Virus record (IMG/VR): IMGVR_UViG_3300046411_000177
Location: 1-33,945 of that record
DNA: 33,945 nt
Source: a virus
Strand: one strand, 5' to 3'
A program made the position numbers and the translations under genes. A model generated the notes under the pieces. The model was not told where the DNA came from. It did not search any database and worked only from the letters and a program-made list of their open reading frames with translations. Position 1 is the first letter of the stretch. Each line of letters opens with the position of its first letter. Below are positions 1 to 33,945 of the stretch, in pieces.

Positions 1-374
1 AACGCTAGTCGTGCTTGACGCATGGTTACTACCAAAGACTCACGCTTGTCTGCTAGTTTTTTTGCTTCGTAAGCGTCGATCTGCTCTTGTACAGTAACTG
101 TGTTTCCTTCGTCATCCTCGTACTCAGTGAACATATCTTGCTCTGTCCATGCGTACACCCAATTGCCGTTGGCGTCTTGCTCTACACCGTTACGTACTAC
201 GACCTTGTAGTCACCAGAAGGATCTGGTTGAGGTGATGCTAGTACTGGATCAACGTTTAAGGCATCAAGGGTGCTTTCATTCCAGACTTTTGGAAAGCTC
301 ATATTTTTATTTTCAGCTTTCAGCTCAGAAACGGTTTTTACTTCACCGCTTGTTCGATTTCTGTATTCTGCCAT
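1..374 (-). CDS. Tail fibre assembly chaperone-like protein, version A (3' end cut by window edge)
   Basis: The reading frame starts at an ATG at 372-374, preceded by an AGGA ribosome site, eight bases after the stop of the large fibre gene, and runs off the left edge without a stop. The visible part is about 124 residues. The first ~87 residues are predicted to be shared with version B at the right end; the junction is DNA-identical over 112-238. After the shared TEQDMFTEYED segment, version A continues as a Lys/Glu-rich helix ending in MRQARLA. Small proteins of this type directly after fibre genes are usually fibre or tail assembly chaperones. That role is inferred from position and from the better-conserved C-terminus of version B. 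The frame is certain; the function is moderate. Confidence 0.65.
   Translation of the reverse strand, partial: MAEYRNRTSGEVKTVSELKAENKNMSFPKVWNESTLDALNVDPVLASPQPDPSGDYKVVVRNGVEQDANGNWVYAWTEQDMFTEYEDDEGNTVTVQEQIDAYEAKKLADKRESLVVTMRQARLA
112..238. repeat. 127-bp direct repeat, copy 1 (identical to window end)
   Basis: Bases 112-238 are identical to 33819-33945, the last 127 bases of the window. The bases just to the left differ between copies (G at 111, C at 33818). The repeat lies in frame inside the tail chaperone gene. An exact 127-base overlap matches a common maximum k-mer of short-read assemblers, which points to a circular or branched assembly graph rather than a biological terminal repeat. 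Confidence 0.95.
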
Positions 375-382
375 GTCAATTC

Positions 383-2389
383 CTATGCGATTGCGTAAAA
401 GAAATAAGTGCCACCAGACTTGTTCATTGAGGTATCGCTGTTATCTGTTGGTGCTGAGGATGTAATAGTAAACCCGCTAGAAATCGGGTCTATGTAGTCT
501 GTATTGGTTACTTGAGCCGCATAATTGTTTAAAAATAAATATGGGTCATTGCCAGCCACAATGCCTCGTAAAGAATCAAATAGAATCCAGAAACCAGCTT
601 GATCTACACGCTTAATTAGTACAAACCTAGCGCCAGCACTAAAACCACAATCAATATTTTGAGCCGACCCTGTTCCTGCATAAGTTCCTAGCTTTGAGAT
701 GCCGTCTGCTGATGCAAATAAATAAGCTATGTAGTTGTAACCCGAACCGTTTATTTCATTATTTTGACCGACCCTAAATTGAGTGGCTGTAGGAAGGTTT
801 GTCCAGAATTGATTTTGATTAATTGTGTTGTACTCGTTACTATCATTAAGCTGTAATCGGCCTGTAGTTCCTCCCCCTGTGGTAAAAACATTCCAGTGTT
901 CAGCGATATCCCTACCTTTAAACCAAATCATTTCAGGAACCACACCTAAGTTATGGTTAAACCAAGTAAAACTTCCTGTTCCCTTGTAACAAACAACATC
1001 AAAATAACCCGGCGCGCGTCTCCACATGTGGGACATTTTTCCTGAGTCTGTAGATGTATCGTTATCACGCCCGTTGTTGTAATCAAATACGAACGTTCCA
1101 GAAGCGCCTTCTACCTCTGTATTGTTAGTATTCATGCCCAGACCCTGCGTTAACCTAGCCCCAATCAATCTGTAAGCAGATGAACTTGGCTGAATACGTG
1201 TACCCATGTCCACTGGGAAGCCTGATCTATATCCCGGCTCTTTGCCGTCGCCAGTGCTTCCTAAAGTATCCATGGCAAACAAATCAGTAGCCGCAAACTC
1301 TGATGCTGGCTTGTGGGGTCTGCGGATAGCCATGTAGATGTATGACTTACCGGACAGATTTGTGTTGTTGGTGTCAGTAGCTATAAACCCTGACGATGTA
1401 AGGTCAAATTGATCTGCAGAGTATTCAGCGGCTGAAACATTAGGCCATAGGATAGCATCGTTGCCTCCGGTTACTATTCCGCGCATTGAATCTACCAATG
1501 GGGAGTAGTAGCCAGAATGAGAATACATTTTTACAAACAACCACTGAGGCTCAAAACCTACGTCTACTGTTACACCACTACTGCTTCCGTCACCCGTGTA
1601 ACTGCCGCACTTAATAATCGCTTCGTCGGAGTCTGTGCCAAAGTCTTGGGCATCATGGGCGAATAGATAGGCTACGTAGGTCTCGCCTGAGTCATTTGTT
1701 TGACCTGAGCTATTTTGCCTTAAAGAAAAATGTGTGGCTGTTTGATTGGCGTTTGTTTGAAAGCCAACATAGCCACCAAAGTCAGAAGTTGTATTTAAAA
1801 ACCCGGTTGAGGCCGCATAAATACTATCGTCAGGCACACTTCTATGCCACATAAACCAATTGTTAATTCCTGTGCCGGTCGTGTTTTTAACAATAATCAT
1901 CCCCGGCGCAGTACCTAAATTATGTGAAATTTCCCTCCACTGAGGTGAGCCTCCAGTTGTGTTACCAGTTCCCGTGTAGGTAACAATGTCAAAAAAACCC
2001 GGTTGCTTGCGGAATGTCCAAGAGACGTAATCGTAACCGTTATCGTTTGTCCAATACGGACCACCCGACCCAACTGTGTGACCGTTAGAATTGAACGCTG
2101 TTATAAGATTGGCGTTGGTTTGTTCTGCACTCGTTCCTTCTGCGGAGAGCCATTTAGTCTTGCCTCTTTCGGTATCTATTAGCGCGTGGCCAGTAGCTCC
2201 ACCAGAGGTATTTTCTCTAGCTTTTGTCCACACAAGACCACCCTTGCCATCAAGATCGATGCCGCTGGTTATCGTTTGTGATGTCCCATTACCCTCGTAG
2301 AGAAACGTAGAAAACACATCATCAACGTAAACAGGGCCACCACCAGCGTTACCAGCGGCGGCTTTTAGTAATTTGATTGCTGCACTCAT
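383..2389 (-). CDS. Large phage fibre / receptor-binding-like protein with duplicated domains
   Basis: A 668-residue protein, probably a tail fibre or spike component that contacts the host surface. It contains two kinds of repeated beta-rich unit. Type A has the pattern W-[RK]-x-P-G-[FY]-F-D-[IV]-V..HNLG..P-x-M-I ending in Y-[VI]-AYLFA (about residues 124-247 and 455-560). Type B has the pattern G-[ST]-Y-x-G-[TD]-G..GF.......D-S-[ML]-RGIV..SSGF (about 257-356 and 563-668, with a degenerate copy near 29-128). The order B-A-B-linker-A-B suggests internal duplication. Such domains are common in large fibre proteins of environmental phages. It overlaps the upstream fibre gene by four bases and precedes the chaperone gene, the usual fibre-chaperone order. 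Which receptor it binds cannot be told. Confidence 0.75.
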
Positions 2390-3294
2390 GCTAGTGCCTG
2401 TCCTGCAGTAAAGCCGTAGTAAGTCGTGCCACCGTCTCTAGTAAAAAACACAAAGACATCCACACCGTTGTTTGTTGCTGTTAGGGTCGGGGCTGTAGCC
2501 GCAGGCCAATCAACACTGGCAGGCCATGTGATTGTTCTAGCTGAAGAGTCTTGAATAACCTTTAAAACAAATACGCTGGCTGTGTTGTTTGCGCCGGGAT
2601 TACTAAATGTATAAGTTACATTCTCAGTGAGGTCATGCTCAAACACATTACCAAGCTGAAGGTTAATTGTTGCGGCATTAGAACTAGACGTTATTGTATT
2701 TACGTCATCTGTCGTTCCAGCATCAAAATTAACAACGCCATTAGCATCTGATGTGACAATAGCTGATGCCTGAGTAAGCCCTAAAGTGTCTGGCAGCTTC
2801 ACCGTATAGGTTGCTGCGGCACTATGCGCTGGGCCTTGAACAGTTACACCGTGGCTGTTGGACTCGCAGTTGAAGCGTATTGTGCCAGCGTTGGTATTTC
2901 CGTACAGCTCAGTAAAGCCTGTTCCGTTTGGGAACAATTGTATGTTTCCGTTTGTATCAGTTGACTTAACAGCATTACTGTCAATTTGAATGTTGTCGAC
3001 ATCTAGCTCACTAGCAATAATCTGGCCTGCTGCGCCGTAAATTACTGCCTTAGAGTTGACCACTGTGTCAGCTGTGCTGCCGTCTAACAGATTGACCTCT
3101 ACGGCTGTAGACGTTACCGCCGTGCCGCCGATCTTCCATGACCCCGCTGTTAGGTTAGGTTGTATCGCGGTAGTGCCGTCTAACAAGTCATCGACCGAGT
3201 CGAGGTTGGTATTGATCTTCGTTCCCCAGGTGTCGTCCGATGCGCCGACCTCGGGCTTAACCAAAGAAAATGTTGTGGTAGTTGTGTCGGCCAT
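2386..3294 (-). CDS. Tail fibre protein
   Basis: A 302-residue protein whose first 45 residues carry the typical fibre N-terminal pattern: a Thr-rich start, then [16 protein letters not shown] and a K-x-N-x-N-x-D-x-[IV]-D-D-L-L stretch. This pattern marks virion-attachment ends of many phage fibres. The rest is Thr/Ala/Asn-rich and predicted to be beta-structured, ending in a compact domain with Trp and Tyr residues (from about residue 240). It follows the repeat protein at 3297-3878 by two bases and overlaps the large fibre by four, so these genes are probably translated together. A structural fibre role is well supported; its place on the virion is not known. Confidence 0.8.
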
Positions 3295-3296
3295 AG

Positions 3297-3878
3297 CTAT
3301 GCGCTCCTGCTTGGTGCCTCAGTCCATGTGTCTGACGGATCCGTTACCGGGATCCATTTATAACGCGCATCTTTCTGTGTGACCTCAGAGGTACAAGCCT
3401 CTGTTGCCTCAAATGGTCTAATGCGCAAGTATGTGATATTAGGCGCAACGGTTGGCGTTGCTGTAGCCGCCCCTGTCGCGCTGTAAAAACCTTGTGCCGC
3501 TGTTGTAACTGTTGGCGTAGCCGTTGACTGCCCTTGGTGAATGCGGACGCCCACGCTTGTAGTGGTAACTGTTGCAGTAGCGGTAGCGGCCCCAAAAGGG
3601 CGTACTCTTTCAGCATCTGCCTGCGAGACGACTGAGGTGACACTAACTGCAGCTGCGCCCTTATCAAGCGTTGATTGGCCGTACAGACCGCGTCCATATC
3701 TGCCAACGCCATATCCGTCTCGGAGGCGCTCGTCATACTCCTGCCCACCGTAAACATATTTGCCAACAGCTGTCGAGGTAACTGTAGCGGTCGCAACAGC
3801 TTGCCCAGTGATGACTTGGGGCAGTCCGTACTTGTATGCGCCGTAGCTACCTGTGCCATAGCCTGTTCGCAGTCCCAT
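3297..3878 (-). CDS. Repeat-containing structural protein with Gly-Tyr motifs and 20-residue beta repeats
   Basis: A 193-residue protein made almost wholly of repeats. Two Gly/Tyr segments (about residues 6-18 and 55-67) have the form GYGxGxYGxxxYG. Four 20-residue units of the form G-x-x-[TV]-A-T-x-T-V-T begin at residues 25, 96, 116 and 136, the last three back to back, and a degenerate unit begins near 74. The units predict short beta strands and suggest an elongated fibre or head/tail decoration. It lies between the collar-like gene and the fibre gene with gaps of two bases, so it is almost certainly a virion component. The exact role is unknown. A similar Gly-Tyr motif occurs in the tail protein at 32096-33577. 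Confidence 0.65.
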
Positions 3879-3880
3879 AA

Positions 3881-4264
3881 TTAATTCAGCGTGATATCTA
3901 GATCACCTGTTGGTATGCGGAATACGTCACCCGTTGCGATTACTTTAGACGTTGTCAGTGCTGCATGTACTAACATGTTGCCGCTGCTGCTGGCGTCCAT
4001 GACACCAATGTGCGTAATCGTTCCCCAGCTCGAGGTACAAGCGGGAAACTCTACCGCCGCACTGTTCGTGCCTGTATCGCCTGACACGCTAAACGTCACA
4101 GCTGTTCGGGCATAACTGCCACCCGTCACCTCAGTGCCAGCCGCGCCTGTTTCCGTTGGATCGCTCGTAAACAACGCGATGTACCAATTAGTCGGCCTCG
4201 TAACGCTTGTTGTGGTTAACGCAAACTGCAAGACGGTTGTCTCAAAAGCATTAGTGAATGACAT
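3881..4264 (-). CDS. Phage tail fibre / collar-type structural protein
   Basis: A 127-residue protein with the pattern N-W-Y-I-A-L-F-T-S-D-P near residue 27, a central GSYARTAV stretch, and a C-terminal I-T-H-I-G-[VI]-M-D-A segment. This combination is typical of small beta-sandwich phage proteins annotated as tail fibre or head-fibre-like. There are no cysteines, signal peptide or membrane segments. Its start overlaps the stop of the adaptor gene by one base, which suggests coupled translation. Its place right after the head-tail adaptor and before fibre genes supports a virion role, perhaps at the head-tail junction or the base of the fibre. Confidence 0.65.
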   Translation of the reverse strand: MSFTNAFETTVLQFALTTTSVTRPTNWYIALFTSDPTETGAAGTEVTGGSYARTAVTFSVSGDTGTNSAAVEFPACTSSWGTITHIGVMDASSSGNMLVHAALTTSKVIATGDVFRIPTGDLDITLN

Positions 4265-4881
4265 CAGTAACTCCTGATTTGTAACTTTAGACCTGTGCCT
4301 GCATTGCGAATGCGTTGGCTTTCATTGTTGATAGAATTTATGGCGTTCGAGTATACCACAGCCCAAACTTGCACCCTTTGGTCATCTTTGAGGTAGGGCG
4401 CTGATTGCGTCAACGCACCATAAAGATAAACATCTGGGTGAGAGGTCATAAGCCAGTTTGTGGTCGTGGTGTCTGACAGAGACGGGATGTCCTGGTAATA
4501 CAACAGCTCTGTGGAGTATGTGGTATCAGGCGTTGGGTACACCTCAAACGTGTCGCCACTGATAGCATAATAACGCGGCTTGCCCGTTGCGCTGTTTTCA
4601 TTACGGTAACGCAACATGTCCGACAGGCTCACCAAGTCAATGGCCGTGCTCTTGTCGTCGTTATGATGGAATCTTATAGATTCTAAGAAGTCAGCAGGAA
4701 ACTCAGAGTGCCGGGTATCAACCTCGCCCTCAGAGCGTTGCATCATTTTGTAGTGCCGAATCTCACGCTTAAACTGTGCTTCTGCCAGCTTAATAAAGTC
4801 GGGAATGACGGCAGTAAGGTCGTCGCGGTTCAAAAAGTCTGCAATAGACGCTTTTAAGTCGCTATACGTTGCGAGTGCCAT
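4264..4881 (-). CDS. Head-tail adaptor (connector) protein
   Basis: A 205-residue protein resembling the adaptor that docks under the portal ring in short-tailed and SU10-like phages. The N-terminal part (about 1-60) is helical with Y-S-D-L-K-A-S-I-A-D-F-L-N-R-D-D-L and an F-I-K-L-A-E-A-Q-F-[KR]-R-E-[IL]-R segment, a hallmark of this family. The middle holds P-A-D-F-L-E-S-I-R and Y-Y-A-I-S-G-D-T-F-E-V-Y-P strands. The C-terminus (from about 140) is helical and has the pattern HPDVYLYGALTQSAPYLKDD seen in these proteins. It starts three bases after the stop of the upstream basic protein. The family assignment is strong; the role follows from the family. Confidence 0.85.
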   Translation of the reverse strand: MALATYSDLKASIADFLNRDDLTAVIPDFIKLAEAQFKREIRHYKMMQRSEGEVDTRHSEFPADFLESIRFHHNDDKSTAIDLVSLSDMLRYRNENSATGKPRYYAISGDTFEVYPTPDTTYSTELLYYQDIPSLSDTTTTNWLMTSHPDVYLYGALTQSAPYLKDDQRVQVWAVVYSNAINSINNESQRIRNAGTGLKLQIRSY

Positions 4882-4884
4882 GGG

Positions 4885-5070
4885 CTACCTCTTCTTGCGC
4901 TTCTTTGGCTTCTTAGCGGTCTTTGCCGCCGCCTTAAACGCTGCTGCGGTCGGCGCGCCTTTTGCGCCTGGCTTTCTCATCCGCTCTGGCGTTTCTCCCC
5001 GCGCCTTCTGCGCCTTAATTCGTCGGCGTTTGGCTTGAATATTGGCATAAAGACCGCGCTTACTTGCCAT
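4885..5070 (-). CDS. Small Lys/Arg-rich conserved phage protein
   Basis: A 61-residue, extremely basic protein beginning MASKRGLYANIQAKRRRIKA and containing R-M-R-K-P-G-[AS]-K-G-A-P-T-A-x-A-F near the middle. I recognise this pattern as a small protein recurring in environmental phages, without an assigned function. Its ATG lies inside the end of the 21-residue gene upstream, so the two overlap by 11 bases in different frames. With the neighbouring basic genes it could bind nucleic acid or neutralise DNA charge during packaging, but this is inference from composition and position between terminase and adaptor. Confidence 0.75.
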   Translation of the reverse strand: MASKRGLYANIQAKRRRIKAQKARGETPERMRKPGAKGAPTAAAFKAAAKTAKKPKKRKKR

Positions 5071-5125
5071 AGCCTTTTCCCTTGCCTTTTTTCTTCTTCT
5101 TACCTTTATGAGTACCCGGCATCAT
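5060..5125 (-). CDS. 21-residue Lys-rich microprotein
   Basis: A very short frame, ATG at 5123-5125 and TAA at 5060-5062, encoding 21 residues of which nine are Lys and six are Gly. Its start overlaps the stop of the upstream basic gene as ATGA, and its end overlaps the start of the downstream basic gene. This positioning in a tight chain, and the same Lys/Gly composition as both neighbours, argue that it is translated. A second ATG follows immediately (5120-5122) and may be the true start. The function is unknown. Confidence 0.5.
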   Translation of the reverse strand: MMPGTHKGKKKKKGKGKGYGK

Positions 5126-5301
5126 TTCCACCCCTTTCTAGCTTTCGCTTTCGCTGACTTCGATAGCTTGCCAAAATGCACAAGCGGCTTACTGTTGCTG
5201 TTGTGCCGTGCGCCAGAATGCATTTCGCCGTTTGGCATTTTATGCATTCCGCCTTTATGTTCAGTGCCGTTCTTGAAGTAGTGCTTCACACCTTTTGGCA
5301 T
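5122..5301 (-). CDS. Small basic conserved phage protein
   Basis: A 59-residue protein beginning MPKGVKHYFKNGTEHKGGMH and rich in Lys, His and Gly. The ATG at 5299-5301 is chosen because an AGGAGG site lies about six bases upstream and because it overlaps the stop of the previous gene as ATGA; a longer frame upstream exists but lacks such a site. The N-terminal pattern (G-x-x-H-K-G-x-x-H-K-M-P-[ND]-G) recurs in small proteins of environmental phages near the terminase and structural genes. The function is unknown; a nucleic-acid or virion-associated role is possible. Confidence 0.7.
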   Translation of the reverse strand: MPKGVKHYFKNGTEHKGGMHKMPNGEMHSGARHNSNSKPLVHFGKLSKSAKAKARKGWK

Positions 5302-5537
5302 CACTTCCTCCTCGACTTTGCGCCAGAGCATTTCCAGCGTTTACGTGACAAGTTATTTGGCGTGTTGGGGTCGTTTTGTTTTTTCTTCGATAGGCGTTTC
5401 TTTATCCCCAGGCTGCGCGCGCAATAACTGTCGCCCTTTTTTGTCCCAGGCTTTACCTTTGCACCCTTCAAGCCGTAACTGACCTTCTTGCCAGTTGACG
5501 TCTTTTTAACTCTAGCCTTGCCTTTGGCTGGCTTCAT
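5301..5537 (-). CDS. DUF6321-like small basic protein
   Basis: A 78-residue basic protein with the pattern G-D-S-Y-C-A-R-S near residue 35 and P-N-T-P-N-N-L-S-R-K-R-W-K-C-[SG]-G near the C-terminus. That combination matches a family of small phage proteins I know as DUF6321. Two cysteines flank a Lys/Arg-rich linker, so a small metal site or disulfide is conceivable. It overlaps both neighbours by ATGA-type junctions. The biochemical function is not established; its location just downstream of terminase suggests packaging or virion assembly. Confidence 0.7.
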   Translation of the reverse strand: MKPAKGKARVKKTSTGKKVSYGLKGAKVKPGTKKGDSYCARSLGIKKRLSKKKQNDPNTPNNLSRKRWKCSGAKSRRK

Positions 5538-5992
5538 TCCCCGATTATACCTTGTTCGCGTCTATCGGCCATCTTTTGGGTTTTCTGCCTAGCGTATTCT
5601 AAAGCCATGTCTATTAACTGTGAGCTAGGTACTCTTTGCCCTGTAAATGCGTCAATGCCTGCTACGTTTTCGTAAAAGTCCTGTATTGAGTCACCAGGTC
5701 GATCTGCATAATCTTTATATTGATATGCCCGCGCCATCTCTTTTGCTACTTTTGGCGATATGCCTTCTCTAGCGGCCCAATCGTATCCACCGGCAAAATT
5801 AACCGCTATATCTAACAAGCCTCGATCTATTCTTTCGCCTAGCTCTGGATTTTCCCGCCTCATCCTTTTCGCCATAGCCTCGGGAAAAGCAATGTGTTCC
5901 ATTGCGTCTACTGGGTTTGCTAACACAGTCATTAAGTTGTGATCCTTGATTCTTTGCAGCAAACCATAATTTTTAAAAGGATCGTCCGCCAT
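5534..5992 (-). CDS. Unknown phage protein downstream of large terminase
   Basis: A 152-residue, mainly helical and charged protein that I do not recognise. Visible features are a long N-terminal helix region, an A-V-N-F-A-G-G-Y-D-W-A segment near residue 63, and a Gln/Lys/Arg-rich C-terminal helix. There is no signal peptide, membrane segment or cysteine pair. It starts 14 bases after terL ends and overlaps the next basic gene by four bases, so it belongs to the packaging/structural operon. It could be a packaging accessory or an internal head protein; neither is shown by the sequence. Confidence 0.6.
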   Translation of the reverse strand: MADDPFKNYGLLQRIKDHNLMTVLANPVDAMEHIAFPEAMAKRMRRENPELGERIDRGLLDIAVNFAGGYDWAAREGISPKVAKEMARAYQYKDYADRPGDSIQDFYENVAGIDAFTGQRVPSSQLIDMALEYARQKTQKMADRREQGIIGE

Positions 5993-6005
5993 GCCTAATT
6001 ATACC

Positions 6006-7298
6006 TTACGCTAGACCCTGAATGTTCCTTCGTATAGGCTCGCCCCAGCTTGACGATACAGGGCGATAACCGACTGCTAAGTATCTCATAGCATCGGCTC
6101 CGTGTGACGACCAATCGTGCTTTGGTTTGCCGCGCCATGCCTTACCGACGTCATCCCAATCTCGGCGGTAATTCATCAACGCATTGATGCCCCGGTCGCA
6201 CTTTTCCTTGTCAAACCAGGCCATAGGGATAGTAGAGCGCACTTGCTGTATGCCGTCCTCGATGCCCATCATGGGGCATATCTCTATGTTAAAAAGACCA
6301 AGAGACTGCAATACCTCGTAACGTGACTTACCCGTGCCTAGCTCTTTGACCCTGACGTCATGCGGCAAAATATGTGACTGATAGTGATAACCCTTTTCCT
6401 GCAGCACCTTTGCGTAATGATCTAATGCGTAGCCACTGGCTTCGTAATAATCAATGAGGCGCACTTCCTTGCCAACGTATTGTGCAAACCAAATGGCAGT
6501 GCTGTCGTCCATTCCCAAGTCCCACGCCGTTACAACGCCGACATTGCGGTCGTATGGCACATTAGAAATACGCTCCTCATCACGCGCCTCTGCCATCTCT
6601 ACCGCGTAATATGCGCCCTCTCGATAGGTCAGGAAGCCGCCTTCCCAGATATGGTCGTAGGTTTCTGGACGCAGCTTGAGGTCTTGGCGGCGCTCTCTTT
6701 CAAGAACAACCGGGAAGTAGGGGTTATCGCGCCAGTTGATTTCCGCAATCTTACAGTACTCTGGCGGGATGTCTCGGAACCTTTGATGCGTAGCAGATTG
6801 GCTTGACTCTGGGTTGTAGCTGACCCAAACCTCAGAGTCCTCTTCGCGCACTGTAGGGATTAATTTGTCGTATGCGTCCCTGCTGACTGTTTCTGCCTCG
6901 TCAATCCAACAGAGCAAAATACGAGACTTAGATTTAATACTGTCCAGATTACGCCGTAAACCGCTAAAGGTGAATTCGATGTTGCGGTCTTTAGAGCGAA
7001 TAAAACGCTCACCAATCTCATAATAGTCTTCCAGCCAATCATATGCGCGAATAGCCCCCTCAATCTCCGTAAAGCTAGATTCTGCGAGGCTGTTCATATA
7101 CTCCCGGGCGCAGAGTATCTGCCCTTGCCTACCCTCCTGGCCCCATATATAGCCGCGTACAGCAGCCATTGTTGCGAACGACCTTGACTTACCTGATCCA
7201 CGCCCACCATACGCAACACGATACCGCGCCTCACCGTTAAATAGGTTGACCAGCTTTGGCGGTAACTCAATGGTTCGGGTATTCGGGCTCGTCGTCAT
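6006..7298 (-). CDS. terL: Terminase large subunit
   Basis: A 430-residue DNA-packaging motor and nuclease. The ATPase domain has a Walker A motif GGRGSGKS at residues 31-38 and a Walker B ILLCWIDEAE at 127-136, ending in the catalytic Glu. The C-terminal RNase H-like nuclease domain shows acidic candidates in TAWDLGMDD (about D260, D264), LPHDVR (D314) and HGADAMRY (D402). The length fits the PBSX/Sf6-type terminase group, which often packages by headful; that mechanism would explain a circular assembly. It overlaps terS by 32 bases. Identification is secure; the packaging mode is inferred. Confidence 0.96.
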   Translation of the reverse strand: MTTSPNTRTIELPPKLVNLFNGEARYRVAYGGRGSGKSRSFATMAAVRGYIWGQEGRQGQILCAREYMNSLAESSFTEIEGAIRAYDWLEDYYEIGERFIRSKDRNIEFTFSGLRRNLDSIKSKSRILLCWIDEAETVSRDAYDKLIPTVREEDSEVWVSYNPESSQSATHQRFRDIPPEYCKIAEINWRDNPYFPVVLERERRQDLKLRPETYDHIWEGGFLTYREGAYYAVEMAEARDEERISNVPYDRNVGVVTAWDLGMDDSTAIWFAQYVGKEVRLIDYYEASGYALDHYAKVLQEKGYHYQSHILPHDVRVKELGTGKSRYEVLQSLGLFNIEICPMMGIEDGIQQVRSTIPMAWFDKEKCDRGINALMNYRRDWDDVGKAWRGKPKHDWSSHGADAMRYLAVGYRPVSSSWGEPIRRNIQGLA

Positions 7299-7671
7299 CT
7301 ACATAATGCTCATGATCAGGTAGCTTTGCAGTTAGCTCAATGCGTGTAGGCGGCGCTTCTACTGGGTCAGGCGCTGTTTCTTTCCAGCCGCCCCTAGTCT
7401 TTAGGAAAAAGATCTGCGCTGTCGTATTGCCCTCTGTTGCGCTACGCAATAACGATTGTGCCACTGTACCCACAGCCTTTGCGCATCCCCTTTTATATGC
7501 GGCAGAAACCTCTTCGTCGCGGGCCATCACCTCTCGAAATGTGCGCGTAGGAATACCCAGGTAATCGCACAGCTGAGTTTGATTTAAAACAGCAGCTAGC
7601 TTTTCCACTTCAATTATCTGGTCTGCGCTCAGCTCTGTGCGCGGCCTACCGCCCTTGTTACTATCACTCAT
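7267..7671 (-). CDS. terS: Terminase small subunit
   Basis: A 134-residue protein that should recognise phage DNA and recruit TerL. The N-terminal part is a helix-turn-helix (about residues 15-55) containing Q-T-Q-L-C-D-Y-L-G-I-P-T-R-T-F-R. Next comes a helical oligomerisation region with A-Q-S-L-L-R-S-A-T-E-G-N-T-T-A-Q-I-F-F-L-K-T-R-G-G-W, a characteristic end of small terminases. The acidic C-terminal tail could contact TerL. It overlaps the methyltransferase gene by eight bases and terL by 32. A pac site, if present, may lie in or near this gene, but none could be picked out. Confidence 0.9.
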   Translation of the reverse strand: MSDSNKGGRPRTELSADQIIEVEKLAAVLNQTQLCDYLGIPTRTFREVMARDEEVSAAYKRGCAKAVGTVAQSLLRSATEGNTTAQIFFLKTRGGWKETAPDPVEAPPTRIELTAKLPDHEHYVDDDEPEYPNH

Positions 7672-8851
7672 GTGTACCGTCGCCGCCGAAATGCTTACCC
7701 GTTGCGTAATGCGTCGCCTTCTTGCCTGTAAATTCCTGCCAGCGTTGTACGATTACGTCGCAATATCTTGGATCTAATTCCATCGTGTAGCAATTACGCC
7801 CTGCCTGCTCCGCGCCTATCATTGTTGACCCACTACCGCCAAATAAATCTACTACGTTCAGCAACTTCACATGGTTGCTAAATGCTCGAATCGATAACGC
7901 CACCGGCTTTTGCGTTGGGTGCATGTAGGCAGTGTCTTTTTTAATTTCCCACAAATCAGACTCATTTTTTACCCAATCGTCTACTTTTCCAGAAAAAAGG
8001 CAAAACTCATGCTGATGCCTGTAGCCTACGCCCATTCCAAACACGTTTTTGGCCCAAACAATACATGCGTTGTAACGAAGCCTTTCCTGCAATAGTCCAT
8101 AAAATTGCCAATTACACCATATGTAATATGCGTCCGGTTTTAACGCCTGAATAGTGTGGCACACGCCCTCTACAAACAACTCAAACTCTTTTTTGGGCAA
8201 GTTATCGTTTTTTATAATTTCGTGCTTACCGCTCCTGCCACTAAAAGCGACATTATATGGCGGGTCAGTAAAAACTAAATTAGCACTCGCGCCATCCATT
8301 AATTTGTCGACCGCATCTATACTGGTTGCATCGCCACACATCAGCCTGTGATTGCCCAACACCCAAATATCGCCCTCTACTGTCTGCGGTGTGTCAGGTA
8401 CGTTAGGTACAGCATCCTCTTCAGTTAGCCCCTCGATTTCAGCAGGCTGCAACAACTCCGCCAATTCATCGGGCGCGAAACCGATAAGGTCTAAATTAAA
8501 ATCTATTTCTTGTAAATTTTGTAGCTCACTAATAAGTGTTTGGGTGTCCCAACCAGCATTTAACGCCAGCTTGTTGTCCGCAATCACGTAAGCTTTTTTC
8601 TGCGCTTCTGATAGGCCGGTTAGTGTAATGGTTGGCACGGACGCAAGGCCGAGCCGTTTAGCAGCTAACACTCTGCCATGTCCCGCTATGATACTGCTAT
8701 CTTCATCAATCAAAACGGGGTTAGTGAACCCAAACTCTGTAATGCTTGCCTCGATTTGGGCGACCTGGCTGTCGGAGTGCGTTCGCGAGTTTAGCGCGTA
8801 AGGTATTATTTTTTCGCTGCTTACGTACTCAATCTGTAAACTTCGATCCAT
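7664..8851 (-). CDS. ParB-like nuclease/regulator domain fused to DNA methyltransferase
   Basis: A 395-residue two-domain protein. Residues about 8-100 form a ParB/Srx-type N-terminal domain with the signature I-I-A-G-H-G-R (54-60). From about residue 160 a beta-class N4-cytosine/N6-adenine methyltransferase follows, with the catalytic motif DPPY at 196-199, HPTQKP at 311-316 and the SAM-binding FGGSGST at 337-343. Fusions of this kind are frequent in phages and prophages next to terminase genes. The likely role is methylation of phage DNA, either to evade host restriction or to time packaging. The target site cannot be read from sequence. The start has only a distant AAAGGG ribosome site. 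Confidence 0.9.
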   Translation of the reverse strand: MDRSLQIEYVSSEKIIPYALNSRTHSDSQVAQIEASITEFGFTNPVLIDEDSSIIAGHGRVLAAKRLGLASVPTITLTGLSEAQKKAYVIADNKLALNAGWDTQTLISELQNLQEIDFNLDLIGFAPDELAELLQPAEIEGLTEEDAVPNVPDTPQTVEGDIWVLGNHRLMCGDATSIDAVDKLMDGASANLVFTDPPYNVAFSGRSGKHEIIKNDNLPKKEFELFVEGVCHTIQALKPDAYYIWCNWQFYGLLQERLRYNACIVWAKNVFGMGVGYRHQHEFCLFSGKVDDWVKNESDLWEIKKDTAYMHPTQKPVALSIRAFSNHVKLLNVVDLFGGSGSTMIGAEQAGRNCYTMELDPRYCDVIVQRWQEFTGKKATHYATGKHFGGDGTHE

Positions 8852-8897
8852 ATACGATTACTGTCCCTTTCAGCCACCCATTGATGTGTTCGGGTGT

Positions 8898-9092
8898 TTA
8901 TTCTGGTGGGTCGAGCGGATAGGCCCAGTATAGACCTTTACTGTATCCGGCTATGATTGTGCCTGTGTCGATATCGGCTTGACTGATTGGGTAAGTTTCG
9001 ACGCTTTCGTCATCAAAGGCAATCAAATACGTGCCTTCCTTTTTCGGAAGGGTTTCAATCGGGTGCCACTCGATCACTATCTCTTGATACAT
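8898..9092 (-). CDS. Small DUF551-like protein
   Basis: A 64-residue protein whose pattern W-H-P-I-E-T-L-P-K-K-E-G-T-Y-L-I-A-F-D resembles the start of DUF551-type phage proteins, which usually contain W-x-[PS]-I-x-x-x-P and a short beta domain. I chose the ATG at 9090-9092 because GGGG lies at good distance; a GTG six bases upstream is also possible. It overlaps the preceding gene by 38 bases in a different frame. The function is unknown. Confidence 0.55.
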   Translation of the reverse strand: MYQEIVIEWHPIETLPKKEGTYLIAFDDESVETYPISQADIDTGTIIAGYSKGLYWAYPLDPPE

Positions 9093-9348
9093 GCCCACTG
9101 CCCCAAGGCTTTGTAATCCACTGCTGCCGCCATTTACTTAGCTCATAACGTGTAACGTCCTGGTCGCTACTGTTGACGCGCTTTGTAACCCGTATTTTAT
9201 CCTGCGACGTCCCATAAACAATAACCGCCATAGCCTGTTTTTTATTGATACCTAACAGCTCTTGTATGTCTTGTGACGTAAAAGATGTAATCTCCATTTT
9301 TTGCAGTGCCTCGAATCGCTCAGGCGCTGACGCTTTCTGTGTTTTCAC
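9055..9348 (-). CDS. Putative winged-helix DNA-binding protein
   Basis: A 97-residue protein starting with GTG two bases after the stop of the previous gene; an internal ATG at 9295-9297 with a GAGG site ten bases upstream is a credible alternative start. The segment T-S-Q-D-I-Q-E-L-L-G-I-N-K-K-Q-A looks like a helix-turn-helix, followed by a basic beta-hairpin-like part (K-I-R-V-T-K-R-V), as in small winged-helix regulators. A late or middle gene regulator is possible, but no target site was identified. Confidence 0.5.
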   Translation of the reverse strand: MKTQKASAPERFEALQKMEITSFTSQDIQELLGINKKQAMAVIVYGTSQDKIRVTKRVNSSDQDVTRYELSKWRQQWITKPWGSGHVSRDSDRVAPD

Positions 9349-9350
9349 CG

Positions 9351-9539
9351 TTACAAAGACTCATACCATGAGCAATCTCGGTCGTCGTAATTAGGGTGCC
9401 CGCGCGTTCCTTTGTGACGAACCCAGCTGTCAACCATCGCGCAGTAATGAGTCGCTTCTTTTTCTGCATCCACATAGTCACCCGTACTGACAAAACTATA
9501 GGCGACGGTAATTCCAACGATCATTAATACTTCTTTCAT
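9351..9539 (-). CDS. Small exported or membrane-anchored protein
   Basis: A 62-residue protein with a hydrophobic N-terminus (M-K-E-V-L-M-I-V-G-I-T-V-A-Y-S-F-V) that could be a signal anchor, followed by a short hydrophilic part with two cysteines and several Trp/Tyr residues. The ATG has a GGAG site nine bases upstream. A competing frame on the same strand (9320-9517) lacks a comparable start. Small early-region membrane peptides in phages sometimes act on host functions or superinfection, but nothing here identifies a role. Confidence 0.5.
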   Translation of the reverse strand: MKEVLMIVGITVAYSFVSTGDYVDAEKEATHYCAMVDSWVRHKGTRGHPNYDDRDCSWYESL

Positions 9540-9559
9540 ATCATTGTGCTCCTCATAGG

Positions 9560-10012
9560 TCAGATGTTTTTCAAACTACGATGATACTCCACATTATTGA
9601 GGTGCTGCTCCAAAATGTCAGCTCTGTTCGTGTTCCAATATGGCACGGCTAATCGCTCATCTTCGAGCATTTCGTTAATGCTTTTATCGTGACCTTCGAC
9701 CCAAATCTCGCCTAGCGTTCTGCCATATTTACCCCGGTCAAGATACGTTTTTACAAAAATCTCACCGCTTTGCGGGATCAACCTCCGCACAAACTCTGTC
9801 GCTAATACGCCTAACGCCTTGAGGTCTTCAGTGCCACCCGCGACCATTCTCTTTTCTGGCGTATCGATTCCATATAGCCGGATATCTTCCTCTTTCCAAC
9901 ACCCGAACCCCAAATCGAGTTTTGCGCGTAAGGTATCGCCATCAACTACGCGCCCACAAACACCCCTGTAGAAATATCGTTCTCGGTCACCGTGCATTGC
10001 CCGCCCCCTCAT
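9560..10012 (-). CDS. Thermonuclease-like (SNase family) nuclease
   Basis: A ~150-residue protein of the staphylococcal nuclease family. The signature V-V-D-G-D-T-L-R is followed by D-I-R-L-Y-G-I-D-T-P-E, which supplies the conserved Arg and Glu of the active site, and later by R-G-K-Y-G-R-T-L-G-E-[IV] with the second catalytic Arg. Calcium-dependent cleavage of DNA or RNA is expected from the family. Two starts are plausible: ATG at 10010-10012 with GGAG close upstream, and ATG at 9995-9997 after GAGGGGGC. Its start overlaps a zinc-ribbon microprotein gene. No signal peptide is visible, so it should act in the cytoplasm, perhaps in host DNA breakdown or recombination. Confidence 0.85.
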   Translation of the reverse strand: MRGRAMHGDRERYFYRGVCGRVVDGDTLRAKLDLGFGCWKEEDIRLYGIDTPEKRMVAGGTEDLKALGVLATEFVRRLIPQSGEIFVKTYLDRGKYGRTLGEIWVEGHDKSINEMLEDERLAVPYWNTNRADILEQHLNNVEYHRSLKNI

Positions 10013-10130
10013 TTTTTCTCCAACGAATGTAAACGCGCCCACACGCCACACACTTTTCGTATTTTGTCACGACAATTTTGTCTTTCGTTTCTTGTCGCTC
10101 GACCATAACACCGCCGCAACTGCACTGCAT
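9987..10130 (-). CDS. 47-residue zinc-ribbon-like microprotein
   Basis: A short frame from ATG at 10128-10130 to TGA at 9987-9989. It has two cysteine pairs, C-x-C at residues 3 and 5 and C-x-x-C at 27 and 30, arranged as a small zinc ribbon, and a basic C-terminus. An AGGGGAA ribosome site precedes the ATG, and the gene fills the gap between ninG and the nuclease gene, overlapping the latter's start in another frame. The cysteine spacing and position argue for a real gene. It may bind nucleic acid; no family name can be given. Confidence 0.6.
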   Translation of the reverse strand: MQCSCGGVMVERQETKDKIVVTKYEKCVACGRVYIRWRKNEGAGNAR

Positions 10131-10139
10131 ATGCTTCCC

Positions 10140-10553
10140 CTAGAAGTAATCTTCAAACTCTATACGACCCGTAGCCCCACACTCCCGCAGCTGAAGCATC
10201 ATGTCTAGCTGCTCTCGATAATGTTTAGCTATGTCGCCTTTGCCCTTTGTCTTACGTGCGATCTTGCCTGCCTGTATATCATTCGCCACCTCTCTGATGC
10301 GCTCACGCTCAAATTCAGACAGCATTCTTTGCATCCAATTACCGCCCTCGAGCTGATGACAGCCATAACACGCACTTATCGCATTTAGCCCCATAAACCT
10401 TGTCGCCCAGGTGCCGCGGCCGATACCGTGACTACAATGCAAACCCCGGTGCCCCTCTGGGTATTTAGTTCCGCACCGTTCGCACGCCCAGCCTGCTCGC
10501 TCCTTAACGCATTTGGCAAACGATGTATCTGCGGGCGTAATTTTTACTCCCAT
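10140..10553 (-). CDS. ninG: NinG-like recombination/HNH protein
   Basis: A 137-residue protein with the zinc-binding pattern C-E-R-C-G near residue 20, then L-H-C-S-H-G-I-G-R-G-T-W-A-T-R-F and A-C-Y-G-C-H. This resembles NinG (Rap) of lambda-like phages and HNH-type nucleases, which process branched recombination intermediates. The C-terminal half is helical and basic. It directly follows the NinB gene with a ten-base overlap, the same partnership as in the lambda nin region. Family assignment is fairly good; cleavage of Holliday junctions is inferred from the family. Confidence 0.75.
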   Translation of the reverse strand: MGVKITPADTSFAKCVKERAGWACERCGTKYPEGHRGLHCSHGIGRGTWATRFMGLNAISACYGCHQLEGGNWMQRMLSEFERERIREVANDIQAGKIARKTKGKGDIAKHYREQLDMMLQLRECGATGRIEFEDYF

Positions 10554-10948
10554 GTGTTTCTACCAAACGGCACAACGATGTCAAACTTCTCCGCTAGGTG
10601 TTTCGAAATAACCTGATAAACCATGTCGACCTCTTGCGTAGTTAGGTCAGAGGTCGACGTTTTATCTAAGACTTTCGCTTGTATCGGTTTCCACATGTGA
10701 TCTTTCACAATTTGCATGGTGGGAGTAATTTCTACCGTTGGCTTCAGTACCTCGCGCATGTCCATGCCCCGGGCACACATTTGCTCTGACACATCCCGTA
10801 GATAAGCGTGCAGCGCATTATTCTGTTTAACAGTGCGCTGCCCACGAGTAATTGCAAAAGTTATATCTGCATCTTGATTTGCGTTTATGTAGTCAATCAG
10901 TGCCTTGCGCTCTTCGCGATTACTCACAATCCATGTTTCACCTGACAT
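10544..10948 (-). CDS. ninB: NinB-like recombination mediator
   Basis: A protein of about 134 residues resembling NinB (Orf) of lambda, which binds single-stranded DNA and helps load annealing proteins at SSB-coated DNA. Typical features are R-T-V-K-Q-N-N-A-L-H-A-Y-L-R-D near residue 42, K-D-H-M-W-K-P-I-Q in the middle, S-T-[ST]-D-L-T-T-Q-E, and the closing I-V-V-P-F-G-R. The ATG at 10946-10948 is preferred because AAAAGG lies eight bases upstream; a GTG nine bases earlier is possible. It overlaps the upstream replication-like gene by 11 bases. Confidence 0.85.
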   Translation of the reverse strand: MSGETWIVSNREERKALIDYINANQDADITFAITRGQRTVKQNNALHAYLRDVSEQMCARGMDMREVLKPTVEITPTMQIVKDHMWKPIQAKVLDKTSTSDLTTQEVDMVYQVISKHLAEKFDIVVPFGRNTWE

Positions 10949-11315
10949 GCCGCACACCTTTTGAGTCTACATATTGGCCGTGTGCAGATAACCATTTTTC
11001 TGCTTGCGTAGGGTTGTCCATAAAATCATGCGTCAACATGTCCAGCATTGTCCATTGCCTCACAGGGATCGGCTCGCCAGGCTTCGCCTCTGGTCTGAAT
11101 TGCGAAGGACTCCCGCCCATTTTGTTAGCACGACTCAACCACATGTTTACGAATCTGGACATCCCCCGGCGCGTCTTACGCTTGCTTGGATTCGATTCCA
11201 GCCAACAGTCCATTGCGTCTAACTCAGTAAAAACATCCACTTCTTTGTAAGCGTGCTGCCACTTCGCAAGTTGCTCGTCCGAGGGTTGCCAATCGTCACC
11301 TTGTTTGGTCTTCAT
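10938..11315 (-). CDS. Replication-associated protein (phage O / primosomal C-terminal-like)
   Basis: A 125-residue protein with the pattern D-W-x-P-S near the start and C-W-L-E-S-N-P-S-K-R-K-T-R-R-G-M-S-R-F-V-N-M-W-L-S-R in the middle. The second pattern is seen at the C-terminus of phage replication proteins and in stand-alone primosome-like proteins, where it is thought to contact a helicase or loader. There is no separate helicase or primase in the window, so this may be the main link to the host replisome. It overlaps both neighbours by short stretches. The role is inferred from similarity of pattern and from location beside SSB and recombination genes. Confidence 0.6.
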   Translation of the reverse strand: MKTKQGDDWQPSDEQLAKWQHAYKEVDVFTELDAMDCWLESNPSKRKTRRGMSRFVNMWLSRANKMGGSPSQFRPEAKPGEPIPVRQWTMLDMLTHDFMDNPTQAEKWLSAHGQYVDSKGVRHVR

Positions 11316-11719
11316 TCGTAATCACTCCGCGTCAGCTCTGGCAAGTGCGTAGCAGCTTGATTCGCTGATTTGCGTTTTCGGGTTCTGAAAAAGCCGCCGT
11401 GGTCTGGAAACATTGTCATAAACCTCCTAGCGTAAAACGACGAGTAATTGTTGTTCAGTTTAAATTGTTGCTTTTTAGCATAAGAGACTGGCTGTCCGCC
11501 GTTTATACATCCAGAGCCAACAAAACCGTCATTTTGCCAAGGAGGCCGCACAACATCCTGCTCCCACCGGATTCTTTCAAAAATGCCTTTCGCAGAATAA
11601 TGCTTGTGTCCTGCAGCAATCAGTTCGTCAGTAAATCGTACGAATAATCTCCACACTTCTGGGTGCTTTTTATGGAAAGCCTCGCACTGCTCCCTCATTT
11701 CTTGCTCTCTGGTTTTCAT
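11312..11719 (-). CDS. Conserved phage protein of unknown function
   Basis: A protein of about 135 residues with the pattern A-F-H-K-K-H-P-E-V-W-R-L-F-V-R-F near the start, H-Y-S-A-K-G-I-F-E-R-I-R-W-E in the centre and L-N-N-N-Y-S-S-F-Y-A-R-R-F-M toward the end. I recognise this as a conserved protein of many phages and prophages, usually in the replication region, with no agreed function. Its N-x-N-x-x-x-x-x-Y-A-R-R segment and basic tail could bind DNA. The ATG at 11717-11719 (or the adjacent one at 11720-11722) is chosen because AAAAGGGGAA stands just upstream. It is the first gene after the structured non-coding gap. Confidence 0.75.
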   Translation of the reverse strand: MKTREQEMREQCEAFHKKHPEVWRLFVRFTDELIAAGHKHYSAKGIFERIRWEQDVVRPPWQNDGFVGSGCINGGQPVSYAKKQQFKLNNNYSSFYARRFMTMFPDHGGFFRTRKRKSANQAATHLPELTRSDYE

Positions 11720-11722
11720 CAT

Positions 11723-12047
11723 TTCCCCTTTTACTGCACAAGCTTCGCCCGTGCTGTTACACACTATACGTTAGAAGATAACGAGCTACGACTGCTGTAT
11801 CGAATCTTGACGTCTATCCCAGCTACCAGCTCTCGGCATCTGGGGGCGTGTATAGAGAGGGTCAACTCCGCTCCAGGGTTATTTTGTTCCCCGGCCTACC
11901 GCCCAACAGTCTCTGAGGATCGTTTGCGGTTTTGTTTAGGCTTCGATAAAATCGAGGTGCCTGAGCTTCAGATCCCCTTTGAAGCAATGGCACTCCTAAA
12001 AAGTAGTACCCCCCCGAGTGCCGCAACCCACCGGGGGGTTTTAATTT
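11723..12047. other. 325-base non-coding, structured intergenic region (possible RNA gene or origin)
   Basis: This is the longest gene-free stretch of the window and no credible minus-strand gene fits in it. On the plus strand it holds a series of hairpins ending in a rho-independent terminator: a stem CTTCGAT/ATCGAGG with an AAA loop at 11941-11957, a two-part stem GTGCC(11957-11961)/GGCAC(11989-11993) enclosing GCTTC(11965-11969)/GAAGC(11981-11985), and a C-rich/G-rich terminator stem near 12009-12038. A minus-strand -10-like TATAGT lies at 11763-11768 but lacks a clear -35. The region could be a plus-strand regulatory RNA, an attenuator, or a replication origin. Confidence 0.5.
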
Positions 12048-12050
12048 TCA
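11940..12050 (+). ncRNA. Candidate plus-strand regulatory RNA (3' part)
   Basis: Three stem-loops followed directly by T-rich sequence after a GC-rich stem are what the 3' half of a bacterial small RNA looks like. The first two stems share bases 11956-11957, so they may be mutually exclusive conformations. The 5' end is not defined and no strong plus-strand promoter was identified; a weak candidate lies near 11757-11785. Everything else in the window is transcribed leftward, so a rightward RNA here would run antisense toward the repressor and SSB operon or act in trans. Existence is an inference from structure only. Confidence 0.35.
12009..12048 (+). terminator. Rho-independent terminator, strongest on plus strand
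   Basis: A run of seven C at 12009-12015 and G at 12016 pair with C12032 and six G at 12033-12038; GTG at 12018-12020 can also pair with CAC at 12029-12031, leaving a loop of CCGCAACC. On the plus strand the stem is followed directly by TTTTAATTTT (12039-12048). On the minus strand the stem is followed by TACTACTTTTT, so it may also stop leftward transcripts after the repressor gene, though less well. Confidence 0.7.
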
Positions 12051-12332
12051 CACGTTAACTACAACCTGGTTCTCGCTAACTGACACTACCGGCTGCGACA
12101 TATCTTGTATACCGCTAGTTTCTTCTAGTCCTAAATCTAGAAACTCAGTAATCGTCATCCCAAAAAAAGTAGCAAGGCTCTCAAGTCGGCTCAGCCTCAT
12201 GTCAGTTGCAGCGCGCCAACGTGTGACCTGGATTGCCGCTACGCCCATGTGCTTTGCTAATGCGCGATTGCTCACGCGGTTTTTGGCCTGCGCATAACGC
12301 ACGCTAAGACCGGGGTTAAAACGGGATGTCAT
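12048..12332 (-). CDS. XRE-type helix-turn-helix repressor
   Basis: A protein of about 94 residues with a helix-turn-helix typical of Cro/CI-like regulators: V-S-N-R-A-L-A-K-H-M-G-V-A-A-I-Q-V-T-R-W-R, followed by L-S-R-L-E-S-L-A-T-F-F-G-M-T-I-T-E-F. The C-terminal tail is Val-rich and unassigned. The ATG at 12330-12332 has AGGAG nine bases upstream; a TTG two codons earlier is also in frame. It overlaps ssb by 17 bases. It probably shuts down early transcription; an operator-like dyad is seen at the early promoter (14683-14698), but its link to this protein is inference. No integrase accompanies it. Confidence 0.8.
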   Translation of the reverse strand: MTSRFNPGLSVRYAQAKNRVSNRALAKHMGVAAIQVTRWRAATDMRLSRLESLATFFGMTITEFLDLGLEETSGIQDMSQPVVSVSENQVVVNV

Positions 12333-12744
12333 CTTCAATAACTCCTATCTCCTGTGGTTTTCCTTGATCCGCCGCAACTGACTTGTGATCAGGCTTCGGA
12401 TTTTCGCTTTTAACATCTAGCAACTGCATCTCTGTGCAGATAATTTCTGTTGTGTACCGCTTCTGACCATCCTTGCCTTCCCACGACCGAGTGCGCAGTG
12501 AGCCCTCGACGTACATCTTCGAGCCCTTTCGCGCGTGATCCTTCACAATGTCCGCCAGCGGCCCGAAAAACACACACTTGTGCCACTCGGTGCGCTCAGC
12601 CTCTTGCCCGGTCTTCTTGTCTTTCCAGGACTCTGATGTCGCTACACTCACATTGGTAACAGACCCACCAGATGGCATGGCCCGTGTCTCTGGGTCGTTG
12701 CCCACATTGCCAACCAGCATCACTTTGTTTATGCCGCGTTTCAT
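12316..12744 (-). CDS. ssb: Single-stranded DNA-binding protein
   Basis: A 142-residue SSB. The OB-fold starts at G-I-N-K-V-M-L-V-G-N-V-G-N-D-P-E-T-R and includes E-W-H-K-C-V-F-F-G and G-S-K-M-Y-V-E-G-S-L-R-T-R-S-W. A disordered linker leads to the acidic tip E-D-D-I-P-F, the docking peptide for host DNA-repair and replication partners. The ATG at 12742-12744 overlaps the stop of the annealing-protein gene as ATGA, and the usual family start M-x-R-G-I-N-K-V fits. It should coat single-stranded phage DNA and work with the annealing protein and NinB. Confidence 0.95.
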   Translation of the reverse strand: MKRGINKVMLVGNVGNDPETRAMPSGGSVTNVSVATSESWKDKKTGQEAERTEWHKCVFFGPLADIVKDHARKGSKMYVEGSLRTRSWEGKDGQKRYTTEIICTEMQLLDVKSENPKPDHKSVAADQGKPQEIGVIEDDIPF

Positions 12745-13514
12745 TGCTCCATTTCCTCTTGGATTTCGTTCCACTTACTTAGGCGCTCTGGAGACAAACC
12801 ATTTGCAGCGTCAACCTGTAACCACTGCGGCATTTCATCCCACGCTTGTGTAGCGCCTAACGTGTCCCGCTTATCGACCAGTGACTCAAACCTTTGGCGT
12901 AAATCCTGCGCCATCTTAACACCCTTAGCCTCTAGCGTTCTACACGCATCCTTAAATGCTGTTTTTTTGCTCTTAGGCGCGCAGTTAAATGCCTGAATGT
13001 ACTCTTCTTCTGTCACATCCTTGCGCCAGGACACAAACGTCAGACCATCGTCATCACTAGCCATCATCCGGCGTAGCGTTTTATAAAGCATTGTCCACTC
13101 GCGGTTAACGAAATCGTCAGCCTCCTCCTCTGTGTAAGCATCGCCATGAACATCTAACAACTTGAGCACAACACGGTCTTTTGCCCGCTTCTCAGCCATC
13201 GCAAACGGATACTGTGCCTTGATGTTAGCCGGTGACGCTTCACCAAATGACCATTCGCTGCGCCCACCATCACCCATCGTGCCGGTCACGTAAAACGCTA
13301 CAGAGCCGGTCGCCATATCTGCGTGGACTTGCATAGGCTCAGAAAACTGGATGTTGTGATGCGCTGCAAGACGCTCAATAGTTTTGTGCTTAATCGCCCA
13401 GACTCCCGGGCGCACTTCCCAACACGACTGTGCTGACTTAGGTAGGTTTCTTTCCGAGTCTGCATCGATGCCAATCGACGCCAACATTGTACTAATTCCA
13501 GCTGGTACGCTCAT
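12741..13514 (-). CDS. Putative Rad52/ERF-type single-strand annealing protein
   Basis: A protein of about 257 residues. The region G-[DE]-A-S-P-A-N-I-K-A-Q-Y-P-F-A-M-A-E-K-R-A-K-D-R-V-V-L-K-L-L followed by Y-T-E-E-E-A-D-D-F is a pattern found in a phage protein family placed beside SSB, which I associate with Rad52/ERF-like annealing proteins. The C-terminal half is helical and ends in a Glu-rich tail. The ATG at 13512-13514 is chosen because an AAAAAGGGGAA site precedes it by about eight bases; the longer open frame upstream overlaps the previous gene far more. The neighbours SSB and NinB support a recombination role. The family call is moderate. Confidence 0.6.
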   Translation of the reverse strand: MSVPAGISTMLASIGIDADSERNLPKSAQSCWEVRPGVWAIKHKTIERLAAHHNIQFSEPMQVHADMATGSVAFYVTGTMGDGGRSEWSFGEASPANIKAQYPFAMAEKRAKDRVVLKLLDVHGDAYTEEEADDFVNREWTMLYKTLRRMMASDDDGLTFVSWRKDVTEEEYIQAFNCAPKSKKTAFKDACRTLEAKGVKMAQDLRQRFESLVDKRDTLGATQAWDEMPQWLQVDAANGLSPERLSKWNEIQEEMEQ

Positions 13515-13929
13515 TTGGTTTTCCCCTTTTTGACAACCACTCCAAGACGCAGTCAACCGCACATTGACTATCGCCACCGACATTATATGTCATTGTCGCG
13601 TTACTGTTAACACGCGACCCGCCATCGTGTTGCTTCCAATCGTAGATTGTCGCTCGCACGATGCCCTTGTCGACATGCTTGAAAGTAATTTCCCAGCAGT
13701 GCGACACCTTGCTCTGTGGGTCGTTGCTAGTCCACGCACATTCACCGAACGCACTAACCAACTCATCTAAGCTTGACTCAATGCTGCCCTGCAACGCCGT
13801 ACCATTGCAGTCTAGCGTTGGCCGCAAAATTGCGATGCCATATTGCTCTTTGCGCTGCGCCTTCCATGACTCTGGCATCTCTTCGTAGCCTAGCTCAATG
13901 TCTAACAGATACGCTCCCATCTTGCTCAT
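13492..13929 (-). CDS. Unknown early protein
   Basis: A 145-residue protein that I do not recognise. It starts by ATGA overlap with the upstream gene and overlaps the annealing-protein gene by 23 bases. It contains six cysteines or so, several Trp residues and a predicted beta-rich core (for example W-E-I-T-F-K-H-V-D-K-G-I-V-R-A-T-I-Y-D-W). No catalytic motif is visible. A variant of the start four codons later also exists. Its place in the first early operon suggests a role in host takeover or DNA metabolism, which the sequence does not prove. Confidence 0.65.
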   Translation of the reverse strand: MSKMGAYLLDIELGYEEMPESWKAQRKEQYGIAILRPTLDCNGTALQGSIESSLDELVSAFGECAWTSNDPQSKVSHCWEITFKHVDKGIVRATIYDWKQHDGGSRVNSNATMTYNVGGDSQCAVDCVLEWLSKRGKPNERTSWN

Positions 13930-14285
13930 GACAGCTCATACTCCTCAAACGTATCCGCAACATCCATCGCGTTCAGAATCTTGTAGCCCATCCAGGTTGC
14001 CTTATGCACGCGCGCTATCTCGACACCTTTGCCGATGAATTTTATTCCATGCGCCTCGTAGCGTTGCGTATGCTCGATACGGTCGTATAGCAGTGCGATG
14101 TCGTGATGGTCGACCTCGAGCAAGGCAGTTGTGTCGTCTATAACGTCAGCAATATGCTCGCCCAGAAACCGCTTGCTAATCGCCATTTCCTCTTCACAGT
14201 CAGCGTCAAGCTGCGTGTCAAAGTCGACCTCCGCAAACTTGTCTTGCCCGGTAGAGCCTACCTCTATCTTAATTAACACTTTCAT
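13926..14285 (-). CDS. Unknown early protein
   Basis: A 119-residue acidic protein starting MKVLIKIEVGSTG, with the ATG at 14283-14285 preceded by CTAAAGGGGAATCC. It contains helical segments with H-H-D-I-A-L-L-Y-D-R-I-E-H-T and a central glycine-rich strand (H-G-I-K-F-I-G-K-G-V-E-I-A-R-V). No known motif is seen. The upstream extension of the frame is discarded because it lacks a ribosome site and covers a promoter-like sequence. It is probably co-translated with the next gene through an ATGA overlap. Confidence 0.65.
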   Translation of the reverse strand: MKVLIKIEVGSTGQDKFAEVDFDTQLDADCEEEMAISKRFLGEHIADVIDDTTALLEVDHHDIALLYDRIEHTQRYEAHGIKFIGKGVEIARVHKATWMGYKILNAMDVADTFEEYELS

Positions 14286-14319
14286 GGATTCCCCTTTAGT
14301 TCCACGTAGAACATTAGCC

Positions 14320-14348
14320 AGTGTAAACGCAGCAGGATAATCGTGCAA
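14320..14348 (-). promoter_or_regulatory. Second candidate early promoter
   Basis: On the minus strand TTGCAC (14343-14348) and TACACT (14320-14325) are separated by 17 bases, close to a host sigma70 promoter. It lies in the 115-base gap between the first two early genes, about 35 bases ahead of the next start codon. The rest of that gap (14286-14400) shows no gene. The match is moderate, so this is a candidate only. Confidence 0.35.
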
Positions 14349-14400
14349 CCCACTTTGGTTAACCTGTCGCTTTGAGCGTCACGTTTCAAGTAAAAGCCGC

Positions 14401-14637
14401 TTACGCAACCACAAGACCGAACCTAACCCGCTCAATGACTTCATCCCAAAAGTCACTAGCTGGGCCACAGTGCCAGCTAATGCAGAAGCACTCAGCGCCG
14501 CTGGAGTCCCAGCAGTAACCAGAAGGCGCGTCAACGGTAATTGCCTTCTCCGTTGCCGTAATCTCTGAGACGTTCCAATCAATGCTGCCGCCTACTGCCT
14601 TTACCGCTCGAATTGCTTGTGCTTTAGTTGCCACCAT
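14401..14637 (-). CDS. First gene of the early operon, unknown
   Basis: A 78-residue protein beginning MVATKAQAIRAVKAVGGSID, with AGGGAG just upstream of its ATG. It has cysteines at about residues 43, 50, 52 and 57 in an E-C-F-C-I-S-W-H-C-G pattern and a W-D-E-V-I-E-R-V amphipathic end. Four clustered cysteines with His could bind a metal ion. As the first gene behind the early promoter it may be a host-modifying protein, but I do not recognise the family. Confidence 0.6.
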   Translation of the reverse strand: MVATKAQAIRAVKAVGGSIDWNVSEITATEKAITVDAPSGYCWDSSGAECFCISWHCGPASDFWDEVIERVRFGLVVA

Positions 14638-14673
14638 TATCTCCCTATGTGTCTTAATTACCCCAACACGTAT

Positions 14674-14701
14674 ATATTAACACAATAGGAGTATATTGCA
14701 A
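14674..14701 (-). promoter_or_regulatory. Main early promoter with operator-like dyad
   Basis: On the minus strand TTGCAA (14696-14701) and TAATAT (14674-14679) are 16 bases apart and sit about 40 bases before the first early start codon, just behind the lysis terminator. An inverted repeat CAATA/TATTG (14683-14687 and 14694-14698, six bases apart) lies in the spacer and touches the -35 box, where a repressor could block RNA polymerase. The spacing and AT-rich setting make this the best promoter in the window. The operator is an inference. Confidence 0.55.
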
Positions 14702-14748
14702 CAGTTTGGGTGTAATTAAATGAATTTATTTCGCCCCTTGATTTGGGC

Positions 14749-14772
14749 AAAAAAAAGGGGGCTTACGCCCCC
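14749..14772 (-). terminator. Rho-independent terminator of the lysis operon
   Basis: The minus strand reads GGGGGC-GTAA-GCCCCC followed by eight T: a six-pair GC-rich stem (14757-14762 with 14767-14772) and a perfect U-tract (14749-14756). It stands 26 bases past the endolysin stop and separates the lysis operon from the early promoter. Confidence 0.92.
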
Positions 14773-14798
14773 AAATCGCTCATACCCATGAGAGGTAT

Positions 14799-15158
14799 TC
14801 AATATGACCAGATGGTCGGATGTGGTCGGTCAGTGTCCCAATCGAGATGTATAAATCTGCCGTTACCCTTTTGATTTACACCAATGCGCGGGCAACCATG
14901 CTTTATGGCTGTCTGTATAAGCCTGTGGGCCTGTTCGCGGCTTACACCTATATCTACGGCTTTGCCGGTCGTGTGCGCCCCAGGACGCTCTTTACGCGCT
15001 TCTATGGGATGTAACTTACATCTGTACCCAGACGTTATTGGTAGCGGAAAGCCTAATTCTTCACGAATAGCGTTTAAATATGTTCTGACTGCTGGGTCAA
15101 AAACTAGCTCTTCACAACCGCACTGGCAGCGCAGTTCTTTGTCGCTGAAGTAGCTCAC
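14799..15158 (-). CDS. Endolysin, peptidase M15 family
   Basis: A 119-residue zinc peptidase expected to cut peptide cross-links of the host cell wall. The VanY/M15 pattern is visible: I-T-S-G-Y-R-C at 41-47, G-A-H-T-T-G-K-A-V-D-I at 60-70 with zinc ligands H62 and D69, and F-I-H-L-D-W at 102-107 with H104. The N-terminal C-Q-C-G-C may add stability. No signal peptide is seen, so release should depend on the holin genes just upstream. It overlaps the small membrane gene by four bases and is the last gene before the terminator. Confidence 0.92.
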   Translation of the reverse strand: MSYFSDKELRCQCGCEELVFDPAVRTYLNAIREELGFPLPITSGYRCKLHPIEARKERPGAHTTGKAVDIGVSREQAHRLIQTAIKHGCPRIGVNQKGNGRFIHLDWDTDRPHPTIWSY

Positions 15159-15349
15159 TCCTTCTTGCCAAGAAAAACCGCAAACGACCCGGTTAACGCG
15201 CCGGTCATCACTGACACAAGAGCCGCTTGCTCAGGGTTGGGATCGGGCAATGACATAAACCATTCAACGGTTCGATACGTCATAACGATCATGGCGAACA
15301 TTAATAGCCGTGGAATAATTCGCCATGCATTCAGCTGCTCCGGTGTCAT
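15155..15349 (-). CDS. Small two-span membrane protein (holin-like)
   Basis: A 64-residue protein with two likely membrane spans, about residues 11-30 (R-L-L-M-F-A-M-I-V-M-T-Y) and 41-58 (A-A-L-V-S-V-M-T-G-A-L-T-G-S-F-A-V-F), joined by an S-L-P-D-P-N-P-E-Q loop. I have the impression of similar small proteins beside lysis genes in environmental phages. Overlaps of four bases with both neighbours suggest equal expression. It may be a holin, antiholin or membrane helper. Confidence 0.7.
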   Translation of the reverse strand: MTPEQLNAWRIIPRLLMFAMIVMTYRTVEWFMSLPDPNPEQAALVSVMTGALTGSFAVFLGKKE

Positions 15350-15747
15350 TTCTCTCGCGCTATGCTTTTGGTTTTTTCAAAGGTTCGTAGACCACCAAGA
15401 CCGAGCATTCCGAGAAGAACCGTGAGTAGGCTTTCCATTTCGAATACAGGTAGCTCAGGGGTTTGTACGCCAGCCACCGCAATGCCAAAAACGACAAGAG
15501 GCTGACCGACAAAATGCCAAGCCAAAGCGACACCGCAAGTCCACCCAACAAATGGCCTCCAACCAGCGACAAATAGCGACTTGTGCGCGGCTTCGGCCTT
15601 GTTGATTTCCAGTTGCCCTTTAGCGAGCTCTTGGGCGTGACGCTCCGACATGGTCGCAATTTCATGAGCAAGCCTCGCTTTTTCGTCTGCATCTGGGATG
15701 AATTTATCTAGCAAGCCGGTGACGGGGCCAATTAATGCCTGTAACAT
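15346..15747 (-). CDS. Holin of the three-span family
   Basis: A 133-residue protein with a cytoplasmic helical N-terminus (to about residue 60), then W-R-P-F-V-G-W-T-C-G-V-A-L-A-W-H and two further hydrophobic spans, the last carrying L-L-G-M-L-G-L-G-G-L-R-T-F-E-K. The W-R-P-F-x-G-W plus G-x-R-T-x-E-K pattern is typical of the GTA/phage three-transmembrane holin family. It forms membrane lesions that release the endolysin. Identification is strong. Confidence 0.9.
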   Translation of the reverse strand: MLQALIGPVTGLLDKFIPDADEKARLAHEIATMSERHAQELAKGQLEINKAEAAHKSLFVAGWRPFVGWTCGVALAWHFVGQPLVVFGIAVAGVQTPELPVFEMESLLTVLLGMLGLGGLRTFEKTKSIAREK

Positions 15748-15944
15748 TAGTCATCATCCTCTGCTACAAACCGGCCTTTATCGTCCCTTTTACGTTTTTT
15801 CTCAAAAATATCTTGGACAGTGTCGGTTTCCCAAATTCGGATCAACGTCCAAATAATGGTAAACAGAGCGGCCAACGGCGGCAAAAGTGCGGTGATTGCA
15901 CCCACCGCAGTTGCCACCGACACCGTGTCTACTACTTGTTTCAT
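15747..15944 (-). CDS. Small membrane protein of the lysis cassette
   Basis: A protein of about 65 residues with a hydrophobic stretch A-V-G-A-I-T-A-L-L-P-P-L-A-A-L-F-T-I-I-W-T-L-I-R-I-W and a highly charged C-terminal tail (E-K-K-R-K-R-D-D-K-G-R-F). The ATG at 15942-15944 is favoured because GGGAGAGG precedes it; an ATG four codons upstream is also open. It may be a second holin, a membrane anchor or a lysis regulator. One base is shared with the three-span holin gene. Confidence 0.65.
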   Translation of the reverse strand: MKQVVDTVSVATAVGAITALLPPLAALFTIIWTLIRIWETDTVQDIFEKKRKRDDKGRFVAEDDD

Positions 15945-15962
15945 ATCCTCTCCCATCGCAAA

Positions 15963-16337
15963 TTACTCCGACCACCCGTCATCCTGGTCTGTATAAAATC
16001 CGTCTCCGTCTGTATCGCAAAATCTCTGCCACGACACCATGCTAAAGCTCAAGCCTTCAGACCAAGGCACATAGTTTTTACACCACTCGTGAGAGCCTAC
16101 TGGATACTGCTCAGATACAACCTCTGTATACACTGAGTCTCTTTTTTGGCTTGGCGTGGCGACCTTAAAATAAACGCTGCCGTCTGCGTAGGTAGATTTT
16201 ACATACATCAAAGCATCGGTGACGTAAACTTTCTCGTTAGGCTGCACGGTGTACGTTTGACCATCAGGGTAGTCAATATAAGTCTGCGCGCTGACAAGGG
16301 GAGAAAACAGTAATACAAGTAGGGCTGTTCTTACCAT
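15963..16337 (-). CDS. Secreted protein with acidic calcium-site-like C-terminus
   Basis: A 124-residue protein starting at the ATG at 16335-16337, which has AGGA eight bases upstream. Residues 1-18 (V-R-T-A-L-L-V-L-L-F-S-P-L-V-S-A) form a Sec signal peptide. The mature part is beta-rich with many Tyr/Val, has two cysteines, and ends in D-T-D-G-D-G-F-Y-T-D-Q-D-D-G-W, which looks like an EF-hand-type calcium loop. It should go to the periplasm. It follows the other exported proteins of this module. A spanin role is conceivable, but there is no lipobox. Confidence 0.65.
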   Translation of the reverse strand: MVRTALLVLLFSPLVSAQTYIDYPDGQTYTVQPNEKVYVTDALMYVKSTYADGSVYFKVATPSQKRDSVYTEVVSEQYPVGSHEWCKNYVPWSEGLSFSMVSWQRFCDTDGDGFYTDQDDGWSE

Positions 16338-16365
16338 GGTGCGATCCTCGATTACAAATGATTGA

Positions 16366-16394
16366 CATGTACATGGCGAAACCATGCGAGTGTA
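16366..16394. repeat. Inverted repeat between two export-module genes
   Basis: TGTACA occurs at 16366-16371 and 16389-16394, and between them CATGG (16370-16374) can pair with CCATG (16380-16384) around a five-base loop. The element lies in the 74-base gap before the secreted-protein gene at 15963. It may affect translation or mRNA stability. There is no U-tract, so it is not a terminator. The rest of the gap contains no gene. Confidence 0.4.
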
Positions 16395-16411
16395 CATATT
16401 CTCACATTTAG

Positions 16412-16636
16412 TTACGCATAGGTATCAATTGCTCTGCCTTTCGTAGCATCGGTAGAAGGAGTGGTATCAACTGATGTGGGCTGAAATCTGACCTTAGCCG
16501 CCTCAGCAGGCATCTGAGCATTGCTCAAAGTAGTCGGGTTCATCGCAGGGTTAGCCGCACCCGCAACAATACCCGTGGGATTCTGCATAAAGTTGGGCCA
16601 CCGAATACCGCCCACCTGCAAAGGGTCGCCTGCCAC
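16412..16636 (-). CDS. Short Pro/Ala/Asn-rich unknown protein
   Basis: A 74-residue protein that starts with GTG at 16634-16636, seven bases from the upstream stop, with AGGAG nine bases before it. The content is mostly Ala, Pro, Asn and Thr with W-P-N-F-M-Q-N-P-T-G near the start and no membrane segment. It is probably unstructured. It lies between the coiled-coil membrane protein and a secreted protein, so it may be part of the same assembly. No family was recognised. Confidence 0.5.
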   Translation of the reverse strand: MAGDPLQVGGIRWPNFMQNPTGIVAGAANPAMNPTTLSNAQMPAEAAKVRFQPTSVDTTPSTDATKGRAIDTYA

Positions 16637-16642
16637 CGCTTG

Positions 16643-17113
16643 TTACTCCTCGCTGTTAAGAGGATTGTCTAAAATACGCTCGATACGCTCTTCTAAATCG
16701 TCGCGCATAGTTCTAAGCTCAGTGTTTATATCTCGCAACGAGTCATTAACGCGCTCTTCCAAAGCATACACATCGTCCCGCAGCTCTCGAGTAGCCTCTG
16801 CAACAGTGTCGTCTGTACTGCGAGCGATTGACTCTACTACATCAATGTCAGCCTGGAGGCGATCTAGCTCTCTCTCTAACGCCTCAGTCAATGACTCTAC
16901 GTTGCTCATCTTAGTATCTATGACGGCTAACGCCTCATCATAATTGCTAAAGTCAGGTGACACGTATTCCGTTACCGCCTGCTCTGCGGTCAACAGCCGT
17001 TGATACAGCTCAAAACCACCCCACATGGCGGCTAAAATACTGCCCAGAAACGGTATCGCAAGCAGTAACTTACCGCCCGAAACCTTTAGTCCCGCAAATT
17101 CTATTTCTGCCAT
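16643..17113 (-). CDS. Membrane-anchored coiled-coil protein
   Basis: A 156-residue protein with an N-terminal V-S-G-G-K-L-L-L-A-I-P-F-L-G-S-I-L-A-A-M-W-G-G-F-E-L-Y membrane span (about 10-36), then Y-V-S-P-D-F, then a long coiled coil (about 60-145) rich in Leu/Glu/Arg/Asp heptads. Proteins with this plan recur in environmental phages near the lysis genes. It could span or brace the periplasm, as spanins do, or anchor the secreted proteins encoded just upstream, with which it overlaps by 13 bases. The role is inferred. Confidence 0.65.
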   Translation of the reverse strand: MAEIEFAGLKVSGGKLLLAIPFLGSILAAMWGGFELYQRLLTAEQAVTEYVSPDFSNYDEALAVIDTKMSNVESLTEALERELDRLQADIDVVESIARSTDDTVAEATRELRDDVYALEERVNDSLRDINTELRTMRDDLEERIERILDNPLNSEE

Positions 17114-18969
17114 TGAATGTCCACCAAATCTTTATATGTGTCTGAACCGCCAATCCTTAACACGCCAAAAGGGTCAACGCGCGGAGCGTTCTTCGGGTAG
17201 ACCTGAGTGCTCTTATAAAACTCATCGCGGTCAGATAGGTTTACCTCCCCGTACTGATCAAAAGCAGGATTGTTGGATATTAGAAAAACAGTAAGGCTTT
17301 GATCTGTAAAGCCGCCTGTATCAGATAAAGTGTCCAATTGATTATCAATACTCTGCTCAACCTGCACTTCGCTCATAGTCTTAATGGCTACCGTTGCCTT
17401 CTCGACCATTCTTTGTTCTTGGATGGTTGGCTCTTCAACATCAAAACGGCTGAAATCTGGGGGCTGTGCGGATAGAAACTGACCCACGCTTTGCCCGGTC
17501 GCCAGTGCATCGTTGAAGTCATCCTCAAATTGAGCTTGTGACGGCGGCGCTACCTCAACAGCGGCGGTGCTATTTGACTGTTGTTGCTGAGATTGTTGTA
17601 TCAACGCCTGAGAGATCTTGGTCTGCTCGGTAGCCATCTGCCAATAGCTTTGAGTGCCCGGCTGACTAACGACCTGAGCCACTTGCCCCATTGACTTTGC
17701 TTTTTGCGACCCGCTTACTGGATTACTTAATTGCGTTGATTGCGTCGATTGCTCTTGCGCAAGCGATAACGCTATCCCGACTACATCGACGGCTGGTCTT
17801 ACGACCGTGCGCACAGATTCCGCAATAGGCTCTAAGCGAGTTGTTGCCGCTACCTCGATAGGCGCCACTTGCTTTTCCCTAACGGGAGGCTCTACCGGCG
17901 CCTCTTGCCTCACTTGCACCACTTCTGGGTTTGGACGCCTTGTAACCCTTGCAACTTCAGCAATGATTTCCTCTGGCTCGGCCTGCCTCAGATTCCTTTC
18001 TTCTTTGATTGGCTTAATCTTTTCTTCCGCTTCGATGCTCGGCAAAGGCTCAACCATTTCAAGTGGCTCTTCAGCCGCAGGGGGTTCATTATCAATGCGT
18101 GGCCCTGACTGAGGAGGAGGCTCACCATCCATACGCGGTTTAGATTCAGGAGGCGCGCCAAACATTTCGGCCTCTTGCTCAGTGGTTTGATAAACCTGAG
18201 GAGCTTCAACCTGCTTCAAAGCCCGTGGTTTTCCTGTTCTGTCTGGTTGATCCAAAAACAAAAAATCATCAGGAGAGTCGCCAAAAACCACATTTGTAGC
18301 CTGCTCCGCAAAAGTTGGCGGCTTTGGCTCTTCAACCACCACCACCACTTGTTGCGCGGCCACAGCCTCCGCATAACCCGCACAAGACGGATCATTCAGC
18401 GGATTTGAGCAATCAGGCAGAATAATGGTATTAGTGCTGACTGGAGTATATATTGCGACCACAGAGGCATTTCGGACGGCTGGCCCGTAGTTTCCAGCCC
18501 AAAACCCTCGGTCTACGCCGTCAATTCGTAAACTTACTGCCTCGTAGGCGGCACTGAAATCGTATACCTCAGCACCGCTAAAAGTCTGCCACTCTTGATT
18601 AAAGTCTCGTCGATTAAAGACTTCTCGGACATCAGAGTCTCCGGCCTCATTGCCCACCGCCAAAAACGCCTGTATTTCATCCTCAGTCCCATTAGGATCT
18701 GCGCAGTACCCCCCTATTTGATTGTTGCAGTTGTACAGGGCATCAAAAGACCAGTTCAGAGTCAGTACCTGCAGGGGATCATAGACAGGCAATACGCCAA
18801 CCGCAGTCACATTACCCGTGACATAGCTGTACCTGTAAGTGCCAGCCGTAGCGTTAAAATTAATATTGTTCGACGCCGTTGTAGCAGTCAGTAAGTTCTC
18901 AGACGTTTGTGTCTGACCGTACCCAGCACTAGAGCAAAGCAGAAATAAGGCACTCGCGAGACGCTTCAT
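17101..18969 (-). CDS. Large secreted protein with Pro/Glu-rich periplasm-spanning region
   Basis: A protein of about 622 residues. The ATG at 18967-18969 is chosen because residues 1-18 (K-R-L-A-S-A-L-F-L-L-C-S-S-A-G-Y-G) make a Sec signal peptide. An N-terminal beta-rich domain (about 20-200) has four cysteines (81, 89, 187, 196) and D-C-S-N-P-L-N-D-P-S-C-A-G-Y near its end. Then comes a Pro/Glu/Val-rich, TonB-like stretch (210-380), a Gln/Ser-rich part, and a C-terminal domain ending F-G-V-L-R-I-G-G-S-D. It follows the Asn-rich secreted protein by one base. It may be envelope-associated or virion-associated; the sequence does not decide. Confidence 0.65.
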   Translation of the reverse strand: MKRLASALFLLCSSAGYGQTQTSENLLTATTASNNINFNATAGTYRYSYVTGNVTAVGVLPVYDPLQVLTLNWSFDALYNCNNQIGGYCADPNGTEDEIQAFLAVGNEAGDSDVREVFNRRDFNQEWQTFSGAEVYDFSAAYEAVSLRIDGVDRGFWAGNYGPAVRNASVVAIYTPVSTNTIILPDCSNPLNDPSCAGYAEAVAAQQVVVVVEEPKPPTFAEQATNVVFGDSPDDFLFLDQPDRTGKPRALKQVEAPQVYQTTEQEAEMFGAPPESKPRMDGEPPPQSGPRIDNEPPAAEEPLEMVEPLPSIEAEEKIKPIKEERNLRQAEPEEIIAEVARVTRRPNPEVVQVRQEAPVEPPVREKQVAPIEVAATTRLEPIAESVRTVVRPAVDVVGIALSLAQEQSTQSTQLSNPVSGSQKAKSMGQVAQVVSQPGTQSYWQMATEQTKISQALIQQSQQQQSNSTAAVEVAPPSQAQFEDDFNDALATGQSVGQFLSAQPPDFSRFDVEEPTIQEQRMVEKATVAIKTMSEVQVEQSIDNQLDTLSDTGGFTDQSLTVFLISNNPAFDQYGEVNLSDRDEFYKSTQVYPKNAPRVDPFGVLRIGGSDTYKDLVDIQWQK

Positions 18970-18970
18970 G

Positions 18971-19894
18971 TCACATCCGCCTCTCTGGCGTAGGCACACG
19001 ATCGGGATAGGTCTCCCACAAAGCCTTAGCCTCATCACCTATTTGGCCCTCAATCGGGCAAGGTGTACCGGCATCCATCATAGAAGACCAGACCCGGTAG
19101 TCTTGGCACATCAGGCTAACAGCGGCTACGCGCATACCCATGTCGTAAAGAGTTTTGCTAAGTTTAATTCGCTCGCAATTCTTATCTCTTACAGACTTGC
19201 CGGTCGAAAAACCTAATATCTGGGTCTGCACCGCCCCTGAAATACCTGTGGTACATAGGTCTTGGCTGTAGCTGCTGCCAATCGATGGGGCTATCGCGCT
19301 TGGCGGCGGTGAATTTATGTCCTGCGTAATCCTTTGCGTTGAGTCGCTAGTCGAGTTGCTAGTTGAATTACTGTTGTTGGTATTCGTATTGTTATTGTTT
19401 GAGCTTACCTCGGATGTTGAATTGCTTGTCTGAGTAATCGTTGAGTCAGAAGTTGACAAGCTAACGCTGTTGCTGTTGCTTGTGCTCGTGCTTGTATTCT
19501 GATTAATGTTTGTAGCACTGCTCACTGAGGTGTTGTTGTTTGTATTAATAGCGGTGCTGACAGAAGTGTTCGTGTTGTTGTTGGTGTTGTTGGAGCTAGA
19601 ATTATTAAAATTGCGTATCACGCCGCTGTACTGGGTACTGTTTATGTTGGTGTTCTGATTAATCGCATTTGACGTTGAGTCAATCACGGATGTGTTTAGG
19701 TTCGTAGAGGTATTAGTGTTGACGTTAGCGTTTGTAGACGTACCCGTGTAAGTCGTCGTATTTACGTTATTGTTGGTATTGGCATTAGTTGAGGTGCTGG
19801 TCGCCGCCGAGGTCGTATTTATATTCGTCGTCGTCTCATCCGCCAAGGAAAGGGCAGGCCACAAGCACATCAAAATAAATAGTAGACGTTTCAT
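18971..19894 (-). CDS. Secreted Asn/Thr/Ser-rich protein with a four-cysteine C-terminal domain
   Basis: A 307-residue protein. Residues 1-18 are a signal peptide cut after S-L-A. Residues about 20-194 are almost all Asn, Thr and Ser with few other residues and only about five charges. Codons for Asn and Thr are mixed, so the repeat is kept at protein level. Residues about 208-300 form a compact domain with cysteines at 214, 240, 263 and 279, and the patterns D-K-N-C-E-R-I-K-L-[SA]-K, A-A-V-S-L-M-C-Q-D-Y-R-V and G-T-P-C-P. Two disulfides are likely in the periplasm. The pattern looks like a conserved phage module, but I know no function. Confidence 0.7.
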   Translation of the reverse strand: MKRLLFILMCLWPALSLADETTTNINTTSAATSTSTNANTNNNVNTTTYTGTSTNANVNTNTSTNLNTSVIDSTSNAINQNTNINSTQYSGVIRNFNNSSSNNTNNNTNTSVSTAINTNNNTSVSSATNINQNTSTSTSNSNSVSLSTSDSTITQTSNSTSEVSSNNNNTNTNNSNSTSNSTSDSTQRITQDINSPPPSAIAPSIGSSYSQDLCTTGISGAVQTQILGFSTGKSVRDKNCERIKLSKTLYDMGMRVAAVSLMCQDYRVWSSMMDAGTPCPIEGQIGDEAKALWETYPDRVPTPERRM

Positions 19895-19919
19895 ATAGGT
19901 TCACCGCCATAACTTTCGA

Positions 19920-20198
19920 CTAATACCCTTTGATTACGAGCCTCTTATAATCGGGATCCATCAGCTTTCGTTTTACATAAGCAGCATACTCCTGGGTGCC
20001 AATTTGCGCGCCGCTTTCCATACACCATTGCTCTGCCAAAACCAAAGGGATACTGCCAACCCAACGGCCCTTTGCGTCCCCATGTGCGTCAGGCAGATGC
20101 TCACGGATGTTGTGTATGGCATCAAGCATCGGGCTAACATTCTGCTCTTTTGTAATGTGCAGCTTTCCATCTTCTACAATCATTTTTTCTTTGATCAT
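19920..20198 (-). CDS. Small conserved phage protein after the capsid gene
   Basis: A 92-residue soluble protein starting at ATG 20196-20198 with AAAGGA five bases upstream. The patterns R-W-V-G-S-I-P-L-V-L-A-E-Q-W and G-A-Q-I-G-T-Q-E-Y-A-A-Y-V-K-R-K-L resemble small proteins I associate with capsid or downstream regions of environmental phages. No membrane segment is present. It may be a minor virion protein or a regulator. Its ATG overlaps the stop of a 33-residue frame. Confidence 0.65.
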   Translation of the reverse strand: MIKEKMIVEDGKLHITKEQNVSPMLDAIHNIREHLPDAHGDAKGRWVGSIPLVLAEQWCMESGAQIGTQEYAAYVKRKLMDPDYKRLVIKGY

Positions 20199-20296
20199 AA
20201 AAATCCTTTAGCCATTAGACCAAAATTAGAAAGGGTGGGGCTGACACAAGCGCATGACTTGTACCAATGGCGTACCTTGTGCGGCAAATTATTCAT
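20195..20296 (-). CDS. Candidate 33-residue ORF overlapping a structured element
   Basis: ATG at 20294-20296 to TGA at 20195-20197, ending as ATGA on the start of the next gene. The product begins MNNLPHKVRHWYK and has a C-A-C pair. The upstream ribosome site is weak (GGCAGG). The overlap with a 75-nt tRNA-shaped fold (20237-20311) may mean that one of the two is accidental. The coupling junction is the main reason to list it. Confidence 0.35.
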   Translation of the reverse strand: MNNLPHKVRHWYKSCACVSPTLSNFGLMAKGFL

Positions 20297-20311
20297 CTGC
20301 CTGCCAGCCCC
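20237..20311 (-). ncRNA. 75-nt tRNA-shaped structured element (not a canonical tRNA)
   Basis: The minus strand begins GGGGCTG and ends CAGCCCC, a perfect 7-pair closing stem, followed by ACC. Inside are AGGC...GCC, GTAC with a seven-base loop GCCATTG and GTAC, and ACAAG with the seven-base loop TCATGCG and CTTGT. This gives the outline and length of a tRNA. The T-loop lacks the TTC motif, position 33 of the anticodon loop is not T, and the D-loop lacks GG, so it is not a normal tRNA. It may be a tRNA mimic, a processing element or chance. Confidence 0.35.
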
Positions 20312-20338
20312 GAAAACGCGAAAGGGGGCAAAGCCCCC
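20312..20338 (-). terminator. Hairpin terminator after the capsid gene
   Basis: The minus strand has GGGGGC-TTT-GCCCCC (20324-20338) a few bases after the capsid stop, followed by TTTCGCGTTTTC. The stem is strong and the U-tract imperfect, so it may be a partial terminator that lowers expression of the downstream module relative to capsid. Confidence 0.65.
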
Positions 20339-20343
20339 GATGC

Positions 20344-21303
20344 TTAGCTGACGTCTGCTACGACACCGTGTGCCGCTTCGTTGTCTACCTGGAGACCATA
20401 CTCTACAGAAATCAATCGACGCTCTGCGTGACCAGTGCGCGCCAACTCCTTCTGCGATGTTGGTGACAGATAAGCAACTCGCGCGTAGTTCGGGTCAAGA
20501 ACCAGAACATCACGGGCTCGGCTTAGTCGTGACGGAACGATCTGCAGCTCGCCAAAGTCTGAGACATAAATGTCGATAGCGGTTGTCAGCTTACCGTCAG
20601 TGATGTCCTTAAACTTAGTGGCGTTGCCTGTAAACGCAGAGATAAGTTGCTTCTGCGCTGAACCGCAAATCACCACACTCGGCTCTGCGCCAGCAGTCCA
20701 GCAGTTAGCGATTACCGACTTGAACAAAGTCTCAGTCAGGGTTCTTTGTGTGCCATCAGTAGCGGCGGCGTTAATAAATCCTGCCGTACCACTTCCTGAC
20801 GTAGTGCCATCTGCGCCATCACTAGCACGATCAGCATTTGTGCGCAGATATGCAGGCAGACCAGCTGTCTGTCGTGCAGTACCAGACGCGCCAGCTGATG
20901 CGGCAACATTGTCGCAAAGCATCTTTTCCATATCACGCTTAAGCTCTTTCAGCTTATACGCAATTTGCTTGGCGGTTGTCTGTGCGTCTGCAGCACCCTT
21001 CACAGAGTTAGCTGTGTCAGATACCTCGACTACCTTGTCAGAAATCTGAGTGTAGCCTGCCTGACGCACTGCGTTTGTCGGTGCGTCATTACCTGGGGCT
21101 GCTTCGCCCTCAATCACGCGGTTATTTCCTGCCGCTGCCAAATCCACAACGCCCCACTCGAAGTAGGTGTTGCTTACATTTTTGCGACCAATGGCTGACA
21201 TGACCGGAGATTCGGTCGGTGAAATAGAAACCAGCGCGTCCTGCAGATCCTCACGGATTGTAGTGACATCATAGGTTTCGTTAGTGTTAGCTGTAACGCC
21301 CAT
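20344..21303 (-). CDS. Major capsid protein, SU10/HK97-like
   Basis: A 319-residue protein matching the SU10-type major capsid family (HK97 fold). The N-terminus T-Y-D-V-T-T-I-R-E-D-L-Q-D-A-L-V-S-I-S-P-T-E-S-P and the E-G-E-A-A-P region are typical, followed by T-Q-I-S-D-K-V-V-E-V-S-D-T and a C-terminal domain with V-P-S-R-L-S-R-A-R-D-V-L-V-L-D. A good AGAGGGATC site precedes the ATG. It follows the scaffold gene by 13 bases. It builds the icosahedral shell. Terminator-like structure lies after its stop. Confidence 0.92.
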   Translation of the reverse strand: MGVTANTNETYDVTTIREDLQDALVSISPTESPVMSAIGRKNVSNTYFEWGVVDLAAAGNNRVIEGEAAPGNDAPTNAVRQAGYTQISDKVVEVSDTANSVKGAADAQTTAKQIAYKLKELKRDMEKMLCDNVAASAGASGTARQTAGLPAYLRTNADRASDGADGTTSGSGTAGFINAAATDGTQRTLTETLFKSVIANCWTAGAEPSVVICGSAQKQLISAFTGNATKFKDITDGKLTTAIDIYVSDFGELQIVPSRLSRARDVLVLDPNYARVAYLSPTSQKELARTGHAERRLISVEYGLQVDNEAAHGVVADVS

Positions 21304-21316
21304 TTTAAGATCCCTC

Positions 21317-22276
21317 TTAACTCAAAAGAAATTTAGCTACGTCATCGACGGAGCCTGACTTTTTCATTCGAGCGGCAGCTGTCTGTTTAGACTTTGCCTT
21401 GCCTGCGCTAGAGGATTTTTTGGCCCCGGCTTTCACAAATGGCTTTGCTTTCTCTGCCTTCTTGGTCGCCACATCCCTTTTTGAATGCAGTTCGTCGTAC
21501 AGCATCGCTTTACGCAAAACCAAAATATGCCGGTGGTCACTTAAACCAGCCAACTCTTCCGCACTAAAACCTTCTGATTGACCAAACTTAACAATGTCAT
21601 CCCTCATTTTGGTTGCTTTGTCAGCGTCACCAAACTCAGGTACATGCTGCACCAACTTTGCCATTTCATCCTTAAGATGTATTTGCAGCGCCGCTTGCAT
21701 TTGAGCGCCTTGCGCTTCCTGCGCATCCTTTATAGCTTGTTGCTGCATACCCCATTGCTGTAACTGTTCGTCATAGTCGGCTTTTGCTCCCATATACCCA
21801 ATAGGGTCTTTATCAAAGAGTGCCCTATCTGGCGGTACGGGAGGCGGTATATATCCTCCACCCTCAAGCTGTTGCAAAAGCTCATTAGTCTTTTGCCGCT
21901 CTTGTAGCAATGCGTTATAGACGCCCTCAGCCTCTTTTTTAACTGATGCCGTCTCCTGCATTCCTTTTTGAATGTAAGCCTGCCCGCTGTATGACCGCTT
22001 GAGGTCTTCAAGGGTTACTTCCTGTTCAGATCCATCGACCTTAACAGTATAAAGTTCCTCGGTTTGACCGGCGTCTTCAGCCTCTTCTGCTTCATCCTCT
22101 TCTTCGCCCTCTTCAGTTTCTTCCTCAAGGGCGTCTTCCTCTGGGGCTTCCTCCTCCACATCCTCTTCGTCGAGGGTTTGTGTGGGCTCTTCCTCCGGTG
22201 CCGCTTCCTCCACGATCAACGTGTTAGCTACGGCTTCCATATCATTTGCGTTTAGTTCAGTCGCTGGCTCCGCCAC
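21317..22276 (-). CDS. Capsid scaffolding protein
   Basis: A 319-residue protein with a strongly acidic segment (about residues 25-75, nearly all Glu/Asp/Ala), a T-V-K-V-D-G-S-E-Q-E-V-T-L-E-D-L-K-R-S-Y-S motif near 83-103, a long Gln/Lys-rich coiled coil (105-215) and a basic Lys/Ser-rich C-terminus (from about 270). Acid N-terminus, helical middle and basic tail just upstream of capsid are the hallmarks of phage scaffold proteins, which shape the procapsid and then leave. Confidence 0.88.
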   Translation of the reverse strand: MAEPATELNANDMEAVANTLIVEEAAPEEEPTQTLDEEDVEEEAPEEDALEEETEEGEEEDEAEEAEDAGQTEELYTVKVDGSEQEVTLEDLKRSYSGQAYIQKGMQETASVKKEAEGVYNALLQERQKTNELLQQLEGGGYIPPPVPPDRALFDKDPIGYMGAKADYDEQLQQWGMQQQAIKDAQEAQGAQMQAALQIHLKDEMAKLVQHVPEFGDADKATKMRDDIVKFGQSEGFSAEELAGLSDHRHILVLRKAMLYDELHSKRDVATKKAEKAKPFVKAGAKKSSSAGKAKSKQTAAARMKKSGSVDDVAKFLLS

Positions 22277-22511
22277 GGTGCTGATCCTTTTGCTTTTTGA
22301 GGAGCTTCTCGTCCGTTATAAAGGAGTTGAGTCGCGCCTCTATCTTTGCCAAAGCACGAATTACTTCGTGCGCCGATTCTCTCTCCTCAGCTGTTGAGCC
22401 TTGGTTGAGAAAAATTCCTACTTGCTCCGCTTTTAGCTCCTCTACAGTATCACCGTAGGTTGGATCATTTAGCAGCGCCTTTGCCCGGCTAGACCGGACG
22501 GTTATGTCCAA
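22257..22511 (-). CDS. Small helical protein between portal and scaffold
   Basis: An 84-residue charged helical protein with S-R-A-K-A-L-L-N-D-P-T-Y near the start and I-E-A-R-L-N-S-F-I-T-D-E in the middle. It sits between portal (ten-base gap) and scaffold (20-base overlap), a place where small conserved head proteins often occur. The function is unknown; it could assist portal or scaffold assembly. Confidence 0.65.
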   Translation of the reverse strand: MDITVRSSRAKALLNDPTYGDTVEELKAEQVGIFLNQGSTAEERESAHEVIRALAKIEARLNSFITDEKLLKKQKDQHRGGASD

Positions 22512-22521
22512 TTATATCACC

Positions 22522-24624
22522 CTACTGCCGATTTGCATTTTGTGCGGTTTTTATATTTGCTACGTCTACTTGCGTACCATATTGGCCTAACACTTTTGCG
22601 GCATCAACCAGTAGGTCTTGATCCATTTGATCGCGTTTTAAGTCATCGCCCATAGCTAGTTTTTGTTGCTCCAGGCCCATTTCTGCCATCTTGATTTGGC
22701 CGTCCTGCTGCAACTTCGCCATGTCAGTCTGCGCCTTAGCCTGCGCCTTTAGCTGTTCTGCTTGCACGATGGCCTGTGCCTGCATTTGTGCTGGGTCGCC
22801 CTGCTGCTGTGCCTGCGCCTGTTGTGCTTGTTGCGCACGCTGCAATAGCAATTGTTCTGTTTCCGCATTCATGGGCGTGAAGTGCCGGTCAGCGTTGCGG
22901 ATGCCTGCCAATGCAAGCATATCTGCAAGCGTGTTGCGTATCTGTGTAAGCGTAACGAGTCCGTTTTGAGGCCCGTAGCCCTGCATAATTTGCATTTGGA
23001 ATTGCAGAGCTTGCTGCAGCAGTGCCATTTTTTGGTCTTCTTTGCCGGTGCCTAGACCTACGTTTACCGACAAGTCCATGCTGGTATTCCACACCCGGGG
23101 GTCAATCGGCACAAACTGTCCCGCCAGCCGCATAATTTCTTCGCGCGGCGTATTCTTTACGACCTCCTTCAGCATTAAGGCATACATGCGCTTTAAGCCA
23201 CCTTCTGCCAGGTTTCTTGCTATAACCTCAACTTGCCCTGCCGCTGCCTGCATCGTAGCCGCCACAGCAGTGGCTGTTGTGTTTTGCAATGCGTCAGGGT
23301 TGAGCCCCATAGACGCCCGGGAAACGCCAGTTTTAGCGTCTACTTGCTCGTCTAGGTATTGGAGTGCTGGCAGCGTTGTGCCAGCGATGAACGGGATGGC
23401 TAGGTCTTGTATAGCGCCTGCTTGCTTGACTCTGACTATCGCGCCGACTTCGTTGTTCAGCACATCATCCATATTTACAAGATCTTCAATAACTTGTTGG
23501 CGCGGATTATTAGTTAGCGCGACGTTATCGAGAATGCCTCGAATCATGCTAGTGCAAACGTCCTGGTCGTTGAGAATCAGGTCAGCTTGCGACCGACCAA
23601 AAAACGAATGTGGCTCGGGGTCTACCTCGAAAATGGCAAAGGGCACCTCATCGCACGGCATGTAGTCCAGCATTTTGTAGCCGCCGCCAATGCACAAAAC
23701 GCGATGCAGCAAGGGGTAGCCATTGCCGTATACATCGATGTGCATGTACGCCTCGGTCACTAGGATTGGGCGCATCGCTGGGTCGTTTACATTGTCATCA
23801 GTAGAGTCGTTGTAATATCCACGGCGGGCAAAATCCTCTTCCTCTAACAGTGTGTCAGATTCGCCGGTGCCTGCCTCATCAATAACGTCGTCAAACTCAT
23901 AGCCCATTGCCATAAGGTCTTTGACGCGCATTTCACGACGATGCGCTACGCAATACGCGTCATCGATAGCGCGTGCATTACGATCAACAAAAAACTCCTC
24001 TGGCGGCACTGACTCAACGCACAGCTTGCCCTTTGGCTGCACACGCGCGATTTTAAGCGAGTGGTTAGATTGCTCTACTTGAACGCCAAATTCGTCTGCC
24101 ATCATGACAGTCTCTTGGCTATGCTCTAACACCTGGACGTCGTCGTCTTGAGCAATTAGGGCAAACTCATCGTCTGTCAGATCGTTGTATGTAAAAACCT
24201 CAGTGTCACTGTAATCCTCGTAGTACACCTTCACTACGCCAATTTTCTTGACTAGCGCGTCTTGGAAAACATCTGACAGTATTTTGAAACCGTTAGATTC
24301 GTTGAATTTATAGTGCATGTATTGCGTAGCTTGCTCTGCTGCCGCAATGTCTTCTGGCCCGGTCGGGACAAACTCAACAGGCTTGTCTGTGTTCATAAAC
24401 ACGCGCATTAGTGACGGCTTTATCGCGCGGATGTTATCTCGCACTTTCGTCGCTACCACTCGTGAGCGGCCTTCCTCGAACCCCAGCTCTGTTTTGCCGT
24501 CAAAGTAGTCTTGCGCTTTGATGCGGTCAGGGGTTATCTCAGACTCAACAAAATCAACCGCATCCTCTATGGCGCTTGCCGCAATGCTTTCGATTTCGTC
24601 ATCTTTTAACGGTTTAAGCTTCAT
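22522..24624 (-). CDS. Portal protein
   Basis: A 700-residue portal, forming the dodecameric ring where DNA enters and leaves the head. The N-terminal helices (E-S-I-A-A-S-A-I-E-D-A-V-D-F-V-E) and Y-F-D-G-K-T-E-L-G, the central S-V-P-P-E-E-F-F-V-D-R-N-A-R, the L-A-L-T-N-N-P-R-Q-Q region and the long Gln/Ala-rich C-terminal helix (about 580-670) match large P22-type portals. Length also agrees. It overlaps the ejection gene upstream by four bases and starts the capsid block, which unusually follows the tail genes. Confidence 0.92.
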   Translation of the reverse strand: MKLKPLKDDEIESIAASAIEDAVDFVESEITPDRIKAQDYFDGKTELGFEEGRSRVVATKVRDNIRAIKPSLMRVFMNTDKPVEFVPTGPEDIAAAEQATQYMHYKFNESNGFKILSDVFQDALVKKIGVVKVYYEDYSDTEVFTYNDLTDDEFALIAQDDDVQVLEHSQETVMMADEFGVQVEQSNHSLKIARVQPKGKLCVESVPPEEFFVDRNARAIDDAYCVAHRREMRVKDLMAMGYEFDDVIDEAGTGESDTLLEEEDFARRGYYNDSTDDNVNDPAMRPILVTEAYMHIDVYGNGYPLLHRVLCIGGGYKMLDYMPCDEVPFAIFEVDPEPHSFFGRSQADLILNDQDVCTSMIRGILDNVALTNNPRQQVIEDLVNMDDVLNNEVGAIVRVKQAGAIQDLAIPFIAGTTLPALQYLDEQVDAKTGVSRASMGLNPDALQNTTATAVAATMQAAAGQVEVIARNLAEGGLKRMYALMLKEVVKNTPREEIMRLAGQFVPIDPRVWNTSMDLSVNVGLGTGKEDQKMALLQQALQFQMQIMQGYGPQNGLVTLTQIRNTLADMLALAGIRNADRHFTPMNAETEQLLLQRAQQAQQAQAQQQGDPAQMQAQAIVQAEQLKAQAKAQTDMAKLQQDGQIKMAEMGLEQQKLAMGDDLKRDQMDQDLLVDAAKVLGQYGTQVDVANIKTAQNANRQ

Positions 24625-26810
24625 AGATTACCTATCATCGTCACCAGCTCAGAAACTGCTGGTGTCCCCGCCGCCCTAATAAGCATGTCTAGCTCTGACT
24701 TTTCAGTCGCGTCTAGTGTTGCCCCTGCGATCCTTTTGTTTATCAACGCAAACGCACGCTCCGCACTTTTACCTGTGAGGCCGTCCGCCCCTGTCAAAAC
24801 GCGCGATAGCTCTCCTAATGCCCGCTGACGTTGTTCGGTCATTGCGCCCTCAGTAACGCCCGTAATGTTTTGAATTACGCCCTGTGTAGCGTCCGCTGGC
24901 CTGCCCATAGCAATAGATTGCAGGGGCGTCGGGCCGGTTGCCTCGTCCATAGTTTCTTTTATTGCCAGACGCCTAGCCGTTGCGCTGTTTTGCGCAATGT
25001 TGGCGTCTAGGTTAAACGCGATTCGAGATTGATCAAGCTGTTGCGTAAGCCTTTTCAACTCATCAGACTCCTCTCCCAAGAGCGCGCCAAGCTTTCTCAG
25101 ATTCATTGCGGAGCTGAGGTCATTTACAATTTTCCTGCCTGCCGCAATCGCTTGCGGATCATCGGCATTGCTTGAGATCAAGCCTCGCGCGTTTTCCATA
25201 GCGTCTCTGAACGCTACCCTTGCGCCGAGCCGGAGAGTTTCTAGCTCTGTCTGACTAGCACCATTAATTGCCGACAAAACATCCTCTAGAGGCGTTCTCG
25301 TTGCAAAAATAGTCTTGCCGACATCTGCGGCTTTTGCTTCTTTAATAGTGTCACCGCCGAGTTTGAGCGCCTGTCTATAAGACGGCACGACGTCCCCGAT
25401 GGCATCTCGCAGCTCTCCTGCAAAACTGGCAAATAACGGCTTATCAACTATACCTACGTCGTTAAACGCCTCGTTTTGCAACGCTCGCTTTATGTAATCC
25501 AACTGCATGACATTGGGCTGTTCACTTAGAGCTACGGACCCGTCGTCTCGAATAGTAAATTTAATTTGGCTTTGGCGCGGCATACCCTCGAGGGCCATAT
25601 CTCGGTTTGCGTTTCTGATTGACTTTTCAGCTGTTTCAACCGGGATCCGCTCAATAATTGCTTCGAGCCTTTGCCCAGCCGGAGAAGCGTAGTTTATGGG
25701 TTGATCATATGCCCTGTTGTACGCTTGCTGTCTAGCGTCCGCCGTTCGCTTGTAAGCCTCTTCCTGCAAAGTACGAACGCCAGCAGGTGGTGCGCCTAAC
25801 GTCTCATCCAACGCCTTTTCAATCGCCTTGCCTTGATCAGCAGACCTTCTAGCCACCGTTCGTGTGCCAATTCTCTGCGCCTCTGGCCCGCCCATCTGTA
25901 TAGCAGTGTCGAGTAATGTCGCAATGCTCACATCAGCGTCCGCCAACATCCCCTGATCACCAGCTTGCCTAATACGCGCAACGCCATCTTCTACGCTACC
26001 GCCGCCACGTATGGTCTGCGCTAAAATTAACGCCGCGCCATCTGATATTTTTAAATCTTTGGCAATGTCTTTTGCCGCTTCACGCAGGTCGCCAATACCG
26101 CCAGAACCAGTTAACAACCTCGATGACAGGTAACTAAACATTCCGCCAAACGTCGCACCAATAGCGGCGTCTTGTGCGCCCCTTATGCCGCGATCAACTA
26201 AGTCGCCTTCCCCTGCACCAAATCCTGATATGCCAGCCTCAGTACCCGCTAATGCGGCACCTCTAGTGCCTGCCGCCAACGGATTTACTGGAGAGCCCAA
26301 CATTGCCCCAGCGCCTGGGATTGCCATAGGAGCTGTAGCGCCAATGGTTCGCGCGCCAAGTGCTAGTGCTGGCTCCTCTTCCTCAAAAACTCTTTGCCGA
26401 GTTTCCATTCTGTTGCGGGCCTGCGGGCTGGCGCCACCAATAACCTCTGGGATGAACTCTCCAACAAACGGCAGTCCTTGAGACGCCTTTTCTAGCGTTG
26501 CGCCGAGCGCGCCGCCGGTAGTCTGCATTGACTGCAACGCCTGCATTTCTTCTGGGAATGCGCTACGCGGCATACCAGACCGCGCCCGCTGCATTATCTT
26601 TTCTATTTCGTTTTGATCAATAGACGAAAAGGTGTCTGACACAAACACAAGGCCAGAAGCGGTCCTGTAGATTCGACCATTATCTTGCAAACCCTGCATG
26701 ACCGGCGCTCCGAGTGCCTGCTCTTCTGGCCGCGGAGTGAATGTCGGTCTGCTGGCACCACCTCTTACCAGTTTTCCCTGCTCTCGCAATCTGTCAATTA
26801 CGTCGGTCAT
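24621..26810 (-). CDS. Large internal virion / ejection protein
   Basis: A 729-residue protein with a soluble N-terminus, a Gly/Ala-rich hydrophobic zone (about 150-235, for example A-T-A-P-M-A-I-P-G-A-G-A-M-L-G), and a long helical C-terminal part rich in Arg, Glu and Gln. This plan fits ejection proteins that pass the host envelope during DNA entry. It overlaps portal and the preceding gene by a few bases or one base. No lysozyme motif was found. The assignment is by architecture and location. Confidence 0.65.
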   Translation of the reverse strand: MTDVIDRLREQGKLVRGGASRPTFTPRPEEQALGAPVMQGLQDNGRIYRTASGLVFVSDTFSSIDQNEIEKIMQRARSGMPRSAFPEEMQALQSMQTTGGALGATLEKASQGLPFVGEFIPEVIGGASPQARNRMETRQRVFEEEEPALALGARTIGATAPMAIPGAGAMLGSPVNPLAAGTRGAALAGTEAGISGFGAGEGDLVDRGIRGAQDAAIGATFGGMFSYLSSRLLTGSGGIGDLREAAKDIAKDLKISDGAALILAQTIRGGGSVEDGVARIRQAGDQGMLADADVSIATLLDTAIQMGGPEAQRIGTRTVARRSADQGKAIEKALDETLGAPPAGVRTLQEEAYKRTADARQQAYNRAYDQPINYASPAGQRLEAIIERIPVETAEKSIRNANRDMALEGMPRQSQIKFTIRDDGSVALSEQPNVMQLDYIKRALQNEAFNDVGIVDKPLFASFAGELRDAIGDVVPSYRQALKLGGDTIKEAKAADVGKTIFATRTPLEDVLSAINGASQTELETLRLGARVAFRDAMENARGLISSNADDPQAIAAGRKIVNDLSSAMNLRKLGALLGEESDELKRLTQQLDQSRIAFNLDANIAQNSATARRLAIKETMDEATGPTPLQSIAMGRPADATQGVIQNITGVTEGAMTEQRQRALGELSRVLTGADGLTGKSAERAFALINKRIAGATLDATEKSELDMLIRAAGTPAVSELVTMIGNL

Positions 26811-28093
26811 TAGTTAAGGCGCAATGCCCTCTCTTGCTGCCTATATTGATCATGCAACGCCCCCCACTCCTCTAGTATTTGCAGGGCCGTTTTACCCTGC
26901 TGTCTAGCGTCTTCTTCAAAATCGCTGAACAGCAGATATTCATCATTGCTTGGATCATTGGGGTCGTAGCTTACGCGCACAGTAGACCCAAGCGTTGTGC
27001 GATATCGGTTGACTCCTTGACTCAATAGCAAATCATTGTTTTCGCCCTCAAACGTCATCTTTCTGCCTGCCGCGACCTCCCCAATTGTGCTTGAAAGAGC
27101 ATTAAATGATCGGTAGTCCCTTAACATCGACTGATTGGCTTCTGCCGTCAGGCCAATGTTTGGGTAATAGCTTGCCGCATACATAGCATCAAAATCTGTC
27201 TGCGGTCCCTTGTTGAGTCTTAGCTCCTCTGAAACGAGTCGCGCCGTCAAGCCTTCTAATCTTTGCGTATTGCTTAGTTCACTGTCATCTATCGGGAACC
27301 CAATAGCCGCCGCGCGCTGTCTCAAATCGGCTACGAACGCCGCTTTAGGACCAGTTGCCATGCCGCCCTTTAATAAGTCGCCCACTTGGTCCAAATAGAA
27401 ACTTTGCCGCTTTGCACCCGCCCCCGTTTCCACGGCTTGCACCAGCGTATCATTCGCGGCGTCTTGCAATACACGGTTGTCGCCCGGCTGGTTGATTGTG
27501 ACACCGCCGCCGCTAACTGTTTTTATTGGGTTGCGAGCATCCAGGCTGTCTCCGACTACAGGCACGTTATACATTCTTGATGGATCGAAACTTGCGCCTG
27601 GCATTTGTTTATTCAGCTCCGTGCCTGACATTACCCTATAGGTAGGATTTTGAGATTCTCTAATAAACGCAGAGAAATAGTCTTTCGCCAAGGCGGGGTT
27701 TTGCTCAATGGCTTTTGCGTATTGCTCTGCTTTCGGCCCGCCGATTTGCCGAACCGCCGCAGCGGTGCGATTGCCTTGAGAATTCAACAGCCTCATTTGT
27801 TGCGCTGTTTCGAGTTGTCTGCCCATTGCAGAAGCTAACCCAGAATCAGGCTGCAACCGCATGGAGTTGAGTGCTAAAACTAAGCGCGCACGTTTTTCGT
27901 CATCGTCTAAATAATCAGATATGCCGCCGCCAATGCCCTCCAAAATGCCCATGAAGCGTTGGCCGAAACCCGGAGGCGGCGGTGGCGGTGGTGGCGACTG
28001 CGTGGTCATTTGCGACTGCATGCCATACGCGCCCGGGTTTGGACCCATAGGCACGTTGGGCATTACTGCATTTTGGTTCCCTGACGCTCCCAT
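26810..28093 (-). CDS. Internal virion / ejection-associated protein
   Basis: A 427-residue protein with a Pro-rich tract (P-P-P-P-P-P-P-P-G-F near residue 35), then G-I-G-G-G-I-S-D-Y-L-D-D-D-E-K-R-A-R-L and mostly alpha-helical sequence. It contains Q-T-D-F-D-A-M-Y-A-A-S-Y near residue 300. It lies in the tail-to-portal gene chain, two bases from one neighbour and sharing one base with the other, so it is likely a virion protein. Its exact role is unknown. Confidence 0.6.
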   Translation of the reverse strand: MGASGNQNAVMPNVPMGPNPGAYGMQSQMTTQSPPPPPPPPGFGQRFMGILEGIGGGISDYLDDDEKRARLVLALNSMRLQPDSGLASAMGRQLETAQQMRLLNSQGNRTAAAVRQIGGPKAEQYAKAIEQNPALAKDYFSAFIRESQNPTYRVMSGTELNKQMPGASFDPSRMYNVPVVGDSLDARNPIKTVSGGGVTINQPGDNRVLQDAANDTLVQAVETGAGAKRQSFYLDQVGDLLKGGMATGPKAAFVADLRQRAAAIGFPIDDSELSNTQRLEGLTARLVSEELRLNKGPQTDFDAMYAASYYPNIGLTAEANQSMLRDYRSFNALSSTIGEVAAGRKMTFEGENNDLLLSQGVNRYRTTLGSTVRVSYDPNDPSNDEYLLFSDFEEDARQQGKTALQILEEWGALHDQYRQQERALRLN

Positions 28094-28095
28094 CG

Positions 28096-28479
28096 TTAAC
28101 CACCCATCATTTGGAAAAGGTTCATCAGCTTTTCTCTTTTGTCCGGCAACTTTTGAATCTGGTCTTGGATAGAATCAATGCCCTTCTCTAATTTCTGCAG
28201 TCCACGAGCGGGCGCGGAGCTTAACGCCTGCATCACGCCAAAATCCTTGGAGTATGACTTTAGTTGTTCTGGGGTCAGTTTTTCAGGATCGATGCCTTGC
28301 GTCCTCAGATAATCTTTGAGCATCATGTCTCTATCGATATTTGACATCGGCCCCATTCCCATAACGCCTGCGCCCGCCTGCATTGTGGGTTGCGGCAAAG
28401 ATCGCAGAAGGCCCACATCACGATTACTTTGTGGCCCTGCCGCTCTTTGAGCCGCTATCATCATTTCTATCGGGTTCAT
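28096..28479 (-). CDS. Small virion-associated protein, unknown
   Basis: A 127-residue helical protein with R-T-Q-G-I-D-P-E-K-L-T-P-E-Q-L-K near the middle and a charged C-terminus. It starts by ATGA overlap with the large repeat protein. Sitting in the tail and ejection chain, it is probably a small ejected or structural protein. I do not recognise it. Confidence 0.6.
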   Translation of the reverse strand: MNPIEMMIAAQRAAGPQSNRDVGLLRSLPQPTMQAGAGVMGMGPMSNIDRDMMLKDYLRTQGIDPEKLTPEQLKSYSKDFGVMQALSSAPARGLQKLEKGIDSIQDQIQKLPDKREKLMNLFQMMGG

Positions 28480-30593
28480 ACCAACACCTTGTTGTAGTCA
28501 ACTCTGAGATATCCGTCCGGCCCACGCGTTACGGCCTCGGGCCTCAAGACTTGCGCCTCCTGCGCGATGACGCCTGCTCCTCTGCCATGCTGACCTACGG
28601 CATTTCCGGCCTCGTTCCACTCCCATGCGTAAAGATTTAAGCCGTTGCGTGCCTTACCAATCGGCGTGACGTTTTTCTTAAGCCTTACGTCAGAAAATTG
28701 AGCGCCAAGCGTCAAGTAATCAAACAGTCCTGGCTGTCTGCTTGTAGTTTGCGTCTGCTGTCCTGTCTGTGACCCAGCAAACGCGCCTAACGCCGTCTGT
28801 AGTGCCTGCTGTGGTGACCCAACGAATCCAGCATATTGTCCTCTTGCGGCATCAATGATGGCTTGTTGCGCGGCTTGCTCTAACGCGCCTTGTTGGGCAA
28901 CCGACTGATTAACCTGGTTGGCAATGTCAAACTGCTGAACACCCATGTTGCCCAGCTGTCCCGCAGCCGCCAAATTAAGATTCGCGCCTTGTAGCTGAGC
29001 ATTCTGGTTTGCAATACCTGCTTGTAACGCCGCAGCCTGATTTGCCAAAGCTGCTTGGTTAGCTGCGCCTGCTGTAAATTGATTAGCTTGGTTTTGCGAT
29101 GCTGCATTAGCCAGGGCTGCTTGCGTAGCCAGTTGTGCATTTTGTAAACCAGCTGTATTAGATGCTTGCGCACCAAATTGAGCCGCCTGGTTAGTCGCCG
29201 CTTGATTCGCAAGTGCTGCAGTATTTGCTGCTTGCGCCCCGAACTGCGCCGCTTGGTTACCAGCTGCTTGATTAGCCAGAGAGGCTTGGTTGACGGCAGA
29301 TTGATTCGCCAAAGCCGCCCGGTTTGCCGCTTGCGCAGTAAACTGACTCGCTGCATTACGTGCCGCCGCATTCTGTAAAGCAGCCACGTTAGCCGCTTGA
29401 GAAGTAAATTCTGACGCCCTGTTTTGCGCCGCTTGATTAGCTAATGTCGCTTGCGTAGCTAATTGAGCATTTTGTAAGGCTGCGCGATTTTGCGCGCCTG
29501 CACCAAATTGGGCCGCTTGATTTGTTGCCGCTTGATTAAGGGCTTGAGCTTGTTGTCCTAACTGTGCACTTGTCGTATCTGCTTGCAAGGTTGCACGTTG
29601 ATTCGCAAGCTGCGCCTGCTGGCCTAACTGCGCAGTCGTTGTGCCTGCCTGTAACGCAGCGCGCTGATTCGCAAGATCAGATTGTAGCCTAGAGGCTATG
29701 TCAGATTGCGCCGCCTGTTGTGCTTGCGTAAAACCAGCCTGCCTCAAGCCAGACGCAGTGCGAGCTGCTTGCTCTGCAAACGCTCGATTTGTTTCGGCCT
29801 CAGCAATGGCTTGGCGAGATCCGCCGAACGCCCCTGCCGCCTGCGCTTGCGCACCCTCGACGTTTTGCTGCATTTGTCTAGCACGCTCAAGGTCAGACAA
29901 AGACTGCTGTACTACTTGCGCCTCAAAAGGATTGGTGTAACGAGACAGATCAGTGTTTGCAATTTGCCCTGATGCAGTGCGCTCGGCCACTAAGGGGTTA
30001 ACGCCTTGCACTCTTTCGGCGCGCACTGGGTCTACGCCAGCAATTCTTTCTGCACCGTAGCCCTGGGCGCGGGCTCGCTCTGCAGCTGCATTAGCTAGCG
30101 CCTGGTACCCTTGAGCAGCCGCTTCTGACGCCGAGTACCCCTGAGACCCAACTTCTCTAGCAGTGACTCCTTGTGCAGTAAATCCCTGACTTCCTGTATT
30201 AACAGCGTCAAAACCTTGTGATCCCGCGCGTCCAGATCCGGCAGTTGCTGCGCTGTAGCCTTGCGATGTTGCTGGGCCTGCTGCAACAGCGCCAGGAGTA
30301 AAACCAACGAGACCTTGCGTGCCTGTTGTGGCGTTTTGTATGGCGTCTGCAGAAGACTGCACTAAATTGAAAGGTTGCGGCTCTGGTGCCGCCACTGGGT
30401 TATCTAACGATTGAATTGTATTTAAAGTGTTAAGAAAATTGGTCTCTGGATTTGCCGTCGCGGTTTCCATATTTAAGTTAGGAACTGATTGGGTGACGCC
30501 AGCTGCCACTGGTAGCTGGCCAGTGTTTACAACTTGTGCGTTGCCTTTCGAGCCGCCCGCTGCATTTTGTGGTACTGCTCCGCCGCCTGACAT
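28476..30593 (-). CDS. Long alpha-helical tail protein with C-terminal S74 chaperone domain
   Basis: A 705-residue protein. Residues 100-200 carry short repeats with S-Q-G-[YF]. Residues about 215-300 hold N-P-F-E-A-Q-V-V-Q-Q and A-A-G-A-F-G-G-S-R-Q-A-I. Residues 307-537 are an unbroken run of 11-residue units (21 units). The C-terminal ~70 residues are a peptidase S74 intramolecular chaperone: F-S-D-V-R-L-K-K-N-V, with the likely self-cleavage point before the Ser and the general-base Lys pair. S74 domains are known from phage fibres and spikes, where they drive trimer folding. So this is probably a fibrous or tubular tail part. Confidence 0.75.
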   Translation of the reverse strand: MSGGGAVPQNAAGGSKGNAQVVNTGQLPVAAGVTQSVPNLNMETATANPETNFLNTLNTIQSLDNPVAAPEPQPFNLVQSSADAIQNATTGTQGLVGFTPGAVAAGPATSQGYSAATAGSGRAGSQGFDAVNTGSQGFTAQGVTAREVGSQGYSASEAAAQGYQALANAAAERARAQGYGAERIAGVDPVRAERVQGVNPLVAERTASGQIANTDLSRYTNPFEAQVVQQSLSDLERARQMQQNVEGAQAQAAGAFGGSRQAIAEAETNRAFAEQAARTASGLRQAGFTQAQQAAQSDIASRLQSDLANQRAALQAGTTTAQLGQQAQLANQRATLQADTTSAQLGQQAQALNQAATNQAAQFGAGAQNRAALQNAQLATQATLANQAAQNRASEFTSQAANVAALQNAAARNAASQFTAQAANRAALANQSAVNQASLANQAAGNQAAQFGAQAANTAALANQAATNQAAQFGAQASNTAGLQNAQLATQAALANAASQNQANQFTAGAANQAALANQAAALQAGIANQNAQLQGANLNLAAAGQLGNMGVQQFDIANQVNQSVAQQGALEQAAQQAIIDAARGQYAGFVGSPQQALQTALGAFAGSQTGQQTQTTSRQPGLFDYLTLGAQFSDVRLKKNVTPIGKARNGLNLYAWEWNEAGNAVGQHGRGAGVIAQEAQVLRPEAVTRGPDGYLRVDYNKVLV
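28983..29675 (-). repeat. In-frame 33-bp (11-residue) repeat array
   Basis: This segment codes residues 307-537 of the tail protein. Boundaries at residues 307, 329, 351, 373, 384, 406, 428, 439, 461, 483, 494, 516 and 527 show spacings of exactly 22 or 11, with the core pattern L-A-N-Q-A-A-x-N-Q-A-[AS]. Synonymous codons differ between units, so the repeat is old or selected in protein. Eleven residues equal three turns of a straightened helix. Confidence 0.85.
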
Positions 30594-30602
30594 TATTTTC
30601 TC

Positions 30603-31052
30603 CTAAACTCGGAAGCCGCCCATCCTGCTATAGAATGCGGCTAGCTGTTCGGCTGTCATGTTGGAAAAATCTGGCACTGAGCCGTCTCCCGTAGGGTCAA
30701 TAAATCTGTCCATAATGGCTTTATACTGCCCCGGCCTTCTGGTTTCTAACTCTGCTAATGCCTGATCATAAAGCGGCGCAGAGCTATACCCTCGTACCCC
30801 GTCCACCTCCACCACATCAGGCATCTGAAACTCACCAGCGCCTTGCATTCCGAAAGCACTAGCCATGTCATTGACGTTTTGCCGAGAAGCTACTTGCGCG
30901 TCATTAAACGCAGCGATGTCAGGTCCGTAATAAGGCGTGTAGCCAATCTTCGATACTTTACGGCCTTCTGCCAAGTTGAGCTTGGCCTCTCTTTCCATCC
31001 ACTCTGGTATTTCTACCTTAGTTGTTGAGCTACCGCCCTTTCCACCTGCCAT
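30603..31052 (-). CDS. Conserved tail-region protein, unknown
   Basis: A 149-residue protein beginning with a Gly/Ser/Thr linker, then K-V-E-I-P-E-W-M-E-R-E-A-K-L-N-L-A-E and Y-T-P-Y-Y-G-P-D-I-A-A-F-N-D-A-Q. This W-x-x-x-[EQ]...Y-x-P-Y-x-G-P-[DE]-[IV]-A pattern is widespread in structural genes of environmental phages, next to the large helical tail protein. The C-terminus is Phe/Gly/Arg-rich. A virion role is likely. Confidence 0.65.
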   Translation of the reverse strand: MAGGKGGSSTTKVEIPEWMEREAKLNLAEGRKVSKIGYTPYYGPDIAAFNDAQVASRQNVNDMASAFGMQGAGEFQMPDVVEVDGVRGYSSAPLYDQALAELETRRPGQYKAIMDRFIDPTGDGSVPDFSNMTAEQLAAFYSRMGGFRV

Positions 31053-31053
31053 A

Positions 31054-31443
31054 TCAAATCTCTTTGCTTAACGTGATAAGTGTTGGTTTCCAATCAAACG
31101 ACTCTAATGCGCGCACCCACCCTTTTCGACCAGACAGCGTTAGCGCCGAACAGCCCTGAGCCTGAGCCCAAGCAATAACGTCCTCATGCATATCGGTAAG
31201 TGTTTGCAATTTTCCCCCAGCTAAAAAAATGTGTAGTACCTTTTTTTTCGGGTATTGCAATAGTTCAGTAACGAGGCATCCGTCCTCGGCAGGCCATAAC
31301 TGCATTGCGCCCTCGAGTATACCATACGCGACATGCTCATAATCGTGCGTGTCGCCGCCATATTCCAACGCAGCCTCGATCCATTCTCGGCAGCGCGCTA
31401 TCTGCATGCCGATTCGATCTTGCTCTAATGTCGCCATGTTCAT
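31054..31443 (-). CDS. Phage protein resembling a GNAT-like fold
   Basis: A 129-residue protein with G-C-L-V-T-E-L-L-Q-Y-P, K-K-V-L-H-I-F-L-A-G-G-K-L and A-Q-G-C-S-A-L-T-L-S-G-R-K-G-W-V-R-A-L patterns. These match a small phage protein family between tail genes whose strand and helix order resembles acetyltransferases, although the usual acetyl-CoA loop is not clear. The start overlaps the upstream stop as ATGA; an ATG two codons later is possible. A structural or modifying role is unresolved. Confidence 0.55.
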   Translation of the reverse strand: MNMATLEQDRIGMQIARCREWIEAALEYGGDTHDYEHVAYGILEGAMQLWPAEDGCLVTELLQYPKKKVLHIFLAGGKLQTLTDMHEDVIAWAQAQGCSALTLSGRKGWVRALESFDWKPTLITLSKEI

Positions 31444-32099
31444 GCGTGTAGCCTAGCTACACTTAACGTACTAGCTGGGCTAGCAGGCGCGAAACTTGTG
31501 GCGCTACCGCCGTTTAATGTGCCGTTAGTGCTGCTAACAGCAAATTTAATTTCAAGGTATTGGTTTGCTGTCATCGTTAGTATGTACGACCGCGTCACGA
31601 CCACAGTGGATCCGTTGTTATGCAAAACCGTTGTGACCCTACTGTTTGCTTCGTTTGTGCCATTGACCGCAGGCCATAAGTAAAAAGTGACGTCACTGGC
31701 CGACGAGTTCTTTAACTCTGCTGTAAGCGTAATTAAGTAATCACCGTTTTCTGTTACTACAATACGCTCAGGGTTAGAGCTATCACGGTCGACGTTGTAG
31801 TTGCCGCTTGGTGCGTCATATGTAATCGAGTAAGCAGTGTCAGCTGACGCCGCCGTCTGGCTTGCAGCTCTGATGAAATGGCCGTGACCGCCCTCCACGA
31901 CGATTTGTCTGAAGGCGTTAGTGTCGCTGATTACAGGATACCCAGCTGCCGCATCCCACATCAAAATGCCATCTTCTGTCGCTGACTCGTTTGCAGTTTT
32001 GTGGGCCAGCAAGCTGCGAATCGTGCCTAAATATACAGACAGCCGCCTCGCCCACGTTTGCCATGCATCGCCAGACGGTGTGGGTATATATTCTGTCAC
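31440..32099 (-). CDS. Tail-associated protein with jelly-roll-like C-terminal domain
   Basis: A 219-residue protein. The N-terminal ~60 residues look like a virion-attachment segment. From about residue 100 strands such as I-V-V-T-E-N-G-D-Y-L-I-T-L-T-A-E-L and Y-I-L-T-M-T-A-N-Q-Y-L-E-I-K-F form a beta sandwich like those of C1q/TNF-type fibre tips. It overlaps the P22 gp10-like gene by four bases. It is probably a fibre or head decoration. Confidence 0.65.
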   Translation of the reverse strand: MTEYIPTPSGDAWQTWARRLSVYLGTIRSLLAHKTANESATEDGILMWDAAAGYPVISDTNAFRQIVVEGGHGHFIRAASQTAASADTAYSITYDAPSGNYNVDRDSSNPERIVVTENGDYLITLTAELKNSSASDVTFYLWPAVNGTNEANSRVTTVLHNNGSTVVVTRSYILTMTANQYLEIKFAVSSTNGTLNGGSATSFAPASPASTLSVARLHA

Positions 32100-33577
32100 C
32101 GCCTACCGCCGTTTATCACATCCAACCTATTAACGCCTACGCGCCAATCTGCGAGCCTTTGGCCCTCAACTCTTACCCGTAGCTGCCGCCCAGTAAATCG
32201 CACTGACGTAGGGTTAGAAAGGCTGTAAGGGCCATGCTCCGATTCAGCGCCATTAGGGTAGAACCGTGTTTTAAACCGGGCCTGCACATCGCCCTGTGTG
32301 CGCTCGTCTGGTATCAACTCGACCGCCGACATAACTTGATCGCCGTTAGACATCATTATCGGCCCTGACTCTGCGAACGGTGTGGCGCTGCCGTAGTCAA
32401 AGCCTATCTCATGCTCGTATACGTGTTTGTCATCAGCGTCCGCCCATAAAGGGTGACGAAAAGTGCCGTGATCAATAGCCGCTGTGCGCGCTAACTGTCC
32501 TATCGACCAGGTGTTTTCCGCGTAATTCCACACGACATATCTATCGTTTTCCGTGTTGGCCCCAGAAGGATAAAACCACCAAACCTCGCTAAATCGCGCG
32601 TTAGTTGTTGCACACACCTTGCTTTGTTGTGATTGGTTGATGTCGCTAAAGACATAATCAGACACCTCGCTTGGCACCTTTGATACTGCGCCGCCTGAGT
32701 ACGTGTAAAATGCCTTGCGCCCCATCCACACCGCCCCGAGATCTGTGACCGCTACGGCTTTGCGTGAGATGATGCCGCACGCGGTTCCGATCCGCTCCCG
32801 GGAGTACACGTAGGGCGGGCCGAGGTATCCCATCGCATGAGCGTCAATCGTCGTCAGTATCAGCGTCTGGCCTCTGACATTGACGCCACACATAATCTCG
32901 CCGCCCGTCTGCAGCTCTATGTCGCCTGCTTCATTGGTCGCAGAAGGCGTCCACACTGTATTATTTTCTTTGTCGCACCATTGCACCTTACGCGGGTTAC
33001 CGCCAGCGCCAAGCGCAAAGATAAACCTCTCCTCTGTCACGACCAAACCAAGGCAGCTACTAGGCGAGTTTGTTATCTGCGCCGCTGGTGTTCCTGTGTT
33101 TAGCGTCCACTCATACAGCTTGCCGTCATCGGGGCTACAGGCGACGAGGTTTTGCCCGAACGTGTCAAGCGACCAGGTTGTTGCCGCTAGTATCGTGACG
33201 CTGTCTGTACGCTCTGTGCCGTAATAGCCAGTGTTATACGGCCCAGCGCCATAGCCAGTGAAGGCAGACGCATCAATGCGCCCAGAAGTAAACCCTGCCG
33301 GTGTAATGTCTGCTTGCACGCCAGACTGCGTATAGGCGTAAAGTTTATTGTAAGTGCCTGCGACGAAACGCCTACCGTTACTGTTATCTACCCAAGCCAG
33401 TAACGCTCGTATTTTACTTGCTGCTGCAGTTTGCGATTTTTGTTCCCAACCGCCGACCGGGCGCAATGTGTTGTCCGTCCACCTGACTAAACTTGCGTCT
33501 CGCCACCTGTTTTGACTTTGCAAGTCAGTGCCATTGCGATATACGCCTGGCAGTATTTCTAACGGCACCAGCGGCAT
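32096..33577 (-). CDS. Tail protein, P22 gp10-like DNA stabilisation (tail accessory) protein
   Basis: A 493-residue protein with a beginning G-V-Y-R-N-G-T-D-L-Q-S-Q-N-R-W-R-D-A-S-L-V-R-W, the typical start of tail proteins that plug the portal and keep DNA inside the head. It is beta-propeller-like with many W/Y-containing blades. A Gly-Tyr segment G-Y-G-A-G-P-Y-N-T-G-Y-Y-G (108-120) resembles the Gly-Tyr motif of the repeat protein at 3297. It follows the chaperone version B by three bases. Assignment is by N-terminus, length and position. Confidence 0.8.
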   Translation of the reverse strand: MPLVPLEILPGVYRNGTDLQSQNRWRDASLVRWTDNTLRPVGGWEQKSQTAAASKIRALLAWVDNSNGRRFVAGTYNKLYAYTQSGVQADITPAGFTSGRIDASAFTGYGAGPYNTGYYGTERTDSVTILAATTWSLDTFGQNLVACSPDDGKLYEWTLNTGTPAAQITNSPSSCLGLVVTEERFIFALGAGGNPRKVQWCDKENNTVWTPSATNEAGDIELQTGGEIMCGVNVRGQTLILTTIDAHAMGYLGPPYVYSRERIGTACGIISRKAVAVTDLGAVWMGRKAFYTYSGGAVSKVPSEVSDYVFSDINQSQQSKVCATTNARFSEVWWFYPSGANTENDRYVVWNYAENTWSIGQLARTAAIDHGTFRHPLWADADDKHVYEHEIGFDYGSATPFAESGPIMMSNGDQVMSAVELIPDERTQGDVQARFKTRFYPNGAESEHGPYSLSNPTSVRFTGRQLRVRVEGQRLADWRVGVNRLDVINGGRR

Positions 33578-33580
33578 GGC

Positions 33581-33945
33581 TTACTCTGGCTTTTCGGGCC
33601 ATGTAATGGAAGATGGAAACGTCTCCTGTTGCGGCACGTCACGCAATGCCTGCCTGTACGTTGTCATATCGTCTGACATGGTTACATCAGACAACCCGTA
33701 GTGATCTGTTTCTGATAACAGAAGATCACGCTGTGAGCGTACTTGAGCGGCTAAGGACGCAGTATTTGCCGCATCGTATGCCGTCTTTTGTGCCTCCACA
33801 GTCTGAACATCACCATTCTCATCCTCGTACTCAGTGAACATATCTTGCTCTGTCCATGCGTACACCCAATTGCCGTTGGCGTCTTGCTCTACACCGTTAC
33901 GTACTACGACCTTGTAGTCACCAGAAGGATCTGGTTGAGGTGATG
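33581..33945 (-). CDS. Phage tail assembly chaperone, version B (5' end cut by window edge)
   Basis: The frame enters from the right edge with S-P-Q-P-D-P-S-G-D-Y-K and ends with a stop at 33581-33583. The first ATG inside the window is at V-Y-A-W/M-Y-A-W but the true start should lie outside or, if the genome closes on itself, at 374. After TEQDMFTEYED the sequence runs R-S-Q-R-D-L-L-L-S-E-T-D-H-Y-G-L-S-D-V, Y-R-Q-A-L-R-D-V-P and ends W-P-E-K-P, the standard end of phage tail assembly chaperones. It stands three bases before the tail gene. Confidence 0.85.
   Translation of the reverse strand, partial: SPQPDPSGDYKVVVRNGVEQDANGNWVYAWTEQDMFTEYEDENGDVQTVEAQKTAYDAANTASLAAQVRSQRDLLLSETDHYGLSDVTMSDDMTTYRQALRDVPQQETFPSSITWPEKPE
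33819..33945. repeat. 127-bp direct repeat, copy 2 (window end)
   Basis: Identical to 112-238. If the contig closes here, joining 33945 to 239 gives a circle of about 33.7 kb and leaves 1-111 as an alternative branch. See the finding on alternative chaperone ends. Confidence 0.95.

Follow-up and report, generated by a model that had tools for sequence, protein, structure and literature searches.

Three adjacent genes in the phage sequence analysed here, which we call A, B and C, make up one portable cassette that probably works in the envelope of the host at a late stage of infection. The sequence (the window) is a complete IMG/VR record of 33,945 bases, classed as linear, from a podovirus-like phage whose capsid protein falls in phrog_1328, its scaffold in phrog_3927 and its portal in phrog_1216; the cultured relatives that are nearest by capsid share <45% identity with it. 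An initial annotation had read six minus-strand ORFs at 15747–19894 as a possible single system acting on the envelope. All six ORFs are present and closely packed, they encode more exported and membrane-anchored proteins than a holin and an endolysin need, and an action in the envelope is plausible. Only A, B and C are linked to each other, however, and the six-gene unit is ruled out because 16412, 15963 and 15747 occur apart from A-B-C in relatives. All of the window features for which coordinate ranges are given below lie on the minus strand.

Gene A (18971..19894, 307 aa) starts with a Sec signal (19838–19894), continues with an Asn/Ser/Thr-rich region that is disordered in the AlphaFold2 model (19325–19837) and ends in a conserved domain with four cysteines at about 18995–19288. 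Cys214, Cys240, Cys263 and Cys279 are all invariant in the homologue alignment, and the total length varies widely through the spacer, from 123 to 510 aa. The model has pLDDT values of <50 at residues 18–188 and >90 across most of residues 240–300, and it confidently predicts short strands followed by four helices in the C-terminal domain. Comparison of A with PDB folds gave nothing better than E = 2.4, for a full-length query in which the disordered part could mask weak matches, and the viral fold matches were solely uncharacterized phage proteins, including gene 51 of Achromobacter phage phiAxp-2. By profile, A belongs to phrog_20531 (E = 1.3e-13), a PHROG family of unknown function; no meaningful match to A or B was found in Pfam, NCBIfam or PADLOC. 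Gene 51 of phiAxp-2, also in phrog_20531, resembles A in having a signal, an Asn/Ser-rich linker and a Cys domain, but no B or C is visible alongside it. In Achromobacter phages, the hosts of which are culturable, this A-like exported protein adjoins an exported Gly/Ser-rich protein of 164 aa (44598–45155 and 45216–45710, minus strand, in phiAxp-2; L295, KT321316.2).

Gene B (17101..18969, 622 aa) also carries a Sec signal. Its start is the ATG at 18969, one base past the stop of A, and not the GTG at 19038 that had been assumed. The signals initially noted on A and B are clear; a home-made signal heuristic was positive for 136/140 A homologues and 118/124 B homologues, against 22/114 of the capsid, scaffold and portal proteins used as controls. 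AlphaFold2 models residues 51–176 (18442–18819) as a β-sandwich with a pLDDT of about 60–79. According to Foldseek, this sandwich matches the Fbs1 sugar-binding domain, CBM4, CBM16, MAM and the phage 1358 RBP (E from 5e-5); the Fbs1, CBM4 and CBM16 matches (E = 5e-5 to 1e-3) fit a CBM-type or galactose-binding jelly roll, and at this moderate model confidence the N-terminal domain is predicted to resemble carbohydrate-binding domains. A repeat scan located a Cys motif, CSNPLNDPSCAGY, at 18373–18411; this 22-residue motif (CxxNPLYDxxCPGYxxAY), tandemly repeated in many relatives of B, has 1–7 copies among them and a single copy in the window. The AlphaFold2 model has a disordered middle (residues 225–440) and a helical C-terminus, which is conserved and has LVDIQWQK as its last residues. 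L110 and L190 match B only from about residue 182–214 onward and L142, L148 and L126 match it in the N-terminal domain only; judged from these partial alignments, the N-terminal domain is swapped independently of the C-terminus. A tblastn search with B against INPHARED gave no match, and profile–profile comparison linked pelagiphage B to window B with a probability of 95%, sequences common to both profiles having been left out.

Gene C (16643..17113, 156 aa) is a membrane-anchored coiled coil, as initially described: a short N-terminal segment is followed by one transmembrane helix and an acidic coiled coil, and the C-terminus reads DNPLNSEE. NP[LMIV] followed by no more than six residues forms the C-terminal end of 80/80 C homologues, compared with 0.55% of background ORFs, and the C profile matches 43 of the 46 records that hold A. 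Searches of Pfam, NCBIfam and PADLOC with C gave coiled-coil noise only. The 'lysozyme' label that C carries in the Roseobacter phages CRP-207 (L104:3292–3873) and CRP-810 (L212:7210–7632) is likely to be a misannotation of such a membrane-anchored coiled coil. Pelagiphage C matches window C weakly by profile (probability 30%); the two are linked by their position, their membrane anchor and the NPL end. Two C-like proteins are encoded by HTVC115P (L100; 9541–9969 and 8815–9198), with an annotated toxin-activating lysine-acyltransferase 2 kb beyond the pair.

When A is taken as the starting point, a gene with a transmembrane segment and an NPL end is found on the same strand no more than 4.7 kb away in 66/68 loci (46/46, 10/10 and 10/12 in three locus sets) versus 1/240 background windows; the ends in the two loci missed, L202 and L203, read ENPLSNMA.... 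Starting from C, A lies upstream in 46/46 eligible loci, both counts covering only loci with enough flank and partly related phages, so that they are not independent. The sequence distances of the three proteins are also correlated (Mantel rank correlations of 0.53 for A–B, 0.41 for A–C and 0.47 for B–C), with 0/500 permutations as high. Among the sequences compared, the linkage of A, B and C is above chance and near-obligate. Gene order is conserved for A-B-C and not for the six genes as one unit. Independent scatter in other phages, which had been named as an argument against a joint system, was seen for 16412, whereas A, B and C show near-invariable co-occurrence and joint divergence.

According to tblastn, A occurs in the SAR11-infecting isolates HTVC115P, HTVC033P, HTVC023P, HTVC202P, Baldr and the T4-like pelagimyophage Mosig and, beyond these pelagiphages, in the Roseobacter isolates CRP-207 and CRP-810 and in an Autographiviridae genome. 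In each of these phages the next large gene encodes an exported protein and is followed by a TM/coiled-coil protein ending in NPL; the trio is unannotated. At least 592 stretches in IMG/VR match the A-domain profile and at least 582 match the C profile. Three sister phages (L002, L003 and L004) have a capsid protein that is 94–99% identical to that of the window, and in L002 the holin (99%) and endolysin (95%) are near-identical as well; all three are without A-B-C. The trios most similar to that of the window (B 75–80% and C 95–97% identical) come from 12 contigs, some of them short, of which 0/12 showed the window capsid gene. Because near-identical sisters are without the trio and none of the contigs with its closest copies yielded this capsid gene, the trio is, as far as these genomes indicate, swapped as a block among many unrelated aquatic phages. 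The A-B-C slot of the sisters (10964–11633, plus strand, in L002) is occupied by proteins of 66 and 159 aa, the latter of which is C-terminally anchored and belongs to phrog_32327 (unknown function). One clade has three extra exported genes with conserved cysteines, D, E and F, between B and C (L196:4971–6231, plus strand; also L141, L159, L163, L170, L172 and L176). By eye these appeared to be pilin- and chaperone-like, but profile searches gave no Pfam, PDB or NCBIfam match, and a profile comparison of F as a paralogue of A was negative.

Protein 16412 (16412..16636) lies outside the cassette. It is small, of low complexity and disordered, as had been noted, and has no signal. Copies that are 82–91% identical are found next to a tail gene in L082 and L091 and after the holin within the holin cassette in L094; from these placements it moves independently of A-B-C. 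Protein 15963 (15963..16337), the most likely start of which is the ATG at 16337 (MVRTALLVLLFSPLVSAQ), is small and exported, in line with the initial reading, and has no relatives in INPHARED. Its C-terminal Asp-rich stretch, DTDGDGFYTDQDDG, is calcium-loop-like and is missing in L002. Protein 15747 (15747..15956) is indeed a small membrane protein, with a single hydrophobic transmembrane segment and a charged C-terminus; it weakly matches the holin family phrog_920 (E = 0.32), and a holin-like nature is unproven. Homologues of 15963 stand immediately in front of 15747 and the holin in L087 and L088, which have A-B-C, and also in L002 and L003, which do not, and the position of 15747 directly before the holin is conserved in the sisters without A-B-C; the two genes therefore belong with the lysis cassette. 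The genes downstream include a holin of the GTA three-TM type (15346..15747; PF11351, E = 2e-23), an M15 peptidase endolysin (14799..15158; PF08291, E = 4e-12; phrog_894, E = 5e-27) and a small membrane protein of phrog_10198. Two small lipoprotein genes are present in the lysis region of the capsid relatives L008, L009, L011, L012 and L048 and absent in the window. The terminator that the six genes were said to share is convincing by eye as an intrinsic-terminator-like hairpin closing the operon (14757..14772; six G–C pairs followed by eight T), but terminator-like sites are no more numerous in the region than in shuffles. The count of promoter-like sites is likewise no higher than in shuffles, and a second hairpin reported near 20324 was not called in the scan for terminator- and promoter-like sites.

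What the data show directly is that the genes are linked and exchanged and which export signals and domains are predicted; from this we infer a function in lysis or in exclusion. Our preferred reading, to which we assign a probability of roughly 40%, is a late accessory envelope-breakdown complex that is tethered to the inner membrane, works in the periplasm and aids virion release. C would be anchored in the inner membrane, its coiled coil and conserved Asn-Pro-Leu end facing the periplasm. The host Sec system would export A and B, which are probably disulfide-bonded; as the cassette has no secretion gene beyond Sec, both would be periplasmic by default. A and B may assemble on C via their conserved C-terminal domains, and the sugar-binding-like domain of B may contact peptidoglycan or LPS, with the trio working alongside, not instead of, the holin, endolysin and spanins. 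This reading is supported by the position of the trio before the holin and endolysin in the window, by the finding of a stand-alone endolysin within about 5 kb of A in 11 of the 17 records with a recognized one (several of the 11 being interrelated) and by Rz, lipoprotein and lysozyme genes directly behind C in L150, L154, L164 and L185. Against it, the trio lies about 25 kb from the holin in CRP-810 and >20 kb from the endolysin match in HTVC202P and HTVC115P, other phages likewise carry it at a distance from their lysis genes, and the sisters with near-identical lysis genes have neither the trio nor a lipoprotein replacing it. A generic role in lysis would also not call for an exchangeable sugar-binding-like domain in B.

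The main rival, which we consider somewhat unlikely, is superinfection exclusion or envelope remodelling, in which a periplasmic complex would stop a second phage (at DNA passage or receptor access) and the β-domain of B would set the specificity. The separate exchange of this domain would suit such a role, as would the wide variation of the spacer in A and of the number of Cys repeats in B and the dispensability of the trio, shown by its absence from the sister phages. However, the trio is found in structural and lysis regions and not with early genes, and PADLOC gave no known defence family for A or B and coiled-coil noise for C. A late-promoter-like sequence, TATAAATA, 189 nt upstream of A in Mosig also points away from exclusion; it is suggestive, yet the chance expectation is about equal.

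That the trio replaces Rz/Rz1, with C as the i-spanin and A or B as a lipid-free outer-membrane partner, is improbable. C does resemble an i-spanin (a type II inner-membrane protein with an N-terminal TM and a periplasmic coiled coil) in the topology predicted for it, the Rz-like phrog_739 matches C of L112 (E = 7e-5), a lysis-cassette neighbourhood is frequent and no lipobox ORF was found in any frame of the window. The lipobox scan picked up lipoproteins of known type in L164 and L009 and missed the AYSC-type one in L150. Unlike Rz/Rz1, though, the trio has no lipoprotein partner, the lipobox being missing from A and B, and it has two large soluble exported proteins. Moreover, an overlapping lipoprotein and Rz lie directly behind A-B-C in L150, L154, L164 and L185, and trio and lipoprotein genes are not exchanged for one another among the capsid relatives, L035 holding both. 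A canonical spanin pair thus coexists with the trio, and on these grounds a spanin substitute was rejected. The T4 holin T and antiholin RI, which act in lysis inhibition (PMC11413866), resemble the trio in pairing a single-TM protein that has a periplasmic domain with an exported partner, but the families do not match, C is built as a coiled coil and ends in NPL, and the window has a separate three-TM holin.

We give little credence to a virion component, such as a set of ejection or surface proteins with signal-like N-termini: the trio adjoins capsid, tail-fibre or terminase genes in several phages, but its Sec signals are of the cleavable type, its Cys pairs are conserved, it accompanies virions of unrelated types (podo-, myo- and autographivirus) and near-identical virion gene sets occur without it. 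For the type VIII secretion genes of pelagiphages, a fibre linking sibling cells has been proposed (PMC7029224, PMC9599517); this curli cluster, like the trio, is an exported envelope module of several genes that occurs in podo- and myophages of SAR11 and moves between phage families (PMC7029224, PMC9599517, PMC9004378), but its gene set is different. A curli-like surface fibre made by the trio to hold sibling cells together is highly improbable, since the long Asn/Ser/Thr-rich stretch of A, which together with the curli genes of other pelagiphages would favour it, is predicted to be disordered, A, B and C have no curli match in Pfam (no curlin repeats in A or B), and CsgG and CsgF gave 0 matches in the window record, with positive controls detected; a curli identity was therefore rejected.

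A search of open-access literature yielded no account of the trio; as the tests for membership in known systems also failed, we provisionally regard the trio as new. Tentatively, it may be an undescribed three-component trans-envelope machine shared by podo-, myo- and autographiviruses. In such a machine A would contribute a new fold and C a tether ending in NPL, and its action on the periplasm or the outer membrane would differ in mechanism from that of spanins, holins and curli. Little is known of how marine phages open the envelope of their host or defend it, and many phage genomes, including those of many marine cyanophages, have no recognizable spanins (PMC6139136). The conserved termini of the trio, together with natural sister phages that have it and lack it, make its function directly testable. 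If a role in envelope breakdown or exclusion is true, the trio would be a new phage machine of wide distribution.
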